The position numbers and the translations under genes were made by a program. Below, one piece after another: positions 1-64,000 of a stretch of 64,000 bases of DNA. Source of the stretch: Pseudomonas lalkuanensis (GTDB taxonomy: Bacteria > Pseudomonadota > Gammaproteobacteria > Pseudomonadales > Pseudomonadaceae). Numbering within the stretch: position 1 is the first letter of the stretch; every line of letters starts with the position of its first letter. The stretch covers positions 3,266,001-3,330,000 of the forward strand of contig NZ_CP043311.1 in assembly GCF_008807375.1 (NCBI RefSeq). Reading direction: 5' to 3'. A model generated the notes under the pieces. That model was not told the origin of the DNA, made no database searches, and worked only from the letters and a program-made list of their open reading frames with translations.

Positions 1-55
1 AGAATCCGAAGCAAGCCGCCAGGAACTCCAGCCACCTCGTGTTCCGTAGCACTGG

Positions 56-553
56 CTACTTCCGCTTGAAGGCCTCCCGCCGAGCCAGGCGTTCGTCTGC
101 GAAGCGACTGCTTATGGACGCTTCCAGATCCTTGCGCTCCACAGGAACGCCGCAGTGCGGGCAGACGCTGGCCACACCGACGTCATGGCCACACTCACGG
201 TGCACAAAATGCACCGCCAATCCCTCATCCTCGTTCTTGCACCATGTTTCGCCCCAGGCGCGCAGCGCATAGATCACGGGATAGAAGTCCCATCCCTTCC
301 TGGTCAGATGGTATTCGTAGCGCAGTGGCTTCTCGCTGTATGGGCGACGCTCGACCATGCCGTCGGCTTCCAGCGCTTTCAGGCGCGACGTCAGCATCTG
401 CGGCGTAGCCCCGGTCTGGATCTGCATTTCCTCGAAGCGTGTCGCCCCCATGTAGAGCTCGCGCAGCACCAGGATCGTCCACTTGTCGCCCACCACATCC
501 ACTGAGCGTGCCACCGGGCACAGCGTATCGGTCGTCTCGTCCTGCATTTGCAT
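56..553 (-). CDS. HxlR-family transcriptional regulator
   Basis: About 165 aa. The winged-helix core of HxlR regulators is evident: CPVARSVDVVGDKWTILVLR near the N-terminus, then the recognition region with RFEEMQ and PQMLTSRLKALEADGMVERR and a wing ending in YHLTRKG. The C-terminal third adds a CPHC motif and a further Cys/His stretch (RECGHD), suggesting a small metal or redox site beyond the minimal domain. The frame opens upstream with GTG at 565, but the ATG at 553 has a GGAG about 11 nt upstream, so I chose it; GTG at 556 is also possible. It diverges from the isochorismatase gene and probably represses it and itself through the repeated operator in between. The ligand is unknown. Confidence 0.9.
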   Translation of the reverse strand: MQMQDETTDTLCPVARSVDVVGDKWTILVLRELYMGATRFEEMQIQTGATPQMLTSRLKALEADGMVERRPYSEKPLRYEYHLTRKGWDFYPVIYALRAWGETWCKNEDEGLAVHFVHRECGHDVGVASVCPHCGVPVERKDLEASISSRFADERLARREAFKRK

Positions 554-573
554 CACGGTGCTCACTCCGGGCC

Positions 574-590
574 ACTATCGTTTTCATAGT
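574..590. promoter_or_regulatory. HxlR operator copy 1 (autoregulatory)
   Basis: A 17-bp dyad with arms ACTATC and CATAGT around GTTTT, lying just upstream of the regulator start. It is nearly identical to the element at 650-666. Repeated dyads beside an HxlR gene are typical operators; binding is inferred. Confidence 0.55.
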
Positions 591-644
591 AACACGACCA
601 GGATCTGCAAGAACCCTTGGACTACCCGGAAACCCTCATGTCTA

Positions 645-672
645 TTGACACTATGTTTTTCATAGTTAGTAT
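645..672 (+). promoter_or_regulatory. Promoter with HxlR operator copy 2
   Basis: TTGACA at 645-650 followed after 16 nt by TAGTAT (667-672) is a good sigma-70 promoter for the isochorismatase/MFS pair. The perfect dyad ACTATG-TTTTT-CATAGT (650-666) fills the -35 to -10 spacer, so a bound dimer would block RNA polymerase. The site repeats the one at 574-590. Confidence 0.65.
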
Positions 673-776
673 CAGGCATATCGAGGATCGAGACATCGCG
701 CAACGGAGCCGTCGAGGCAAGCGCCCAATTCCGAGGTGCGAGTTCAATCGCACCTCCTTTCAACTGGAGCATCGAA

Positions 777-1403
777 ATGGCCAATCCTGTGTATCCCCCG
801 GCGCGAACCGGCCTGCTGCTGGTCGACCCTTACAACGATTTCCTGTCCGACGGCGGCAAGCTGTTCCCCATGCTGAAAAACGCTGCGGAAGACGTTCACC
901 TGCTCGACAACCTGCGCACCGTCGTCTCAACCGCACGCGGCCATGGCATCCAGGTGTTCTATGTACCGCACCGTCGCTGGCAGCCCGGCGACTATGACAA
1001 CTGGGATCACCCAAATCCGACCCAGCGGCTGGTCCAGCAGCGCCATACCTTCGCCAAGGGCACGTGGGGCGGCGAATGGCATCCCGACTTCGTGCCGCAG
1101 GACGGCGACATCATCATCCAGGAGCACTGGGGCCAGAGCGGCTTCGCCAACACCGATCTCGACTTCCAGCTGAAGCAGCAAGGCATCACCCATGTCATCG
1201 TCGTTGGCCTGCTGGCGAACACCTGCATCGAATCGACGGCGCGCTTCGCCATGGAACTCGGGTATCACGTGACGCTGGTACGCGATGCGACAGCGGCTTT
1301 CAGCAAGGACATGATGCATGCGGCACACGAGCTGAACGGGCCGACCTTTGCGCATAGCATCGTCGATACCCGCGGGCTCCTCCTCGCCCTGCAGCAGCAC
1401 TGA
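777..1403 (+). CDS. Isochorismatase-family cysteine hydrolase
   Basis: 208 aa, a normal length for the family. Motifs seen: N-terminal LLVDPYNDFLSDGG with the catalytic Asp, and VVGLLANTCIESTARFAMELGY with the nucleophilic Cys and the cis-peptide region before it. The stretch IIQEHWGQSGFANTDLDFQL aligns with the segment that carries the catalytic Lys (K-x-x-W-G) in many members, but here that position reads Gln or Glu. It therefore belongs to a variant subgroup and its substrate cannot be assigned; amide or N-carbamoyl hydrolysis is more likely than isochorismate cleavage. ATG follows TGGAGC. It is followed after 13 bases by the MFS gene, probably in the same transcript. Confidence 0.85.
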   Translation: MANPVYPPARTGLLLVDPYNDFLSDGGKLFPMLKNAAEDVHLLDNLRTVVSTARGHGIQVFYVPHRRWQPGDYDNWDHPNPTQRLVQQRHTFAKGTWGGEWHPDFVPQDGDIIIQEHWGQSGFANTDLDFQLKQQGITHVIVVGLLANTCIESTARFAMELGYHVTLVRDATAAFSKDMMHAAHELNGPTFAHSIVDTRGLLLALQQH

Positions 1404-1416
1404 AGGGGGCCGCGCA

Positions 1417-2625
1417 ATGTCCACTCCATCCGCGGCCCCGGCCGGGATTCCCGCTCGCCTGGTCGCCACGATGGCGGTGTGCTGCGCACTGGCCGTATCG
1501 ACCATCTACTACCACCAGCCACTACTGCCGCAGATGGCCGCGTCGTTCGGCCTGGCACCGACGCAGGCCGGGCTGGTCGCTACGTTGACGCAACTCGGCT
1601 ATGCGACCGGCCTTCTGCTCTTCGTGCCGCTCGCTGACTGCCGACAGCCACGCAGGCTCGCGTTGCTGGCCATCGCTGCGAATGCAGTCGCGTTGCTCGC
1701 CTGCGCGGCGGCACCGAGCTTCGCGTTGCTGTGCGTCAGCAGCTTCGCGGTTGGTGTGACGGCGATCACCGCGCAGATCATCATCCCTGCCCTTGCGGGT
1801 CTGGCGACACCGGCTGCGCGCGGCCGCGTCGTGGGCACCCTGCTCAGCGGCCTCTCTGCAGGTCTGCTGCTGGCGCGCACGATCGGCGGCTTCCTCGGCG
1901 CGCACACGGGTTGGCGAGCCGTGTTCGCACTGGCATCGCTCATCGATCTGCCGCTGCTGTTCATCATTGCCCGTAGCCTGCCCGCAGCCACGAACCTGAG
2001 CCCAGTGGGCTACGCCGGGTTGATTCGCTCGCTGGGCAGCCTGGTGCGCGAGGAAAGCGTGCTGCGCTTCTGTGCTGCGAGCGGTTTCATGATATTCGCC
2101 GCGTTCAGCGCGCTATGGGCCACATTGGCTGCGCTGCTGACGCAACCGCCCTACGCTTTCGGTCCCGCCACGATCGGCATGTTCGGTCTGGTCGCGCTGC
2201 TGGGCATCGTCGCGTCGCCGCACATCGGCGCGCTGGCCGATCGCCTGGGTGCGCGCACCCTGGTCCTGGCCGGTGCGATGGCCCTCGCCGTGGGCTTCGC
2301 TTTCATCGCCGTGGGCGGACACAGCCTCGGCTTACTGATCGTCGGCATGGTGCTGCTCGACTTCGGCAATCGTGCGGGCCTGGTTGCCAACCAGGCACGC
2401 ATCTACACCCTGCGCCCCGAGGCCCGCAGCCGGCTCAATACTGTTTTCATGGGGTCGTACTTCCTGGGCGGGGCGGTCGGTGCTGCATTGGGAAACTACG
2501 GCGTGCACCGTGCCGGCTGGATCGGTCTCGCAGCAGTCGGAGCCTTGTTGGCCCTTGCAGCCATGGCGATCAATGCACTCAGTCCCCGTGAATCGAGCAC
2601 TGCGCTCACCGACCTCCGCACATGA
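1417..2625 (+). CDS. MFS transporter
   Basis: 402 aa with about 12 hydrophobic segments, as expected for the major facilitator superfamily. The N-terminus reads LAVSTIYYHQPLLPQMAASF, typical of the arabinose-efflux/YnfM-like exporters, and the loop after TM2 has the conserved RQPRR-type basic motif (LADCRQPRRL). An upstream in-frame start at 1348 overlaps the hydrolase gene; ATG 1417, preceded by GGGGG, fits the homologous N-terminus. It probably exports the compound, or a product of the compound, that the neighbouring hydrolase handles and the HxlR regulator senses. Substrate unknown. Confidence 0.85.
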   Translation: MSTPSAAPAGIPARLVATMAVCCALAVSTIYYHQPLLPQMAASFGLAPTQAGLVATLTQLGYATGLLLFVPLADCRQPRRLALLAIAANAVALLACAAAPSFALLCVSSFAVGVTAITAQIIIPALAGLATPAARGRVVGTLLSGLSAGLLLARTIGGFLGAHTGWRAVFALASLIDLPLLFIIARSLPAATNLSPVGYAGLIRSLGSLVREESVLRFCAASGFMIFAAFSALWATLAALLTQPPYAFGPATIGMFGLVALLGIVASPHIGALADRLGARTLVLAGAMALAVGFAFIAVGGHSLGLLIVGMVLLDFGNRAGLVANQARIYTLRPEARSRLNTVFMGSYFLGGAVGAALGNYGVHRAGWIGLAAVGALLALAAMAINALSPRESSTALTDLRT

Positions 2626-2681
2626 GCCAATCGCCCGGAACGCGTCCAAAGCCATTCCGAGCGGCTACGGCCTTCACCCAA

Positions 2682-3452
2682 TCAATTCCCCGTTGGGTGG
2701 TTATGCAGTTTCACCGGCTCGGCTTTCCGGCAGGCACGGGCCACGCGCGCGCGAATGTTCAGGGCTTCCACGGCCAGGGAGAAGGCCATGGCGAAGTAGA
2801 CGTAGCCCTTCGGCACGTGAACGTCGAAGGATTCGGCGATCAGCACGGTGCCCACCACCACCAGGAAGGACAGCGCCAGCATCTTCAGGCTCGGGTGCAT
2901 GTCGATGAAGGTGCTGATGGTACCGGCGGCCAGCATCATCACCAGCACGGCCGCGACGATTGCGGCGACCATCACCGGGATGTCGGACACCATGCCGACG
3001 GCGGTGATCACCGAGTCCAGCGAGAACACGATGTCGATGATGGCGATCTGGACGATGGTGACCACGAAACCGCCGCCCGGCTTGCGTCGCCCGCCCTCCC
3101 CGTCGTCACCGTCCTCCTCGCCTTCCAGGCTCTGGTACATCTCGCTGCTGCTCTTCCACAACAGGAACAGGCCGCCGAAGAAGAGGATCAGGTCTCGCCC
3201 GGAGATGCCTTGTCCGGCCAGGTGGAACAGGTCAGCAGTGAGCCGCATGATCCAGGTGATGGAGAGCAGCAGCAGGATGCGCGTGACCATCGCCAGGGCC
3301 AGGCCGCAGAAGCGGGTGCGCGCCTGCATGTGCGGCGGCATGCGGCCCACGAGAATGGCGATCATGATGATGTTGTCGATGCCCAGGACGATTTCCAGGG
3401 CGGTGAGGGTGAAGAACGCCGCCCAGATCTCCGGGCGCAACAGCCATTCCAT
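2682..3452 (-). CDS. TerC-family integral membrane protein
   Basis: 256 aa. The TerC signature is clear: EIVLGIDNIIMIAILVGRMP near the N-terminus and IDIVFSLDSVITAVGM mid-protein, each with acidic residues inside membrane helices. Roughly seven transmembrane helices are seen, with an acidic, Gly-rich cytoplasmic loop (EGEEDGDDGEGG) between the halves. The open frame extends far upstream, but the ATG at 3452 starts exactly at the family N-terminus (MEWLLRPEIW), so I chose it. Family members are linked to metal export during protein secretion or to tellurite resistance; no tellurite operon is nearby, so a manganese or general metal role is as likely. Confidence 0.9.
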   Translation of the reverse strand: MEWLLRPEIWAAFFTLTALEIVLGIDNIIMIAILVGRMPPHMQARTRFCGLALAMVTRILLLLSITWIMRLTADLFHLAGQGISGRDLILFFGGLFLLWKSSSEMYQSLEGEEDGDDGEGGRRKPGGGFVVTIVQIAIIDIVFSLDSVITAVGMVSDIPVMVAAIVAAVLVMMLAAGTISTFIDMHPSLKMLALSFLVVVGTVLIAESFDVHVPKGYVYFAMAFSLAVEALNIRARVARACRKAEPVKLHNHPTGN

Positions 3453-3640
3453 CTCAGGCTCCCAATCGGACTGGATCGAGGGTCGAACAATGGCACAGGC
3501 GCCGCTCCGCTCGTGACGGATGGGCGCCTGCACCTGGACAAGCATGGTGAAGTCGCTGCAAGCCGGGACTTGCGCGTTGGTGCGGAGCACCGCACATGCT
3601 CTCCGGGATCGCCAGACAGCATGCAAGGCGCGGCCTGGAG

Positions 3641-4012
3641 TCAGGCCGCTGCGTAGACCACCAGTTCCACGAGCATCTCCTCGCGTGCCAGGCCGGCCAC
3701 CACCATGGCAGCGCGGTTCGGGTAAGGGGCAACGAAGTATTCGGCATAGACCGCATTCACCGTCGCCAGGTAGCTGCGGTCGGTGACATAGATCAGTACC
3801 TGGGTCACCGCCTCCAGGCCGAGCCCGGCGCACGTCAGGGTGCGCTTGAGGTTGTCCAGGACCTGCCGCGTCTGTGCTTCGATCCCCCCTTCCACCACCC
3901 TCCCCTCGACATCGATGGGTATCTGCGCCGTGTACAAGGTGCCATTACCGATCACCGCCCACTCCAACGGGGCCTTGGACGGGTACAAGCGAGTGCTGAC
4001 TGCCTGCTTCAT
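3641..4012 (-). CDS. RidA-family protein
   Basis: 123 aa. The YjgF/YER057c/UK114 fold is recognisable from VIGNGTLYTAQIPID, the central QTRQVLDNLKRTLTCAGLGL and the C-terminal YPNRAAMVVAGLAREEMLVE, with the Arg that binds the substrate carboxylate at the start of the last segment. RidA proteins hydrolyse reactive enamine/imine intermediates. It sits downstream of a BCCT transporter, a dipeptidase homologue and an aldehyde dehydrogenase on the same strand, so it probably handles an imine formed during catabolism of the imported compound. Confidence 0.85.
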   Translation of the reverse strand: MKQAVSTRLYPSKAPLEWAVIGNGTLYTAQIPIDVEGRVVEGGIEAQTRQVLDNLKRTLTCAGLGLEAVTQVLIYVTDRSYLATVNAVYAEYFVAPYPNRAAMVVAGLAREEMLVELVVYAAA

Positions 4013-4074
4013 TGAACTCTCCAGGATGTGACGAAAAAAGCGAGGGCAAGCGGACAGCGCACCCTCCCAGGGGA

Positions 4075-5625
4075 CTAGAGCTGCTGCTCACGCGCCAGTT
4101 GGCGGGCGATCTGCGGTGCGTTCCAGAGCGCCGGCAGGATCAGCAGGGAGACCGGCACCGCGGTGATGACGATGAAGGATTGCAGCGCCGTGACCCCGCC
4201 CGAGCCGATGGTGATCAGCACCACTGCGGCCAGTCCCATGCCAATGCACCAGAAAGCCCGCAGCCATTTCTTCGGTGCATCGTTGGCGGACATTGCCAAG
4301 GCGACGGTGTAGGCCATGGCATCCCCATTGGTGGCCACCGAGATGAAGCTGAGGAACAGGAACAGCGCGGATACCAGCCCCGCCAGCGGCAGGCTCTGGG
4401 TGACACCCAGCAGCATGGCCTCGGGCTGGCTGCCGTGGTCGGTGACGATACCGGGGGTCTGCAGTTCGAGGCCGATGCCAGTGCCGCCGACCACGGTGAA
4501 CCAGAACATGGTCACCAGCGGTGCGATGATCGACAGGGTCCCGATGATCTGGCGGATGCTGCGGCCCCGGGAAATCTTGGCGACATACAGGCCCATCATC
4601 GGCGCGTAACCGATGAACCAGCCCCAATAGAAGACCGTCCACCAGTCGAGCCACTTCGGGTCGGCGCGATACATCGTCATCGGCAGGAAGTATTCCAGTT
4701 GCAGGCCGAACGCCACCGGGAAGCCCGAGAGGATGAACAGCGTCGGTCCGGCCACGATCATGAAGACCGCCAGGCCAATCATCAGCCACACGTTGATCTC
4801 GCTGACGAAGCGGATGCCGTTCAGGCCGACCAGGCAGGAAGTGGTGTACATGGCCGTCACCAGGATGATGGTGATGGATTGGGTCGCCAGGTCGTTCGGC
4901 ACGCCCCAGACGGCGTTCAGCGCATTGCTGATCTGCAGCCCGAGGAATCCGATCGGGCCGATGGTACCGGCGACCACCGCGATGATCGACGTGGCATCGG
5001 CGAGGTTGCCGATCGGTCCCTTGAGCGCGCGCTCGCCCAGCAGCGGGTAAAGCAGGGTACGCGGCGCCAGCGGCAATCCCTTGTCGTAGTGCAGGTGCAT
5101 CAGCACGATGGCCAACAGGCTGCCCAGCACCGCCCAGGCCAGGAACCCCCAGTGTACGAACGACTGGGCCAGGGCCAGGTGGCCGGCATGCTCGCTGTTC
5201 GGCTGCACACCACTGAACAACGGCGGCGGACTGGCGAAGTGCATCAGGGGTTCGGCGGCCGCCCAGAAGGCTCCACCGCCGGCGAGCAGCGCGCACATGA
5301 TCACGGCGATCCAGTTGAAGGTACTGGTTTCCGGCTGCCGGTCGACGCCGCCCAGGCGAACGCGGCCGCTTTTGCTGAAGAAGATACCGAGGCTGACGAG
5401 GAAGGTCGCCAGCATCAGCAACTGCCAGTAGAGCCCGAAGGCCTTCGTCGACCAGGCGAACAGGGTGTTGACCAGTGCCGACACGGCATCGATGTCCACC
5501 AGCGCCGCCACCAGGAAACTGAGCAGGAAGCCGCCGCTGACAATGAACAAGGGCCAGTCGATGCCTTGCAGTGCCGGGTGCTTCATCGGCGCGCTGCCTA
5601 CGGTCTGGGTCGGGAACACTTTCAT
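4075..5625 (-). CDS. BCCT-family betaine/carnitine/choline transporter
   Basis: 516 aa with about 12 transmembrane segments. Family hallmarks: FFSKSGRVRLGG after TM2, GGGAFWAAAEPLMHF, and YWGWFIGYAPMMGLYVAKIS followed by SRGRSIRQ, the conserved Trp-rich segment and basic loop. Homologues move quaternary ammonium compounds (glycine betaine, choline, carnitine), usually coupled to sodium or proton. The open frame starts at 5781, but ATG 5625 has an excellent GGAGG seven bases upstream. It sits in a catabolic cluster with M19-type dipeptidase and aldehyde dehydrogenase genes rather than osmoprotection genes, so import for degradation is likely. There is no long C-terminal osmosensory tail. Confidence 0.9.
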   Translation of the reverse strand: MKVFPTQTVGSAPMKHPALQGIDWPLFIVSGGFLLSFLVAALVDIDAVSALVNTLFAWSTKAFGLYWQLLMLATFLVSLGIFFSKSGRVRLGGVDRQPETSTFNWIAVIMCALLAGGGAFWAAAEPLMHFASPPPLFSGVQPNSEHAGHLALAQSFVHWGFLAWAVLGSLLAIVLMHLHYDKGLPLAPRTLLYPLLGERALKGPIGNLADATSIIAVVAGTIGPIGFLGLQISNALNAVWGVPNDLATQSITIILVTAMYTTSCLVGLNGIRFVSEINVWLMIGLAVFMIVAGPTLFILSGFPVAFGLQLEYFLPMTMYRADPKWLDWWTVFYWGWFIGYAPMMGLYVAKISRGRSIRQIIGTLSIIAPLVTMFWFTVVGGTGIGLELQTPGIVTDHGSQPEAMLLGVTQSLPLAGLVSALFLFLSFISVATNGDAMAYTVALAMSANDAPKKWLRAFWCIGMGLAAVVLITIGSGGVTALQSFIVITAVPVSLLILPALWNAPQIARQLAREQQL

Positions 5626-5704
5626 GATGCCTCCAGGTTGTTGTTCTGTCCCCGCAATGCGGGGCAAAAGACCATGGGTTGGGATAACGGAGCGAAAGCG
5701 CCTG

Positions 5705-5827
5705 TCAGCGCTGTAGCGAGGTTTCGCTCCTGCCCTCTGGAGGCCGGGGTTGTCGGGGATATACCGTCTGGCGCGGGCCAACTCCGGCGAAGGAGATGGT
5801 CGAGGCTCTTTTCTTGTTCTTGTTCAT
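5705..5827 (-). CDS. Possible 40-aa small protein
   Basis: An open frame of 40 residues starting MNKNKKRASTI, basic and Pro/Arg-rich, between the BCCT gene and the dipeptidase homologue. A GAGGAC stretch lies about 6 nt before the ATG. It has no recognisable domain. It could be a real small protein of the operon or only a translated spacer; I favour neither. Confidence 0.25.
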   Translation of the reverse strand: MNKNKKRASTISFAGVGPRQTVYPRQPRPPEGRSETSLQR

Positions 5828-5857
5828 GATGTCCTCACGTGGGGTGGAATCGGGGAG

Positions 5858-6844
5858 TCACTGTCGCGGTGCGGTACCGCGTTCCAGCAGGTCGAGCCAG
5901 TTCAGGCCCATGATCTTGCGCACCTCGTCCTCGGCGAATCCGCGTTCGCGCAAACCACGGACGATGACGGGGAAATCGCGGCTGTCACGAAACCAGTGCA
6001 GGGGTGCCGGCCAGTCGGCGTTGTCCGCCGAACCTTCGCCGTAGTCCTTGGCCTTGCTCCAGCGGCCATTGCGCATCCACTCCAGCACCTGCAAAGGCTG
6101 CTGCTGGCAGAGGTCGGTGCCGATGCCGATGTGGTCGATGCCCATCATGTCCGCGGTACGCGCGACCATGTCGCAGAACTCGCTCAGCTGGCACTGCGAG
6201 CCACCGCGGAGATGGAACGGATAGGTGCTGAAGCCGAGCAGGCCGCCCGACTCGGCGATACCGCGCAGTACCGCGTCGGACTTGTTGCGCCTGGCCGCAT
6301 GGAAACTGGTGGGGTTGGCGTGGGAGATGATCACCGGCCGGCTCGACAGCTCGATGGCCTCCAGGGTGCTGCGCTCGGCGCTGTGGGACATGTCGATGAG
6401 CATGCCGACGCGGTTCATCTCTTCGATCACCTGGCGACCGAAGCGGCTGATGCCGTTGTCCTCGCGCTCATAACAGCCCGAGGCCAGCAGGCTCTGGTTG
6501 TTGTAGGTCAGCTGCATGATGAAGACCCCGAGCTGGCGGAACACCTCCACCAGGTCGATGTCGTCCTCGATGGGCGAACAGTTCTGGAATCCGAAGAAGA
6601 TCCCGACGCGTCCCTCCTGCTGCGCGAGACGGATGTCCGAAGCCTGCCGCACGGGGCGAATCAGGTCAGGGAAGGCCTCGAAGCGGCGATTCCACTCACC
6701 GATGCGCGACAACGTCTCGCGCGCGGTTTCGTGGTACGCGATGGTGGCGTGAACGGCACTCAGCCCGCCTTCGCGCATCTGCCTGAACAGCTCGGGGCTC
6801 CAGTTGGAATACTGCAGGCCGTCGATCATCAGAAGCTCTTGCAT
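5858..6844 (-). CDS. M19-type membrane dipeptidase homologue
   Basis: 328 aa, TIM-barrel amidohydrolase of the renal dipeptidase (M19) family. C-terminal metal ligands are present: DMSHSAERS, VIISHANPTSFH and IGIGTDLCQQQP. The N-terminal metal motif (His-x-Asp after I-D-G) is not: the sequence reads MIDGLQYSNWSPELF, and GFQNCSP stands where the bridging Glu is usual. A Pseudomonas subgroup with I-D-G-L is found beside dimethylglycine/choline catabolism genes (PA5396-type), so this is probably a specialised amidohydrolase rather than a general dipeptidase. ATG 6844 was chosen over the longer frame because it begins at the family core. It lies 13 bases downstream of the aldehyde dehydrogenase, so the two are co-transcribed. 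Confidence 0.8.
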   Translation of the reverse strand: MQELLMIDGLQYSNWSPELFRQMREGGLSAVHATIAYHETARETLSRIGEWNRRFEAFPDLIRPVRQASDIRLAQQEGRVGIFFGFQNCSPIEDDIDLVEVFRQLGVFIMQLTYNNQSLLASGCYEREDNGISRFGRQVIEEMNRVGMLIDMSHSAERSTLEAIELSSRPVIISHANPTSFHAARRNKSDAVLRGIAESGGLLGFSTYPFHLRGGSQCQLSEFCDMVARTADMMGIDHIGIGTDLCQQQPLQVLEWMRNGRWSKAKDYGEGSADNADWPAPLHWFRDSRDFPVIVRGLRERGFAEDEVRKIMGLNWLDLLERGTAPRQ

Positions 6845-6857
6845 GGCGCTCTCTCCC

Positions 6858-8300
6858 TCAGGGACGCACATAGACGGTCTTGACCACCGTGTAGAAATCG
6901 CGGGCGTACTGCCCCTGTTCGCGGGGGCCGAAACTGGAATCCTTGCGGCCACCGAAAGGCACGTGGTAGTCGGTGCCGGCAGTGGGCAGGTTGACCATCA
7001 CGCACCCGGTGTTGGCGCGACGCTTGAAGTCGCTGGCGTGTTTCAGCGACTGAGTCATGATTCCGGCGGTCAGCCCGAAGCGGGTGTCGTTGAGGATGGC
7101 CAGCGCCTCCTCGTAATCCCGCGCCCTGATGACGCAGGCAATCGGGCCGAAGACTTCGTCACGGTTGATGCGCATGTCGTTGCGGGTGTCGACGAAGAGC
7201 GCCGGGCGCATGTAGAAGCCTTCATGCTCCTCATCGATGCGCTCGCCACCGCACACCAGGCGCGCGCCTTCGGCCTTGGCGTCCTCGATGTAGTGGAGGT
7301 TCTGCGCCAGCTGGCGCTCGTCGATCACCGGACCGATCTGCACGCCCTCGCGTAGCGGATGCCCTACCTTGAGCTGCCCCATGCGCTCGACCAGCGCCTC
7401 GACGAAGCGGTCGTGCACGCCCTCGGTCACGATCAGGCGGGACGACGCGGTGCACTTCTGACCGGTGCCGAAGAAGGCACCACTCACCGCGCACTCCACC
7501 GCCAGTGGCAGGTCGGCGTCGTCGAGCACCACCAGGGCGTTCTTGCTGCCCATTTCCAATTGGCAGCGGACGAAGTTGGCGGCGGTGGCGGCGGCGACAC
7601 GGCGACCGGTCTCCACAGAGCCGGTGAAGCTCAAGGCATTGATACCGTTGGAATGGATCAGGCGCTCACCGACTTCGGCACCACTGCCCATCAGCAGGTT
7701 GAAGGTGCCGGCCGGCAGGGCCTGGCGAGCGATGATCTCGGTCAGGGCCCAGGCACTGGCCGGCACGGCATTGGCCGGTTTGAACACCACCGCGTTGCCG
7801 AATGCCAGCGCGGGAGCGATCTTCCAGGCGGCGGTGGCCATCGGGAAGTTCCATGGGGTGATGATGGCGACCACGCCGACCGGCTCGCGGCGCACCTCGA
7901 TTTCCACGCCGGGGCGCACCGAGTCCGCCGTCTCGCCCATCTGCCGCAGAACCTCAGCGGCGTAATAGTGGAAGAACTGACCGGAGCGATGGACCTCGCC
8001 GACACCTTCGGCCAGGGTCTTGCCCTCTTCCCGGGACAGCTGCTCGCCCAGTTCGGCCTTGCGTGCGATCAGTTCGTCGCCGATAGCCATGAGCACCTGG
8101 TAGCGCTCCTCCAGCCCGCTGCGCGCCCAGATGACCTGGGCTGCCGTGGCGGCGGCGATAGCCTGGTCCACCTGTCGGGCGTCGGCCTGGGTGTAGTGGC
8201 CCACGACGTCCTCGACGTTCGCGGGGCTTCGGTTGGCAATACTCGAGACGCCTTCTACCCAGGCGCCGTCGATGTAGTTGCTGAAAATCTTGCTGGGCAT
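6858..8300 (-). CDS. NAD(P)-dependent aldehyde dehydrogenase
   Basis: 480 aa, the full length of the family. Catalytic elements: PWNFP with Asn151, FTGSVETGR in the Rossmann fold, LEMGSKNAL with general base Glu249 and GTGQKCTASSR with nucleophile Cys283. It groups by eye with the semialdehyde dehydrogenase branch (2,5-dioxovalerate / 2-oxoglutarate semialdehyde type); the exact substrate is open. ATG 8300 has GGAGG five bases upstream; an upstream GTG at 8306 lies inside that site and is less likely. First gene of the minus-strand cluster (dehydrogenase, dipeptidase homologue, BCCT, RidA), divergent from the LysR gene. Confidence 0.92.
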   Translation of the reverse strand: MPSKIFSNYIDGAWVEGVSSIANRSPANVEDVVGHYTQADARQVDQAIAAATAAQVIWARSGLEERYQVLMAIGDELIARKAELGEQLSREEGKTLAEGVGEVHRSGQFFHYYAAEVLRQMGETADSVRPGVEIEVRREPVGVVAIITPWNFPMATAAWKIAPALAFGNAVVFKPANAVPASAWALTEIIARQALPAGTFNLLMGSGAEVGERLIHSNGINALSFTGSVETGRRVAAATAANFVRCQLEMGSKNALVVLDDADLPLAVECAVSGAFFGTGQKCTASSRLIVTEGVHDRFVEALVERMGQLKVGHPLREGVQIGPVIDERQLAQNLHYIEDAKAEGARLVCGGERIDEEHEGFYMRPALFVDTRNDMRINRDEVFGPIACVIRARDYEEALAILNDTRFGLTAGIMTQSLKHASDFKRRANTGCVMVNLPTAGTDYHVPFGGRKDSSFGPREQGQYARDFYTVVKTVYVRP

Positions 8301-8350
8301 GTGCACCTCCGTTCTCGCTTTGAGCGCATGGTAGGTGCCACCTCAGATAA

Positions 8351-8362
8351 ACTAAAATTAGT
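8351..8362. promoter_or_regulatory. Probable LysR-type binding site
   Basis: The 93-base AT-rich spacer between the aldehyde dehydrogenase and the LysR gene contains the dyad ACTAA-AA-TTAGT. LysR regulators usually bind such dyads in divergent promoters and control both genes. Function inferred. Confidence 0.4.
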
Positions 8363-8393
8363 TGTGAATATTACTTGATAAGGAAAACTTACC

Positions 8394-9299
8394 ATGCTGC
8401 CGGACCTGAAGATCGTCCAGTTGCGCCACTTCGTCTGGGTTGCGGAGCTTCAGGGTTTCCATGCGGCAGCCGAGCGGGCGCACCGCACCCAGCCGGCCAT
8501 TTCGCTGTCCATCCGCGACCTGGAAAGCAAGCTGGGCCAGGCCCTGTTCGAGAAGCGCAACGCGCGCGTCACCAAGCCCGAGCTGACGCCCTTCGGCTTG
8601 CAGTTCCTCGCCTATGCCAAGGAGTTGATCGATCACCATGATCGCGTGGTGCGCGACATGAGCCTGATCGCCCAGTACAAATCGGGGCACCTGCGCATCG
8701 CCTCGGTGCCCTCCATCGCCAGCCGCCTGCTGCCCGACATCCTCACGCGCTTCATAGGCGAGGCCACGGACCTGCACGTCAGCCTCTTCGATGACAACTC
8801 CGAAGCGGTGCTCACCATGGTGGAGAACCAGCAGGTGGATTTCGGTATCTCCAGCCTCTGGGAACCGGAAAGCGACATCCGCTTCATTCCCATCTGGGAA
8901 GACAGCATCGGAGTGGTCTGCCACCAGGCCCACCCGCTGGCATCCGAGGCGCAGATCGGCTGGCAGCAATTGCGCGGCGAGCGCCTGATCGCCAACGGCA
9001 CCTCGCGCCTGCTGGCCGGTACCAGCGCCGAGGAGCTGGTGGCCGATTCGCAGTTCTACATTTCCAACATGATTTCACTGCTGGCGATGATCGAAGCCGG
9101 CATGGGCATCACCACCCTGCCCCGTTTCGCCTTCCCCGCCGAAGCCGGCCAGTTGCGCTTCATTCCCCTGGCGGACCCATTGGTGACCCGCGACATCGGC
9201 ATCGTCCGCCTGACCAACCGTTCGCTGCCCGTGGCGGCGCAGGCCCTGTTCGAATTCATCCTGCGCGACAACGAGCTCGAGCCCGACGAGTGGCGATAG
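8394..9299 (+). CDS. LysR-type transcriptional regulator
   Basis: 301 aa. The N-terminal winged helix-turn-helix is seen in LRHFVWVAELQGFHAAAERA, followed by TQPAISLSIRDLE and LGQALFEKR. Residues 90-300 form the periplasmic-binding-protein-like effector domain (GHLRIASVPSIASRLLP, VDFGISSLWEP, GMGITTLPRF). It is transcribed divergently from the aldehyde dehydrogenase cluster, so it is probably its activator, responding to the imported substrate or an intermediate. AAGGA lies 12 nt before the ATG. Confidence 0.92.
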   Translation: MLPDLKIVQLRHFVWVAELQGFHAAAERAHRTQPAISLSIRDLESKLGQALFEKRNARVTKPELTPFGLQFLAYAKELIDHHDRVVRDMSLIAQYKSGHLRIASVPSIASRLLPDILTRFIGEATDLHVSLFDDNSEAVLTMVENQQVDFGISSLWEPESDIRFIPIWEDSIGVVCHQAHPLASEAQIGWQQLRGERLIANGTSRLLAGTSAEELVADSQFYISNMISLLAMIEAGMGITTLPRFAFPAEAGQLRFIPLADPLVTRDIGIVRLTNRSLPVAAQALFEFILRDNELEPDEWR

Positions 9300-9471
9300 C
9301 CCTTTTGATCGACCTGGCAAATTGAATAAGGCTTCCTTATCAACCGATAGGGCGATCTGAATTGCTCGGGACAGCCTGCTGTCCCACCATCGGCGGCAGA
9401 TCAATAACAAGCCGCCTCCCAGTCGCCACCGGGCAACGGGTACGCGGTGCACGCCAGTTGAGGGCCCGATA

Positions 9472-11193
9472 ATGAGCACCCCTTCAGTCTTGGAATCCGG
9501 TCTGCCCGAGGCCGCGTCCCTATCCATGCGCCCCGCCAGCCTGGTCATGGACCTGGAACGCCTGGGCAGCCTGCACCAGAGCCGCCTGAGTTTCATGCGC
9601 AGCCTGGTCCGCCGGATCATGCGCGAGCGGTGGCAGATCGAGCCGCAGCGCTTCGATCTGGATGCCGACGGTTATGGCACCGTGATCTACCGGATTCGCA
9701 CCCGTAGCGATCTGTTCAGCTTTGTTCTGTTCTCGCAGTACCTGGCGCCGGAGAAACGCAACGACCGTGTCATCGCCAGTGAATGGGACCTGACCATGGC
9801 ACTGTGCGAGGGAGAAGTCGAAGACGCCTATGTCGACTACCTGCGCCGAAACGTGCCACTGCAGGAAGCCGGCCGGCTCGACGCCAAAGTGATGGTGCTG
9901 TCGCGGGCCAACCGCAGCGTGCGCAATTTCGACAGCGTGGTGGACGCCCTGGCCCATGGCCGGCAGCCGGAAATCGCCCAGATCGCCAAGGTCGGCTACC
10001 TGTATCGCACGACGGCCGTCTACGGCAGCGGCAAGCTCGGCATGGCCGACTGGGAGAAGGTCAGCCGCAAGCACCCGGACTTCGCCCGGCCCTTCGCCGC
10101 CGAAATGTTCACCTGTTTCATGCTGCGCAATTTCAGCCTGCAGCAAGCCGAGTTCATCGCCCGACGCCGCTCGCCGGCCACTGCCGTGGCGCTGGAACCG
10201 AGACTCAAGCGCTACTTCGGCATCGGCAATTCCACCGGCCTCGGCATGGCCCCTTACCTGATCAATCACCCGCAACTGATCAGCCGCTGGGTCGAAATGC
10301 GTGAACTGGCCCTGGCGCGCATCCTTGCGTCTGCCCCGGTGGCGGCCGAACGGCTGGAACGCCTGCCGCAGCTGGTGGACCGCGCCATTCGCCATCTCGA
10401 GGAAAACTTCACCGAAGATGAATGGCAGACCGGTAACAACCAACGTGTACTGGCGGACCTGCAAGCACTGCACGAGCACCTGGACCGGCATCCGCTGCAA
10501 AGCTGGCAGCCTCTTCTGGAATGGGCACAGCGCCATGCCAGCCTGCAGGGCGAGGAACTGATCAACTGCATCCTGCTGGAACTGCACCCCGATCTGGTGG
10601 ACGAGCTCGAAGATCGGCTCGCCCTGCCCGAGCAGCTCGAATTGGACCCGGAAATGCCCGTCATCCGCCTGAAAGCGTTGATCGAGACGAGTTACGACTG
10701 GGCCCTGGCTATCGACTTCAACGCAGACGGAGCCCAGGAAACCTTCTGGTACCGATCCGAAGAAAAGCAGGAGCCGCGACTCGGCAATTGCAGCCTCGAT
10801 GAGGGTCGGGAAAAGCAGATGCCCCTTGGCATCGGCTACCTGGTGCAACAGTGCTACCAGCGGATCACCGAGTATCTGGCAGAGCATCCACAGCACAAGG
10901 TTGCGCGCTTCCTGCTGCGCCACCCGGAGCAGCGCGGCATTGTCCGCCGCATTCAAGGGATGGCGTTGACCCACTACGGCGAGATCCGCGCCAATCTGCT
11001 GGATCGCGACGTACTGCCCATGCACCTGCTGCGCTGCAAGCTGTCGTTCTTCGGGGTGAGCAAGTTCGACCCACGCTCACGTCTGTGGGTCCGCAACACC
11101 ATGTTCCAGGGCGCCCCCTTGCTGGAGGATATCGGCCATCCCTTCGACGATGACTGGTTCCTGCCGCTCGCCCCTACCCAGGAGAAGTCTTGA
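9472..11193 (+). CDS. Conserved hypothetical protein, 573 aa
   Basis: A long soluble protein with no signal peptide, membrane segment or motif I can assign. It is rich in Leu, Arg and Glu with many predicted helices. Notable stretches: ERWQIEPQRFDLDADGYGTV, YGSGKLGMADWEKV, GIGNSTGLGMAPYLINH and LSFFGVSKFDPRSRLWVRNT. The Gly-rich GIGNSTGLGM looks like a nucleotide or phosphate loop but matches no standard P-loop. Its stop overlaps the start of the next gene (TGATG), so the two are translationally coupled and probably act together. Start at ATG 9472 with GAGGG upstream. Codon use matches the host. Confidence 0.75.
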   Translation: MSTPSVLESGLPEAASLSMRPASLVMDLERLGSLHQSRLSFMRSLVRRIMRERWQIEPQRFDLDADGYGTVIYRIRTRSDLFSFVLFSQYLAPEKRNDRVIASEWDLTMALCEGEVEDAYVDYLRRNVPLQEAGRLDAKVMVLSRANRSVRNFDSVVDALAHGRQPEIAQIAKVGYLYRTTAVYGSGKLGMADWEKVSRKHPDFARPFAAEMFTCFMLRNFSLQQAEFIARRRSPATAVALEPRLKRYFGIGNSTGLGMAPYLINHPQLISRWVEMRELALARILASAPVAAERLERLPQLVDRAIRHLEENFTEDEWQTGNNQRVLADLQALHEHLDRHPLQSWQPLLEWAQRHASLQGEELINCILLELHPDLVDELEDRLALPEQLELDPEMPVIRLKALIETSYDWALAIDFNADGAQETFWYRSEEKQEPRLGNCSLDEGREKQMPLGIGYLVQQCYQRITEYLAEHPQHKVARFLLRHPEQRGIVRRIQGMALTHYGEIRANLLDRDVLPMHLLRCKLSFFGVSKFDPRSRLWVRNTMFQGAPLLEDIGHPFDDDWFLPLAPTQEKS

Positions 11194-11936
11194 TGTTGAT
11201 TTCCGCCAACGAACTTACCGCCCTGCTCAAACGCGTTTTCGAGGGCATGGGCTACACACCGGGACACTATGAGGACGCCGCCGCCCTGGTCAGCTGGCTG
11301 CAATTGCACCGCGAAGACGGTCTCGGTGAACTCGAGCGTGCTCTGGACCTGGTTGCCGACCGTGACCGCCAGGCAAACGAGCTGGTCGCTGAAGGACCGG
11401 CCACCCTGATCGCCGAGTGCCATGGCCGCAGCGCCCTGAACTGCTTGCCGATACTGCTGGAACTGGCTTGCGTGCAGGCGCTGGAGCAAGGCTCGATCCG
11501 CGTGGAAATCCAGCACTGCCACAACCGCAAGTTCATCCTCAAACTACTGGCAGACTGCGCACGGCAAGGGCTGTGGGCCCAGGCTCGCTGGGAAAACGGC
11601 CATGACCCGGTGCGCCGTCACGTTGCTCGCATCGAAGCCGGCGCTGCTTACCCGACCTACCGGGAATACCGGCTTCCCGATCATCTTCCCCAGGCGAATC
11701 GGCAGTCGTTGACGCTGGACCTGGGCACGGTCGCCCACCCGCAACCGGAGCTGGAGGTCGGGGCTGCCCGGGAGGAACGCTGCGTTACCCCGGCAGACTT
11801 TACCCTGGCCCGCCAACAGGCCCTGGAAAATGGAACGGAGATTTCCCCAGCCCTGTGGCAACGCCTCAACCAACTCGCTGAAGCGGTACTGGTGGAAAGC
11901 TCCGAACGCTCGCGCAGCTGTGCAGGCGGACGCTGA
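11193..11936 (+). CDS. DUF3726-like protein, coupled to the 573-aa gene
   Basis: 247 aa. The N-terminus (MLISANELTALLKRVFEGMG, then YEDAAALVSWLQLH) matches what I remember of DUF3726 proteins and faintly resembles the N-terminus of the malate/L-lactate dehydrogenase (Ldh_2) family. No NAD-binding or catalytic motif can be pointed to. The frame opens with TTG at 11190, but ATG 11193 overlapping the previous stop, with GGAGAAG upstream, is the better start. Function unknown; it is expected to work with the preceding protein. Confidence 0.65.
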   Translation: MLISANELTALLKRVFEGMGYTPGHYEDAAALVSWLQLHREDGLGELERALDLVADRDRQANELVAEGPATLIAECHGRSALNCLPILLELACVQALEQGSIRVEIQHCHNRKFILKLLADCARQGLWAQARWENGHDPVRRHVARIEAGAAYPTYREYRLPDHLPQANRQSLTLDLGTVAHPQPELEVGAAREERCVTPADFTLARQQALENGTEISPALWQRLNQLAEAVLVESSERSRSCAGGR

Positions 11937-12338
11937 GCAGCATGGCCCCGGCTGCCTGGTCGCCATGGAATCCATGGTTGTCGGGCCGCCGGCTCTGACT
12001 CTTTGTGCAGGGTACTGAAGACGGATGCGCGGCTTGCGCGCTGCGCATGGCCAATTCACTTGGGCAGGCCAGGGATTCATGACACATCGTTCGTCAAAGT
12101 GAACGGGGTCATGTCGCAGGAACTGGATCCGTCACGGCAACGGTTATCCAGTTCAAATTGAAATAACGTGCCGGGCGATTGCTCACTTGGGCCAGATGCT
12201 CTTCCCCGCACCCGCTACGGCGGGGTTTGAGTGCCCGAAAGACTTCCATGTCGCATGGCGGTGCCGAGAGTATGCGAATTCGCATCGACTCAAGGACGCA
12301 GGGCCCATGTCGTGAGCTGTGCTGATTCTGACGGCCAG
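11937..12338. other. Intergenic, no gene seen
   Basis: About 400 bases. A short hairpin (CCCCGC-N10-GCGGGG type) lies near 12207-12229 and could end the DUF3726-like transcript. The small open frames here have unlikely composition. Nothing else was recognised. Confidence 0.4.
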
Positions 12339-12551
12339 TTACCGCTCGGGTCGCGTAGTAGCTTCCCCTTGTTCTCCCGCGCCCGGTGGGAGTGGAAGGA
12401 TGAGGTTCGCATCCCGGGCGTAAGGATAGTTCCGTAACAACCAACTCGCTTCTCGCCGGACATCCCTCGACATCTTCGTGTCATTGGCCAGTCCCATCAA
12501 CAAGTCCCACACCCGGTAGACCGATTGCGCTCGTGCATTGGAGGGATTCAT
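12339..12551 (-). CDS. BPSL0761-family small protein (copy A)
   Basis: 70 aa beginning MNPSNARAQSVYRVWDLLMG, followed by MSRDVRREASWLLRNYPYAR. The pattern (helix, then R-D-V-R-R-E-A-x-x-L-L-R-x-Y-P) is that of the BPSL0761 family of small proteins common in Pseudomonas and Burkholderia, function unknown. It is clearly a paralogue of the gene at 12999-13259. ATG 12551 was chosen over a longer frame because homology starts there; GGAG lies inside the first codons, so initiation is uncertain. Confidence 0.7.
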   Translation of the reverse strand: MNPSNARAQSVYRVWDLLMGLANDTKMSRDVRREASWLLRNYPYARDANLILPLPPGAGEQGEATTRPER

Positions 12552-12744
12552 ACAGTACCTCTTGATACTCGATTGAACGGCCCCTGCCGGTGCATGAGGC
12601 TCACAACATATCAAGGTACTGATTCCGGACAAGGCCAAATATCGTCGTTCGCAGACACCTGTTGTAGAGATTGCGACAAGTACTTGTAGTGGAATGGTGA
12701 CAGTTCGGACCGGCATCACTTGCCAGTCACCTCATGGGTGGAAG

Positions 12745-12951
12745 TTATCCCTCTACCCATGACACGCCCCAGGTCCCCTTGATCGGCTCGGTTTTCAGCC
12801 ACTCTTTTCCGCACTCCAGGCAGCGCATGCGAACGCAGCGCCTGCCAATGGGTGCTTTCTCGATGCAGACCGCCACCAGTATTCCGTATCCATGCCGACA
12901 GGCAGGATCAGACTCAGCCAACATTGCCGCACAGCTGGCACAAATGCCCAT
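12745..12951 (-). CDS. Small Cys-rich, probably zinc-binding protein
   Basis: 68 aa from ATG 12951 (MGICASCAAM). Cys pairs CASC, then a lone Cys in PACRHG, a central VCIEKAPIGRRCVRMRC and a final CLECGKEWLK suggest one or two zinc sites. The frame remains open to 13053, overlapping the BPSL0761-like gene upstream, so an N-terminal extension of 34 residues is possible. It lies between two BPSL0761-like paralogues on the same strand, probably in one operon. Function unknown; nucleic-acid binding would be a guess. Confidence 0.5.
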   Translation of the reverse strand: MGICASCAAMLAESDPACRHGYGILVAVCIEKAPIGRRCVRMRCLECGKEWLKTEPIKGTWGVSWVEG

Positions 12952-12998
12952 TTCACGCGCATTCTGAAGCTTACCCTGACCAGGCCAGGCGGTGCGGC

Positions 12999-13259
12999 TT
13001 ACTCGCACTTGCGGCCGAGCATCATCCACACAGGCGGCATTGCATCGAGCCACTGGTCGTCTCCACGCTCTGGCTCTTCGTCGCCCCTGTCAGGGCGCGC
13101 AGGCAGGCTCGGGTGGAAATTCTGAGAGTAAGGATGGTGCTTCACCAACCAGGCCGCTTCCTGCCGGACGTCCTTCGGCAGATCAGCGTCCTGGGCTGTC
13201 CCAATCAGGAAGTCCCCTTCCTGGAAGATCAATTGAATTCGAAAATTCGAGAGTTTCAT
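12999..13259 (-). CDS. BPSL0761-family small protein (copy B)
   Basis: 86 aa, MKLSNFRIQLIFQEGDFLIG followed by LPKDVRQEAAWLVKHHPYSQ, aligning with copy A at 12339-12551 over the whole core. Its C-terminus is longer and acidic (DRGDEEPERGDDQWLD). The two copies differ at most positions outside the core, so the duplication is old. Start at ATG 13259. Function unknown. Confidence 0.65.
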   Translation of the reverse strand: MKLSNFRIQLIFQEGDFLIGTAQDADLPKDVRQEAAWLVKHHPYSQNFHPSLPARPDRGDEEPERGDDQWLDAMPPVWMMLGRKCE

Positions 13260-13710
13260 GCAGTGCCCCCTAAATGCTCGACTGAATGACTCACTCCCAT
13301 GGATGAGTACTACAGGGGGCCAATGTATTGAATCAGGAAAACCCCAAAAATCGTTTTTCACGGACATTTGCTGTCGAAATTCAGCTGGCTTGCATGTCGT
13401 GGATCGACGACAGGTCGCCCCATGGCTCAACCGGCGGCCTGCATCCAAGGCACCGGCCTTTCGAACCAGCGGTACGGCATCTCGAGACCTTTCGTTCAAG
13501 CGCCTTTCAACGGAACCGTCGCTTCATTTCCTTCCAGCTATTCGCTCAGCATCTCTGAATGGCGCAGCCTACTTGCAAGCAAATCCTGGGCGCCACGCTT
13601 GCGCCAAACGTGGAAGGCACACAGGATTTCTCACATGTAAACAGCCCCGTAAACCGCGATAGCTTCCGGAAGAATCACCGCGGCACGAATAACCACAACA
13701 AGGAGTTTCG
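13260..13710. other. Intergenic, no gene supported
   Basis: About 450 bases between the BPSL0761-like gene and the lipoprotein gene. Open frames on both strands lack plausible starts, composition or motifs. AAGGAG just before 13711 serves the next gene. Nothing else was recognised. Confidence 0.4.
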
Positions 13711-14496
13711 ATGCGCGCCATATCGATCGCCCTCACCTCCCTCGCGCTCTACGGTTGCGCCGCCGACATGACCAGGGAAGAGGTCTCTGAGCCGCTTCAG
13801 ATACCGACGGAATCCAGGTCCCAGCTGGTCGTCAACTTCAGGGGCAGCGGCAAGGCCACGGGCGACGCCGAGTGGGCACGATTGAAGTCGGACTGGCGCG
13901 CTGCGCTTGAGAGTGAAGCGTCGACATACGGCCTCGCCGTATCCGAGCAGGCCGGCGAGATCAGAATGGGCACCGCTCCGGGACTGCTGGTGGTGATCGA
14001 CGTGAACGACTTTCGCTATATCACGGAAGCGAAGCACCCGGCCTTCGACTTCTGGCGTGACAATGCCTGGGTAGATGCCGAGGTGACCTACCTGGATGCC
14101 CAGACGGCGAAGCGATACGGGGAACGAACCTACGATACCTCGTCGCCCGTCTGGGAGGATGTCTTATCCGCCAAGACTGACGTGCAGATCCAGGCGATCG
14201 CCAAAGACATGGTGGATGAGATCCGTACAGTCGCTCCGACCCAGGAATTCGCACCACAGCCTGCCGTCACTTTCACACCACCAGCAACGACTGCGGCGGC
14301 CTTGCCACAGCCAGGTCCTGCCAGCGAAGGCGCGAAATACGACCGGGTATCAGGCGGTGATGGCGGAGCAACCGAAGACGGCGGCGGCGTCACCCGGGAG
14401 CAGTGGAAACAGCGGCAATTGGATCAGCTCAAGCGCGACACTGACCTGAGCTACCAGGAGTATCAGAGGCGGTATAGGGAGATCACCGGGCAGTGA
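13711..14496 (+). CDS. Lipoprotein, DUF4410-like
   Basis: 261 aa. The N-terminus has Arg, a hydrophobic stretch and a lipobox (SLALYGC), so it should be lipidated at Cys16 and sit in the outer or inner membrane. Residues about 35-165 (QLVVNFRGSG, LLVVIDVNDFRYITEAK, WVDAEVTYLDAQTAKRYGER) resemble the DUF4410/GldN-like lipoprotein domain. The C-terminal part is low-complexity (Pro, Thr, Gly) and ends in a charged Gln/Arg-rich helix. AAGGAG lies 7 nt before the ATG. Function unknown. Confidence 0.75.
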   Translation: MRAISIALTSLALYGCAADMTREEVSEPLQIPTESRSQLVVNFRGSGKATGDAEWARLKSDWRAALESEASTYGLAVSEQAGEIRMGTAPGLLVVIDVNDFRYITEAKHPAFDFWRDNAWVDAEVTYLDAQTAKRYGERTYDTSSPVWEDVLSAKTDVQIQAIAKDMVDEIRTVAPTQEFAPQPAVTFTPPATTAAALPQPGPASEGAKYDRVSGGDGGATEDGGGVTREQWKQRQLDQLKRDTDLSYQEYQRRYREITGQ

Positions 14497-14750
14497 TCCA
14501 GGCGATCCGGGGCGGGCTTCTTTTTACCCATGCGCCATCCGCGCACCCGCGAAGCCCTGGTTGCGAGCAGCGAGTACGCAGACGCATCTTCGCAGGTGAC
14601 TGACCCGAACTCTTTCCTGGAGCGTCGACTGCATCAAGGATGGCCACCGGATCAGCAATGCCTGCAGCCTGTGCCTGAGCTATCAGATGCTGACGAACCT
14701 TCGGGGTGACGCCTGCGGGAAAGCCGCACCAAGGACTTTCGCAAGGCATG

Positions 14751-14788
14751 AAAAAAACCCCGTAGATTTTTGATCTACGGGGCTTTTT
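14751..14788 (-). terminator. Terminator of the pgsA/tRNA transcript
   Basis: Perfect 10-bp stem CCCCGTAGAT / ATCTACGGGG (14758-14782), flanked by an A-tract on the left and a T-tract on the right. It can act in both directions; on the minus strand it lies just after tRNA-Cys. Confidence 0.85.
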
Positions 14789-14791
14789 AGA

Positions 14792-14865
14792 TGGAGGCCG
14801 AAGTCGGAATCGAACCGGCGTACACGGATTTGCAATCCGCTGCATGACCACTCTGCCATCCGGCC
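14792..14865 (-). tRNA. tRNA-Cys (GCA)
   Basis: 74 nt cloverleaf on the minus strand with encoded CCA. The acceptor stem starts GGCCGGA, anticodon GCA sits in the TTGCAAA loop, and the T-loop reads GGTTCGATTCC. It lies between tRNA-Gly and the terminator, forming the end of the uvrC-pgsA-tRNA cluster conserved in Pseudomonas. Confidence 0.95.
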
Positions 14866-14906
14866 TAAACGATAACGCCGCTTGCGGCGGCGTCATCGCG
14901 TGAAAC

Positions 14907-14982
<76 letters not shown>

Positions 14983-15052
14983 TTTGTCGTGTTGACGGGC
15001 GCCATTCTATAGATTCAGGAACCGCCGTCAACCCCTTGATTCAAAAAAACTT

Positions 15053-15613
15053 TTATTTTCCCTTCGGGTCGGTGCTGAGGTGCGGCAGAGCAGCCAGCAG
15101 GTAGTGCAGCATCGACCAGAGCGTCAACGCCGCGGCCAGAATCAGCAGGAAGTAGCCAACGCCGACCCAGAAGGTGAGCAGCGGCGGGTTGGCCAGCAGG
15201 ATGACCAGCGCCACCATCTGCGCGGCGGTCTTCCATTTACCCAGGCTTGACACGGCCACATGGGCGCGAGCGCCGAGTTCTGCCATCCACTCGCGCAGAG
15301 CCGACACCACGATTTCGCGGCCGATGATGATCGCCGCCGGCAGGGTCAGCCAGAGGTTGTGGTGCTCTTCCACCAGCAGTACCAGCGCCACCGCCACCAT
15401 CAGCTTGTCCGCTACCGGATCGAGGAAGGCGCCGAAAGGCGTGCTCTGTTGCCAGCGACGGGCCAGATAGCCGTCGAACCAGTCGGTGACGGCGGCAATG
15501 GCGAAGACTGCGCTGGCTGCCAGATAGCTCCAGGAGAACGGCAGATAGAACAGCAGGATGAACACAGGAATGAGCAGTACGCGCAGAACGGTGAGCAGGT
15601 TTGGAATATTCAT
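15053..15613 (-). CDS. pgsA: CDP-diacylglycerol-glycerol-3-phosphate 3-phosphatidyltransferase
   Basis: 186 aa inner-membrane enzyme that makes phosphatidylglycerol phosphate, the committed step to phosphatidylglycerol and cardiolipin. The CDP-alcohol phosphotransferase motif D-G-x2-A-R-x8-G-x3-D-x3-D is complete ([10 protein letters not shown] followed by [12 protein letters not shown]). Four to six transmembrane helices are seen. It lies 33 bases after uvrC on the same strand and just before tRNA-Gly, the conserved gacA-uvrC-pgsA-tRNA order. Confidence 0.97.
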
Positions 15614-15645
15614 CGTTACGGCTGGTTCTGAAGGAAGGCGGCATT

Positions 15646-17469
15646 CTACTCGCTGTGCAGGGCCGCATAAATCGACTCAGCAAGCTTTTTGCTGATGCCT
15701 GGCGCCTTGGCGATTTCCTCGATACTCGCGCGATTGAGTTCCTGCAACCCGCCGAAATGCTTGAGCAGCTCCCGGCGGCGCTTGGGCCCTACCCCGGCGA
15801 CATCTTCCAGGCTGGAGGTGCGCCGCGCCTTGCCGCGTCGGGCACGGTGTCCGGTAATGGCGAACCGATGCGCCTCATCCCGGATTTGCTGGATCAGGTG
15901 CAGCGCCGGGGAGTCCGCCGGCAGGGTGAATTCGTGAGCGGCATCGTTCAGGTAGAGGGTTTCGAAACCGGGCTTACGGGTGACGCCCTTGGCCACACCG
16001 AGCAGGATCAGCTCGGGCACCGCCAACTCCTTCAGGACTTCCTGGGCCATGGCGAGCTGGCCCTTGCCGCCGTCCACCAGGAGGATATCGGGCAACTTGC
16101 CCTCCCCGTCCTTCAATTTGCTGAAGCGGCGCGATAGCGCCTGGTGCATGGCAGCGTAATCGTCGCCCGCAGTGACCCCTTCGATGTTGTAGCGACGGTA
16201 GTCCGACTTCAGCGCGCCTTCGGGCCCGAACACCACGCAGGAGGCCACGGTCGCCTCGCCGCTGGAATGGCTGATGTCGTAGCACTCCAGGCGTTGCGGG
16301 GCCTCATCCAGCCCCAGGGCTTCGGCCAGGGCTTCGAAGCGTGCTGCCGTGTGCTGTCGGTTGGCCAAGCGCGCGGCCAATGCCTGCTCGGCGTTGGTGA
16401 CGGCCAATTGCTGCCAGCGCGCGCGAGTACCACGTACCCGGTAGCTGATGTCCGGCTCGCGGCCACGCAGCTCAGCGAGCGCTGCGATCAGGGTCGGGAA
16501 ATCCTCGTGGGTCGTGTTGACGATCAGCTCGCTGGGCAGATCGCGCTCGTGATTACCCAGGTAGTACTGGGCGATGAACGCCACCAGTACGTCAGCCCCT
16601 TCTTCTTCGATGGCCACCTGCGGGAAGAAATTCTTGCTCCCCAGCACACGTCCGCCGCGAACGCTGATGAGGTGCACGCAAGCGCCGCCGGGAGTGGCGA
16701 TGGCCGCGATGACATCGATGTCGCCAGTGCCGCCTTCCATGCTCTGCTGGTCCTGGACGCGGCGCAGGATAGCGATCTGGTCGCGGAGTTCCGCCGCCCG
16801 TTCGAAGTCCAGGCGCTGGGCTGCCTCTTCCATTCCCATGGATAGTTCCTGGGTCAGCGCATTGCTACGGCCTTCCAGGAACATCACCGAGTGACGCACG
16901 TCTTCGGCGTACTCGGCGGGGTCCACCAAGCCTACGCAAGGCGCCTTGCAACGCTTGATCTGATACTGCAGGCAGGGCCGGGTGCGGTTCTTGTAATAGC
17001 TGTCCTCACACTGGCGAACCAGGAATGCCTTCTGCAGCAGGTTGAGGCTTTCGCGAATGGCACCAGCACTGGGATAGGGCCCGAAGTAACGCCCCTTCTG
17101 TTTCTTCGCCCCACGATGGATGCTCAGCCGCGGATAGTCACCGTCACTGAGATACACGTACGGATAGGATTTATCGTCGCGCAGCAGGATGTTGTAAGGC
17201 GGCCGCCACTCCTTGATAAGCGTCTGCTCGAGCAGTAGCGCCTCGGTTTCATTGGCGGTGATGGTAGTTTCGACCTGGGCGATACGCCCCACCAGGGCGG
17301 CGGTCTTCGGGGCCAGGCCAGTCTTGCGGAAATAGCTGGCCAGGCGCTTCTTCAGGTTCTTCGCCTTGCCCACATAAAGCAGCTTGCCGCCCGCATCGAA
17401 CATCCGGTAAACCCCCGGACGACCGCTGCAGGCGGCAAGGAAAGCACTCGCATCGAAAGCGTCGGACAT
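15646..17469 (-). CDS. uvrC: UvrABC system protein C (excinuclease)
   Basis: 607 aa, cytoplasmic endonuclease making the 3' and 5' incisions in nucleotide excision repair. Domains in order: GIY-YIG ([20 protein letters not shown]), Cys-containing linker ([13 protein letters not shown]), UVR domain, RNase H-like domain ([26 protein letters not shown]) and tandem C-terminal helix-hairpin-helix motifs ([20 protein letters not shown]). ATG 17469 begins at the usual N-terminus ([14 protein letters not shown]) one base after the gacA stop; an alternative start at 17484 overlaps gacA. Confidence 0.97.
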
Positions 17470-17470
17470 C

Positions 17471-18115
17471 TTAGCTGACGGCATCTACCATGCCGTGTCG
17501 AACAGCCAGGAGCGCCAGTTCCACGTCGCTGGAAATGGAGAGTTTGTCGAAGATGCGGTAACGATAGGTGTTCACGGTTTTCGGCGACAGGCAGAGCTTG
17601 TCGGAAATGCTCTGGACCTTCTGGCAATTGGCGATCATCAGCGCGATCTGGATCTCACGCTCCGACAGCAGATCGAAGGGCGATCCACTGGCCTGGGGCT
17701 GGAAGGACTTCAGCGCCAGTTGCTGGGCAATTTGCGGGCTGATGAAGCGGTGGCCGGCGAAGACCTGGCGAATCGCCTGGACCATTTCTTCCAGGCCAGC
17801 GCCCTTCGTCAGATAGCCGGCCGCACCAGCCTGCAACAGGCGGGTGGGAAAGGGATCCTCTTCGCAGGCGGTCACGGCAACCACCTTGATATCGGCGTGG
17901 CTGCGCAGCAACTTGCGGGTCGCCTCCAGGCCGCCGATGCCGGGCATCTTGACGTCCATCAGGACCACATCAGGCTTCAGCTCCCGCGCCTTCTTCAGGG
18001 CTTCCTCGCCGCTATCGGCCTGCCCAACCACCTGCAGGCCATCGATATCGGCCAGCATGCGGGTAATCCCCGTTCTCACCAGATCGTGGTCATCGACCAC
18101 CAGCACCCTAATCAA
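17471..18115 (-). CDS. gacA: Response regulator GacA
   Basis: 214 aa. Receiver domain ([13 protein letters not shown], phospho-acceptor Asp in [21 protein letters not shown]) followed by a LuxR-type helix-turn-helix ([37 protein letters not shown]). With the sensor GacS it activates the small RNAs that titrate RsmA/RsmE and so controls secondary metabolism, biofilm and virulence. The start is TTG, as known for gacA in other pseudomonads, with AGAGGTG upstream. It is followed immediately by uvrC. Confidence 0.97.
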
Positions 18116-18365
18116 GCGACACCTCTCAGTGCATCGCGCGCTGCCATGGCAGCAAGCTTGTTCAAATGAAGCTCACATTAGCAAATGAGCGGAGAATGAC
18201 CTAGCTCCGGATGCAGGGCCGTCAAACGGGCAGCGCCAATTTCTCAACCGGAAAGCGCCTCCAACCGGCCCAATCAGAAACCCGATGGCAGTCGAATACG
18301 AATAATTACAATGAATTGCCCGAAATTTCAGATGCGGATGATAAAGAAAGGACGACAAAGAGTGC

Positions 18366-18397
18366 GAGGGTGTCCCTGTTAAGCCAGGGACACCCTC
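18366..18397. terminator. Strong bidirectional-type hairpin
   Basis: A perfect 13-bp stem GAGGGTGTCCCTG / CAGGGACACCCTC with a 6-nt loop, eight bases downstream of the SCO gene stop. It should end the copper-oxidase transcript; the T-tract is weak. Confidence 0.7.
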
Positions 18398-18404
18398 ACT
18401 CATT

Positions 18405-19031
18405 TCACGAGACCGCGTCCCATTCGCGGTCGACGTGATTCAGCGTGGCAAGGATATGTTGCGTGCCGGTCAATGCTGGCGCCATGGTCCAGCGCTGGTA
18501 GTTGTCGTTCCCCATGCGCACGAGGCCGGTATGGCTGGCCAGGTTGCGATCGACCTCCGGATCGATGTCATAGAAGCCCAGACTGAAGCGAATGGCGTCG
18601 ATGTCTTCCGGTGCTCCGGTCAGGAATGCCCAGCCCGGTCCGATGTGATGCTCTTCGACATAGGCCTTGAGCACGTCCGGCGTATCCAGCAACGGCTGCA
18701 GAGTGATGGAGTGCATGAAAACGCTCCGCCCCACCCTGTCTCCCAAAAGCCCCTGAAGCTGACGCAGGTTGGCCGTCATGGTCGGGCATTTGCCCTCGCA
18801 CTGGGTGTACATCATGTTGAAGGTCACGACCTTGCCGTGGATGAGGTCGTCATAGAACCTCACCTTGCGTCCCTCGTGGGTATAGAGCGTGACATTGGGA
18901 AACGGAATGGCGCCGGCTCCCTGTGCGGAAGTGGCTTGCGCCAGGCCCGCGCCTCCGCGCATTGCCGTCCAACCGGCCAGCAGGGCAGCAGCGCCGCCAA
19001 TTCCAGCCAGCATGTTTCTTCGTGTGTTCAT
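18405..19031 (-). CDS. SCO1/SenC-family copper chaperone
   Basis: 208 aa thioredoxin-fold protein. The copper motif C-x3-C is present as TQCEGKCPTM, and the distal His is in VFMHSITLQPLLDTP. The N-terminus (MNTRRNMLAGIGGAAALLAG) has a twin-Arg-like signal, so it is probably exported by Tat or anchored in the periplasm. Family members load copper into cuproenzymes. It lies 39 bases downstream of a multicopper oxidase on the same strand, so its partner is probably that oxidase rather than cytochrome oxidase. ATG 19031 has GGAGG upstream; a GTG/ATG start further upstream is less likely. Confidence 0.88.
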   Translation of the reverse strand: MNTRRNMLAGIGGAAALLAGWTAMRGGAGLAQATSAQGAGAIPFPNVTLYTHEGRKVRFYDDLIHGKVVTFNMMYTQCEGKCPTMTANLRQLQGLLGDRVGRSVFMHSITLQPLLDTPDVLKAYVEEHHIGPGWAFLTGAPEDIDAIRFSLGFYDIDPEVDRNLASHTGLVRMGNDNYQRWTMAPALTGTQHILATLNHVDREWDAVS

Positions 19032-19070
19032 GACGATTCCTCCCACCTCGAAGCTGCGCCGCAGCAGGCC

Positions 19071-20858
19071 TCAGACGATGTCCCAGCGCAGCATCATGGC
19101 GTGATCCTCGTGGATCAGGTTGTGGCAATGCATGGGGTATTTGCCCTTGTAGTCGCGGAATCGCAGGAAGACCCGCAACGTAGTGAAGGGCGCGACCACA
19201 TAGACGTCCTTGCGCCCTTGCTCATGGGCCGGAACAGGAACACTGACCCCATTGACGATCTTCTGCAGGATCCGCCCTTCTTCGAAGTGGATATGGATGG
19301 GGTGACTCCAGCCATCATTGACATTCGAAAGCTCCCATATCTCGTAACCGCCCTTGGGAATCTGGGCCCTGGCGACGTTCACATCGACGAACTTGGCATT
19401 GATCGCCCACATGCCCCTGTCGCGTTCGAAGATCCAGCGCCGCACGGGTGCCGAATTGATTTCCGCCTGCGTGATCACCGGCATAGGTCTCAGGGTGGCC
19501 GGAACCCGGCTCAGGTCCTGGGACGGCGGATAGCGGTCCACGATGATCTTCAGCACCCGGTCGCCGGGTTCCTTGATGTCCTTGGGCAGGCGGGTCTCCA
19601 CCTGGCGCATCCGGTTGACCAGGTACAACTGGGTGCCAATCACATACTTCGAGAAGTCGACCACTATGTCCGCACGCTCGGCGACGCCGAGGGTCACGTT
19701 GGTCTGATTGAACAGCGGCGCCGGGAACAGATTGCCGTCATTGGAGATGTGCGTGAACCTCTGCAGCACATTGGTCGGCGAGACCAGTGCCAGGTTGTAG
19801 AAACGGCTCGGCCCGGTGTTCAGCAACCGGAAGCGGTACTTTCGAGCCGCCACTCGCAAAACCGGCTCGATTCGACCATTCACCGCCACCTTGTCGCCCA
19901 GGACTCCTTCCGGGTTGACCTGGTCGTAGAACAGCCGTCCGTTCGCGTCGAAGCGCCGGTCATTGAAGTTCAGCGGGTAATCGTACGGATGGCTCGGCAG
20001 ACGCAGCGCATTGGGATTGGGGTCGGCTTCATTCCCGGAGTCCAGTTCGTCGAATATGTAATAGAAGCCCGCCAACCCCAAGTAGAGGTTGGGTGCCGTG
20101 AAGTCCAGGGTGTGGTCGTGATAGAACAGCGTCCCCAGTGCCTCGGTGGGATCGCCCACCAGGTCCTGCCGCGCCTCGAACCCGGCCTTGACGTTGGAAT
20201 ACAGGTGATCCTTGAAGCGCCCGTTGGCCGACAGGGTCGGCCCATGCTTGTTCGGACTGTAGTAATCACCCGGGAAGCCATCGCTCTCCGACCCGCAATG
20301 CAAGTTGTGCAAATGGGTTGAGATTTCCGGCGTGCCGAAGCCCACATGGTTCTGCGGCAACTTGTTGTGGATGCGGCAGATCATCGGACGCCCATAGCGC
20401 GCATGGAAAGTGGCGCTGGGCATGGTCTTGTCCGGATTGCTGTTGGCCTGATAGCCCCAGATCCGCTGGGCTGGATAGGACGGACTGTAGACCCAGTCAT
20501 TTCGCTCCGTTGCGCTGATCTCGTAGAGCAGCGCACCCGGTGCGAACTGCGCCCAGCGCTGATGGGGATTTCTCCCCGCCTCGCCCCCGGCGACGTTGGC
20601 GACCTCGGTAGGTACCGGGCTCAGGGACGAGACTGGCGTTATAGGATTCACCTGGGCAGGCAACTCATGGGCCCAGGGAACGGTCGGCGGGCTGGGTGGA
20701 AACACCGGAGGCGCGACTTCCGCTCGGGCCCGGGTGTTCGTCATCAGCAACGGCGCCGCCATCGCCGCTGCTGTCAATTTCAGAAATGTCCTTCTCCCTT
20801 CGCCGTCTGCCAAATCCTCAGGCCGACCTGTAGCGTGCTCGCAATCAGGGCGTTTCAT
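19071..20858 (-). CDS. Tat-exported multicopper oxidase
   Basis: 595 aa. A Tat signal is visible (GRRTFLKLTAAAMAAPLL, cleavage near ARA). All copper-binding segments are present: HLHNLH, LFYHDHTLDF, HPIHIHF and MHCHNLIHEDHAMM, the last carrying the type-1 Cys. Such periplasmic enzymes oxidise metals (Cu+, Mn2+, Fe2+), bilirubin or phenols with oxygen as acceptor. The extended N-terminal region (residues 50-190) and Asp/Asn-rich segments resemble CotA/bilirubin-oxidase or manganese-oxidase types more than CueO, since no Met-rich loop is seen. GGAGAGAG lies before the ATG. Probably an operon with the SCO gene. Confidence 0.92.
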   Translation of the reverse strand: MKRPDCEHATGRPEDLADGEGRRTFLKLTAAAMAAPLLMTNTRARAEVAPPVFPPSPPTVPWAHELPAQVNPITPVSSLSPVPTEVANVAGGEAGRNPHQRWAQFAPGALLYEISATERNDWVYSPSYPAQRIWGYQANSNPDKTMPSATFHARYGRPMICRIHNKLPQNHVGFGTPEISTHLHNLHCGSESDGFPGDYYSPNKHGPTLSANGRFKDHLYSNVKAGFEARQDLVGDPTEALGTLFYHDHTLDFTAPNLYLGLAGFYYIFDELDSGNEADPNPNALRLPSHPYDYPLNFNDRRFDANGRLFYDQVNPEGVLGDKVAVNGRIEPVLRVAARKYRFRLLNTGPSRFYNLALVSPTNVLQRFTHISNDGNLFPAPLFNQTNVTLGVAERADIVVDFSKYVIGTQLYLVNRMRQVETRLPKDIKEPGDRVLKIIVDRYPPSQDLSRVPATLRPMPVITQAEINSAPVRRWIFERDRGMWAINAKFVDVNVARAQIPKGGYEIWELSNVNDGWSHPIHIHFEEGRILQKIVNGVSVPVPAHEQGRKDVYVVAPFTTLRVFLRFRDYKGKYPMHCHNLIHEDHAMMLRWDIV

Positions 20859-21290
20859 GACTCTCTCCAGTTGCTGACCCTCGACACCGGCCGGGCGCCT
20901 TGAGGCGCCTCTGATAAGGCCTTCACCGGTGAAGGACTGGGCTGTTTGAGCATTCGCTCGTTTTGTTTAGCGCCGCAGAACGTCAATAACCTGACTAAAG
21001 AGCATATGTATCAAAATGTAAATGCCAGTAGTCACGATATTGACGCGCCTGTCTGCAAAGACTGAACAACCCAAACGGAGCGTCCGAACGAAGCACGAGA
21101 GAGCGGGAAGGAGTCCTCCAATAGACGAACGGATGATTGTCGATTCCCGGGGGCTCGCCATCCCAGGAATCTCTGGGGCGACCTCGGGTAATGGCCTCCT
21201 GAAACGATCCGTTTCGTCTTCAAGGTTGCGAGACCGGCCAGGCACGTCTATCAAAAATGTTCCACTTCTACCTACACAAGGAGATCCACC
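20859..21290. promoter_or_regulatory. Divergent regulatory region, multicopper oxidase / 66-aa gene
   Basis: 430 bases with an AT-richer middle (about 20960-21060). It must hold the promoters of the oxidase operon and of the small gene at 21291. No clear operator was identified. A 95-codon open frame on the minus strand (20967-21254) has no supporting feature. Confidence 0.4.
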
Positions 21291-21491
21291 ATGAGTGCAC
21301 GCTTCTCGGTGAAAAAGGTCCCACGCTCACATTCCAAAGGGATCAGGAATGGGGAAGTTCTCGGAGGAACAGCGCTGGACGCCTACTGGTACCGGATCAT
21401 CGACAAGGCCACTGGCGACTTCGTCGGCGGCAAGCATGAAGACGAGGCAATGGCGATGGGGGAATGCGTTCGGCTGAACACCAGAACCTGA
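21291..21491 (+). CDS. Small hypothetical protein, 66 aa
   Basis: Begins MSARFSVKKVPRSHSKGIRN and ends near GECVRLNTRT; small, basic and soluble. An excellent AAGGAG eight bases before the ATG supports real translation. The pattern ALDAYWYRIIDKATGDFVGG suggests a single beta-rich domain. I do not recognise the family. Confidence 0.6.
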   Translation: MSARFSVKKVPRSHSKGIRNGEVLGGTALDAYWYRIIDKATGDFVGGKHEDEAMAMGECVRLNTRT

Positions 21492-22035
21492 AGCTTTTGA
21501 GCGCCACCCCTTGTGGTCGCGCCGATGCGGATTTGAATGCCTGAAAGCACACCGGGGGCATCTTCTGCGAGGTACTCCCCTTCTGCATTCTTGTTCGTGA
21601 AAGAAGTAGCTGTACAAAAGGCCTTCACGAGATTTTCACGAGCCCGGGCGCAGAGTGAATCTCAGCTGAAGGATCAGCCCCACGCGAAGTACACAAAGCC
21701 CCGTCCTGCTCGCACGGGGCTTTGTGTTTCTGGCCCATTCTTCCGCTGAATCCTTCGCTGAAAAGCACTACGCCATCGCCGCACGATGCACGCTCTTCGC
21801 TACCCATCTCGCGTCGCCAACGACCCGAGTCAGGTACCAGCCACCCTGACGCTCTATCCACCCTGCGGATTGCTCGATCTAGCGCCCGGACGAATAGGGC
21901 CAACGACATTCCTGCTCGCGAATCACCGCATTTGTGGGGTCACTGACAGGTGGAAGGGGATTTACGGATACGGCCCGAAAAGTTGTGGAACCAACGTTGG
22001 CCCCTGGGAACGGACTGGGAATGCCCCAGAAAAGC
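21492..22035. other. Intergenic before the prophage
   Basis: About 540 bases holding one clear terminator (21692-21729, separate entry). The remaining small frames are not convincing. No tRNA gene other than the att remnant at 22069-22098 was seen. Confidence 0.4.
21692..21729 (+). terminator. Rho-independent terminator
   Basis: Perfect 13-bp stem CACAAAGCCCCGT / ACGGGGCTTTGTG followed by TTTC. It lies 200 bases after the 66-aa gene and would end its transcript. Confidence 0.8.
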
Positions 22036-22060
22036 GAAAGCCCCGGAATCCGGGGCTTTC
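22036..22060 (-). terminator. Original terminator of tRNA-Ser, separated from it by the prophage
   Basis: Perfect 11-bp stem GAAAGCCCCGG / CCGGGGCTTTC, immediately left of attL. Before integration it would have lain just downstream of the tRNA-Ser gene now at 62597-62686, so the prophage split the gene from its terminator. Confidence 0.65.
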
Positions 22061-22068
22061 AGCCATAC

Positions 22069-22098
22069 AGATGGCGGAGGCGGTGAGATTCGAACTCA
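22069..22098. repeat. attL core (30-bp direct repeat)
   Basis: Identical over 30 bp to 62594-62623. The sequence is the 3' part of tRNA-Ser (T-arm and acceptor strand). Identity ends on both sides, so the crossover lies within. Confidence 0.92.
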
Positions 22099-22167
22099 TG
22101 CCCGAAGCCCTTGCTCCTCTGGAGGCCGCGTAATCCGGGGCCTCTGCAAATCAAAAATGAGGAAATC

Positions 22168-22188
22168 TGTTCCCAGAGTGTTCCCAGA
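22168..22188. repeat. Integrase arm-type direct repeats, left
   Basis: Two copies of TGTTCCCA spaced 11 bp (22168 and 22179), 70 bases inside attL. The same pair, same spacing and same orientation, occurs at 62521 inside attR. Brought together in attP they would flank the core, as P-arm sites of tyrosine integrases do. Confidence 0.6.
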
Positions 22189-22236
22189 CGTGGAAACGAG
22201 GAGAGAGAAAATCGGCTCCAAGGACCTGATTCCGAT

Positions 22237-22557
22237 TTTTCAGGAAGGCCATCGGAAAATGGTAATTTTGGTAATCGACTTTTGAATCTCAGCTTTAGTC
22301 CAATAGATTCAATGAGTTATAAGATTTTATTGAAGGTAATTTTAGGGTAAGTGGATGGTAAGTCGATTACCGAAGAACGGGTATTTTTCGACGAATAAAA
22401 AATCCTTATAAATCAGTAACCTCACCCTACCCCGCCTAAAAAATTACCGAGAATTACCCAGCCGGGTAAGTGCTCAACACCTAGTGCCACGTGGCCTCCA
22501 GCACTGCGAAAAAACCAAATTCCCCAAATTACCTTTTTCCGATGGCCTTCCTGAAAA
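22237..22557. repeat. 32-bp inverted repeat enclosing GGTAA-type elements
   Basis: Arms 22237-22268 and 22526-22557 match at 31 of 32 positions in inverse orientation. The 257-bp centre is AT-rich and contains many GGTAA/TTACC elements (for example near 22271, 22334, 22346, 22356, 22367, 22444 and 22465). No gene fits. It may be a replication origin or a control site for the phage primase-helicase; see findings. Confidence 0.7.
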
Positions 22558-22727
22558 TGAAGGGGTCGCTCCCTCTTTTATATGGCTTAGTACGGCCACC
22601 GAACTGAGCCGTCTGCTGCAGAAATCCGCAGGGCCGCACCCTCGCCTTATGCGTGCGACCAGCAGCCAGCCTGCCCGCTTCCCAGGGCACCGAAGAAATG
22701 CAGAAAAATCGACCTATCTAGCGCGCA

Positions 22728-22746
22728 GGCGTGGCGGGGGGACGAC
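22728..22746. other. Probable cos site
   Basis: GGCGTGGCGGGG followed by GGACGAC resembles the 19-nt cohesive end of P2 (GGCGAGGCGGGG then AAAGCAC) at 14 of 19 positions by eye. It lies between attL and the portal gene, the position expected in P2-like genomes. Confidence 0.6.
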
Positions 22747-22913
22747 GGCGCGCCTGGCTCTGAGCTTTTTTGGGTGAGGCGCATGGAAAGGCCCCTTGTG
22801 GGATCGCACTTTGCCATCACAAGACAGTGTGACAACATGATCCTGTGCGCACTAACAACCCCTGCGCATCCCCATCACCGTTCGAATGGACCCAGTTAGG
22901 TGAGACCCTTTTG

Positions 22914-23471
22914 ATGAAACAGATCGTATTCCCCGGCCATGATCGCCAACCGTGCGAAGCACTTTATGGCCTGTACTTTGAGCCAACGACTGCGTATCAC
23001 AATGTGCACGTGGTTGTTGTCCAGACTGCCAGCGGCCAGTCGAACCGCATGGGCACAAGCCTGTTTAACACCGACGATGGGCGGGACAACGTACTGAATC
23101 GGATAATCGAAGCCGAACTCAACGGAGTAAGGCTCGACTTCATTCGCTTCCATGTGATTCTGGATTTCGCCGCAGTCCCCACCGGTAGCACATGGCCTAT
23201 CCACTTGGACGTGGACAAGTATCTTGAGAACGGGAATCCGTACGAGGTGCGAGAAGTCCCAGCGCAAGATCTAAAGGCCCTCTACTACAAAGCAACTGGA
23301 CGCGGTGGGAAAGAGTACAGCTTCAATTCGTTTGACGTTGTAGGAGGTAGTGCCCCGGTCTTCACACGATTCGAAGAAGGAACAACGCTTTCCCTCGAGA
23401 GGATGAAAGAACTACTGGCTGGAGCTGGTTATACGAGCGCTAGCAATTCAAATCAGGTTACGCCAGCGTAG
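22914..23471 (+). CDS. Unknown protein at the phiCTX toxin position
   Basis: 185 aa, no signal peptide or membrane segment. Begins MKQIVFPGHDRQPCEALYGL; contains a hydrophobic strand HNVHVVVVQTASGQSNRMG and ends with a Ser/Asn-rich tail. No domain recognised. ATG 22914 has AGGTGAG upstream; a longer frame from 22845 has no good site. It is transcribed towards the portal gene and converges on it, overlapping its end by 14 bases. phiCTX carries its cytotoxin gene in this slot between attP/cos and the packaging genes, so a lysogenic-conversion gene is plausible. Base composition is lower in GC than the capsid genes. Confidence 0.7.
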   Translation: MKQIVFPGHDRQPCEALYGLYFEPTTAYHNVHVVVVQTASGQSNRMGTSLFNTDDGRDNVLNRIIEAELNGVRLDFIRFHVILDFAAVPTGSTWPIHLDVDKYLENGNPYEVREVPAQDLKALYYKATGRGGKEYSFNSFDVVGGSAPVFTRFEEGTTLSLERMKELLAGAGYTSASNSNQVTPA

Positions 23472-24441
23472 TCCCAAACCTCACCACCTCCTCCCCCACC
23501 CACTCATTCACCTGCTGGAGCCGCGCCTGAACCGGCTCCAGCTCGTTCGCCGTCCACACCTCAGCCGCGTCCTTGATCGAGCCGAACCCACCCGCATTCA
23601 CCGGCACAATCCCCATCAGCTGGGGCGGAATGCGCAGCGCCGCGAGCATGTCGTCGCGGCTGATGTTCTTGATCGAACCAAACTCGTCCTTGGCCGCTAC
23701 CTCACTCACCGGGATAAGCTGGATGCCGTCCTTCTTGCCGCTCGGCGAGTAGACGAACAGGTTGCGGAAGTTGCCCGGGCCCTTGGCGCTTTTGAGCGCC
23801 GTGCGCAGGTCGGCGATGTCCTGCTCATTCTGCGCGGCGTCGGTCATGTAGAGGATGAAGCCAGCGTGGCTGCCGTTGTTGTAGTAGCGCCGGCGGAACA
23901 ACGTGGCGGACTCGTTCAGCAGCGCGCTCTGTAGCGCCACGAACCACTCCGGCAGGCCGTACACCTCCTGGTTGATGTCCGCCTCGCGCAGGTGGCAGAT
24001 GCTGCCCTTCTCGAAGGCATGCTCTTCCTGCCAGCCACGGATCATGTAGAAGCGGTCCAGGTCCACACCCCGGCGCATGTAGCGGGCCAGAACCGGCTGC
24101 AGGCCGAACGGCCCCTTCAGCCGGTTGCGGCGCATCTCCAGGTAGGCGTTGCCGAAAGTCAGCCAGTCCAGGGCGAACTGCTCGAAGGCCTGGCGCGACA
24201 GCAGCCGGTGCGGAATGAAGGTCTTCGCAAGCATGTTGCGCTTGAAGTTCAGGCCCGACTGCAGGAACACCCCGGCCCGCACCGACTTGGCCAGCGCATC
24301 CGGCGATACCGGCGGCTCATACCAACGGCCGTTGTTCCAGATCTCCAGGTAGTCCAGGACCTCGCGGCCATCGAGGACGGGCACCGGGTCGCCAAAGGTG
24401 AACAGCTCCGTGCGCGGGGCCACGGCAGTGGTTTCGGTCAT
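23458..24441 (-). CDS. Phage portal protein (P2 gpQ-like)
   Basis: 327 aa, PBSX/P2-type portal forming the dodecameric DNA entry ring at one capsid vertex. Recognised by SGLNFKRNMLAKTFIPHRLL, FGNAYLEMRRNRLKGPFGLQ, FRRRYYNNGSHAGFILY and LAALRIPPQLMGIVPVNAGG. The start ATG overlaps the stop of the terminase gene, indicating translational coupling, as Q and P are arranged in P2. Confidence 0.95.
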   Translation of the reverse strand: MTETTAVAPRTELFTFGDPVPVLDGREVLDYLEIWNNGRWYEPPVSPDALAKSVRAGVFLQSGLNFKRNMLAKTFIPHRLLSRQAFEQFALDWLTFGNAYLEMRRNRLKGPFGLQPVLARYMRRGVDLDRFYMIRGWQEEHAFEKGSICHLREADINQEVYGLPEWFVALQSALLNESATLFRRRYYNNGSHAGFILYMTDAAQNEQDIADLRTALKSAKGPGNFRNLFVYSPSGKKDGIQLIPVSEVAAKDEFGSIKNISRDDMLAALRIPPQLMGIVPVNAGGFGSIKDAAEVWTANELEPVQARLQQVNEWVGEEVVRFGTTLA

Positions 24442-26201
24442 CAGTTGATCTCCATGAATCCGGTATTGGCGGCGGTCTGGCCTTCCAGCGGCTCGTTGTG
24501 CAGCGCATGGAACAGCGCCCAGGCCAGGTCGGCGTGGCCGGTGGCATCGTTGCGGCCGGCGCTGTAGGTGAACTGGCGACCGCCAGCGGTGATGGTCTTG
24601 CGGATGGCCATGAGGGACTGGGCGAAGTCCGTCCAGCCGGCGTCAAACTCCAGGCGGCCGCTCTTCACCACGTCGTAGGCCTTCAGCACCAGGCGCGTCT
24701 TCACCTCCGGCGAGTAGCTAAAGGTGGTGACGTTCGGGAAGAACTGCCGCACCAGCTGCGCCACGCCGGAGCCCAGGCCCGTCGTATCGATGCCGATGTA
24801 AGTCACCCAGTAACGCTGGGTCACCTTGCGAATCGCCTCGGCCTGGGCGGCGAAGTCCATCCCACGGAACTGGTGCCGCTCCAGCACGCGGAACTTGCCG
24901 CCCGGTACCGCCGGCGGCGCCACCACCACCAGGCCGGCACTGTCGCCCGTCTCGGCCGGGTCATAGCCCACCCACACCTGGCGATCGCCGAACGGCCGCA
25001 GGGCGAACGGCTTGTAGTCCTCCGCCCAGAGCTCCCAACTGTCCACCATGCAGGGCTGCAGCATCGTCAGCGGGAAGATCGAGGCGCCATCGTCGACGAA
25101 CTGGCACATCAGCAGGTTCTGGAACGCCTCGGCGTCGTACTCCAGGCGCAGCTCCTCGATGTCGAACAGGTCGCAACCGCCCTGCTCCGCATCCAGGATG
25201 GTCACGATCTGCCGCCAGATGCGGTCGTCACACAGTCGCCCCTGCTGCAGCGCGGCGTGGCTCACATCCAGTTCGATGCGCTGCGCGGCCGGCTTGCCCT
25301 TGTTGAAGCGCTCCCCGGTCCAGAAGGGATACGCCTCGTGCGCCATCGAGCTGGGCGTGGAGAAGTACGTCCGGCGGTACTGCTTCTGCATCGCCATGGC
25401 ACTGGCGACCTTGTTCAGCTGCTTGAACTGGTAGGTCCAGAAGAACTCGTCGAAGTAGAAATTGCCGTGGTAGCCCTGCGCCGTGCGCGCACTGGTGCCC
25501 AGGAAGTGCAACTCGGCGCCGTTGGACAGCGTGATCGGGTCACCCGTGAGCTCAACCCCTATCACCTCCCGGGCAAACGCCTGGATGTACCCCTTGAAGA
25601 TGTGCGCCTGGTTCTTCGAGGCGGATAGGAAGATCTGGTTGCGCCCCGTCGTCAGCGCATCGATCAGCGCCTCCCGGGCGAAGTAGAAGGTCGCCCCAAT
25701 CTGCCGGCTCTTCAGGATCACGCGGGTGCGCTGATTGCCCGCCCGGTACCAGTCCTTCTGGTAGTCGAAGCATCCGTCCAGGAACGCCTCGACCAGCTTC
25801 TCAGTCAGTTCCTCATCTATGTCGTTGCGCTTGGGCTTGCGCTTCGGCGCCTCGTTCCGCGCCGCCAGCTTCGGGTTCAGCTCCGTCTCGGTACCGCCGC
25901 CCTGGTAGCGCTGAATGCGCGCCTGCCGCTCCAGCTGACGGTGCAGCAGATCGATCTCCTTGAAGTCGCCGCCGCTCTTGCCGTCCTTCAGGATCAGCTG
26001 CACCAGGCGGGCCTCCAGGGCGCCGCCGATTCGCTCGACATTGTCCGCGCGGTCCCAGCCGTCGCGCGTCTTCCAGGCATGCAGCGTCTTCTCGTTCAGC
26101 TCCAGGTGCTGGGCGATTTCGCAGAGCCGCCAGCCCATCCAGTACAGGAACTTGGCCTGGCGGCGATCATCACGAAGCGGAATTTCAACGGCAGCATTCA
26201 T
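24441..26201 (-). CDS. Terminase large subunit, ATPase (P2 gpP-like)
   Basis: 586 aa. An N-terminal helix-turn-helix (YWMGWRLCEIAQHLELNEKT) precedes the ATPase with a deviant Walker A (LKSRQIGATFYFAREAL), then the RNase H-like nuclease with acidic cluster (VGYDPAETGDSAGLVVV, YIGIDTTGLGSGV). It translocates DNA into the prohead through the portal and cuts at cos together with the gpM-like protein. It is divergent from the scaffold gene. Confidence 0.95.
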   Translation of the reverse strand: MNAAVEIPLRDDRRQAKFLYWMGWRLCEIAQHLELNEKTLHAWKTRDGWDRADNVERIGGALEARLVQLILKDGKSGGDFKEIDLLHRQLERQARIQRYQGGGTETELNPKLAARNEAPKRKPKRNDIDEELTEKLVEAFLDGCFDYQKDWYRAGNQRTRVILKSRQIGATFYFAREALIDALTTGRNQIFLSASKNQAHIFKGYIQAFAREVIGVELTGDPITLSNGAELHFLGTSARTAQGYHGNFYFDEFFWTYQFKQLNKVASAMAMQKQYRRTYFSTPSSMAHEAYPFWTGERFNKGKPAAQRIELDVSHAALQQGRLCDDRIWRQIVTILDAEQGGCDLFDIEELRLEYDAEAFQNLLMCQFVDDGASIFPLTMLQPCMVDSWELWAEDYKPFALRPFGDRQVWVGYDPAETGDSAGLVVVAPPAVPGGKFRVLERHQFRGMDFAAQAEAIRKVTQRYWVTYIGIDTTGLGSGVAQLVRQFFPNVTTFSYSPEVKTRLVLKAYDVVKSGRLEFDAGWTDFAQSLMAIRKTITAGGRQFTYSAGRNDATGHADLAWALFHALHNEPLEGQTAANTGFMEIN

Positions 26202-26248
26202 GGCCCCGATGCTGCCGCCACGCGCGCGACCCTCTGTAGTGGCGCGGT

Positions 26249-26269
26249 TTGTAGAAACGCCCCCTACAA
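26249..26269. promoter_or_regulatory. Late promoter activator site upstream of O (Ogr-type)
   Basis: Dyad TTGTAG-N9-CTACAA, centred at 26259 between the divergent terminase and scaffold genes. The same dyad with the same spacing occurs before V (39390-39410) and FI (45351-45371). P2-like late promoters use a TGT...ACA dyad bound by Ogr about 55 bp before the start. Confidence 0.65.
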
Positions 26270-26345
26270 GCCCGGCTCGTTGCCCGGCCCAGCCCGTCTC
26301 CCGACCATGCCCTCAACGCCAACGAGGCCTTGAGGGCACTCCCCC

Positions 26346-27185
26346 ATGAAAAAATTCCGCTCCAAATGGTTCCGTGTCGCCGTAGAAGGCGCCACCACCG
26401 ACAAACGCACCATCAAGCGCAACTGGCTGGAACAGGCCGCGCGCAACTTCAACCGCAGCACCTACGGCGCCCGCATCTGGCTGGAGCACCTGCGCAGCCT
26501 GCTGCCAGACGCCCCCTTCCGTGCCTACGGCGACGTGCTGGCGGTCAAGGCCGAAGAGGTCGACATCAACGGCGAACGCAAGCTCGCCCTGTTCGCCCAG
26601 ATCGAACCCACCGCCGACCTCATCGCCCTCAACAAGGCCAAACAGAAGATCTACACCTCCATCGAGCTGGACGAGAACTTCGCCGACACAGGCGAGGCCT
26701 ACCTGGTCGGCATGGCCGTCACCGACTCCCCGGCCAGCCTCGGTACCGACGTGCTCGCCTTCAGCGCCGAGAAGCCCGAAGCCAGCCCCTTCCGCGACCG
26801 TCACTACTCGGCCACCGCCATGTTCACCGAGGCCATCGAAGTCGATCTCGAATTCGAGGAAGTCACGGAGGCCCCCAGCCGCTTCAAGGAGCTGCTGGAC
26901 AAGGTCAACGGCCTGCTCGGCCGCCAGAAGGCCAAAGACGTCCAGGACGACACCCAGTTCGCCGAGCTGGGCGAAGCCCTCACCGGCCTGCTCACCTTCG
27001 CCGACGAACAGAGCCAGGCCGCCGCCAGCACCGCCCAGGAAGTCACCGCGCTGAAGCAACAGCTCACCCAACTCAGCACCGACTTCGCCGCCCTCAAGCA
27101 GCAGCTCAGCGAGAGCGAAGACCCCGAGCAACCCCAACGCCCGCCGGCCACCGGCGACAACGGCCAGATCCTCACCGACTGCTGA
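26346..27185 (+). CDS. Capsid scaffold with protease (P2 gpO-like)
   Basis: 279 aa. The N-terminal half is the maturation serine protease: Asp19, His48 (ARIWLEHL) and Ser105 (IYTSIEL) line up with the triad described for P2 gpO. The C-terminal half is a helical scaffold rich in Gln, Ala and Asp (TALKQQLTQLSTDFAALKQQ). It drives prohead assembly and cleaves the capsid protein and itself. It is the first gene of the head/lysis operon after the dyad at 26249. Confidence 0.93.
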   Translation: MKKFRSKWFRVAVEGATTDKRTIKRNWLEQAARNFNRSTYGARIWLEHLRSLLPDAPFRAYGDVLAVKAEEVDINGERKLALFAQIEPTADLIALNKAKQKIYTSIELDENFADTGEAYLVGMAVTDSPASLGTDVLAFSAEKPEASPFRDRHYSATAMFTEAIEVDLEFEEVTEAPSRFKELLDKVNGLLGRQKAKDVQDDTQFAELGEALTGLLTFADEQSQAAASTAQEVTALKQQLTQLSTDFAALKQQLSESEDPEQPQRPPATGDNGQILTDC

Positions 27186-27211
27186 CCAGCCCGCCCGCAC
27201 CGGAGAACCCC

Positions 27212-28222
27212 ATGCGCAACGAAACCCGAGTCCTCTACAACGCCTTCACCCAGCAGCTGGGCCAGCTCAACGGCGTGCCCGACGTCAGCAAGAAATTCAA
27301 CGTCGAGCCCACCGTCGAACAGAAGCTGGAAACCCGCATCCAGGAATCCAGCTCGTTCCTCTCCCGCGTCAACGTCTACGGCGTGCGCGAGCAGGAAGGC
27401 GAGAAAGTCGGCCTGGACATCGACAGCCCGACCGCCAGCACCACCGACACCGAGAAACAGGCGCGCCAGACCAGCGACCCGACCGGCCTCGACCAGCGCC
27501 GCTACCGCTGCGAGCAAACCAACTTCGACACCCACATCCGCTACCAGAAGCTCGACGCCTGGGCCAAATTCCCGGACTTCCAGACCCGCATCCGCAACCT
27601 CATCGTCCACAACCAGGCCCTGGCGCGGATCATGATCGGCTGGAACGGCACCAGCCGCGCCGCCACCTCCAACAAGGCCAAGAACCCGCTCCTGCAGGAC
27701 GTGAACATCGGCTGGCTGCAGAAAATGCGCGTCGAAAACGCCGCCCGCGTGATGAAAGAAGGCAAGGAAGGCAGCGGCAAGATCCGCGTCGGCAGTGGCG
27801 GCGACTACAAGAACCTCGACGCCCTGGTCTTCGACATGGTGGAAGAATTCATCCATCCCCTCTTCCAGGAAGACACCCGCCTCGTCGCCATCTGCGGCCG
27901 CAAGCTGCTGGCCGACAAGTACTTCCCCATCATCAACCAGCAGCACGCCCCCAGCGAAATGCTCGCCGCCGACGTCGTCACCAGCCAGAAGCGCCTGGGC
28001 AACCTGCCGGCCGTGCGCGTGCCCTACTTCCCCGCCAACGGCCTGCTGATCACCCCGCTGGAAAACCTCTCCATCTACTGGCAGCTGGAAACCCGCCGCC
28101 GCACCCTCGTCGACCACGCCGCCCGCGACCGCATCGAAAACTACGAGTCGGTCAACGAAAGCTATGTGATCGAAGAGCTGGCCGCCGCCAGCCTGGCGGA
28201 AAACATCCTGATCGAGGACTGA
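27212..28222 (+). CDS. Major capsid protein (P2 gpN-like)
   Basis: 336 aa, HK97-fold protein of the P2 family. Begins MRNETRVLYNAFTQQLGQLN; other family segments are ESSSFLSRVNVYGVREQEGE, WAKFPDFQTRIRNLIVHNQA and NYESVNESYVIEELAAA at the end. The first 30 or so residues are expected to be removed by the scaffold protease. ATG 27212 has GGAG nine bases upstream; the open frame from the previous gene is a shadow. Confidence 0.95.
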   Translation: MRNETRVLYNAFTQQLGQLNGVPDVSKKFNVEPTVEQKLETRIQESSSFLSRVNVYGVREQEGEKVGLDIDSPTASTTDTEKQARQTSDPTGLDQRRYRCEQTNFDTHIRYQKLDAWAKFPDFQTRIRNLIVHNQALARIMIGWNGTSRAATSNKAKNPLLQDVNIGWLQKMRVENAARVMKEGKEGSGKIRVGSGGDYKNLDALVFDMVEEFIHPLFQEDTRLVAICGRKLLADKYFPIINQQHAPSEMLAADVVTSQKRLGNLPAVRVPYFPANGLLITPLENLSIYWQLETRRRTLVDHAARDRIENYESVNESYVIEELAAASLAENILIED

Positions 28223-28224
28223 CC

Positions 28225-28923
28225 ATGAGCAGCCCGGCCCGCCGCCACTACCAGCGCATCAACGCCGCCCTCGCCGCCTCCCAGGTCGACCGCGACGACA
28301 GCATGGAAGGCGCCAACGCCTACGAACTGCAACTGGCCCAGCTCACCCAGCACCGCCTGCGCCTGCGGCAGATCCAGTCCAACCAGGGCAAGGCCGAACT
28401 CAAGCGCCAGTTGCTGCCCGAGTACGCCCCCTACCTCCAGGGCGTGCTCGCCGCGGGCAAAGGAGCCCAGGACGAAGTCCTCACCACTCTCATGGTCTGG
28501 CACATCGACGCCGGCGAGTATCGCGGCGCCCTGGACATCGCCGCCTACGTGCTCGAACACAACCTGCCGATGCCTGACCGCTTCCAGCGCACCACCGGCT
28601 GCCTGGTGGCCGAAGAAATCGCCGAAGCCGCCCTCAAGGCGCAGAAAACCGGCGAGTACTTCGACCTCGCCACCCTGCACCGCACCGCCCTGCTCACCGT
28701 CGACCAGGACATGCCCGACGAAGTCCGCGCCAAGCTCCACCTCGCCATGGGCCGCGCCACCCTCGCCGGCCTCACCGAGCAGGAGCCGGGCCGCCCCGGG
28801 CAGGTGAAAGCGGGCATCGAATTGCTCAAGCGCGCCATCGAGCTGCACAGCGCCTGCGGCGGCAAAAAAGACCTGGAGCAGGCCGAACGCCTGCAGAAGA
28901 AACTCGCTGCCACCGGCAGCTAA
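28225..28923 (+). CDS. Terminase small subunit / endonuclease (P2 gpM-like)
   Basis: 232 aa. Begins MSSPARRHYQRINAALAA, with GVLAAGKGAQDEVLTTLMVW and IDAGEYRGALDIAAYVLEHN typical of gpM. It assists the large subunit in recognising and cutting cos. The start lies two bases after the capsid gene stop. Confidence 0.93.
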   Translation: MSSPARRHYQRINAALAASQVDRDDSMEGANAYELQLAQLTQHRLRLRQIQSNQGKAELKRQLLPEYAPYLQGVLAAGKGAQDEVLTTLMVWHIDAGEYRGALDIAAYVLEHNLPMPDRFQRTTGCLVAEEIAEAALKAQKTGEYFDLATLHRTALLTVDQDMPDEVRAKLHLAMGRATLAGLTEQEPGRPGQVKAGIELLKRAIELHSACGGKKDLEQAERLQKKLAATGS

Positions 28924-29026
28924 CCGAGCGGTCCCCCGCAACCCCGGCGGCTCGGGGCCAATCCACGCTTGCGATTGCGAAGTGAGCAACGTGCGGCCCC
29001 GACCACCGCCGATCCAAGGAGCGACC

Positions 29027-29488
29027 ATGAGCGGATTCATCGCCGGCGGCACACCCACCGGCTTCACCCTCAAAAATGACAGCTGGTGGCCCGACATCGA
29101 CGGCCAAGACATGCGCGCCGTGCTGCGCCTCGACGCCTCCATCACCGACGCCCGCCTCAAGGCCGCCGCCCTCAATGCCATGCTCGACACCAACCGCGAA
29201 CTGACTCGGTTCAAGGCCCGCCACCAGGCCCTCGGCTGCACCACCCTCGAAGGCGTCCCCGCCGACCAGGTCGACGGCCAGAGCCGCCTCGTCATCCTCT
29301 ACTGCCGCGCCCTCTACTGCGGTGCCGGCGCCGAACTCACCGAACGCTACCGCGCCCTGGACAGCAGCGCCGATGGCCACGCCAAGGCCGACGCCCTCAC
29401 CCCCAGCATCGACGAACTGCGCCGCGACCAGCGCTGGGCCATCCGCGACCTGCTGGGCCTGCCCCGCACCACCGTGGAACTCATCTGA
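29027..29488 (+). CDS. Head completion protein (P2 gpL-like)
   Basis: 153 aa. MSGFIAGGTPTGFTLKNDSW, then WWPDIDGQDMRAVLRLDASI and CRALYCGAGAELTERYRA match gpL, which closes the filled head before tail joining. ATG 29027 has AAGGAG; a longer frame from 28982 is unlikely. Its stop overlaps the next start (TGATG). Confidence 0.92.
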   Translation: MSGFIAGGTPTGFTLKNDSWWPDIDGQDMRAVLRLDASITDARLKAAALNAMLDTNRELTRFKARHQALGCTTLEGVPADQVDGQSRLVILYCRALYCGAGAELTERYRALDSSADGHAKADALTPSIDELRRDQRWAIRDLLGLPRTTVELI

Positions 29489-29694
29489 TGGACCAGGTCA
29501 TCGCCCGCCAGGGCGACACCCTCGACGCCATCTGTTGGCGCCACTACGGCCGCACCGCCGGCGTCACCGAAGCCGTGCTCGAGGCCAACCCGGGTCTCGC
29601 CGAACTGGGCGCCGTACTGCCACTGGGTACCACCCTCAACCTCCCGCCCCAGGCACCGCAGCCCCAGCGCCGCACGGTGCAGCTCTGGGACTGA
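29488..29694 (+). CDS. Tail protein X (P2 gpX-like, LysM fold)
   Basis: 68 aa. The LysM-like pattern QGDTLDAICWRHYGR, then VLEANPGLAELGAVLPLGT is clear and ends ...TLNLPPQ. gpX is a small tail protein needed for assembly, probably associated with the tail tip. It is translationally coupled to L. Confidence 0.92.
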   Translation: MDQVIARQGDTLDAICWRHYGRTAGVTEAVLEANPGLAELGAVLPLGTTLNLPPQAPQPQRRTVQLWD

Positions 29695-29707
29695 CACAGG
29701 AGCCCCC

Positions 29708-30022
29708 ATGCCCGACAAACCCGAACAGTGGGCCTGGTTCGCCACCTGGCTCGAAGAACACTGGCCCGCCGTCTACGCCGCCTGCCTGGGCACCTTCATC
29801 GCCGCCCTGCGCGTGCTCTACGGCGGCGGGGGCTGGCGACAGGTTGGCCTGGAAGCACCGCTCTGCGGCGCCATCACCCTGTCGGCCAGCGCGGGCCTGC
29901 AACTCATCGCCATCCCGGCCAGCGCCGCCCCCTTCTTCGGCGGCGTCATCGGCCTGCTCGGCGTGGAAGGCGTGCGCGCCGTCGCCAAGCGCCACCTCAC
30001 CCAGAATGGAGATCCGCAATGA
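29708..30022 (+). CDS. Holin
   Basis: 104 aa with two or three hydrophobic segments (AVYAACLGTFIAALRVLYGG, GAITLSASAGLQLIAIPA, FFGGVIGLLGVEGV) and a charged C-terminus, the lambda/HP1-type holin layout. It sits immediately upstream of the endolysin and overlaps it by 4 bases, so timing of lysis and enzyme release are encoded together. Confidence 0.85.
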   Translation: MPDKPEQWAWFATWLEEHWPAVYAACLGTFIAALRVLYGGGGWRQVGLEAPLCGAITLSASAGLQLIAIPASAAPFFGGVIGLLGVEGVRAVAKRHLTQNGDPQ

Positions 30023-30855
30023 CCCTCATCCGCCATGGCCACCGTGGCCAGGCCGTGCGCCAGCTGCAGCAGCAACTCAACCGCGCCGGCGCCGAGCTCT
30101 ATGTCGATGGTCACTTCGGTGACGCCACCGAAGCCGCCGTACGCGCCTACCAGCGCCGCGTCGGCCTGGTCGCCGATGGCATCGCCGGCCCCAAGACGCT
30201 GGCCACCCTCGCCGGCACCGGCAACGCCCGCCTGCTCCACCACAACATGCTGCTGGCCGTGGCCCAGCGCCTGAACGTGGAGCTGGCCGCCATCTACGCC
30301 GTGAACGAAGTGGAAAGCGCCGGCCAGGGCTTCCTCGCCAACGGCAAGCCCGCCATCCTCTTCGAGCGCCACATCATGTACCGCCAGCTCTGCACCCCGC
30401 GCAGCAACGAGGACGATGCAGCCGCCCTACAGGCCTACGCCGACGAACTGGCGGCACTCCACCCCAACCTGGTCAACCCGCGCCCGGGTGGCTACGCCGG
30501 CGGCACCGCCGAGCACCAACGCCTCGCCCACGCTCGCCTCCTGGACGACACCTGCGCCCTGGAGTCCGCCAGCTGGGGCGCCTTCCAGATCATGGGCTTT
30601 CACTGGCAGCGCCTCGGCTATGCCAGCGTCCAGGCCTTCGTCGCGGAAATGGAGGCCGGCGAAAACCAGCAATTCGACGCCTTCGCCCGCTTCATCGAAA
30701 CCGACCCGGCCCTGCTCAAGGCCCTGCAGGGCAAACGCTGTGCCACCTTCGCCAAGCTCTACAACGGCCCGGCGTACCAGCGGAACCTCTACGACGTGAA
30801 GCTGGAGCGCGCCTACCAGCGCCATGCTGAGGCAGCCATCGAGGCTGCCGCGTGA
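30019..30855 (+). CDS. Endolysin, N-acetylmuramidase with peptidoglycan-binding domain
   Basis: 278 aa. Residues 5-65 are a peptidoglycan_binding_1 domain (RGQAVRQLQQQLNRAGAELY, VDGHFGDATEAAVRAYQ, GLVADGIAGPKTL). Residues 75-270 are the DUF3380 N-acetylmuramidase domain with the catalytic Glu in YAVNEVESAGQGF and the SASWGAFQIMGFHW signature. No signal peptide, so release depends on the holin. It is modular, unlike P2 gpK. Confidence 0.95.
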   Translation: MTLIRHGHRGQAVRQLQQQLNRAGAELYVDGHFGDATEAAVRAYQRRVGLVADGIAGPKTLATLAGTGNARLLHHNMLLAVAQRLNVELAAIYAVNEVESAGQGFLANGKPAILFERHIMYRQLCTPRSNEDDAAALQAYADELAALHPNLVNPRPGGYAGGTAEHQRLAHARLLDDTCALESASWGAFQIMGFHWQRLGYASVQAFVAEMEAGENQQFDAFARFIETDPALLKALQGKRCATFAKLYNGPAYQRNLYDVKLERAYQRHAEAAIEAAA

Positions 30856-31295
30856 GTGCCCTGCGCCAGGTGCTCTACGGCCTGGCGCTGCTGGCCGCCC
30901 TGGGCCTATTCGCCTGGGCACAGCAACAGCGGCTGGCCAGGGCGGAAAGCGAAACCCGTCTGGCCATCCAGGGCCAGCAACAGGCCGAGCAGCGCGGCGA
31001 ACGCCAGCAACTCACCATCGCCACGCTGGAAAGCCACCTGCAGCGCGAGCGCCGCGCGCAAACCGACCTTCGCCAGCTCCAGGCCCGCCTGCAACAAGGC
31101 CTGGCAGACCGCGAACGCACCATCGAGAACCTAAAACGTGAAAACCGCGACCTGCAGCAATGGGCTGACCAGCCTCTGCCTCCTCCTGCTCACCGGCTGC
31201 GCCAGCGCCCCGCCCTCACCGGAGCGGCCGCTTACCATCAGTGGCTGTCCGGCAGTACTGCCCTGCACCCTTCCAGCAACAACCCCAACCCGTAG
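30852..31295 (+). CDS. Spanin inner-membrane subunit (Rz/LysB-like)
   Basis: 147 aa. One N-terminal transmembrane helix (VLYGLALLAALGLFAWAQQQ) followed by a long coiled coil rich in Gln, Arg and Glu up to residue 95. GTG start overlaps the endolysin stop. With the outer-membrane lipoprotein nested in its 3' end it forms the spanin that fuses the two membranes at the last step of lysis. Confidence 0.9.
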   Translation: MSALRQVLYGLALLAALGLFAWAQQQRLARAESETRLAIQGQQQAEQRGERQQLTIATLESHLQRERRAQTDLRQLQARLQQGLADRERTIENLKRENRDLQQWADQPLPPPAHRLRQRPALTGAAAYHQWLSGSTALHPSSNNPNP

Positions 31296-31398
31296 CGGCG
31301 ACCTGCTCACCGACCTGGACCGCCTCGAGGCCGCCTGGGCCGAATGCGCCGCCCAGGTAGACGCCGTCTACGCCACCCAGCAGGAGCCACAGCCATGA
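31138..31398 (+). CDS. Spanin outer-membrane lipoprotein (Rz1/LysC-like)
   Basis: 86 aa with GTG start, nested in the +1 frame of the Rz-like gene over 158 bases. Signal sequence NGLTSLCLLLLTGCAS has a clear lipobox LLTGC; the mature part is Pro-rich, then acidic. This is the expected Rz1-type overlapping partner. Confidence 0.88.
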   Translation: MKTATCSNGLTSLCLLLLTGCASAPPSPERPLTISGCPAVLPCTLPATTPTRSGDLLTDLDRLEAAWAECAAQVDAVYATQQEPQP

Positions 31399-31925
31399 AC
31401 AAGCCCGAATCCCTGCGCACGCACCTGCTGGCCAGCATCCCGGAACTCACCCACAACCCGGAGCGCCTGCTGCTGTTCATCGACAACGGCAAGATCCGCA
31501 GCACGGCAGCAGCCGGCTTCTCCTTCGAATACAGCTACAGCCTCAACCTCATCTTCACCGACTACGCCGGCCACGCCGACGCCATTGCCGTGCCCCTGCT
31601 GGCCTGGCTGCGCGTCCACCAGCCGGAGCTCTTGGCCAACTTCGATAAGGGGAAAGAGGCGATCGCCTTCGAAGCCGATCGCCTCGACAACAGCAAGGTG
31701 GACCTCTCCATCACCCTGCCCCTCACCGAGCGAGTCATCGTCCACCAGCAAGCCGATGGCCGTCTGGAGCTGGACCACCCAGAGGAACCCCAGCTCACCC
31801 CGCACCTGCCCGAAGCGCGCTATGCCCTCTACGACGGCGCCACCCTGCTCGCCGCCTGGACCAGCGCAGCACCCACCGGCGTAGACCTGGAAACACCGCA
31901 CCCGGGGCCTATCCGTGTCCGCTAA
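31395..31925 (+). CDS. Tail completion protein (P2 gpR-like)
   Basis: 176 aa. Begins MNKPESLRTHLLASIPELTH; KIRSTAAAGFSFEYSYSLNL and LPLLAWLRVHQPELL-type segments match gpR, which finishes the head-proximal tail end. Its start overlaps the Rz1 stop and its end overlaps the S start by 11 bases. Confidence 0.92.
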   Translation: MNKPESLRTHLLASIPELTHNPERLLLFIDNGKIRSTAAAGFSFEYSYSLNLIFTDYAGHADAIAVPLLAWLRVHQPELLANFDKGKEAIAFEADRLDNSKVDLSITLPLTERVIVHQQADGRLELDHPEEPQLTPHLPEARYALYDGATLLAAWTSAAPTGVDLETPHPGPIRVR

Positions 31926-32364
31926 CCTCCAGGCCCTGGAAGACTGGGCCGGCGCCCTCCTGGTCAAACTCGGCCCCAGCGAGCGCCGGCGCCTCACCCA
32001 GACCATCGCCCGCGACCTGCGCCGCAGCCAGCAGCAACGCATCGCCAGCCAACGCAACCCGGACGGCAGCGCCTACACCCCGCGCAAACCCCGCAAGCTG
32101 CGCAGCAAGGCCGGCCGCATCCGCCGCAAGATGTTCACCAAGCTGCGCACTGCGCGGCACCTCAAGCTGCAGAGCACCGCCGAGCGCATCGCCATCGGCT
32201 TCCTCGGCCGCACCGCGCGCCTCGCCCGCATTCACCAATACGGCCTGCGCGACCGCCCCGGCCGGCGGGCAGCCGAGGTGCAGTACAGCCAGCGGGAGTT
32301 GTTGGGGTTCAGTGAGGGAGATCTCCAGCGCATTCGAGATCAGCTGCTGGCGCATTTGGCATAA
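31915..32364 (+). CDS. Phage virion morphogenesis protein (P2 gpS-like)
   Basis: 149 aa, GTG start. SANLQALEDWAGALLVKLGP, the Arg/Lys-rich SAYTPRKPRKLRSK and a C-terminal ARIHQYGLRDRP match the gpS tail-completion family. It is the last gene of the head/lysis operon before the first cargo region. Confidence 0.92.
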   Translation: MSANLQALEDWAGALLVKLGPSERRRLTQTIARDLRRSQQQRIASQRNPDGSAYTPRKPRKLRSKAGRIRRKMFTKLRTARHLKLQSTAERIAIGFLGRTARLARIHQYGLRDRPGRRAAEVQYSQRELLGFSEGDLQRIRDQLLAHLA

Positions 32365-32470
32365 ACAATTTCGGTGCGCGTGGGTTCATTCCCCAAGAGC
32401 TACGCTTGCAAAGCGCCACCCGGTGGTGCGGCGAAATCCGCGAAGACTGCAAGGGACTTCAGGAGACCGT

Positions 32471-33037
32471 ATGCAAGTTCGAACCAGGAGGCGGGGACTG
32501 ATCGATACCCGCTTCGGCGAGAAGTACGTCTATGTAGCGCTGGCCATCGTTGCCATCGTTTCCCTGGTGGACTTTCCGGGCATTTCGTTGAATGCCATCC
32601 AGGATGCCGTCTCATGGTTTTCGTCTGGGATGGCGCAGAAGATCGTACGGATTGCGCAGGAGCGCGAGGTGCCGGTACGTTCGGCCATCACATTGGCCAG
32701 CGCCCTGGTCCTGTCATGGGGTGGGTTCGTCTACTTCATCTTTTCGATTCCCGCCGAGCAGATGAGGCAGAACTACCTTCTGGAGCGTAAGGCCTGGAAT
32801 TACATGGGCTTGGTCATCGGCTGCCTGGTCTTCCATGGGTTGAGCCTGATGATGTTGAGTCGTCCTGCCTGGGAGGAGTTCAGTGCTCGGCCCGACGGTT
32901 TCTTTTCCAGGAACCTCGATTACCTGACGCAGACGGATACGGGTTTGGGCATTGCGGTTGCGTTCCTCACGCTCGTCACGGCGTACGCCTACGCCACCCT
33001 GCTGAAAACTATCTACGCGCATCTGAAAGCGGGCTGA
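32471..33037 (+). CDS. Cargo gene: four-helix membrane protein
   Basis: 188 aa. Transmembrane segments at about 19-35, 71-93, 110-130 and 157-177, with a basic N-terminus (MQVRTRRRGL). ATG 32471 with AGGAG upstream was chosen over a longer frame that overlaps S. It lies exactly where P2 carries its variable orf30, between S and V. No family recognised; a superinfection-exclusion or phage-resistance role is possible from position alone. Confidence 0.65.
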   Translation: MQVRTRRRGLIDTRFGEKYVYVALAIVAIVSLVDFPGISLNAIQDAVSWFSSGMAQKIVRIAQEREVPVRSAITLASALVLSWGGFVYFIFSIPAEQMRQNYLLERKAWNYMGLVIGCLVFHGLSLMMLSRPAWEEFSARPDGFFSRNLDYLTQTDTGLGIAVAFLTLVTAYAYATLLKTIYAHLKAG

Positions 33038-33140
33038 GCCCTGCAGCCAACGGCCAAGTCCTACACGTCGCCGAGTTCATCGGAAATTTCAACGCCCGAC
33101 TCAGGTTGCTAGCCTTCGCGCCCCGCCCGTACGGTGCCGC

Positions 33141-33221
33141 CATTGCTGCGTAAGCAGCAGGCTGGGCTTGGCAGCCCAATTAATCTCAGGCGGACATACC
33201 GCCCTTACAGGGCGTTTTTTG
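33141..33221 (+). ncRNA. C4-like antisense RNA
   Basis: A chain of hairpins: GCTGC/GCAGC (33145-33158), GGGCT-TGGC-AGCCC, GGCGG/CCGCC, then CGCCC-TTACA-GGGCG with TTTTTT as terminator. Loop segment TTGGCAG (33168-33174) is complementary to CTGCCAA (33301-33307), and TCTCAGGC (33184-33191) to GCCTGAGA (33288-33295), in the order expected for an RNA pairing with the mRNA leader downstream. This is the a'/b' to a/b layout of the P1 C4 RNA that blocks antirepressor synthesis. The 5' end is estimated. Confidence 0.7.
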
Positions 33222-33248
33222 TGTCCCCGGCATGGCTACGCCGGTTAT

Positions 33249-33293
33249 ATGGGTAGGCCGTGTGTGGGGGGCTTCGGCCCCGCCAGAGCCTGA
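33249..33293 (+). CDS. 14-aa leader peptide over the C4 target site
   Basis: ATG to TGA encodes MGRPCVGGFGPARA. The stop codon lies inside the predicted C4-binding segment GCCTGAGA. The surrounding RNA can fold into a long hairpin (GGGTAGG-CCGTG with CACGG-T-CCTACCC, 33251-33324). Translation would open or close the structure; this is inference from layout. Confidence 0.45.
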   Translation: MGRPCVGGFGPARA

Positions 33294-33380
33294 GACTGGT
33301 CTGCCAACCCTCACGGTCCTACCCGCCACTTCTTGGCAGAGGTGGTGGCAGGAACTCCCAACTCTCTCAGGAGCTCCACC

Positions 33381-33698
33381 ATGGCAGTGAACGCCCTCGA
33401 TCAGCTTCGCGACCTCCACGCCCACTTCAGCCTGCTGCGCGGCGCCGACAGCGCCCTGCTCAAGGCCAACAACTTCGACACCAAGCTCAATCACCTCGGC
33501 CACCTGCTGGACGAGCTCGAGCAGCTGCGGGAAACCTACTTCCACCTCACCAGCATCGACGGCGCCCTGGAAATGCTCCTGCAACTCCTCCGCGCCGCCC
33601 ACGCCGAACGCCTCTATGGCGACCACCTCCACTGCCTCATGGAGCCGCTACGCGGGAAGCTGTATCGGGCGTTGAATGAGATGGAGGGGATTATCTAG
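33381..33698 (+). CDS. Small helical phage protein upstream of the antirepressor
   Basis: 105 aa, MAVNALDQLRDLHAHFSLLR, then LDELEQLRETYFHLTSIDGA and a short C-terminus. Predicted all-helical, soluble. GGAG lies 6-9 nt before ATG. It occupies the position of icd in the P1/P7 immI operon (between the C4 site and ant), but I see no sequence similarity and do not assign that function; DUF1484-like proteins are a possible family. Half of it is duplicated at 35199-35354. Confidence 0.7.
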   Translation: MAVNALDQLRDLHAHFSLLRGADSALLKANNFDTKLNHLGHLLDELEQLRETYFHLTSIDGALEMLLQLLRAAHAERLYGDHLHCLMEPLRGKLYRALNEMEGII

Positions 33699-33714
33699 GG
33701 CTGGACCACTACAG

Positions 33715-33745
33715 CCCAACCGTCACCAATTTGGTGATGGTTGGG
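33715..33745. promoter_or_regulatory. Large palindrome upstream of the antirepressor
   Basis: Arms of 15 bp (CCCAACCGTCACCAA and its near inverse) match at 14 of 15 positions around one T. It lies 27 bases before the antirepressor start. Related GGTGA/TCACC palindromes follow at 34609 and 34684. It may be an operator or an mRNA structure limiting translation. Confidence 0.55.
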
Positions 33746-33771
33746 ATAGATCCTCTGCAAGGAGTGCTGCA

Positions 33772-34593
33772 ATGAACAACGCACAACAGCTGATCCCCGT
33801 TCCTTTCTATGAAGACACTGTTGTCCTGGTCGGTCAGGACAACGAGCCATTCGTGGCGATGAAGCCCATCGTCACCAACATGGGGCTGGTTTGGGCTGCT
33901 CAGTACGTGAAGCTCATGGAGCGGTTCAGTTCAACCGTTTCGGAAATCGAAACAGTTGCCGATGATGGCAAGATGCACAGCATGACGTGCATGCCCTTGC
34001 GCAAGCTCCCAGCCTGGCTCTACTCCATCAGCCCGAACAAGGTGAAGCCCGAGCTGCGCGACAAGGTCATCCGCTACCAGGAAGAATGCGACGACGCACT
34101 CTGGGCGTACTGGACCCAAGGCATCGCCCAACGCCCCGGCTCTACCGCCGTCACCCAGCGCATCGCCCTCTCCCGCCACCGTCTAGCCCTGGCCAAGGAA
34201 CTCCACCGCACTCGCGACAAGGCATTGCGCGGAGTCATTCACCAGCAGCTCGACGAAGTCTCCCGCGCCATGGGCCTGCCGACGCCCGAACTGGACAGCC
34301 TCGGTCGCGCCGCTCCGGCTGTACCGGACATACTAAGCACGCTCTGGGATGCCCTGGTACAGCTCGACAAGTTGCAGGTGCCGTATAACCATTCTCGCGA
34401 CCCACAGCTCGTTGCTATCAACCTGTCCCAACTGGCTACGGCTCTACAGCAACACGGCAGCACGCTTCACATCACCCGGGCCCTGACTGACGCCATGCGC
34501 AGCAGCGACTCCCCACGCTTTCTTCGCCACGCTACCGTCAACAGCCGGCTTACCCGCAAAAGCATCAAATGCTGGGTTTTCGAACGAGCTTGA
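33772..34593 (+). CDS. Phage antirepressor, P22_AR_N type
   Basis: 273 aa. The N-terminal 110 residues are the P22 antirepressor domain (VPFYEDTVVLVGQDNEPFVA, MKPIVTNMGLVWAAQYVKLM, LYSISPNKVKPELRDKVIRY). Residues about 185-272 share an unexpected second domain with the C-terminus of the prophage primase-helicase (NHS-x2-P-x-L-x-A-I-N-L at the start, K-C-W-x-F at the end). The protein should inactivate a repressor and so induce the prophage or a co-resident one. It lies downstream of a C4-like RNA target. Start at ATG 33772 with AAGGAG. Confidence 0.85.
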   Translation: MNNAQQLIPVPFYEDTVVLVGQDNEPFVAMKPIVTNMGLVWAAQYVKLMERFSSTVSEIETVADDGKMHSMTCMPLRKLPAWLYSISPNKVKPELRDKVIRYQEECDDALWAYWTQGIAQRPGSTAVTQRIALSRHRLALAKELHRTRDKALRGVIHQQLDEVSRAMGLPTPELDSLGRAAPAVPDILSTLWDALVQLDKLQVPYNHSRDPQLVAINLSQLATALQQHGSTLHITRALTDAMRSSDSPRFLRHATVNSRLTRKSIKCWVFERA

Positions 34594-34608
34594 GATCCCT
34601 AATCCCTT

Positions 34609-34635
34609 CAGTTGTGGTGAACATCACCACAACTG
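34609..34635. promoter_or_regulatory. Perfect palindrome after the antirepressor
   Basis: CAGTTGTGGTGA-ACA-TCACCACAACTG, 12 of 12 pairs, 15 bases after the antirepressor stop. No T-tract follows, so an operator-like role is as likely as termination. The GGTGA core is shared with the palindromes at 33715 and 34684. Confidence 0.55.
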
Positions 34636-34683
34636 CAGCCAGTGCCTGATCCCTCGCACGGGCTCTTAACTGCTGAACCTCCC

Positions 34684-34764
34684 CAACCGTGGTGATGATC
34701 ACCATGGTTGTCGGCACAGAGGTAATTTCGCGCTCCGCAACCGTTTCGAAGATCGAAACCGTTG
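34684..34764. repeat. Two further palindromes, relic of an antirepressor start
   Basis: First palindrome CAACCGTGGTGAT-G-ATCACCATGGTTG (34684-34710); second CAACCGTTTCG-N5-CGAAACCGTTG (34738-34764). The second matches a palindrome inside the antirepressor gene (33932-33958), and translation here gives SATVSKIETV against SSTVSEIETV in the gene, so this is probably a decayed partial copy. Confidence 0.5.
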
Positions 34765-34784
34765 AGGTCACGGACGGCTGGAGT

Positions 34785-35036
34785 TCACTTCTTCGGTCCG
34801 AAGCGCAGGGTAGTTGCGACGATTGCCAGGCCAAGGCCCATGAGGGTGAGCTCAACGACTGGTATTTCTTGGCTCGGCACAGCACGCAAGAACGCGTGCT
34901 CGGCCGGGGGTTCCGCCGAAAACAGATTCTCCGCCCAGATGAGCAGATCCACAGGGATGAAATCCACAACGGGTGAAAGCAGCAGCCCCCCGACAGCAAT
35001 CAACGCAAAACCTACCCACCGTACCCACTTGCTCAT
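34785..35036 (-). CDS. Small membrane protein, 83 aa
   Basis: MSKWVRWVGFALIAVGGLLL begins with a basic residue and a transmembrane helix; a second helix is near the C-terminus (VVELTLMGLGLAIVATTL) before RFGPKK. It runs against the surrounding genes. The ribosome site is weak (GGTGAT). No family recognised; plausible as cargo. Confidence 0.45.
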   Translation of the reverse strand: MSKWVRWVGFALIAVGGLLLSPVVDFIPVDLLIWAENLFSAEPPAEHAFLRAVPSQEIPVVELTLMGLGLAIVATTLRFGPKK

Positions 35037-35198
35037 AGATCACCGTCACGCAACTTCCAATGTCTGATGTGAAAAACCGCCGGAGCGCCAAAACCGGAAA
35101 ATTACCTGCCAGAGCCATGTGTGAAAAGAGGGGAAAAATTGATTTTTCCTCGGTAATGGGGAATTTCCACTTTAACCTTTGCAATGTTCGCTTTTCCC

Positions 35199-35354
35199 AA
35201 CCACATGGGTTACCTGCTGGAAGAGCTGGAACAGCTGCGGGAAACCTACTTCAACCTCACCAGCATCGACGGCGCCCTGGAAATGCTCTTGAAACTCCTC
35301 CGCGCCGCACGCGCCGAACGCCTTTACGGCGACCACCTCAGTTATCACCGCTGA
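35199..35354 (+). pseudogene. Truncated duplicate of the 105-aa gene
   Basis: ATG 35205 to TGA 35354 encodes 49 aa (MGYLLEELEQLRETYFNLTS...), over 80% identical to residues 38-85 of the gene at 33381-33698. The 5' half is absent and the frame ends early in unrelated sequence. It marks a duplication flanking the antirepressor. Translation as a short protein is not excluded. Confidence 0.6.
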
Positions 35355-35488
35355 GGTAATAACTGAGGTAATTGAAAGCTAAAGATACCCCCTTAAGTTA
35401 GACTGACCGAGGCCATAGTTTGACAGAAGCGTAAATCTAAATCTGCCCAACCTCCATCCAACTCAACTCGACCTCTCAAACAAGCTAT

Positions 35489-37513
35489 TCATCGAAGCTC
35501 ATCAATAGGTGTACGAGCAACAAAATTAATCACCCTTTCAACCGGCCATACTTTCTCAAGGGGGGTCCCCATTTTTACCACCTCCCCAGTAGATAAAACT
35601 TCATGTGTAGCAACAAATGAAATTCCCGCCTGCCCTTCATCCACAACTAGGCAAGGTGGTTGTATCCTCCCGATCCCCATTCCGCCAAAGAAATAGCTCT
35701 TCCCCTCCGCCCGCTTAATAGAAAACATATCTTCGACTTTCTTCCTGGCCTTACCGTGAGCAACCAAACAGGTAAGAGGAGGCATGTTAACTATTTCACC
35801 CAATAGAGATCGAACGGAATCACCATCTTGGACATCCAGATAGTCTTTAAACAAAAATAGTGAGCGCACGGGATTAGCTGATACTTCATATACAGTCTTC
35901 CCCCTTTCACTCTCAGGCAGTAGGTCACCGCTAGATATAGCTCTATTCTTGAGAGTAGCCGCCTTTGCATTAATCGCGAGCGACAACTGCAACGCCGCCT
36001 CATTCGTTACAGCCGGAGTTGCCTGAGAAGTCCCACTCATTGCAACAATTTCTTTAGAATTAGATATCCAAGATCTAACTTCACAACCGGGAGCCGCCAT
36101 ATCAACAGCATTTTGACCGACGTTACTAAACTTCGTCAGTTTATGCTTTCCATCTATAGCCGCAACGGTAATTACATTTGGAACACCTGCCCCACCCAGC
36201 GCCGCAGGTATAATCGCCTTGTCCACCACATCTTTACCTACATCATTACCTGCCGCCACAACAAACAATGTGTTCTCGGCAAGAGAAAATAGATTTTGGT
36301 AGTTATTTCTCACATTGCGATCCAGCAATCCATCGTGCGTAATTGATAGATTTACCACCCGATAGCGATTATCATCACGCAACTGCGCAAGCAATAGCTC
36401 GTGAGAGCCCTTAATCAAACTCCTGGCCCCCAGACCAATATTTATAATTGCAATAGACGCCCATGGCTCTGATCGCATCCGATCAAAGTACGGCTCTAGA
36501 TCTGGCCCACCGAGTACAATACCAGTAACATGAGTTCCGTGCCCACTTTCTAAATCGGGCTTTAGGCCATAACTGTAATTAATTGGCTGAAGAACCTTAT
36601 CGAGTCTAATCACCTGAGCTAAAGTATATTCAGAGTCAGCCTTGAAATATTTTCTACGGAAAGGACTTCCATCGAAAGCCTTATCTGCAGGAGTATTAGA
36701 AAGAGCACCGAAGAAACCATTATCAACGATTGCAATATTTGCTCGCCCGCCGTCGACATTGATATCTTCGTCCTCCGAAAGCTCTTTAGAAAACCTGTAA
36801 GCTTCATAGACGGCTTTGGCATTCATGGGTGCAGATGGAGTTTCGCAGTCATCGCTGGCCGCTATTTCTCCAGTTGACATTCCCATCACTATTTCCCCTT
36901 CAACACTGCGAGCTTCACGAACCGTCAACCCCTGCGGGTCGATTCGGCGAAACTCCTCAATCAGTGCTTCACTACCGGGCCGTATAGGCAATGAAACTGG
37001 TAGTGACACTGCAGCAATTGGAAGCTCTTTCCCCGGCTTCAACTTACTGAGGTCTTCAATAGGTTCCCCAAAAAACTCTACCAACTCTGATTCAGTGCCT
37101 CCGCCGCCAGTCTTCATTCGGTACAAACCGTACGCAGTGTCTCCAGTGCGCACCGTAACCCGCGCCGCATCGAAGGGCTTAAAGTAATACAGGCATGCCG
37201 GAAGCGGTATCTCACCCTCTTCAAGAGGGCCATCAAGACCAGATTTTTTGAATTCAGGCTTATCTTTTATTAACTCAATATAAGACTCTGTGACGCCACC
37301 ACACTGTCGAACAATTAACTCCCTAAAAGTTACACCTGACGCAACTCGAACGATGACGGGCTGCGCGATTTTATCGATCAATTGTGCGATCTCTGGCGAG
37401 GGCTCACTGACAGCCCGAACCGTCAGTATTTTCTCATCATCCCCAGAGGCAGCCATGCCATAACCAGAAGTCAATAATATTCCCAATGCAATACTACGAT
37501 CTAGAATCTGCAT
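35489..37513 (-). CDS. Exported subtilisin-like (S8) serine protease
   Basis: 674 aa, markedly AT-richer than its neighbours. A signal sequence is present (MQILDRSIALGILLTSGYGM, cleavage near AAS). The S8 domain lies at about 255-520 with the whole triad: Asp264 (IAIVDNGFFG), His325 (SGHGTHVTG), Ser496 (SGTSQATP) and oxyanion Asn423 (VVAAGND). The first 230 residues and the last 150 are unassigned. The start overlaps the end of the S1-type protease gene by 13 bases, so both are made from one mRNA. Expected site of action is the periplasm or outside the cell. Not part of any P2 virion gene set; horizontally acquired cargo. Confidence 0.85.
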   Translation of the reverse strand: MQILDRSIALGILLTSGYGMAASGDDEKILTVRAVSEPSPEIAQLIDKIAQPVIVRVASGVTFRELIVRQCGGVTESYIELIKDKPEFKKSGLDGPLEEGEIPLPACLYYFKPFDAARVTVRTGDTAYGLYRMKTGGGGTESELVEFFGEPIEDLSKLKPGKELPIAAVSLPVSLPIRPGSEALIEEFRRIDPQGLTVREARSVEGEIVMGMSTGEIAASDDCETPSAPMNAKAVYEAYRFSKELSEDEDINVDGGRANIAIVDNGFFGALSNTPADKAFDGSPFRRKYFKADSEYTLAQVIRLDKVLQPINYSYGLKPDLESGHGTHVTGIVLGGPDLEPYFDRMRSEPWASIAIINIGLGARSLIKGSHELLLAQLRDDNRYRVVNLSITHDGLLDRNVRNNYQNLFSLAENTLFVVAAGNDVGKDVVDKAIIPAALGGAGVPNVITVAAIDGKHKLTKFSNVGQNAVDMAAPGCEVRSWISNSKEIVAMSGTSQATPAVTNEAALQLSLAINAKAATLKNRAISSGDLLPESERGKTVYEVSANPVRSLFLFKDYLDVQDGDSVRSLLGEIVNMPPLTCLVAHGKARKKVEDMFSIKRAEGKSYFFGGMGIGRIQPPCLVVDEGQAGISFVATHEVLSTGEVVKMGTPLEKVWPVERVINFVARTPIDELR

Positions 37514-38478
37514 TGTCTTTCCCCTGCCTCAAAGTTAATTCCACACGCCTCCGGTTTAAATCTTTCATTCCTTGACAACCAATCTTGCGCCCATGAGCGG
37601 AAAGCATCGGTTCCAGTGGCTGAAATTCGTGAAATAAATACCCCCTCAACGGCAGCTATACTTGAATTAACACCTCTAATTCTTCGAACATTGTCTGTAT
37701 CCTGCGCGGTGATGCCGGACAATAACGGGCCACCAGAGTCCCCAGGACATAATGCTGGTTCAACACCTGCAACTGATTTTATTGTGACGTAGGAAGCTCG
37801 TCCTGGCGACGACCCTGCCGGCTTATCAATGACCCCGTCACCTATCCTTAGATAGCCATCCCACTGGCCTGCCTTGGGCATTCCATTCACGACCCTCAAA
37901 TCTTTACAACCATATCCAGTCATTACCACCTTACTGCCGTGAACCAGCACCCCGTCATCATCTACAACTTCGTACTTCATTGTTTTGAGCTGCTGAGGAC
38001 GTTCCCCACCGTCATCCAAAATACACAACGCAAAATCTTCACTACTACGAGGAGAGAGCCCCATCAAAGGTTCTTTAGAGTAGTCAGGATGCATGTCGCA
38101 ATTCATTTTAAGAGTACGATTTCCAATCCTCAAGGATGCAAGTAAAGGCTTACCATTCTCAACTTGTGGATCAACGCAATGGGCAGCTGTTAAAACCACA
38201 TTTGGCCCGATCAAGGATGCCGTGCAGCTAGATATCCGCCCCCCTCCATTTTGGTTCGAAAATCTTGCAATTATGAGTGCGGGCCAGTCTGCTGCCCTAA
38301 CAACAATGCCATTTGCAAGCTGAATCTCGGACTGAGCAAGAACTTCCGACGCAAGCTCAAACTCTACGATTGGAGCCGCGTTTTGCCGTTCTTCGGCCGA
38401 GGCATTTCCAATAAATAATCCAAACAGCGAAGCTGCAAAAGCCAGAGAGTTCTGAATAATTTTCCTAGAGTTCTTCAT
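37501..38478 (-). CDS. Exported trypsin-like (S1) serine protease
   Basis: 325 aa. Signal peptide MKNSRKIIQNSLAFAASLFG with cleavage after NASA (residue 28). The triad is complete: His100 (LTAAHC), Asp148 (EDFALC) and Ser248 (CPGDSGGP). Six or more Cys in the mature part fit periplasmic disulfides. AT-rich like the S8 gene. No transmembrane anchor beyond the signal. It could activate the S8 proprotein or be activated by it; neither is shown. Divergent from a lipoprotein gene at 38644. Confidence 0.88.
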   Translation of the reverse strand: MKNSRKIIQNSLAFAASLFGLFIGNASAEERQNAAPIVEFELASEVLAQSEIQLANGIVVRAADWPALIIARFSNQNGGGRISSCTASLIGPNVVLTAAHCVDPQVENGKPLLASLRIGNRTLKMNCDMHPDYSKEPLMGLSPRSSEDFALCILDDGGERPQQLKTMKYEVVDDDGVLVHGSKVVMTGYGCKDLRVVNGMPKAGQWDGYLRIGDGVIDKPAGSSPGRASYVTIKSVAGVEPALCPGDSGGPLLSGITAQDTDNVRRIRGVNSSIAAVEGVFISRISATGTDAFRSWAQDWLSRNERFKPEACGINFEAGERQCRF

Positions 38479-38643
38479 CGCTCTGTTTCCATGGAGTGAT
38501 TAACATTGACTTTTTAGTCTTTCCTGAACTGCAAGACGTCGACCGACTAACCCACGCTCCGCATTTGGCGGGCAGATTTCACTATAGCTGCTACCATGAC
38601 GATGATGGCAACGTGCCCTCACTTTTCAGCTAAGGATTAGCCC
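38479..38643. promoter_or_regulatory. Divergent promoter region of the protease/lipoprotein module
   Basis: 165 AT-rich bases between the S1 protease and the lipoprotein. The dyad GACT-TTTT-AGTC near 38509-38520 is a possible operator. Promoters for both directions must lie here; exact boxes were not assigned. Confidence 0.4.
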
Positions 38644-39378
38644 ATGAAAAAGCATCTATTGACCTCCTTGGGATTGCTGCTAGCGTTAAGCGGTTGCGCC
38701 ACGGTAAATGAAAGCTGGGCGCCCTTTCCGACGAAAGACGAGTTGATCTCGTTCAATGATCAATGGGCAGTAGCCACAAAGGCTGGTAACCGCAGCGTCT
38801 TCGACCTGCAGCGAGAGCTAGGGAAGTATCGCGACAGGATTTATCAGCAAGCGCTGGAGCGCAGTAAACTTAATTGGGAGTCAACAGGAGCGACCACTTA
38901 TGGTGGATTGGCCGCGGTCATTGGCGGACTCGCAGACCAGACGGGGCTCATGAACTCTGGGGCAGGCCTGGCTGCACTCGGGCTTACAAACTCGACCCGG
39001 TACAGATTCTCCGAACAAACGCAGATCTATGTGACCGCATTAAAAAAGCTATCGTGCATACAAGGAAAGGTTAATGCCATGGATGACCTTACGCTTTCCT
39101 TAGCCAAACGTTCGAGCGACCCGGCTGCGCAGAGTGCGGCAAATCACTTCATAGATAAGGTGATAACGAGTGTGGACGCTGTTCGTGCTGAGTATACGAA
39201 TGCGTTGCTCGGAATGGCTCCAGTCGTCTCGTCGAACGACGAGCTGAAGGCCATAGCTCGTCAATATCTTCAAACCACTGTCGCAGTCGCTGCAACGGAT
39301 GATCCTGAACAAAAAATGTACGACAAAGCGGGTGAGACAGCTATTGAATTGGTAGTAGGGATTCAGAGTTGCACTTGA
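38644..39378 (+). CDS. Lipoprotein divergent from the protease pair
   Basis: 244 aa. Signal with lipobox LALSGC, Cys18 the lipidation site (next residue Ala, so outer-membrane sorting is possible). The mature part is mostly helical (FNDQWAVATKAGNRSVFDLQ, then a Gly/Ala-rich stretch TTYGGLAAVIGGLADQTGLM). AAGGAT lies before the ATG. No family recognised. Its position suggests an immunity, receptor-blocking or protease-partner role. Confidence 0.75.
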   Translation: MKKHLLTSLGLLLALSGCATVNESWAPFPTKDELISFNDQWAVATKAGNRSVFDLQRELGKYRDRIYQQALERSKLNWESTGATTYGGLAAVIGGLADQTGLMNSGAGLAALGLTNSTRYRFSEQTQIYVTALKKLSCIQGKVNAMDDLTLSLAKRSSDPAAQSAANHFIDKVITSVDAVRAEYTNALLGMAPVVSSNDELKAIARQYLQTTVAVAATDDPEQKMYDKAGETAIELVVGIQSCT

Positions 39379-39389
39379 GTCTTTGGACC

Positions 39390-39410
39390 TTGTAGTCGCC
39401 TGCACTACAA
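39390..39410 (+). promoter_or_regulatory. Late promoter activator site upstream of V
   Basis: TTGTAG-N9-CTACAA, same dyad and spacing as at 26249 and 45351. Centre at 39400 puts a start about 55 bp downstream almost on the V start codon, so the V message would have little or no leader, or the activator spacing differs. Confidence 0.6.
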
Positions 39411-39455
39411 ACTTAATCCCATGCACCCCGCGCGACCCTCCCCCACCATCGGCGC

Positions 39456-40022
39456 ATGGACAGCCTCGCCGAACTCACCCGCCGCCTCGATAACCTGATC
39501 CGCCTCGGCACCATCGCCGAGGTGGACCACGCCGCCGCCCGTTGTCGGGTGAAGAGCGGTCGCCTGCTCACCACCTGGTTACCCTGGGTCGCCCTGCGCG
39601 CCGGCACCACGCTGGACTGGAACCCGCCCACCGTGGGCGAGCAGTGCGTGCTGTTCAGCCCCAGCGGCGAGACCACCCAGGCCCTGGTCCTGGTCGGCCT
39701 CTACAGCGAAGCCAACCCCGCCCCGGAAAAGAGCGCCAGCCTGCACCGTCGCCAGTACCCGGACGGCGCCATCATCGACTACGACCACGGCAGCAGCGCC
39801 CTCACCGCCACCCTGCCGGGTGGCGCCACTGTCGTGCTGGAAGCCTCCGGTGGCGTGACCATCGAGGGCGATGTGACGGTGAACGGCATGCTCAAGGTGT
39901 CCGGCGATGCGAAGATCGACGGCACCGCCACGGCCAACGTGGACGTGATCGGCGCCAACAAGAGCCTGTTGAAGCACCTGCACCTGGGCAACCTCGGCGC
40001 GCCTACGAGTCCGCCGCTATGA
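39456..40022 (+). CDS. Baseplate assembly protein V (spike)
   Basis: 188 aa. OB-fold N-terminal part (AEVDHAAARCRVKSGRLLTT, GEQCVLFSPSGETTQALVL) followed by the beta-helical spike region (VTIEGDVTVNGMLKVSGDAK). Ends HLHLGNLG. gpV forms the trimeric membrane-piercing needle. First gene of the tail operon; its stop overlaps W (ATGA). Confidence 0.93.
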   Translation: MDSLAELTRRLDNLIRLGTIAEVDHAAARCRVKSGRLLTTWLPWVALRAGTTLDWNPPTVGEQCVLFSPSGETTQALVLVGLYSEANPAPEKSASLHRRQYPDGAIIDYDHGSSALTATLPGGATVVLEASGGVTIEGDVTVNGMLKVSGDAKIDGTATANVDVIGANKSLLKHLHLGNLGAPTSPPL

Positions 40023-40363
40023 ACCGGCACACCGGCATTGCCCTGGACGAGCTGGGCCACTTGCGCCAGTCCATCGAAGACATCCTCACGACCCCGGTTG
40101 GCTCCCGCGTGATGCGCCGCGAATACGGCAGCCAGCTCTTCGAGCTGATCGATCAGCCACTCAACGACCACACCCGCCTGCGCGCCTACGCCGCCACCGC
40201 CCTGGCGCTGATGCGCTGGGAACCACGGGTGCGCCTGAGCCGCGTTCAACTGGCCCAGGGCAGCGCACAAGGCCGCGCCGTGCTGGATGTTGAGGGCACC
40301 CGCGTAGATACCAACGAGCCACTGAACATGCAGGTGCCCCTGCGCTTTGGGGGCATTGCATGA
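40019..40363 (+). CDS. Baseplate protein W (gp25-like)
   Basis: 114 aa. The gp25/GPW signature SIEDILTTPVGSRVMRREYG is intact, followed by EYGSQLFELIDQPLND. It is the wedge/sheath initiator component of the baseplate. It overlaps V and J by 4 bases each. Confidence 0.94.
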   Translation: MNRHTGIALDELGHLRQSIEDILTTPVGSRVMRREYGSQLFELIDQPLNDHTRLRAYAATALALMRWEPRVRLSRVQLAQGSAQGRAVLDVEGTRVDTNEPLNMQVPLRFGGIA

Positions 40364-41280
40364 GCACGCTGCTGAACCCCATCGACCTCTCCCGTCTGCC
40401 ACCGCCGGATGTGATCGAGGCCCTGGACTTCGAGCAGATCCTGGAAGAGCGCAAGGCCCACATGCTCGGCCTATGGCCGGAGCACGAGCGCAGCGCCATA
40501 GCCACCCGCCTTGCCCTGGAATCCGACCCGCTCAACAAGCTCCTGCAGGAGAGCGCCTACCGCGAGCTGCTCCTGCGCCAGCGTATCAACGATGCCTGCC
40601 GCGCAGTGATGCTCGCCTTCGCCCAAGGCAACGACCTGGAGCACCTGGGCGCCTTCCTGGATGTGACGCGGTTGCAAGTCAGCCCGGGCGACCCAACAGC
40701 GCGGCCGCCGATCCCGGCAGAGTGGGAGTCGGATACGCGCTACCGACAGCGCATCCAGCTGGCCCTTGAAGGCTTCAGCACCGCAGGGCCTCGTGGCGCT
40801 TACAGCTTCCACGCGCTAAGCGCTTCGCCGCAGGTGAAGGATGTTGCCGTGACCACGCCCCGGGCGGGCGTTGTTCGCGTCACCGTACTGGGCACCGAAG
40901 GCAAGGGGCTGCCAGCACAGGCCGTTCTGGCGCGGGTGTACGCGCACCTCAGTGATGAGGATGTGCGCCCCCTCTGCGACTCGGTCGAGGTCGTCGCCGC
41001 AGAAATCGTGGAGTACCAGGTCAAGGCCACCCTCACCTTCTACAACGGGCCGGATCTGTCGCTGGTCACAGCAGCTGCTGACGCCGCTGTGCGCGCCTAC
41101 GTGAACGAGCACCACCGCCTGGGACACGACATCACGAGATCCGGCCTGTTCGCAGCCCTGCACCAGCCAGGCGTCCACAACGTGAACCTCATCGAGCCCG
41201 CAGCCGACATCCGCATCGACGAAGAACAGGCCGCCTACTGCACTCACATCCAGCTCGACTTCGGAGGCCTCGATGTCTGA
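40360..41280 (+). CDS. Baseplate protein J
   Basis: 306 aa. Baseplate_J family: PPPDVIEALDFEQILEERKA, VMLAFAQGNDLEHLGAFLDV, GPRGAYSFHALSASPQVKDV. It builds the baseplate wedge with W and I. Overlaps I by 8 bases. Confidence 0.94.
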   Translation: MSTLLNPIDLSRLPPPDVIEALDFEQILEERKAHMLGLWPEHERSAIATRLALESDPLNKLLQESAYRELLLRQRINDACRAVMLAFAQGNDLEHLGAFLDVTRLQVSPGDPTARPPIPAEWESDTRYRQRIQLALEGFSTAGPRGAYSFHALSASPQVKDVAVTTPRAGVVRVTVLGTEGKGLPAQAVLARVYAHLSDEDVRPLCDSVEVVAAEIVEYQVKATLTFYNGPDLSLVTAAADAAVRAYVNEHHRLGHDITRSGLFAALHQPGVHNVNLIEPAADIRIDEEQAAYCTHIQLDFGGLDV

Positions 41281-41836
41281 ACTGCTGCCGCCCAACAGCA
41301 CCGCCCTGGAACATCGGCTGGCTGACGGGCAACGACACATCAGCGAGCTGCCGGTAGCCATTCGGCACCTCCGCAATCCGGCTACCTGCCCGGCCCCGTT
41401 GCTGCCCTTCCTCGCCTGGGAGCTGTCGGTGGACGAGTGGAACCCCGACTGGGGTGAAGACGTGAAGCGCCGGGTGATCGCCGACAGCGTCCGCGTGCAT
41501 CGCCGCAAGGGCACGCGCGGAGCCGTGCGGCGGGCGCTGGAAGCCATCTTCGGCGCCGACGGATTCCTCATCGTCGAAGGCGTCGCAGCCGGTTACTACG
41601 ACGGCGGCAAGGCCCACAACGAGCTGCATTTCTACGGCCTGGACGAGCACTGGGCCGTGTACAGCGTGCTGCTCCGGCAACCGATCACCCTGCAGCAGGC
41701 AGCCGAAGTGCGCCGCGTGCTGGCCCAGGTCGCCCCCGCCCGCTGCGAGCTGCTGGCCCTGAACTACGAACGCGCCTCGCACCGCTACGACGGCGAGAAC
41801 CGCTACGACAACACCTACTCCCATGGAGTCGCGTAA
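41273..41836 (+). CDS. Tail protein I
   Basis: 187 aa. P2 gpI family: SELLPPNSTALEHRLADGQR, CPAPLLPFLAWELSVDEWNP, RRKGTRGAVRRALEAI. Baseplate wedge component joining fibres to J. The stop shares its last base with the H start codon. Confidence 0.94.
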   Translation: MSELLPPNSTALEHRLADGQRHISELPVAIRHLRNPATCPAPLLPFLAWELSVDEWNPDWGEDVKRRVIADSVRVHRRKGTRGAVRRALEAIFGADGFLIVEGVAAGYYDGGKAHNELHFYGLDEHWAVYSVLLRQPITLQQAAEVRRVLAQVAPARCELLALNYERASHRYDGENRYDNTYSHGVA

Positions 41837-43437
41837 TGGCACACCTGCCCGAACAGCCTGACTTCGAGGAAGGCATCTATCAGATCGAACGCACCGACCC
41901 AGTAGTCGGCGGCGTGGAAGGCATTTCCAACCGGCAGGCACGCCAGCTGGGCAACCGCACCCAATGGCTCCGCCAGGCCATCGAACAGGTCATCAAGGGC
42001 GCGCAAGTGGTCGCCAAGGCCACACGGTTGGCAAGCGCACGCAAGTTCCGCTTCGAGGGAGATGCCAGCGGTGAGGTCAGTTTCGATGGCAGCACCGACG
42101 TGGCCATCTCCCTGACACTGGCAGATAGCGGCATAAAACCTGCCACATACGCAGTGGCCAGATTCAACGCCAAAGGCCTCGCCATCGGCGGCCGTGGCCT
42201 GCAGGTGGATGATCTGCCCGGCTTGCCCTGGGCCAAGATCACCAGTGGCAAGCCCACCACGCTGGCCGGCTACGGCATCACCGACGCTCTACCGTCCGGC
42301 TCGTTCACCTGGGCAAGCCTCCCTGGCAAACCATCGGCCTATCCGCCCGCCAGCCATACCCATGCCTGGAACCAGATCACAGCCAAACCCACCACACTGG
42401 CGGGCTATGGCATCACCGACGCGCTGGCTGCCGGCGCTTTCACCTGGTCGGGGCTGCCCGGCAAGCCGTCAACCTTTCCACCAGCTGACCACACCCATGC
42501 CTGGGGCCAGATCACTGGCAAACCCAGCACATTGGCAGGCTATGGCATTACCGATGCCTTTCCGCGCGCCGGCGGAGTGTTCAGTGGCACCATCATCCCC
42601 CGGCTATCCGAAGGTCCGGTGGGTCAGGCCTACAACCGAGATTTCGTCGGCTTTGAGCTTCGCGGCGTCGCCGATGCAGCAGCATTCATGGCCTTTCACC
42701 GGGTAGGCAACTACGCCCTGTTCCTGGGCCTGGACGTCGACAACAAGCTCAAGATCGGCGGCTGGTCCATGGGCGCCCGCGCCTACGAACTGGTCCATGA
42801 GGGCAATAGCCACCTGTTCACCGGCGCGCCAGGCCAGGTCGCGGCCTTTGCCGGAGCCCTGCCGCCCGCCGGCTGGCTCAAGGCAAACGGTGCGGCGGTG
42901 AGCCGCGCAACCTACGCCCGCCTTTTCGCGGCCATCGGCACCTTCTATGGCGAGGGCGATGGCAAATCCACCTTCAATCTGCCGGACTTGCGCGGCGAAT
43001 TCATTCGCGGCTGGGACGACGCCCGCGGACTGGACACTAACCGGGCACTCGGCAGCATCCAGGCCCCCATGCTCGGTAGCCATGGCCACACCGCGACGGC
43101 TGCCATCGACGGAGCCCACGCCCACACCATCAGCGGTTCCGCCGCAGGCGTCAGTACCTCATACCTGAGCCAGGTCCGACAGGTGGCGGGAGGGGCTGCC
43201 GCTGCGATAGGCATCCCAACTCTCGGCGAGTCTGCCGCTGGCGTGATGGTCGATGGCCACTCCATCTCCGGCCCCTATGCTTTGCGCTTCACCAACAGCC
43301 CGATGGCCCACGCCCACGACGTCGGCGGTACCGCCATCGCCGCCGGCGCCCACAGCCACGCCATCACCGTGAATGCCAACGGCGGCCACGAAACCCGCCC
43401 GCGCAACGTCGCCCTGCTCCACTGCATCAAGTACTGA
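41836..43437 (+). CDS. Tail fibre protein (gpH-like) with repeats
   Basis: 533 aa. The N-terminus (PEQPDFEEGIYQIERTDPVV) is the P2-type baseplate attachment. Residues about 134-245 hold two and a half copies of a repeat of about 45 aa (KPTTLAGYGITDAL, then LPGKPS-x2-PPA-x-HTHAW). The C-terminal 180 residues contain the phage tail-collar domain (NLPDLRGEFIRGWDDARGLD) and several H-A-H-T/H-S-H motifs, typical receptor-binding tips. It determines host range. Confidence 0.92.
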   Translation: MAHLPEQPDFEEGIYQIERTDPVVGGVEGISNRQARQLGNRTQWLRQAIEQVIKGAQVVAKATRLASARKFRFEGDASGEVSFDGSTDVAISLTLADSGIKPATYAVARFNAKGLAIGGRGLQVDDLPGLPWAKITSGKPTTLAGYGITDALPSGSFTWASLPGKPSAYPPASHTHAWNQITAKPTTLAGYGITDALAAGAFTWSGLPGKPSTFPPADHTHAWGQITGKPSTLAGYGITDAFPRAGGVFSGTIIPRLSEGPVGQAYNRDFVGFELRGVADAAAFMAFHRVGNYALFLGLDVDNKLKIGGWSMGARAYELVHEGNSHLFTGAPGQVAAFAGALPPAGWLKANGAAVSRATYARLFAAIGTFYGEGDGKSTFNLPDLRGEFIRGWDDARGLDTNRALGSIQAPMLGSHGHTATAAIDGAHAHTISGSAAGVSTSYLSQVRQVAGGAAAAIGIPTLGESAAGVMVDGHSISGPYALRFTNSPMAHAHDVGGTAIAAGAHSHAITVNANGGHETRPRNVALLHCIKY

Positions 43438-43445
43438 GGCCCGCC

Positions 43446-44228
43446 ATGCTCAATGCCCCGCTCATCTACCACGCCCACGCCATCACCGGCGAATACCTCG
43501 GCCCCGGTGAAGCCGACCCGGACCCGATGGACGACGAGAACTGGCTGATACCCGCCCACGCCTATCTGGACGCGCCGCCGAACGCCCGCAAAGGCGAGAC
43601 AGTCATCCGCACCGAAACCGGCTGGGAGCGCGTACCGGATTTTCGCGGCACCCTCTACCGCACTGAGGACGGCGCGCCCGTGGAGCACGACCAGGTCGGC
43701 CCGCTCCCCGAAGGGCTCACCCAGCGCCCGCGCCCCGGCCCGGACCATCGCTGGGCAGGCAACCGCTGGATCCTCGACAAGAAGCTCCAGGAGCAGAACC
43801 TGCAAGCACTTGCTGACAGCCTCTACCGAGAGATCGACCACGCTGCCGACACGGCCCGCCAGGCGCTGGTCGGCGACCCGCTGCGCTCGCTGGAGTACCA
43901 GCGCGCGGCCAGCGAAGCAGCCGCGTTCAAGGCTGCCGGCTACCAGGACGAGGTGCCGCCCATGGTCGCAGCGTGGGCGATTGGCGAGCGCACGGCGCAA
44001 CAGGCCGCCGACGAGATCCTGCAGGAGGGCGAACGCCTGGATGCCGCCCTCGCGCGGCTACGCACGCTGCGCCTGCAGGCCAAGGAGCGGGTCCGCGCGG
44101 AATTCGCGGCAGGCAACGCAAGCACGGCCGAGCAACTGGCAACCGAAGGCATCGACGCTCTTCGCGAAAGCACGGCAGAGGCCGGCAGCCCCGGATTCCT
44201 CCTCTACACTCATTCCGCGGACGGATAG
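43446..44228 (+). CDS. Tail fibre assembly protein (gpG-like)
   Basis: 260 aa. The N-terminal 110 residues (YHAHAITGEYLGPGEADPDP, IPAHAYLDAPPNARKGETVI, then GPDHRWAGNRWILDKK) match fibre-tip chaperones with GW/W motifs. The rest is a long helical region (LQALADSLYREIDHAADTAR to the end), longer than P2 gpG. It folds or attaches the fibre encoded just upstream. Confidence 0.85.
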   Translation: MLNAPLIYHAHAITGEYLGPGEADPDPMDDENWLIPAHAYLDAPPNARKGETVIRTETGWERVPDFRGTLYRTEDGAPVEHDQVGPLPEGLTQRPRPGPDHRWAGNRWILDKKLQEQNLQALADSLYREIDHAADTARQALVGDPLRSLEYQRAASEAAAFKAAGYQDEVPPMVAAWAIGERTAQQAADEILQEGERLDAALARLRTLRLQAKERVRAEFAAGNASTAEQLATEGIDALRESTAEAGSPGFLLYTHSADG

Positions 44229-44260
44229 CCGAGATCAGCCAATTATTCGGATGTTAAGGA

Positions 44261-45328
44261 ATGACACACTTCTATCAATGCCAAACAGGGCACTGGTGCG
44301 CCAGTGACGAAAAGATAGCCGAGTCGGAGTGGGAGAAAGCCCGGTGCTCCCAGTGCAATCAGAAGATCATCAAGTCCCCTCCGACCGCAGCGCCTCCGAA
44401 CCTCGCAATGATGCCCGTAGTCAAGATCATCGAACCTACGGCGCCCCCATCGTTCACGCCTGGACCAATAACGGTCGGAGCAACATCTTCGTCATCACCG
44501 CCTCCACTCGGGCCGTTGGTGCCGGTGCCCTTCATGCCGGTGGCGTTCGCGCCCGCCGTCGACGAATTCAAAGAGCAGGACCGGGCACTCACCCTGCAAC
44601 ATAAAATAGTCCTGCAAGAAAGCGACTCGCAGGAACAGCTCTATGAGCCCCTGGCCACTAAAGGCTTCACCTTCCTGGCCAGGGACCTGAACTTCAGGGC
44701 CTACAAAAAGGGGGACATCAGCGATCCGGAAGCGACGATACCGGAGCCTGGTGTTCTAGGGCTCAATTCATACACCACGAGGTTGGTGAGCTCGGCAAGG
44801 CGTGGCATAGGTCGTCTGGAACTCGTGGTCCAGGACGGCTATTTTCGGGTAGGCCTCGTCACCTACCCTGACTATTTCGCCTTCAAGAATTCAGTCCTGT
44901 ACGCCATCGAACTCAAAACACCGAAAGAATCAACGTTCAAGGCGTACATGTCCGATTCCTTCTGGACGGACAGGAAATTTGACAATAGAAGCATCGTTGA
45001 CGAAATGAAGTACCGCATTGAGAAACTGCCAAAAGACAAGGTCATGCACGTACTGCTGTTTGACCTACGAAACATGACGAGAACCACCGCGGCAAGCGCC
45101 CTTGAGGACCTCAGCAACAGCGTTAGCCTTAACCTGCGGCGCAAAGACTGGTTTACGTCCCATATAAACTCCGTCATGTTTTTCGACGGCAAGCTCTCCA
45201 AACTCATCTCAATGACTGAAATTCTCGCTGGCGAGACCAGCAAAGGTGAGCAGCAGAATCTCGGCTCGTTCTTTACCAGGAAACCGCCGCCCTCCTCCAG
45301 TACGCAGCCGCCCCCCACCGGAATGTAA
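44261..45328 (+). CDS. Cargo gene: Cys4 / Pro-rich protein with possible PD-(D/E)XK core
   Basis: 355 aa. N-terminal Cys4 zinc site (Cys7, Cys13, Cys29, Cys32). Residues 43-100 are Pro/Ala/Ser-rich and disordered. The globular part (105-330) contains YPDYF and, 12 residues on, AIELKTP, i.e. PD-x12-ELK, the spacing of PD-(D/E)XK nucleases. A Pro/Ser tail ends the protein. It sits between the fibre chaperone and the sheath gene, where P2 carries Z/fun. AAGG precedes the ATG. Phage-defence nuclease or injected toxin are both possible; function unproven. Confidence 0.6.
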
Positions 45329-45350
45329 ACCGACGGGTTCCCAGCCCGCC

Positions 45351-45371
45351 CTGTAGCCCCGCCTGCTACAA
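45351..45371 (+). promoter_or_regulatory. Late promoter activator site upstream of FI
   Basis: CTGTAG-N9-CTACAA, same dyad as at 26249 and 39390. Centre 45361 predicts a start near 45416, 30 bases before the sheath ATG. So FI to D form their own late operon, as in P2. Confidence 0.65.
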
Positions 45372-45444
45372 GCCCCGCCACTCGCCCTCAGCCCGCGCGC
45401 GGGGCAGCCTGCATGCATCTCTCCCGCCGCCATGCAGGCCCACC

Positions 45445-46614
45445 ATGTCCGACTACCACCACGGCGTCCGTGTCGTCGAAATCAACGAAGGCACCCGCCC
45501 CATCCGCACCCTTTCCACGGCTGTTGTCGGCATGGCCTGCACCAGCGCCGACGCGGACGACCAGGTCTTCCCCTTCAACACCCCGGTACTGCTCACCGAC
45601 GTGCTCGCCGCCAGCGGCAAGGCCGGCGACAAGGGCACCCTGGCCGCCAGCCTCGATGCCATCGCCGACAATGCCAGCCCGCTCACCGTCGTGGTTCGCG
45701 TGCCTGAAGGCGCCTCCCCCGAGGAAACCAGCAGCAACCTCATCGGCACGGTCGCGCCCAACGGGCAATACACCGGACTCAAGGCCCTGCTGGCCGCCCG
45801 CAGCCGCCTCGGCGTGACCCCGCGCATTCTTGCCTGCCCGGGGCTGGACAGCCTGCAGGTGACCGCCGAGTTGGCCGTCATGGCCGAGAAGTTGCGCGCC
45901 TTCGCCTATGCCAGCGCCTGGGACTGCCAGACCAAGGAAGAAGCCGTGGCCTACCGCGACAACTTCGGCGCCCGCGAGCTGATGCTGATCTGGCCCGACT
46001 TCCTCACCTGGGACACCACTGCGAAAGCCTCGACCAAGGCCGCAGCCACCGCCCGCGCCCTGGGCCTGCGCGCCAAGCTCGACCAGCAGATCGGCTGGCA
46101 CAAATCGCTCTCCAACATCCCCGTCCAGGGCGTCACCGGCATCAGCCAGGACGTGTTCTGGGACCTGCAAAACCCCAACACCGACGCCGGCTACCTCAAC
46201 GCCAACGAAGTCACCACGCTGATCCGCCAGGACGGCTTCCGCTTCTGGGGTTCGCGCACCTGCAGCGCAGATCCGCTGTTCGCCTTCGAGAACTACACCC
46301 GCACCGCCCAGGTGCTGGCCGACACCATGGCCGAGGCGCACTTCTGGGCCATCGACAAACCCATGCACCCGAGCCTGGTCCGCGACATCGTCGAAGGCAT
46401 CAACGCCAAGTTCCGCGAACTCGCTGGCCAGGGCTACATCATCGACGGCCAGTGCTGGTACGACGCCGGCGCCAACGACGCCACCACCCTCAAGGCCGGC
46501 CGCCTCTTCCTGGACTACGACTACACCCCCGTACCGCCCCTGGAAGACCTCACCCTGCGCCAGCGCATCACCGACCGCTACCTGCTCGACTTCGCCTCGC
46601 GCATCTCCGCCTAA
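45445..46614 (+). CDS. Tail sheath protein (FI)
   Basis: 389 aa. Contractile sheath of the P2 family: [80 protein letters not shown]. Its contraction drives tube and spike through the envelope. Confidence 0.96.
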
Positions 46615-46615
46615 A

Positions 46616-46654
46616 GCTCCCCTCTCCCTCTGGGAGAGGGGCCGGGGGTGAGGG
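46616..46654. repeat. Pseudomonas-type intergenic hairpin repeat
   Basis: CCCCTCTCCC-TCT-GGGAGAGGGG (46619-46641) followed by GCCGGGGGTGAGGG. This short element is scattered in many Pseudomonas and Xanthomonas genomes. Here it lies between sheath and tube genes and may attenuate or protect the mRNA. Confidence 0.7.
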
Positions 46655-46690
46655 AAATCTCCCCCCGCTCAATGTATTCAGGAGGCCCTG

Positions 46691-47206
46691 ATGGCCCTGC
46701 CCAAAAAGCTCAAGCACATGAACCTCTTCAACGACGGCAACAGCTACATGGGCGTAGCCAAGACCGTCACCCTGCCCAAGCTGGCCCGCAAGCTCGAAGC
46801 CTGGCGTGGCGCCGGCATGGACGGCCCGGTCAAGGCCGACCTCGGCATGAGCGACGACGGCATCCAGCTGGACTGGACCCTCGGCGGCTGGGACCTGCTG
46901 CCCCTGCGCCAGTTCGGCATGGTCGGCGCCAGCGGCGTGCAGCTGCGCTGGGCCGGCTCCGTGCAGCGCGACGACAGCGGCCAGGTCAGCGCCGTGGAAA
47001 TCGTTGTGCGTGGCCGCCACGAGGAAATCGACTTCGGCGACGCCGAACCCGGCGAAGACACCGAACACAAGATCACCACCACCTGCAGCTACTACAAGCT
47101 GGTGGTGGACGGCCGCACCGAGATCGAAATCGACCTCTTGAACTTCACCCTCATCGTCGACGGCCGCGACCTGCTCGCCGAGCACCGCCGCGCTATCGGC
47201 CTGTAA
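46691..47206 (+). CDS. Major tail tube protein (FII)
   Basis: 171 aa. MALPKKLKHMNLFNDGNSYM, KTVTLPKLARKLEAWRGAGM and TTTCSYYKLVVDGRTEIEID match P2 FII, whose hexamers stack into the inner tube. Confidence 0.95.
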   Translation: MALPKKLKHMNLFNDGNSYMGVAKTVTLPKLARKLEAWRGAGMDGPVKADLGMSDDGIQLDWTLGGWDLLPLRQFGMVGASGVQLRWAGSVQRDDSGQVSAVEIVVRGRHEEIDFGDAEPGEDTEHKITTTCSYYKLVVDGRTEIEIDLLNFTLIVDGRDLLAEHRRAIGL

Positions 47207-47224
47207 CCTTCCAAGGAGCGCCCC

Positions 47225-47533
47225 ATGGCCAAGAAGCCCACCGCCGACAACGTCGTCACCCTCGACCAGCCGATCAAACGCGGCGACACCGAGATCCAGG
47301 AAATCACCCTGCGCAAACCCAACGCCGGCGAGCTGCGCGGCCTGCACCTGGCCGACCTGCTGCAGCTGGATGTCACCGCCCTCATCAAGCTGCTGCCGCG
47401 CATCAGCACGCCCACCCTCAATGAATACGAAGCCACCACCATGGACCCGGCCGACCTGCTCGCCTGCGGCACCAAGGTCGCCGGTTTTTTGCTGCAGAAG
47501 CAGGCGAAGGCGGACGCCTCCCTGCTCGCGTAG
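47225..47533 (+). CDS. Tail assembly chaperone E
   Basis: 102 aa; PIKRGDTEIQEITLRKPNAG and GELRGLHLADLLQLDV are gpE-like. Near its end the slippery heptamer T-TTT-TTG (47485-47491) allows a -1 frameshift into E' (see next entries). E and E+E' chaperone the tape measure. Confidence 0.92.
   Translation: MAKKPTADNVVTLDQPIKRGDTEIQEITLRKPNAGELRGLHLADLLQLDVTALIKLLPRISTPTLNEYEATTMDPADLLACGTKVAGFLLQKQAKADASLLA
47485..47491 (+). promoter_or_regulatory. Programmed -1 frameshift site (E to E')
   Basis: T-TTT-TTG, in the right phase for E (codons GGT TTT TTG). A -1 shift here continues without stop to 47661 and joins the E' frame. P2 makes E+E' by the same kind of slip. Confidence 0.8.
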
Positions 47534-47541
47534 AAGACGCC

Positions 47542-47661
47542 ATGGCGGATCTCGCCGTGGTCTTCCACTGGGCGCCGGCGCACATGGACGGCCTCGGCCT
47601 CGAGGAGCTGATGGACTGGCGCGAGCGCGCCCGGGTAAGGGTGGAAACCGATGGCAAGTGA
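47542..47661 (+). CDS. E' part of the frameshifted tail chaperone E+E'
   Basis: 39 aa from an internal ATG (MADLAVVFHWAPAHMDGLGL), but expected to be translated as the C-terminus of an E+E' fusion through the slip at 47485. The W-x2-R-x-R-A ending is typical of P2 E'. It overlaps the tape-measure start by 11 bases. Confidence 0.85.
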   Translation: MADLAVVFHWAPAHMDGLGLEELMDWRERARVRVETDGK

Positions 47662-50194
47662 CGTACTCAAGCTCCAGGTCCTGCTTTCGGCCCTGGACCG
47701 TGCCAGCGGCCCGTTGCGCAAGATCAGCCAAGGCAGCGGCGCCACCGCACGTAGCCTAAAAGCTGCCCGCGACCAGCTGAAAAGCCTCAACCAGACGCAG
47801 CGCGACGTCAGCGCTTATCGGGAACAGCACAAGGCCGTGCGCGAAACCGCCGAGCGCCTGGCCAAGCTGCAGAACCGGCTGGCCGACTACAAGCACCAGC
47901 TCAAGGGCATGGACGCTCCCTCGGCCAGGTTCCAGCGTACCTTTCGCGAAACTAGCGCCGAGGTCGAACGCCTGCGCCAAAAGCACAGCAGCCAGCGCGA
48001 AGAACTTCGCCGCCTGGTCGCCGGCTTCAACTCTGCCGGCATCAGCACCCGCAACCTCGGCAGCTTCGAGCGCAGCCTGTCAGGCGATATCGAGCGCGCC
48101 AACGCCGCCATCAAGACCCAGACCGAACGCATGCGCCGCCTCAGCGCCCAGCAGGAGCGCCTGCGCAGAAGCCGAGCCGCCTACAGCCAGGGCGTGCAAA
48201 ACACCGCTGCCCTGGCCGGCACCGGCATGGCCGCCCGCGCCACCGGCCTGTACACCGGCCGCGGCCTGCAGACCATGCTCGGCGTGGGCTATGAGTTCGA
48301 CGCCACCATGTCGGCCACCCAGGCCGTGACCCGCCTGCAGGACAAGAACGGGCCAGAGATGCAGGCCCTGCGCGAGCAGGCCCGCACCCTGCCCCTGTCC
48401 AGCAAGTTCACTGATAGCGAAGTCGCCCAAGGCCAGTACTTCCTCGGCCGCACCGGCTACAACCCGCAGCAAATCCTCGGCGCCATGCCCGGCATGCTCA
48501 ACCTCGCCGCCGCCGGCGACATGGACCTCGGCACCACCGCTGACATCGCCTCCAACATCCAGATGGCCATGGGTATTCCGGCAGAGGAAATGAACAAGGT
48601 CGCCGACGTGCTGACGGCCGCCTTCACCCGCAACAACGTCGACATCCAGATGCTCGGCGAGTCCCTCAAGTACTCCGCCGGCGTGGGGCGCGAATATGGC
48701 CAGAGCCTGGAAACCGTCACCGCCGCCACCGCCCTGCTCGGCAACGCCGGCGTCCAGGGCAGCATGGCCGGTACCTCCATGCGCTCCGTCCTCACCCGCC
48801 TAGGCAACTCCAAGGAGGTCGCCAAGCTGGGCGTGGCCACCTCCGATGAAAACGGCAACATGCGCGACCTGCTCGACATCCTTGCGGACATCCACGAGAA
48901 GACCAAGGACATGGGCAACATCCAACGCGGCGCCATCTACAAATCCATCGCCGGTCAGTACGCAGTCACCAGCTTCGGCACCCTGATGCGTGCCGTCGAG
49001 AGTGGCCAGTTCCAGGGCATGCGCGGCAACCTCGACAACTCCGACGGCGAAGCCGCCCAGGTCGCCCGCACCCAGCTGGACAACCTCAAGGGCGACATGA
49101 CCATGCTGCATGCGGCCCTGGAGAACATCTCCGTCGAGCTCTTCGACAAGAACAACCCCTGGCTGCGCGAGCTGGCCCAGGACCTCAGTGGCTTGCTGCA
49201 CCAGGTCGGCGAATTCCTCAAGCAGAACCCGGCGCTCAGCAAGGCCATCGTCATCACCATCGCCGGCTTCTCCCTGTTCATGGCCACCCTCGGCAGCCTC
49301 GCCATCGGCATTGCCGGCATCCTCGGCCCGATGATCGCCATGCGCTTCCTGTTCGCCCAGGTCGGCATCCGCCTGCCCAACCTCATTAGCCTGCTCTGGA
49401 GCCTGGGCAAAACGGTGATCCCTTTCGTGGGCCGCGCCCTGCTGATCCTCAGCCGCGCGCTGATGCTCAACCCCATTGGTCTCGCCATCACCGCCATCGC
49501 CCTTGGCGCCTACCTCATCTACCGCCACTGGGACCGCGTAGGCCCCTACTTCCGCAGCCTCTGGCAGGAAGTGAAAGACGGCTTCAGCGCGGGTCTTGCC
49601 GGCATCCTGAAACTGGCGGTCGACTTCAGCCCACTGGGCCTGTTCTACCGCGCCTTCGCCGGCGTGATGGGCTACCTGGGCGTGGAGCTGCCGGCCAAGT
49701 TCACCGACTTCGGCCGCATGATCCTGCAGGGCCTGGCCAAGGGCATCACCAGCGCCCTGGGCAGCGTGAAAAGCGCCATCACTGGCGCTGGTGAGTCTGC
49801 CATCGGCTGGTTCAAGGCCAAGCTCGGCATACACAGCCCCTCCCGCGTATTCGCCGCCTTAGGCCAAGACACCATGGCTGGCCTCGCCCGGGGCCTGGCC
49901 GCCGGCGAGCAAGGTCCGTTGGCCCAGTTGGGGGATCTCGCCAAGCGCATGACCGGCATCGGCGCCCTCACGCTCGGCATGGCCGGCAGCGCGATCGCCA
50001 TCGACCACCGCCCGCCGCTCGCCGCCGGCGTCCAGCCAGTGCAGATCGACAGCCACGACAGCATCCAGATCATCATCCAGCCCGCCCCGGGCACGGACGC
50101 CCAGGCCATTGCACGCGCCGTAGCCCAGGAGCTGGACAAGCGCGAGCGCGCCAAGCACATCCGCGCACGCAGCGCGCTATTCGACAGGGAGTAA
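47651..50194 (+). CDS. Tail tape measure protein (gpT)
   Basis: 847 aa. N-terminal coiled coil (to about 190), then the TP901-type core (SSKFTDSEVAQGQYFLGRTG, YGQSLETVTAATALLGNAGV), two or three hydrophobic segments near 530-600 (VITIAGFSLFMATLGSLAIG) and a C-terminal SPSRVFAALG motif. Its length sets tail length. Start inside the E' end. Confidence 0.95.
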   Translation: MASDVLKLQVLLSALDRASGPLRKISQGSGATARSLKAARDQLKSLNQTQRDVSAYREQHKAVRETAERLAKLQNRLADYKHQLKGMDAPSARFQRTFRETSAEVERLRQKHSSQREELRRLVAGFNSAGISTRNLGSFERSLSGDIERANAAIKTQTERMRRLSAQQERLRRSRAAYSQGVQNTAALAGTGMAARATGLYTGRGLQTMLGVGYEFDATMSATQAVTRLQDKNGPEMQALREQARTLPLSSKFTDSEVAQGQYFLGRTGYNPQQILGAMPGMLNLAAAGDMDLGTTADIASNIQMAMGIPAEEMNKVADVLTAAFTRNNVDIQMLGESLKYSAGVGREYGQSLETVTAATALLGNAGVQGSMAGTSMRSVLTRLGNSKEVAKLGVATSDENGNMRDLLDILADIHEKTKDMGNIQRGAIYKSIAGQYAVTSFGTLMRAVESGQFQGMRGNLDNSDGEAAQVARTQLDNLKGDMTMLHAALENISVELFDKNNPWLRELAQDLSGLLHQVGEFLKQNPALSKAIVITIAGFSLFMATLGSLAIGIAGILGPMIAMRFLFAQVGIRLPNLISLLWSLGKTVIPFVGRALLILSRALMLNPIGLAITAIALGAYLIYRHWDRVGPYFRSLWQEVKDGFSAGLAGILKLAVDFSPLGLFYRAFAGVMGYLGVELPAKFTDFGRMILQGLAKGITSALGSVKSAITGAGESAIGWFKAKLGIHSPSRVFAALGQDTMAGLARGLAAGEQGPLAQLGDLAKRMTGIGALTLGMAGSAIAIDHRPPLAAGVQPVQIDSHDSIQIIIQPAPGTDAQAIARAVAQELDKRERAKHIRARSALFDRE

Positions 50195-50199
50195 CCGCC

Positions 50200-50631
50200 A
50201 TGATGATGGCCTTGGGCATGTTCGTATTCGGCCTGCCCACCCTCGCCTACCAGGAACTCCAACGCCAGACCGACTGGCGCCACCCCAGCACCTCCCGAGT
50301 GGGCGCCCCGCCGGCACGGCAGTTCCTGGGCCGGGGCGACGATCAGATCACCCTGCCCGGCGTGCTGGTACCGGAACTCTGCGGCGCCTTGCTCAGCCTC
50401 GACACCCTGCGCGTGATGGCCGACACCGGCAAAGCCTGGCCTCTGGTGGAAGGCACCGGCCGCATCTACGGCCTCTGGGTCATCGAAAGCCTGAGCGAGA
50501 CCCGCACCCTCTTCTTCCAGGACGGCGCCGCCCGCCGCATTGAGTTCAGCCTGCACCTGCAGCGCGTGGACGAAAGCCGCATCGACCAGCTCGGCAGCGC
50601 CCTGGAAACCCTCGGGAACATCCTGCGATGA
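50200..50631 (+). CDS. Tail protein U
   Basis: 143 aa. P2 gpU family: FGLPTLAYQELQRQTDWRHP, GRGDDQITLPGVLVPELCG, FFQDGAARRIEFSLHLQRVD. Tail-terminator-proximal protein. ATG 50200 shortly after the T stop; overlaps D by 4 bases. Confidence 0.94.
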   Translation: MMMALGMFVFGLPTLAYQELQRQTDWRHPSTSRVGAPPARQFLGRGDDQITLPGVLVPELCGALLSLDTLRVMADTGKAWPLVEGTGRIYGLWVIESLSETRTLFFQDGAARRIEFSLHLQRVDESRIDQLGSALETLGNILR

Positions 50632-51650
50632 CCTACCCCAAGCCCATCTACCGCCTCACCGTGAACGGCCGCGACATCACCTTTGAGGTCACCGCCCGCC
50701 TCATCAGCCTCACCCTCACCGACAACCGCGGCCCCGAGGCAGACACGCTCGACATCGAGCTCAGCGACCACGACGGCCTGCTCGCCATCCCACCACGCGG
50801 CGCCACCCTGCAGGTGTGGCTCGGCTGGAGCGATACCGGATTGGTGGACAAAGGCACCTTCACCGTCGACGAAACCGAACACAGCGGCCCACCAGACACC
50901 CTCAGCATCCGCGCCCGCAGCGCCGACATGCGCGGCCCTCTCGTCAAAAAGCGCGAACGCAGCTGGCACGACACCACCCTCGGCAACATCCTCCGCACCC
51001 TCGCCCAGGAACACGACCTGGAGCCCGCTATCAGTCCCCAACTCGCCCAAGTCGAAATCCCCCACCTCGACCAAACCGACGAGAGCGACCTCAACCTCAT
51101 CACCCGCCTCGGCCAGGAACACGACGCCGTGGCCACCATCAAACACGGCCGCCTGCTCTTCATGCCCATCGGCCAGGGAGAAAGCGCCAGCGGAAAGGAA
51201 CTACCCGTCGTCACCATCGCCCGCGCAGAGGGCGACCAGCACCGCTTTCTACAGGCAGATCGGGACGCGTACAGCGGCGTGCGGGCGTACTACTACGACG
51301 TGAATGGCTCCGAGCGGCTGGAGGCGATCATTGGTGACGAAGACAACGCCAAGATCCTGCGACACACCTACGCCAATCGATCCAGCGCCCTGCGCGCCGC
51401 CCGCTCCGAATGGGGTCGCATTCAGCGCGGTAGCAGCACCCTGAGCCTCAACCTGGCACGTGGCAGGCCAGACCTGAGTCCGGAGTGGCGTTATCGGGTG
51501 CAGGGGATCAAGGCGCAGATTGGCAAGACGAAGTGGCTGGGGGAGCAAGTGGTGCATCGGTTGGGTGATGGGGGCATGAAGACCGCACTGGAACTCGAAA
51601 ACAACCGACATACCCCCATAGAGTCGAGCCCTCCAAAGTTGACAATTTAG
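50628..51650 (+). CDS. Late control / baseplate hub protein D
   Basis: 340 aa. gpD family: YRLTVNGRDITFEVTARLIS, SLTLTDNRGPEADTLDIELS, LNLITRLGQEHDAVATIKHG. It forms the baseplate hub ring around the spike. Last gene of the FI-D operon; cargo begins 40 bases later. Confidence 0.95.
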   Translation: MTYPKPIYRLTVNGRDITFEVTARLISLTLTDNRGPEADTLDIELSDHDGLLAIPPRGATLQVWLGWSDTGLVDKGTFTVDETEHSGPPDTLSIRARSADMRGPLVKKRERSWHDTTLGNILRTLAQEHDLEPAISPQLAQVEIPHLDQTDESDLNLITRLGQEHDAVATIKHGRLLFMPIGQGESASGKELPVVTIARAEGDQHRFLQADRDAYSGVRAYYYDVNGSERLEAIIGDEDNAKILRHTYANRSSALRAARSEWGRIQRGSSTLSLNLARGRPDLSPEWRYRVQGIKAQIGKTKWLGEQVVHRLGDGGMKTALELENNRHTPIESSPPKLTI

Positions 51651-51673
51651 CAACCTCGCCCTAAGGTTGCTAA
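51639..51673 (+). promoter_or_regulatory. Promoter/operator of the HigBA-like operon
   Basis: TTGACA (51639-51644), 17-nt spacer, TAAGGT (51662-51667). A perfect 10-bp dyad TTAGCAACCT / AGGTTGCTAA (51647-51673) overlaps spacer and -10, the usual place for autorepression by an antitoxin. Confidence 0.7.
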
Positions 51674-51692
51674 AACATCAACAAGGACGGAC

Positions 51693-52019
51693 ATGCACGT
51701 TTTCAAGAAGAAGGCTTTCACTGATGCATGTGAGCAGTACCCCGTGAAAGCAACGAGCATCATGGAAATCTTCAAGGTCCTGGACAAGTCCACCGCCCGC
51801 ACCCCGCTGGAGCTCAAGGCGACCTTGTCATCACTGGACAATTTCACCCCTCGACATGGCTGGTGGGTGATCGATATAGGCGGCAACGAACTGCGCCTGA
51901 TCGCGGCCATCGATTTCGAGAAGCAACGGATTTTCGTCAAACACATCTTCAACCACGCCGAGTACGACAAGGCCAACAAGTGGTACCGAAGCCCCAAGAA
52001 CACAGGAGTCATGCCATGA
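51693..52019 (+). CDS. higB: HigB-family toxin (mRNA interferase)
   Basis: 108 aa. The RelE/HigB fold is recognised from MHVFKKKAFTDACEQYPVKA and the core WWVIDIGGNELRLIAAIDFE, then RIFVKHIFNHAEYDKANKWY. His and Lys residues of the catalytic patch are in KHIFNHAEYD. Such toxins cut mRNA on the ribosome. AAGGACGG precedes the ATG. Its stop overlaps the antitoxin start by 4 bases. Confidence 0.85.
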   Translation: MHVFKKKAFTDACEQYPVKATSIMEIFKVLDKSTARTPLELKATLSSLDNFTPRHGWWVIDIGGNELRLIAAIDFEKQRIFVKHIFNHAEYDKANKWYRSPKNTGVMP

Positions 52020-52492
52020 GCGCCGTCGCCATCGACCACGCCCCGACTGCCGGCATCCACGAACTGGCGGAGCACCTCAAGAAATTCCAGCGCAGCCTCG
52101 AGCGCGCCGGCGGCACCATCATCCAGACCATCACCAGCGAAGCCGAGTACGACCGCGCCCTGGCACTGCTGGACGAACTCACCGAAGTAGCCGAGCAAAC
52201 CCCGCAAACCGAGCGTCTGGTCGACCAGCTCTGCCTGGCCATCAAACGCTATGAGGACACCGCCCCCCAGTTCGCCGAGTTCAATGCCGGCGTGGCGGCC
52301 ATCACCGGCGTGCAGATGCTGAAGTTCCTGATGGCTCAGAACCACCTCACTGGTTCTGACCTGCCAGAGATCGGCGACAAGACCGTGGTATCGCGCACCC
52401 TCAATGGCAAGCGCACCCTCAGCAGCGCGGACATCCAGGCGCTGTCGAAGCGCTTCCATGTAGAGCCGAGCGTGTTCTTTCCACTGGCCTGA
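52016..52492 (+). CDS. higA: HigA-like antitoxin with HTH
   Basis: 158 aa. N-terminal helical toxin-binding region and C-terminal helix-turn-helix (GVQMLKFLMAQNHLTGSDLP, VVSRTLNGKRTLSSADIQAL). It neutralises the upstream toxin and probably represses the promoter at 51639. Longer than classic HigA; similar to antitoxins paired with this HigB subgroup. Confidence 0.82.
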   Translation: MSAVAIDHAPTAGIHELAEHLKKFQRSLERAGGTIIQTITSEAEYDRALALLDELTEVAEQTPQTERLVDQLCLAIKRYEDTAPQFAEFNAGVAAITGVQMLKFLMAQNHLTGSDLPEIGDKTVVSRTLNGKRTLSSADIQALSKRFHVEPSVFFPLA

Positions 52493-52629
52493 GCCCTCCC
52501 CCCTCTGTCACAAGCCCAACGTGGTGCTTGTGGCAGGGTCCCAGCGCCAACATCAAAAAGCCATTACATCACCACAGGTTTTGCCTGATACTCCGGGCCA
52601 GTAACCGGCCCCCATCAGGACAATCCTTC

Positions 52630-53796
52630 ATGGACGATTTTCTGCAAACCGTGGCCCTGCTGCGCGCGAAACACCATCGCCCGGCAGGCTTCAACCTCTT
52701 CTCAGTACTCCGCAGTTCAAGCGACGAGGTCAATCTGCACTCGCGCTTTCTCGCCTTCCTGCTGAACCCCAAGGCCTCGCATAACTGCGGTGCCGAGCTG
52801 CTCCAGCACTTCCTGAGCACGATGGAAATCGAGGGGTTCGACGTCACCAACGCGACGGTGCAGACCGAGTACCAGAACATCGACGTCCTGATCCGCAACC
52901 CTGCCGGCCAGGCCATCATCATCGAGAACAAGATCTACGCAGGCGACCAACCCGAGCAGCTCGCACGCTACTACCAGCGCATGGTGAACGAGGGCTGCAA
53001 GCAGATCTGGACGCTTTACCTGACGCTGAATGGCCGTGAGCCCGAGGAACACAGCGGCCAGGATCTCGACGTGCTGCAGGCCAGCTACGAGACCCACATC
53101 ATCGACTGGCTAACCCTCTGCATCCAATCCGTGGCTCGTGAGGCCGGAGTGCGCGAGAGCGTGTTCCAGTACATCGACCTGCTCCGGAAACTCACCCACA
53201 CCGACCAAGGCAGCATCTACATGGAAGAACTCAAGAGCGCGATTCTCAAGGACGAAAACATCTTCCTGATTGCCGACATCAATCGCGCGTTCAAGCGGGT
53301 GGTCATCGACTTCCACACCAGACTCTGGGAATCCATCGCAGCCTACCAGGCAAAACATTTCCCAGAGATGGGCACGCCAAGGGTTACAGCAGACAAGGAC
53401 GCAGTGAAGAAGTACCACACCGGCTCCAGGAACAACCGCAAGATCGGCCTTTACTACGACTTCGGTGTGATCGGCGGTGGCATCAAGGTCTTGGTGGATC
53501 ACAACCTGTACCTGGGCTACTACTGCGACGCCAAGCAGCACCCACAGCAACACCAGAAACTGCTTTCGCTGACAGGGCTGGGCACGGGCAACAACGAACC
53601 GGGCAAACTCTTCTGGAAGTACCCGTCCCCCAAGCTGAATCTTCACGACCTGAGCAATGAAGACCTGGCCATTATCATCAGCTCCGAGGCGACTCAGGCA
53701 CTGGTGAAGTCTATCGTCGAAGACGCATACCGACTCTGGAAAGCGGCGACCTCGGTAGTTGTTGAAGGCCCCGTGACGGGAGGCAATGCGGAGTAG
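52630..53796 (+). CDS. PD-(D/E)XK nuclease family protein
   Basis: 388 aa. Signature of the PDDEXK_4-type family: VNLHSRFLAFLLNPKASHNC (His37) and NIDVLIRNPAGQAIIIENKI with Asp85, Glu99 and Lys101 forming the metal site. The C-terminal half (from about 200) is unassigned. ATG 52630 with AGGA upstream; the frame open to 52528 is longer but lacks support. Proteins of this family are frequent in prophage cargo and defence islands; substrate not known. Confidence 0.82.
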   Translation: MDDFLQTVALLRAKHHRPAGFNLFSVLRSSSDEVNLHSRFLAFLLNPKASHNCGAELLQHFLSTMEIEGFDVTNATVQTEYQNIDVLIRNPAGQAIIIENKIYAGDQPEQLARYYQRMVNEGCKQIWTLYLTLNGREPEEHSGQDLDVLQASYETHIIDWLTLCIQSVAREAGVRESVFQYIDLLRKLTHTDQGSIYMEELKSAILKDENIFLIADINRAFKRVVIDFHTRLWESIAAYQAKHFPEMGTPRVTADKDAVKKYHTGSRNNRKIGLYYDFGVIGGGIKVLVDHNLYLGYYCDAKQHPQQHQKLLSLTGLGTGNNEPGKLFWKYPSPKLNLHDLSNEDLAIIISSEATQALVKSIVEDAYRLWKAATSVVVEGPVTGGNAE

Positions 53797-53885
53797 CTTC
53801 CTCCCCAGGAGGTTACCGCGACTGACAAAGCAACTCGGTAGCCACCGAGCTCAGAAAAAATAAATCCGCTCCCACTTTTCCACTC

Positions 53886-53917
53886 GCCAATTTGCCAATT
53901 TGCCAATTTGCCAATTT
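53886..53917. repeat. Four tandem copies of GCCAATTT
   Basis: Perfect 8-bp tandem repeat, four units, 50 bases upstream of the membrane protein start. Four-fold octamer repeats can change in number by slippage and so alter promoter spacing or frame. Confidence 0.85.
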
Positions 53918-53967
53918 TTCTACCTTACACATTCTCTCCAACAACGCACCTCAGAAGATCAAATCTT

Positions 53968-55008
53968 ATGTACAACCTAAGTGACGCCACAATAGAAAGC
54001 TTGATCAGCAAATTAACAACAATCCACAACAGCAGTGAAACAGACGAAAAAACCAAATTTCTTTCCAGCCAGATTTTGGAGGCAATCAAAACAGAACACA
54101 ATCACCCAGTTATGAAGGTCTCAGAGGACTTTATAAGTAAAGAGTCCATAAAAGACCACCAAGGGAAAATCCTAGAAATTCTACAGTCAGACCTTCAATC
54201 TGAATCAGTCGCCAATCTTCATCTAATTCTTGCCCGAACGTATCGCGAGGCCGCGCTCCGAGGCGGGCACATTTTCAACAATTTCAAAATTGTAACTTAC
54301 TACCTAAAGCACGAAGATAGCGATACAGAACAAGAAAAAGTAGATGAAATACGCTTCGAGATCGCAAACAAGATAATTAGCGAAGACAATATCGAGGCAA
54401 TCAAAACAATCAACGACCACAACAAAAACATAGAATCATGGAGTGACCGCCTAGCAGAATGGGGAAAAAAAGCAGCGGAGCTAGAAAAATCACTGAGAAT
54501 TTCTGCATCAAACGCAAATTTTCTAATTCTTTCAGAATCATTTTCTGAAATGCTAAAAGCGAAAACAACAGAAAAATACTACAGCTTCATATCCATGATA
54601 TTACTTGGAGCCCTTGCAATATCAATTCCTATCTGGCAGTTACTGCACCCCAATGAATCCATCGCCAGCGCAGCTGTAACTAATGGATTTGACATCTCCC
54701 TAGCAACCAAAATCTCAATGACAATAATCCTAGAAGCATTGACACTTTATTTCTTCAGAATCGCCTTACACCAATGGAATTCAATAAAATCACAAATCAT
54801 CCAACTAGAACTAAGAAAGTCTCTCTGCCAGTTCATAATCAATTACTCAGAATTCGCCCAATCCGCAAACAAAGACTCACTTGGAAAATTTGAAAACTTA
54901 ATATTCAGCGAAATAACAAGAGACCCTACAAACACTCCCAATGTATTCGACGCCGCAGAGTCCATTTCAAAGGTAATATCAAACCTTAAAAGCCAGCCTT
55001 CAAAATAA
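53968..55008 (+). CDS. AT-rich membrane protein with coiled-coil cytoplasmic part
   Basis: 346 aa. Residues 1-200 are helical and charged, with coiled-coil character at about 145-180 (HNKNIESWSDRLAEWGKKAA). Two transmembrane helices follow at 206-226 and 246-266, then a helical C-terminus (FENLIFSEITRDPTNTPNVF). Base composition is far AT-richer than the phage genes, so it was acquired separately. ATG 53968; the frame opens at TTG 53908 inside the tandem repeat. No family assigned. A membrane effector of a phage-defence module is possible. Confidence 0.7.
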   Translation: MYNLSDATIESLISKLTTIHNSSETDEKTKFLSSQILEAIKTEHNHPVMKVSEDFISKESIKDHQGKILEILQSDLQSESVANLHLILARTYREAALRGGHIFNNFKIVTYYLKHEDSDTEQEKVDEIRFEIANKIISEDNIEAIKTINDHNKNIESWSDRLAEWGKKAAELEKSLRISASNANFLILSESFSEMLKAKTTEKYYSFISMILLGALAISIPIWQLLHPNESIASAAVTNGFDISLATKISMTIILEALTLYFFRIALHQWNSIKSQIIQLELRKSLCQFIINYSEFAQSANKDSLGKFENLIFSEITRDPTNTPNVFDAAESISKVISNLKSQPSK

Positions 55009-55157
55009 TCTTCATATAGAGCAACAGCGCGCGGAGGGCGGATCATCACACACTGGAGACATGCTCAAGCCGCGCGAGCTTTTATATGCTCAGAACGACA
55101 GAATAACCATCGCTCCGAAGCGATCTTCTGAGCCCTTACCAAGACCATATTAAATCT

Positions 55158-55186
55158 GCCTTCAAGGGGTTCCGGTGAAGGCTTTT
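55158..55186 (+). terminator. Terminator between the convergent membrane genes
   Basis: GCCTTCA-N11-TGAAGGC followed by TTTT. It lies about 150 bases after the plus-strand membrane gene. Confidence 0.55.
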
Positions 55187-55268
55187 GAGTGACTTCAGTT
55201 GCAGCCCTCAAGCTATGGGAACAAGAAAATAGATCTGCACCTTCCTCGCGCCCTCTTCCCTTAAATAT

Positions 55269-55988
55269 TCAAATAAGAGCAACTACGGCAAGAGAAAATG
55301 AAAGCCCAGACAAAATCACAGGAAGAACAAAATCGGAAAACCAGCGCTCAAATATGACAACATACACAATAGAGAAAAACCTGGACGAAACCGAAACAAA
55401 AATTGAAGGAGAAATCTCAATGTCGAAATCACCCGAGAAACTAAAATGCTTCATATCTACAGTATAACGACAAACATACGTAATGGCCGCAGTAAATCCA
55501 AGCCTATCCCTAATAACATCTTTTAGCTTTTCTCGCTCAAACTCCGTCATTCCATCATTAACACCAAATGCATATAAATATTCCGGCCTCGGCTCCCACC
55601 GCCAATATACTTTTGCCACAGGTTGCCGCGGAAGATTATTAGGCTCTGGAAATGCTCCCTTTTCCTTTACCATTCGCACAATCTTTTTTTTGGAGCCACG
55701 CACACTCATTTTGTAAGCAATGACATCGCGAATAGAGAGATAGCGATTAACCATCACATCAGATGGAGACTCAACCATCTGAATAAACCGCGCAAACTTA
55801 TAAACTAGAAAAACGATCAAAACCAGCCAAACATCTTTATGCCCAGGAACCGTTTGCACCTCAGTTCCAAATAAATTTATAGATTCAATCTTGTCATGAA
55901 AAACATAAAAAATCAGCATGCCACATGCAATTAACAACAGGCTCTTGCGCGCCTTTGAGAACTCATCATCCTCAAACATTTCAGACAT
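55269..55988 (-). CDS. AT-rich membrane protein, converging on the previous one
   Basis: 239 aa. Two N-terminal transmembrane helices (about 15-32 and 50-68), a soluble loop (VRGSKKKIVRMVKEKGAFPE, YWRWEPRPEYLYAFGVNDGM) and a hydrophobic C-terminus (about 205-239). Same AT-rich composition as 53968-55008, so the two were probably gained together. No family assigned. It is transcribed in the same direction as the repressor gene upstream and may be expressed in the lysogen. Confidence 0.65.
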   Translation of the reverse strand: MSEMFEDDEFSKARKSLLLIACGMLIFYVFHDKIESINLFGTEVQTVPGHKDVWLVLIVFLVYKFARFIQMVESPSDVMVNRYLSIRDVIAYKMSVRGSKKKIVRMVKEKGAFPEPNNLPRQPVAKVYWRWEPRPEYLYAFGVNDGMTEFEREKLKDVIRDRLGFTAAITYVCRYTVDMKHFSFSGDFDIEISPSIFVSVSSRFFSIVYVVIFERWFSDFVLPVILSGLSFSLAVVALI

Positions 55989-56062
55989 TTATATTCACCA
56001 TTTTACATTAATAAAACACTCAGCACCCAACTCAAGAGGATCTGCATTCAGGTGCTTCTTCG

Positions 56063-56419
56063 TCAGTAACTCCCTGTCTCGCTTCTCAAGCTCACCGATT
56101 GCGCAAGCGCATCAGTAAGCCGCCGAACTGATGCCTTATCCTCCTCTGGCAGCGCGCGATAGTTAGCCAGGACCCTCGACTCCGCAGGAGAAAGTTCGTC
56201 CGCCGAACTTATGTCCCGCGCACCCGAAAGCACGTACATGATGTCAACCCCAACCGCAGCGACCGCGACTAGATAAGCAGCATCAGGGTTTCGCTCCCCT
56301 TTCTCATAACTGCCCTGCGTATTTCGGTTGACCCCACCTATCTGACCGAGCTCTTCCTGCTTAAGCATCAGACGCTTACGTTCATCCCGTAGGCGATTTC
56401 CCAAAGTGTCGTTTTCCAA
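56063..56419 (-). CDS. CI-like phage repressor (XRE family)
   Basis: 118 aa. Helix-turn-helix LRDERKRLMLKQEELGQIGG, then NRNTQGSYEKGERNPDAAYL; the rest is helical, without LexA-type peptidase, so RecA-triggered cleavage is not expected and an antirepressor is a better inducer. The start is TTG (56419) with GGTGAAG upstream; an internal ATG would remove part of the HTH. Divergent from the early operon, which it should repress. Confidence 0.85.
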   Translation of the reverse strand: MENDTLGNRLRDERKRLMLKQEELGQIGGVNRNTQGSYEKGERNPDAAYLVAVAAVGVDIMYVLSGARDISSADELSPAESRVLANYRALPEEDKASVRRLTDALAQSVSLRSETGSY

Positions 56420-56494
56420 ACTTCACCCATTCTAAAGCACGAAAAATTGTGCGTTCATTCGAGCCGTGAACACGAATAAACACGGTTACTGACT
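56420..56494. promoter_or_regulatory. Immunity operator region
   Basis: 75 bases between the repressor and the early operon. Contains GTGCGTTCATTCG and CCGTG-N14-CACGG, candidate half-sites or dyads for the repressor. Both divergent promoters must lie here. Confidence 0.45.
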
Positions 56495-56722
56495 ATGCCC
56501 ACGCTGCTTTCACCCGAGCAAGCCCGTGCGGTTCTGGACCGCAAGGGCATGAGCCTCGCCCAGTTCGCCCGCCTACATGGCCTGAACAAGAACCTGGTCA
56601 GCGACCTGCTGAACGGGCGAAAGAAAGGCCAACGCGGCGAAGCCCATCGCGCCGCCGTTCTGCTCGGCATCAAGGAAGGCGAAAGCGCCTCCCCCTCCTC
56701 GCCCACACCGGCCAACCAGTAA
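56495..56722 (+). CDS. Cro/Cox-like DNA-binding protein (BcepMu gp16-type)
   Basis: 75 aa. LDRKGMSLAQFARLHGLNKN, then LVSDLLNGRKKGQRGEAHRA is the HTH of the BcepMu gp16 family. First gene of the early operon, opposite the repressor: expected lytic switch and possible excision factor. Confidence 0.85.
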   Translation: MPTLLSPEQARAVLDRKGMSLAQFARLHGLNKNLVSDLLNGRKKGQRGEAHRAAVLLGIKEGESASPSSPTPANQ

Positions 56723-56734
56723 GGGACGACTGCC

Positions 56735-56923
56735 ATGTACCCAGACCCTCGCCGCGTCCGCGACAACCGCGTTGTGCTGCGCTTCGACGACTACGAGCAC
56801 GACCTGATCAAGGCGCTGGCCAACTACAAGGGCGAGCAGCTCGCCACCCTGCTGCGCGAGATGGTGATGCGCGAAGCCACAGCGGTGCTGAACAGCGCCA
56901 GCATCCTCCAGGCCCGCGCCTGA
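56735..56923 (+). CDS. Small early protein, ribbon-helix-helix-like
   Basis: 62 aa. NRVVLRFDDYEHDLIKALAN followed by GEQLATLLREMVMREA has the strand-helix-helix pattern of Arc-type DNA-binding proteins. Part of the early operon. Role unknown. Confidence 0.6.
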   Translation: MYPDPRRVRDNRVVLRFDDYEHDLIKALANYKGEQLATLLREMVMREATAVLNSASILQARA

Positions 56924-56951
56924 GAGCAGGCCCACACGAGCAGCCGAAGAG

Positions 56952-57134
56952 ATGCCAGACCAAACCCTCACCTTCACCCCTGATCAATTGGAGCTCCTGG
57001 AACAGGTTCGCCAGCAGCAGGGGCTGGAGAGCATTCAGCAGGTGGCCGAGTGGCTGGCCAAGCAGGCGTTGCGCAAGCACGCCGATCGAGCACCAGGGCG
57101 TGGCCGGGCGCTGGTCCTGGTGCAACAGAAGTAA
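56952..57134 (+). CDS. Small early protein
   Basis: 60 aa, MPDQTLTFTPDQLELLEQVR..., helical with a basic C-terminus (RKHADRAPGRGRALVLV). Possibly another ribbon-helix-helix protein. GAAGAG precedes the ATG. Confidence 0.6.
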   Translation: MPDQTLTFTPDQLELLEQVRQQQGLESIQQVAEWLAKQALRKHADRAPGRGRALVLVQQK

Positions 57135-57185
57135 CCAGGGGCCGACTGGCGGCCCTGCAGTTCAACCATCCATAGGGGGTGTTTC

Positions 57186-57455
57186 ATGGACGCACATCAC
57201 GACCCGATCCCACACCAAGGGAACGACATCCGGATCGAAATCAGCGGTGGTATGGGCATGGCACAGGACACGATGCTGTTGCTCATCGCCCATTGCCTCA
57301 ACCAAGCCGGGTTCGACACCCAGTGCGTCGACAACGGCGTGCCGATGGACCTGCCTCCCGAGTTTGTCGCCCGTTGGGGTAAAGACCTGCTGATGCGAAA
57401 TCCGCTGCGTGAGCGGGTCACTCTGACGATTCATAGCGATGCAGTGGCCAGTTGA
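57186..57455 (+). CDS. Early hypothetical protein
   Basis: 89 aa, MDAHHDPIPHQGNDIRIEIS..., with a hydrophobic amphipathic helix TMLLLIAHCLNQAGF. No family recognised. Preceded by AGGGGG and followed closely by the Ogr-like gene. Confidence 0.6.
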   Translation: MDAHHDPIPHQGNDIRIEISGGMGMAQDTMLLLIAHCLNQAGFDTQCVDNGVPMDLPPEFVARWGKDLLMRNPLRERVTLTIHSDAVAS

Positions 57456-57459
57456 ACCC

Positions 57460-57747
57460 ATGAGCACCTACAAGCTCGTTTGCCCCCACTGCCACAGCCG
57501 CATGCGTATTCGCACCAGCGAAGGCACGCACATCTTCCTGCGGGTTGCCTACCTGCAGTGCCGCAACGAGAGTTGCGGCTGGAGCGTGCGGGCGCAGTTT
57601 GAAATGACCCACGAGCTCAGCCCCAGCGGCATGGCCAACCCGGCCGTGCAGCTTCCCCTTGCGGACAGGGCATTGCGCGTAGCCGCGATGATGTCCGCCA
57701 CCAAGACCGACCAATTGGATCTGTTGGATTCCCTACTGGAGGCTTAG
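57460..57747 (+). CDS. Ogr/Delta-type late gene activator
   Basis: 95 aa. Zinc-binding Cys pattern C-P-H-C then C-x4-C (LVCPHCHSRMRIRTSEGTHI, then YLQCRNESCGWSVRAQF) is that of P2 Ogr / P4 Delta. It activates late promoters and should bind the dyads at 26249, 39390 and 45351. In P2 ogr lies after D; here it is within the early operon. ATG 57460 was chosen over an upstream start overlapping the previous gene. Confidence 0.9.
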   Translation: MSTYKLVCPHCHSRMRIRTSEGTHIFLRVAYLQCRNESCGWSVRAQFEMTHELSPSGMANPAVQLPLADRALRVAAMMSATKTDQLDLLDSLLEA

Positions 57748-57749
57748 TC

Positions 57750-58112
57750 ATGACCATGGATACCCTCGACTACCGCACCAGCATGCAGGTCGCCGCCCTC
57801 GCCTATCTGCGCCGGCACAAGGAGCACTACCTGGGCGATGCAGACCTGCTGTACGCCAACTGCGTGCATCACCTCTGCACCGCGCTGGAGGTGCCGCTGT
57901 TTCTGGCGCAGCAACTCAGTCAGCGGGCCTGGAACGAGTTCCGCCAATGGCAGGAACCGCAATGGCTGGGCATCGACTGGGCCGCCGAGCCGGATGCCAC
58001 AGTGGCCTACCTGATCGACTACCGAAACAACCTGCGCTTCCCCATCCCGCTGCGCCTCCTGCCCCAGCGCCTGCTGGACCAACGCCCCGCCACTCTCACT
58101 CAACACACCTGA
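57750..58112 (+). CDS. Early hypothetical protein
   Basis: 120 aa, MTMDTLDYRTSMQVAALAYL..., Trp/Leu-rich (QRAWNEFRQWQEPQWLGIDW). Starts 3 bases after the Ogr-type gene. Function unknown. Confidence 0.6.
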   Translation: MTMDTLDYRTSMQVAALAYLRRHKEHYLGDADLLYANCVHHLCTALEVPLFLAQQLSQRAWNEFRQWQEPQWLGIDWAAEPDATVAYLIDYRNNLRFPIPLRLLPQRLLDQRPATLTQHT

Positions 58113-58175
58113 GCCCATTCCGCCCGCCCATTGCCATGGGTTTGGGTGAGCTACGCCCAGCGCAAGGAGATCCGC

Positions 58176-58418
58176 ATGACCCACACCGTCAATCTGCACC
58201 TGGAGCTCACACCCAAGCAGGTGCGCGCCTATCACCGCTTTCTGGTGGCGCAGTACGAGCATTCAATTCAGTTGCAGTGGTTTGCTGATCGCTACCGCAC
58301 GGTGCCGGCGGCAATACGCACCCGTCGCATCCTGGATGACTACCCGGCCCTGGCCGCCCTCTCCCGCACGCTGCAGGCGGCACGCGAGGCAGTTCGCGAT
58401 CTGGAGCTGCAACGATGA
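58176..58418 (+). CDS. Small early protein upstream of the primase
   Basis: 80 aa, MTHTVNLHLELTPKQVRAYH..., helical. AAGGAG precedes ATG 58176. It overlaps the primase start by 4 bases, so it is probably a coupled replication accessory. Confidence 0.65.
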   Translation: MTHTVNLHLELTPKQVRAYHRFLVAQYEHSIQLQWFADRYRTVPAAIRTRRILDDYPALAALSRTLQAAREAVRDLELQR

Positions 58419-61216
58419 GAGACGCACTGCGCGGTGAGCTTCTGCAGCGCCTGCAGGTGGATTACGGCCTGCAGGCGATCAAGGGCACGCTGTACCTGCG
58501 CAAGGGCACCTGCCCGGCCTGCGGGAAACGGGAGCTCTACTGCCGGTCAGATGCCCCCTGGACGGTGCACTGCGGCCGCGAGAGCAAGTGCGGCCAGCAG
58601 TGGCATGTGAAGGAGCTGTACGAGGACTTGTTCGACGACTGGAGCGACCGGGTACCGGCGACGGACCAGCAACCCAACGCCACCGCCCGCGCCTACCTGG
58701 AGTTCGCCCGGGGCTTTCACCTGGAGCTGATCGAGGGCTGGTTCAGCCAGGAGAATTTCTGGTCCCGCGAGCTGGGCGAAGGCTCGGCCACGGTGCGCTT
58801 CGCCCTGGAGAAAGGCGGCTATTGGGAACGGCTGATCGACCGGCCCCACCGCTTCGGCAAGCAGAAGGCACGCTTCAAGCCCGGGGCCAGCTACAAGGGC
58901 GTGTGGTGGTGCCCGCCGTGCGTGGATCTGTTCGAGGTGAAGGAGCTCTGGATTGTCGAGGGCATCTTCGACGCCATCGCCCTGCTCCACCACGGCATCG
59001 CGGCGGTGGCGGCGCTGTCGTCCAACGCCTTTCCGGAAGAGTCCCTCAAGGCCCTGGCACGCAATCGCGGCGGCAAGCTGCCGAAGCTGGTGTGGGCGCT
59101 GGACAACGAGCCCGGGGCGCACCGCTACACGAAGAAGTGGGTGCGGCAGGCCCGCGAGTTGGGCTATGCCTGCGACGCCGCGCAAGTCCCGCAGCCCGAC
59201 AGTCGCAAGCTGGACTGGAATGACCTGCACCAGCGCTGGAGCTTCGAGAGCGACGAGGAGAAACGTGCCGACCTGCGCCACCGCGCCCTCGAGGAGGCCC
59301 GCCACTTTGGCGCCCTGCTGCTGGCCGAGACGGCCTCGGAAAAGGCGCTGCTGATGTACGAATGGCGCGAGCGGCAGGAATTCCACTTTGGCTTCGGGCA
59401 GCGCCTGTACTGGTTCAAGCTGGACCTGGAGAAGTTCAACAAGGCCGTCCAGGCGCTGGAGAGCAGCGACCATCACGACGACCAACTCCTCAACAATCGC
59501 CAGATGCGCGAGAAAGCACTGCGCCAGTCCGGCTGCGTGACCGAGATCGCCAACTGCTACCCGGAAGCACTGTACTTCCAGCGCAACGAGATCACGGACG
59601 AGTCCTGGTACTACTTCCGCGTGGACTTCCCCCACGACGGACCGAGCGTGAAGAACACTTTCACCGGCGCCCAGGTAGCAGCGGCCAGCGAGTTCAAGAA
59701 GCGCCTGCTGAGCATGGCCGCCGGCGCGGTGTTCACCGGCAGCGGCCAGCAGCTGGACAAGATAATGAAGGACCAGCTCTACGGCCTGAAAACCGTGGAG
59801 ACCATCGACTACGTGGGCTACAGCAAGGAGCACGGCTGCTATGTGTTCGGCGACGTGGCCGTGCGCAATGGCGTCGTGAACCAGGTAAACGCGGAGGACT
59901 TCTTCGAGTTCGGCAAGCTGCGCCTGAAGAGCTTGCAGAAATCCATCGTCATCCGCCCGGAGCGGGATTCGAAACGCTACGACGAGGAGTGGCTACGGCT
60001 GCTCTGGACCTGCTTCGGTGCCCAGGGGCTGGTCGGGCTGACCTTCTTCTTCACCTCGCTGTTCGCGGAGCAGATCCGCGGACGATGGCAGTCCTTCCCT
60101 TTCCTGGAGATGACGGGCGAGCCAGGCGCCGGCAAATCCACCCTGCTCATGTTCCTCTGGAAGCTGCTGGGCCGCGCCGGTTACGAGGGTTTCGACCCGT
60201 CCAAATCCTCCGTGGCCGGGCGCTCCCGCCTGATGGGCCAGGTCGCCGGCATGCCGGTGGTGCTGATCGAGGCCGACCGCAACGAGCCGGACCGGCTGCA
60301 CCTGAAGTCCTTCGACTGGGACGAGCTGAAGGACTTCTACGGCGGCGGCACGCTGCGAACCCGGGGCATGAAGACCGCCGGCAACGAAACCTATGAGCCA
60401 CCCTTTCGCGGCACCATCGTCATCAGCCAGAACGCCCCTGTCAGCGCCTCGGAAGCGATCCTCACCCGTATCTGCAAGCTGCACTTCGTGCGCCCCACGG
60501 CAACCGACGAGAGCATTGCGGCAGCAGACAACCTCAACGCCCTGGACGGCGATCAGCTGAGCCACTTCCTGCTGCGCGCGGTGAAGCACGAGGCCCAGGT
60601 GCTGGAACGCTTCGCCGAGTGCCTGCAGGAGCACGACGCCCGCCTGCGGCACATGCACACGCGCTGTTTTGCCTGCGGCCAGCCCTTCGCCAATGCGGAT
60701 GAAAACGCCGCCTGTAGCCACTGCGGCAACCGGCTACGAGGGCAAATCCGCATCGAGCGGATCATCAAGAACCACGCCCAGCTCCTGGCCAGCCTGGATT
60801 GTCTGCGTCTGGTGGTGAAGCTGAGCGAGCACCAGGTCAACCAGACCCGCCTTTGCCTTGCGGCCATGGCCCTGGAGCGCCAGTCCGCCGTCAGCGCCGA
60901 TCACCCGGCGGTGGCGGAGTTCTGGGAGGTGTTCGAGTACCTGGAGTCCCTGGACGACGGCCCAGTGGTGAACCACAGCAAGAACCCGAAACTGATCGCC
61001 ATCAACCTCAACGAATTCGTCCAGCGCGCCAGCGAGCACCGTCAGCAGCTGGCCGACGTCGGCACCCTGCGCGAGGTGCTGCGCAACAGCCAGTCGCGCA
61101 AGTTCCTCGGCGCCAGCAAGGCAGTGGACAGCGCCGTGCGCAGCCACCATGCCCTGCGCAACCCGATGTCAGCGCGGCCGGGGACGGTGAAGTGCTGGAC
61201 GTTCAGCTCGCTCTAG
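58415..61216 (+). CDS. TOPRIM primase-helicase, P4-alpha-like
   Basis: 933 aa. In order: zinc finger (Cys33, Cys36, Cys43 and later Cys), TOPRIM domain at about 175-250 (LWIVEGIFDAIALLHHGIAA, ALDNEP), a middle domain, and a P-loop ATPase near 565-700 (EMTGEPGAGKSTLLMFLWKL; acidic Walker B in VVLIEADRNEP), then a second Cys4 site near 750 (CFACG ... CSHCG). The last 100 residues share a domain with the antirepressor (NHSKNPKLIAINLN, KCWTF). It should prime and unwind at the phage origin, replacing the P2 gpA/gpB rolling-circle system. Confidence 0.9.
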   Translation: MRDALRGELLQRLQVDYGLQAIKGTLYLRKGTCPACGKRELYCRSDAPWTVHCGRESKCGQQWHVKELYEDLFDDWSDRVPATDQQPNATARAYLEFARGFHLELIEGWFSQENFWSRELGEGSATVRFALEKGGYWERLIDRPHRFGKQKARFKPGASYKGVWWCPPCVDLFEVKELWIVEGIFDAIALLHHGIAAVAALSSNAFPEESLKALARNRGGKLPKLVWALDNEPGAHRYTKKWVRQARELGYACDAAQVPQPDSRKLDWNDLHQRWSFESDEEKRADLRHRALEEARHFGALLLAETASEKALLMYEWRERQEFHFGFGQRLYWFKLDLEKFNKAVQALESSDHHDDQLLNNRQMREKALRQSGCVTEIANCYPEALYFQRNEITDESWYYFRVDFPHDGPSVKNTFTGAQVAAASEFKKRLLSMAAGAVFTGSGQQLDKIMKDQLYGLKTVETIDYVGYSKEHGCYVFGDVAVRNGVVNQVNAEDFFEFGKLRLKSLQKSIVIRPERDSKRYDEEWLRLLWTCFGAQGLVGLTFFFTSLFAEQIRGRWQSFPFLEMTGEPGAGKSTLLMFLWKLLGRAGYEGFDPSKSSVAGRSRLMGQVAGMPVVLIEADRNEPDRLHLKSFDWDELKDFYGGGTLRTRGMKTAGNETYEPPFRGTIVISQNAPVSASEAILTRICKLHFVRPTATDESIAAADNLNALDGDQLSHFLLRAVKHEAQVLERFAECLQEHDARLRHMHTRCFACGQPFANADENAACSHCGNRLRGQIRIERIIKNHAQLLASLDCLRLVVKLSEHQVNQTRLCLAAMALERQSAVSADHPAVAEFWEVFEYLESLDDGPVVNHSKNPKLIAINLNEFVQRASEHRQQLADVGTLREVLRNSQSRKFLGASKAVDSAVRSHHALRNPMSARPGTVKCWTFSSL

Positions 61217-61307
61217 CGCTGTATTCAGCAGGAGCTGACAGCATCCACCAGCCAGTTGGGCTACCAATGGCTTCCCGACTTACGCGCAGCAGAGGATTGA
61301 GAGTGTT

Positions 61308-62474
61308 ATGTCAGCGGGCGTCGAGGTTCGCGGCAACAGTATCCGCATCTACTTCCGATACGAGGGCGAGCTTTGCCGGGAGCCAATTCCCGGCGCTGCC
61401 ACACCAGCAAACATTGCCAACGCCGAGCGCATAGTCGGTGTCATTCAGTACGAGATCGAGGCCGGAACGTTCAGCTATGCCCGGCACTTCCCGGATTCGA
61501 CCAGGATCCAGACCAACACCTTTGGCCACTACATCGACCTCTGGCTGGGCATCAAGCGCAACCAGATGGCTGCCTCGGGCATCCGCAGTCACGAGAGCCG
61601 GATCGAGCACCATGTTCGGCCACGCTGGGGCCACGTCCACGCCGACCAGATCGACCATCTGGACCTGCAGGTGTGGATCCAGGGCACGCTGATGCCAAAG
61701 CTGCATAACAAGACGGTGCGCGAGATTCTGAGCATCGTCCGGCAGGTCTTCCGTCTCTATCGCACCAGGAACAGATCAGCGCACGACCCAACAGACGGCA
61801 TCGTGGTATCGCTGCCGGACTCGGACGACCCCGATCCTTTCACCAGGGAGGAGATCGATCTGATTCTTAGCACGGACTCAGATCGCGCCCAGGAGCTGAA
61901 CCTTGCGCAGTTCATGATCTGGACGGGGCCGAGGGTTTCGGAGGCCATCTCTCTTGCTTGGGAGGACGTGGACCTGGTCGCCGGCACCGTCCTGTTCCGG
62001 CGCGCCAGGGTGCGGAGCAAGTACAAGGTCACCAAGACGCGCCGATCGACACGAGAAGTTCGTCTGCTGGCCCCTGCGCTCCGGGCGCTTCAAGCCCAGG
62101 AGAAACTGACAGGTAACCTGAAACCGGTAGAGATTGAGGTGACGGAGCGGGACAACCGGACAATCCGGCGACAGAAGGTGCGGTTTGTCTTCCACAACGG
62201 CGGTACCGGCCAGCCCTACTCGACTTCGGACAACCTGCGTAATGGCTGGTGGAAGATTCACCTGAAGAAGGCCGGCGTGCGCTACCGCGGGCCGAACCAG
62301 TGCCGGCACACCTTCGCCAGCCAGATCCTCAGCAGCAGTGTGGCCTCACCCGAGTGGATCGCCGACCAGCTGGGGCACAGCTCCACGGCCATGGTCTTCA
62401 AGCACTACGCCAAATTCATCAGCAAGGACGGCCCCGACATCGTGGGCATGCTGAACCGCGCGCTGGACCTCTGA
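61308..62474 (+). CDS. Tyrosine integrase
   Basis: 388 aa. N-terminal arm-binding part (VRGNSIRIYFRYEGELCREP), core-binding part, and catalytic domain with Arg209 (WTGPRVSEAISL), Lys243, Arg333 (PNQCRHTFASQ), His357 (QLGHSST) and nucleophile Tyr367 (FKHYAKF). The usual His of the H-x-x-R box is Asn330. It lies 120 bases from attR and integrates into tRNA-Ser. Confidence 0.94.
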   Translation: MSAGVEVRGNSIRIYFRYEGELCREPIPGAATPANIANAERIVGVIQYEIEAGTFSYARHFPDSTRIQTNTFGHYIDLWLGIKRNQMAASGIRSHESRIEHHVRPRWGHVHADQIDHLDLQVWIQGTLMPKLHNKTVREILSIVRQVFRLYRTRNRSAHDPTDGIVVSLPDSDDPDPFTREEIDLILSTDSDRAQELNLAQFMIWTGPRVSEAISLAWEDVDLVAGTVLFRRARVRSKYKVTKTRRSTREVRLLAPALRALQAQEKLTGNLKPVEIEVTERDNRTIRRQKVRFVFHNGGTGQPYSTSDNLRNGWWKIHLKKAGVRYRGPNQCRHTFASQILSSSVASPEWIADQLGHSSTAMVFKHYAKFISKDGPDIVGMLNRALDL

Positions 62475-62479
62475 AACGA

Positions 62480-62515
62480 CACTGGGGGCCTCTCTGTCGA
62501 GAAGGCCCCCAGTGG
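62480..62515 (+). terminator. Hairpin after the integrase
   Basis: CACTGGGGGCCT / AGGCCCCCAGTG, a 12-bp stem beginning 6 bases after the integrase stop. No strong T-tract. It separates the integrase transcript from tRNA-Ser. Confidence 0.65.
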
Positions 62516-62520
62516 TCTAT

Positions 62521-62541
62521 TGTTCCCAAAGTGTTCCCAAA
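62521..62541. repeat. Integrase arm-type direct repeats, right
   Basis: Two copies of TGTTCCCA spaced 11 bp (62521 and 62532), same orientation as the pair at 22168. Confidence 0.6.
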
Positions 62542-62593
62542 ACGCTCCCATTTGGCGTTTTCAGGAATATTTTTCCTTTGAAATCAATGAGTT

Positions 62594-62623
62594 AGATGGC
62601 GGAGGCGGTGAGATTCGAACTCA
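62594..62623. repeat. attR core (30-bp direct repeat)
   Basis: Second copy of the 30-bp core, within the 3' part of the intact tRNA-Ser gene. Confidence 0.92.
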
Positions 62624-62686
62624 CGGAAGAGTCTCCCCTTCGGCGGTTTTCAAGACCGCTGCCTTAAACCACTCGGCCACACCTCC
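62597..62686 (-). tRNA. tRNA-Ser (UGA), prophage integration target
   Basis: 90 nt class-II tRNA with encoded CCA. Acceptor GGAGGTG, anticodon TGA in CTTGAAA, long variable arm (GGGGAGACTCTTC), T-arm GAGTTCGAATC. The gene is intact because the phage supplies an identical 3' end. Its old terminator is at 22036, on the other side of the prophage. Confidence 0.96.
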
Positions 62687-62813
62687 GCTTGCGCGGGGCG
62701 CCATACTACCGGAACGCAACACGCTGTCAAACTCTTGCAATTGGCGGCTTCAGAGCCTCTGTTAATATCCAGAACTGACCAAGGTCACGGAAACCATTTT
62801 CGGGAGTGTCGCG

Positions 62814-63482
62814 ATGAACGAACAGAACTATGCCCTCAACCCTGCGCAGGCGGAGCAGCTGGAAGTCAGCCGCGTCCTTCGCAATACCTACGGGCTCCTG
62901 GCCCTGACGCTGGCGTTCAGCGGCCTGGTCGCCTACGTCGCACAGCAGATGCGCGTGCCCTACCCCAGCATCTTCGTCGTACTGATCGGTTTCTACGGAC
63001 TGTTCTTCCTGACCGTGAAGCTGCGCGATTCTGCCTGGGGCCTGGTATCCACCTTCGCCCTGACGGGCTTCATGGGCTACACCCTGGGCCCGATCCTCAA
63101 CATGTACCTCGGCATGCCCAACGGCGGCGAGGTGGTGAGCTCGGCCTTCGCCATGACCGCCCTGGTATTCTTCGGTCTGTCCGCTTACGTGCTGACCACC
63201 CGCAAGGACATGAGCTTCCTTGGCGGCTTCATCACCGCGGGCTTCTTCGTGCTGATCGGCGCCATGCTGGTCAGCCTCTTCTTCAACATCAGCGGTCTGC
63301 AGTTGGCGATCAGCGCCGGCTTCGTGGTGTTCTCGTCGGTCTGCATCCTCTTCCAGACTAGCGCCATCATCCATGGCGGCGAGCGCAACTACATCATGGC
63401 CACCATCAGCCTGTACGTATCCATCTACAACCTGTTCATCAGCCTGCTGCAACTGGTTGGCGTATTCAGCAGCGACGATTGA
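62814..63482 (+). CDS. Bax inhibitor-1 family protein (YccA-like)
   Basis: 222 aa with seven transmembrane helices. Family segments: VLRNTYGLLALTLAFSGLVA, FTLGPILNMYLG-type loop (FMGYTLGPILNMY) and the C-terminal VSIYNLFISLLQL. YccA modulates FtsH-dependent membrane protein quality control. GGGAG precedes the ATG. It lies next to tRNA-Ser and upstream of tus genes, as in P. aeruginosa. Confidence 0.93.
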   Translation: MNEQNYALNPAQAEQLEVSRVLRNTYGLLALTLAFSGLVAYVAQQMRVPYPSIFVVLIGFYGLFFLTVKLRDSAWGLVSTFALTGFMGYTLGPILNMYLGMPNGGEVVSSAFAMTALVFFGLSAYVLTTRKDMSFLGGFITAGFFVLIGAMLVSLFFNISGLQLAISAGFVVFSSVCILFQTSAIIHGGERNYIMATISLYVSIYNLFISLLQLVGVFSSDD

Positions 63483-63503
63483 TCGCCAACCGCTCCTCGG
63501 ACT

Positions 63504-63526
63504 AGCCCGCTTCGGCGGGCTTTTTT
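63504..63526 (+). terminator. Terminator of the yccA-like gene
   Basis: AGCCCGC-TTCG-GCGGGCT followed by TTTTT, 22 bases after the stop. Confidence 0.92.
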
Positions 63527-63595
63527 CTGTCCGGACGGGCAAAAGAATGCGTCTGGCCGTATCATTCCAGCAGTTTTCCATTCGCCCGAGCGACC

Positions 63596-63988
63596 ATGAA
63601 ATTCGCCATTGCCCTGTTCGCCCCACCCCACGCGCCTTCCTCCCGTCGCGCCCTGCGCTTTGCGGAAGCGTGCCTGGCCGGCGGCCATGAAATTGTCCGC
63701 CTGTTCTTCTATCAGGACGGCGTACACAGCGCCTCCGTCAATGTCGTCGCCCCTCAGGACGAGCCGAACCTCTCCGCGGAATGGAGTGATTTCGTGCACA
63801 AGCACAAGCTGGACGGCGTCGTCTGCATCGCCGCGGCGTTGCGCCGCGGCGTGTTGAATCAGGAAGAGGCACGACGCTACGAGCGCCCGGCCGCCAACCT
63901 GGCCGAGGGCTGGGAGCTTTCCGGTCTGGGCCAGTTGCACGAAGCGGCGCAGATGGCCGATCGACTGGTCAGCTTTGGAGGCAATTGA
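63596..63988 (+). CDS. tusD: Sulfurtransferase TusD (DsrE family)
   Basis: 130 aa. MKFAIALFAPPHAPSSRRAL, FFYQDGVHSAS and DGVVCIAAALRRGVLNQEEA with the acceptor Cys in VCIAAA. TusBCD relays sulfur to TusE/MnmA for 2-thiolation of tRNA uridine 34. Confidence 0.9.
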   Translation: MKFAIALFAPPHAPSSRRALRFAEACLAGGHEIVRLFFYQDGVHSASVNVVAPQDEPNLSAEWSDFVHKHKLDGVVCIAAALRRGVLNQEEARRYERPAANLAEGWELSGLGQLHEAAQMADRLVSFGGN

Positions 63989-63989
63989 G

Positions 63990-64000
63990 ATGAAGTCCAT
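63990..64000 (+). CDS. tusC: Start of tusC (cut by window edge)
   Basis: ATG 63990 (MKS...) begins one base after the tusD stop; TGGAGG lies about 12 nt upstream. tusC follows tusD in this operon in related genomes. Only 11 bases are visible. Confidence 0.55.

What the first reader, a model, noticed from the sequence alone, without database searches (positions are those of the whole stretch)
35489..39378. Exported trypsin/subtilisin pair with divergent lipoprotein as prophage cargo
Two overlapping, AT-rich genes encode a secreted S1 protease (triad His100/Asp148/Ser248) and a secreted S8 protease (Asp264/His325/Ser496). Opposite them is a lipoprotein. They sit between S and V, where P2 carries variable cargo (orf30). 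Neither virion assembly nor lysis of P2-like phages needs such enzymes. A periplasmic two-protease cascade with a membrane-anchored partner could block incoming phage, cleave receptors or tail proteins, or alter the envelope of the lysogen. I know of no described defence or conversion system with this composition.
Basis: partly seen in the sequence, partly recalled or inferred. Interest (0 to 1): 0.75.

Follow-up and report, generated by a model that had tools for sequence, protein, structure and literature searches.

The report
Exported two-protease envelope module in prophage
A virus dormant in a Pseudomonas-like bacterium carries two probably exported protein-cutting enzymes and a membrane-anchored partner; the enzyme pair recurs in scattered bacteria with different partners, so it looks like an undescribed envelope module that may guard the cell, though its function is untested.

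Summary
An S8 subtilase (35489-37513, -) and an S1 protease (37501-38478, -), both with signal-peptide-like starts, overlap by 13 nt; a lipoprotein (38644-39378, +) faces them. They lie between tail genes S and V of a P2-like prophage, a spot that differs between related phages.

The S1-S8 pair is a real unit: 19 of 22 loci with a full S1 match have S8 directly downstream, against 0 of 86 weaker trypsin loci. The third gene changes: this lipoprotein family in a few loci; elsewhere other lipoproteins, an amidohydrolase, a tyrosinase or a RoxA-like cytochrome c. S8 carries a LysM-like stretch, so it is probably held in the periplasm. S1 keeps a zymogen layout but lacks trypsin's Asp189. No family library or paper search showed a system of this composition.

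Best reading (0.4): an envelope proteolytic switch acting on a swappable exported partner; here the helical glycine-rich lipoprotein would be the membrane effector. Phage defence is plausible but not shown: only two P2-like prophages were found to carry it, and defence-gene neighbours are only suggestive. Novelty: new variant of a known kind. Interest 0.6.

The parts
35489..37513 (-). S8 subtilase, probably exported, 674 aa: N-terminal region with LysM-like stretch, propeptide-like part, catalytic domain (D264/H325/N423/S496), C-terminal beta domain
37013..37159 (-). LysM-like stretch of S8 (about residues 119-167)
   Evidence: HHalign probability 94%, E 1.3e-7 against 8 LysM rows from the same genome; column-reversed control none; strand, three helices, strand in the model
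37501..38478 (-). S1 peptidase, probably exported, 325 aa, triad H100/D148/S248, eight cysteines; overlaps S8 by 13 nt
38320..38394 (-). putative S1 propeptide (about residues 29-53); mature start inferred at Leu54 after Gln53
   Evidence: position 54 is L/V/M in 32 of 32 rows, Gln53 in 21 of 32, Asp247 in 32 of 32; activation itself is inferred
38479..38643 (.). 165-bp divergent intergenic region between S1 and the lipoprotein; no promoter-like match inside it in the simple scan
38644..39378 (+). lipoprotein LP, 244 aa, modelled as helical, no Pfam or fold match
38893..38997 (+). conserved Gly-rich, nearly uncharged stretch of LP (residues 84-118), low model confidence
   Evidence: mean hydropathy +0.71 over 30 rows and 5% charged residues, against -0.05 (30 rows) and -0.92 (27 rows) for the two other stretches taken; pLDDT below 50 at 82-119
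31915..32364 (+). S-like tail completion gene, left anchor of the cargo site
39456..40022 (+). V-like baseplate assembly gene, right anchor of the cargo site

Best explanation
An envelope proteolytic switch with a swappable exported partner, carried here as prophage cargo. Shown: two intact serine proteases with signal-peptide-like N-termini encoded as one unit; the unit is conserved; S8 has a LysM-like stretch; the gene next to the pair varies; the cargo is under purifying selection (one pairwise comparison). Inferred: both proteases go to the periplasm, S8 being held at peptidoglycan; S1 is made as a zymogen that is cut before Leu54 by another protease, S8 being the obvious candidate; once active, the pair cuts the co-encoded partner. 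In this phage that partner is the glycine-rich helical lipoprotein, whose nearly uncharged stretch could then insert in or disturb a membrane. The likely benefit is to the lysogen when its envelope is attacked, for instance by a competing phage or another bacterium.
For: Pairing: 19 of 22 distinct loci with S1 profile score of 70 bits or more have S8 directly downstream on the same strand; 0 of 86 weaker loci do, 67 of which had at least 2 kb downstream. The 70-bit line was drawn after seeing the scores. Partner swapping, within about 2 kb of the pair, each couple of loci sharing a homologous partner: LP in window and Ramlibacter L004 (56%), a lipoprotein in L151 and L163, two genomes of one genus of the window's family (42%), amidohydrolase in L005 and L006 (40%), RoxA-like cytochrome c in L011 and L164 (39%), DUF1353-like lipoprotein in L010 and L102 (34%), lipoprotein in L008 and L017 (31% over 154 aa), tyrosinase in L008 and L111 (23%). 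LysM-like stretch. Zymogen layout and non-trypsin pocket: Ala at position 189 in 30 of 32 rows. Closest folds of S8 include, besides ordinary subtilisins, pro-forms and processing enzymes such as SUB1, S1P, EpiP and pro-subtilisin. dN/dS 0.10 (S8), 0.15 (S1), 0.10 (LP) against the G011 prophage. Defence genes within about 7 kb of some loci: type II methyltransferase at L102 and PD-Lambda-2_B at L155, LmuB at L017 with a LmuA match that I take to be the gene before it, and a HerA match that I take, from its sequence, to be L111 15100-16368.
Against: No activity, cleavage, localisation or phenotype was tested. The LP model is weak (mean pLDDT 69.7) with no fold match at E 0.001 or better. No phage record matched S1. 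One LP-like gene (L154, E 5.3e-5) has no S1 or S8 in its 18 kb; the local LP profile did not recover that gene at E 0.01, so even the likeness is weak. The LP-like gene of L102 (E 2.9e-4) fell below the line. L012, L085 and L086 have S1 without S8. The partner could be an anchor or inhibitor rather than a substrate. The control set for defence neighbours was taxonomically unmatched and also gave PADLOC matches (4 of 140 proteins to PD-T4-6 models).
Confidence: 0.4

Rival explanations
1. Maturation module without a defence role: the protease pair trims and activates whichever exported partner is encoded beside it, for envelope remodelling or metabolism, and came onto this phage as a passenger.
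For: Partners elsewhere include enzymes (tyrosinase, amidohydrolase, RoxA-like cytochrome c) rather than toxins; 16 of 22 loci came from genome or plasmid records. That some tyrosinases are made as proteolytically activated precursors is recalled, not from a call.
Against: Patchy spread (3 of 398 genomes of the family with a strong S1 match; 2 of 318 of one genus with a strong S8 match) and cargo position in a phage fit conflict genes better than housekeeping; several loci have next to the pair only lipoproteins of no known activity.
Confidence: 0.25
2. Direct superinfection exclusion: the periplasmic proteases themselves degrade incoming phage tail or ejection proteins or a host receptor, and LP is only an anchor or adaptor.
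For: Prophage cargo in a variable site; LysM-like stretch; intact triads under purifying selection.
Against: None of 50,697 phage records matched S1 at E 1e-5 and only three matched S8, over at most 34% of it, so it is not a common phage strategy; the partner swapping is not explained.
Confidence: 0.2
3. Ordinary secreted proteases for nutrition or antagonism outside the cell.
For: Both families are common among secreted proteases (recalled); the best PDB sequence matches are extracellular enzymes such as deseasin and elastase.
Against: LysM-like stretch, fixed pairing, exported partners beside the pair, conserved N-terminal region.
Confidence: 0.1

Closest known systems
IetAS (IetS is an S8 subtilase, with an AAA ATPase; composition recalled)
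   Same: a subtilase in a candidate defence setting; weak IetS match (0.0011; the best PADLOC match is a model named only subtilase, 1.2e-4)
   Different: far below the NCBIfam cut-off (12.8 bits against 900); no ATPase beside it; signal-peptide-like start; paired with S1
Avs1 (AVAST type 1; its ATPase recalled)
   Same: protease of trypsin-like fold; weak Avs1b match (0.0012)
   Different: 12.8 bits against a cut-off of 1500; no STAND ATPase beside it; signal-peptide-like start
Trypco/VMAP and STAND conflict systems with trypsin-like or S8 peptidases (passages of PMC10907252; PMC7159879 seen in the listing only)
   Same: proteases as effectors in conflict loci
   Different: those are built on STAND NTPase or MoxR cores; none is encoded beside this pair
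Bacterial gasdermins (recalled; review PMC10989679 seen in the listing only)
   Same: works like: a protease beside a membrane-acting partner
   Different: LP is a lipoprotein with no Pfam match; the proteases have signal-peptide-like starts
Dentilisin complex of Treponema denticola (PMC8167434 seen in the listings only; lipoprotein partners recalled)
   Same: subtilase with lipoprotein partners; the PrtP model weakly matches S8 (1.1e-9)
   Different: 37.5 bits against a cut-off of 300; no S1 partner (recalled)
P2-like phage cargo hotspots (passages of PMC9122126)
   Same: small variable locus between conserved phage genes
   Different: the E. coli site described there lies between gpA and gpQ near cos; this one lies between S and V

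Membership tests
MEROPS S1 / Pfam Trypsin | His-Asp-Ser triad and Trypsin profile above cut-off | tested here: met
   48.9 bits against 20.6; H100, D148, S248
MEROPS S1 / Pfam Trypsin | trypsin specificity (Asp at chymotrypsin position 189) | tested here: not met
   Ala242 at that place, in 30 of 32 rows; position counted back from the GDSGG motif
Pfam Peptidase_S8 | Asp-His-Ser triad and profile above cut-off | tested here: met
   91.3 bits against 21.8; D264, H325, S496
LysM domain (in S8) | Pfam LysM above cut-off | tested here: not met
   1 of 31 members matched, E 0.088
LysM domain (in S8) | profile-profile similarity over the whole domain | tested here: met
   probability 94%, E 1.3e-7, reversed control none; hence called LysM-like
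LysM domain (in S8) | strand-helix-helix-strand order (recalled) | tested here: inconclusive
   model shows strand, three helices (the third of 5 residues), strand
IetAS | IetS above cut-off and adjacent AAA ATPase | tested here: not met
   12.8 bits against 900; adjacent genes are S1, an 83-aa ORF and LP
Avs1 | Avs1b above cut-off with STAND ATPase | tested here: not met
   12.8 bits against 1500
Bacterial gasdermin system | gasdermin-fold partner | tested here: inconclusive
   no Pfam match, no fold match, but the model is weak
P2-like prophage cargo | insertion between conserved phage genes, variable among relatives | tested here: met
   between S and V: nothing in D14A, no separate gene in AP3, one gene in Dobby, two in Sirocco
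Anti-phage defence system | reduces phage plating | not testable with these tools
   needs an experiment

The most novel reading that the evidence does not exclude
A bacterial zymogen cascade in the periplasm: S8 activates S1 (or the reverse), and the active pair fires one of several interchangeable exported effectors, including tyrosinase, cytochrome, amidohydrolase and membrane-active lipoproteins. It would be a bacterial analogue of the serine-protease to phenoloxidase cascade of invertebrate immunity (recalled), and phages carry it as conversion cargo against competitors.
Probability: 0.15. Interest if true: 0.92.

Novelty: new variant of a known kind. Interest (0 to 1): 0.6.

Why it matters
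Most described bacterial immune proteases act in the cytoplasm (recalled). A conserved protease pair built for the periplasm, with exchangeable partners, would show that proteolytic triggering also guards the envelope, where phages first meet the cell. The partner list gives concrete substrates to test, and the S1-S8 signature lets the module be found elsewhere.

Tried and rejected
Rejected: S8 as IetS and S1 as Avs1b (both far below cut-offs). Rejected: SLBB for the S8 N-terminus (6 of 31 members, best 4.9e-5; in the window's protein E 0.053 at residues 49-76, below cut-off). The part before the LysM-like stretch (residues 48-108) gave only 2.8% probability for LysM, and the part after it 0.4%. 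Single-sequence LysM search of 70 S8 N-termini: five proteins below E 0.01 with weak single domains, none among shuffled ones. Led nowhere: fold search of the lipoprotein in PDB and BFVD; phage records for S1; promoter and terminator scan (no more sites than in shuffles); paper searches, whose listings showed no paper on this module (the library lacks most subscription journals). The viral scan with the single S1 protein found nothing; with the alignment it found 13 loci, of which only L084 is close. My lipobox pattern also flagged the L009 S8 and one ORF inside the L111 S1, so it has false positives. PADLOC neighbour test: 141 of 146 neighbour ORFs of 17 loci (the five largest dropped to fit the size limit) against 140 of 255 control ORFs, from 13 of 22 control loci, mostly Myxococcota or other former Deltaproteobacteria; the control matched 33 families, the 25 listed being mostly PD-T4-6 and others that I recall as protein-kinase models. 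Only 25 of the 77 case families were listed; the DrmD and mads_3 matches were not traced to loci. The ten proteins were picked because they or their loci looked interesting and are not an unbiased sample; 4 of the 10 matched something at E 0.001.
Full report
WHAT IS THERE. The window is 64 kb of a 6.06-Mb single-contig genome. A P2-like prophage lies in it: portal and terminase on the minus strand at 23.5-26.2 kb, then scaffold, spanin, tail terminator, tail completion, baseplate and late tail genes on the plus strand (the letter names R, S, V, J are mine, by order and recall). Between S (31915-32364) and V (39456-40022) GC falls to 46-50%. There sit an S8 subtilase (35489-37513, -) and an S1 protease (37501-38478, -) that overlap by 13 nt, and a lipoprotein LP (38644-39378, +) facing them.

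CARGO SITE. In related phages the space between S and V differs: nothing in D14A, no separate gene in AP3 (a hypothetical ORF overlapping V is annotated), one hypothetical gene in Dobby, two minus-strand genes in Sirocco. G011, whose contig length equals that given for the Pseudomonas sp. TCU-HL1 protein, has a related prophage: 95% identical over 23.5-30.8 kb and 87% over 35.5-40.7 kb, which holds the cargo and V. It has no match for 33.7-35.2 kb, where the window has an anti-repressor-like gene bracketed by a 142-nt direct repeat. Synonymous divergence is higher in S8 and S1 (0.54, 0.46) than in LP, V, O-like scaffold and portal (0.14-0.19; R-like 0.35), which suggests that the protease alleles were exchanged by recombination; dN/dS is 0.10, 0.15 and 0.10 for S8, S1 and LP. 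The E. coli P2 hotspot described in PMC9122126 lies elsewhere, between gpA and gpQ (passages read).

THE PAIR IS A UNIT. Profiles from 32 S1 and 31 S8 sequences were run over every locus in hand. Twenty-two distinct loci score 70 bits or more for S1; 19 have S8 directly downstream on the same strand. The misses are L012, L085 and L086. Of 86 weaker loci none has S8 beside it, 67 of them with at least 2 kb of downstream sequence; twelve duplicate or fragment loci were left out. The cut was set after looking. The unit is rare and patchy in the draws made: strong S1 matches (E below 1e-79) in 3 of 398 genomes of the family, 11 of 398 counting weak ones; strong S8 matches in 2 of 318 of one genus. 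Among 398 genomes of the phylum, 134 have some subtilase match, but of the matches listed only the window's own is full-length; the next, G508, turned out to be a divergent pair. None of 50,697 phage records matched S1; a plasmid of Rhizobium rhizogenes has a distant pair. Of the 22 loci, two are P2-like prophages (window, G011), four are contigs that IMG/VR classes as viral (L085, L086, L101, L102) and 16 come from genome or plasmid records, not tested one by one for prophages.

THE PARTNER CHANGES. Other loci have other genes within about 2 kb: a lipoprotein shared by two genomes of one genus of the window's family (L151, L163), one shared by two Sphingomonas loci (L008, L017), a DUF1353-like lipoprotein (L010, L102), an Amidohydro_2 protein (L005, L006), tyrosinase (L008, L111), RoxA-like cytochrome c (L011, L164). 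My lipobox pattern found a lipoprotein near 8 of the 15 loci scanned (L004, L009, L010, L011, L102, L111, L151, L155), with false positives; those of L007, L008 and L017 missed the pattern and were recognised by eye; L163 and L164 were not scanned. One LP-like gene (L154) has no S1 or S8 in its 18 kb and was not recovered by the local profile; a candidate defence protein (PDC-S06) lies about 3 kb away.

ANATOMY. The S8 model is good (mean pLDDT 87.1). Residues 119-167 match LysM by profile comparison (probability 94%, E 1.3e-7; column-reversed control none), though Pfam's own LysM model does not reach its cut-off and the model shows three helices where LysM has two. The nearest solved folds include pro-forms of subtilisins and processing enzymes beside ordinary subtilisins. 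S1 keeps Asp194 (D247) and a hydrophobic residue at the presumed mature N-terminus (L/V/M at 54 in 32 of 32), preceded by Gln in 21 of 32, with Ala at position 189 in 30 of 32. So it looks like a zymogen that would not activate itself by trypsin specificity; positions were read from the sequence motifs, not from a structure. LP is predicted helical with a Gly-rich, nearly uncharged stretch at 84-118 that is conserved but modelled with low confidence; no fold match.

HOW IT MOST LIKELY WORKS. I commit, at 0.4, to an envelope proteolytic switch: the pair, held in the periplasm, cuts its co-encoded partner; here that would free or alter a membrane-active lipoprotein. Shown: gene content, pairing, partner swapping, LysM-like stretch, selection in one pairwise comparison. 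Inferred: localisation, order of activation, partner as substrate, benefit to the lysogen. Rivals are a maturation module without a defence role (0.25), direct superinfection exclusion (0.2) and ordinary secreted proteases (0.1).

DEFENCE LINK. Within about 7 kb of the pair, L102 has a type II methyltransferase and L155 a PD-Lambda-2_B match, L017 has LmuB with a LmuA match that I take to be the gene before it, and a HerA match is, by its sequence, L111 15100-16368. The control set also gave matches, four proteins to PD-T4-6 models that I recall as kinases, and comes mostly from other phyla, so this is a lead, not proof. Against it, the neighbours of L151 look by eye like ordinary chromosomal genes.

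NOVELTY. No match in Pfam, NCBIfam, PHROGs or PADLOC for these three proteins describes the set, and ten paper searches listed no paper on it; most subscription papers are not in that library. It works like protease-triggered effector systems but is not a member of IetAS or Avs1.

Noticed in passing
window 33488-33629 and 35198-35339: A 142-nt direct repeat (89%) brackets an anti-repressor-like gene (33676-34593) and an 83-aa ORF (34785-35036); the G011 prophage has no match for 33698-35198.
   Followed up: partly
window 53908-55988: A second AT-rich stretch (GC 0.39-0.42 at 54-56 kb) with a 366-aa protein matching phrog_9373 (unknown function) and a 239-aa protein with hydrophobic segments on the other strand; another candidate cargo site.
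   Followed up: no
L154 9100-10368: A 422-aa lipoprotein-like protein with weak LP likeness (E 5.3e-5), without S1 or S8, about 3 kb from a PDC-S06 candidate defence gene; by eye, an ORF further on has a P-loop.
   Followed up: partly
L102 5064-9944: In a contig classed as viral: weakly LP-like lipoprotein, S1, a protein with S1-like and S8 parts, and a DUF1353-like lipoprotein in a row, about 2 kb from a type II DNA methyltransferase.
   Followed up: partly
L017 12850-19997: A lipoprotein follows the S1-S8 pair, and LmuB (with a presumed LmuA before it) lies 4-5 kb further on.
   Followed up: partly
L085 9866-10741 and L086 1684-2652: S1 relatives without S8 in contigs classed as viral; possibly a phage use of the S1 protein alone.
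   Followed up: no
window 42249-42518: A 135-nt tandem duplication (76%) inside ORF 41836-43437.
   Followed up: no
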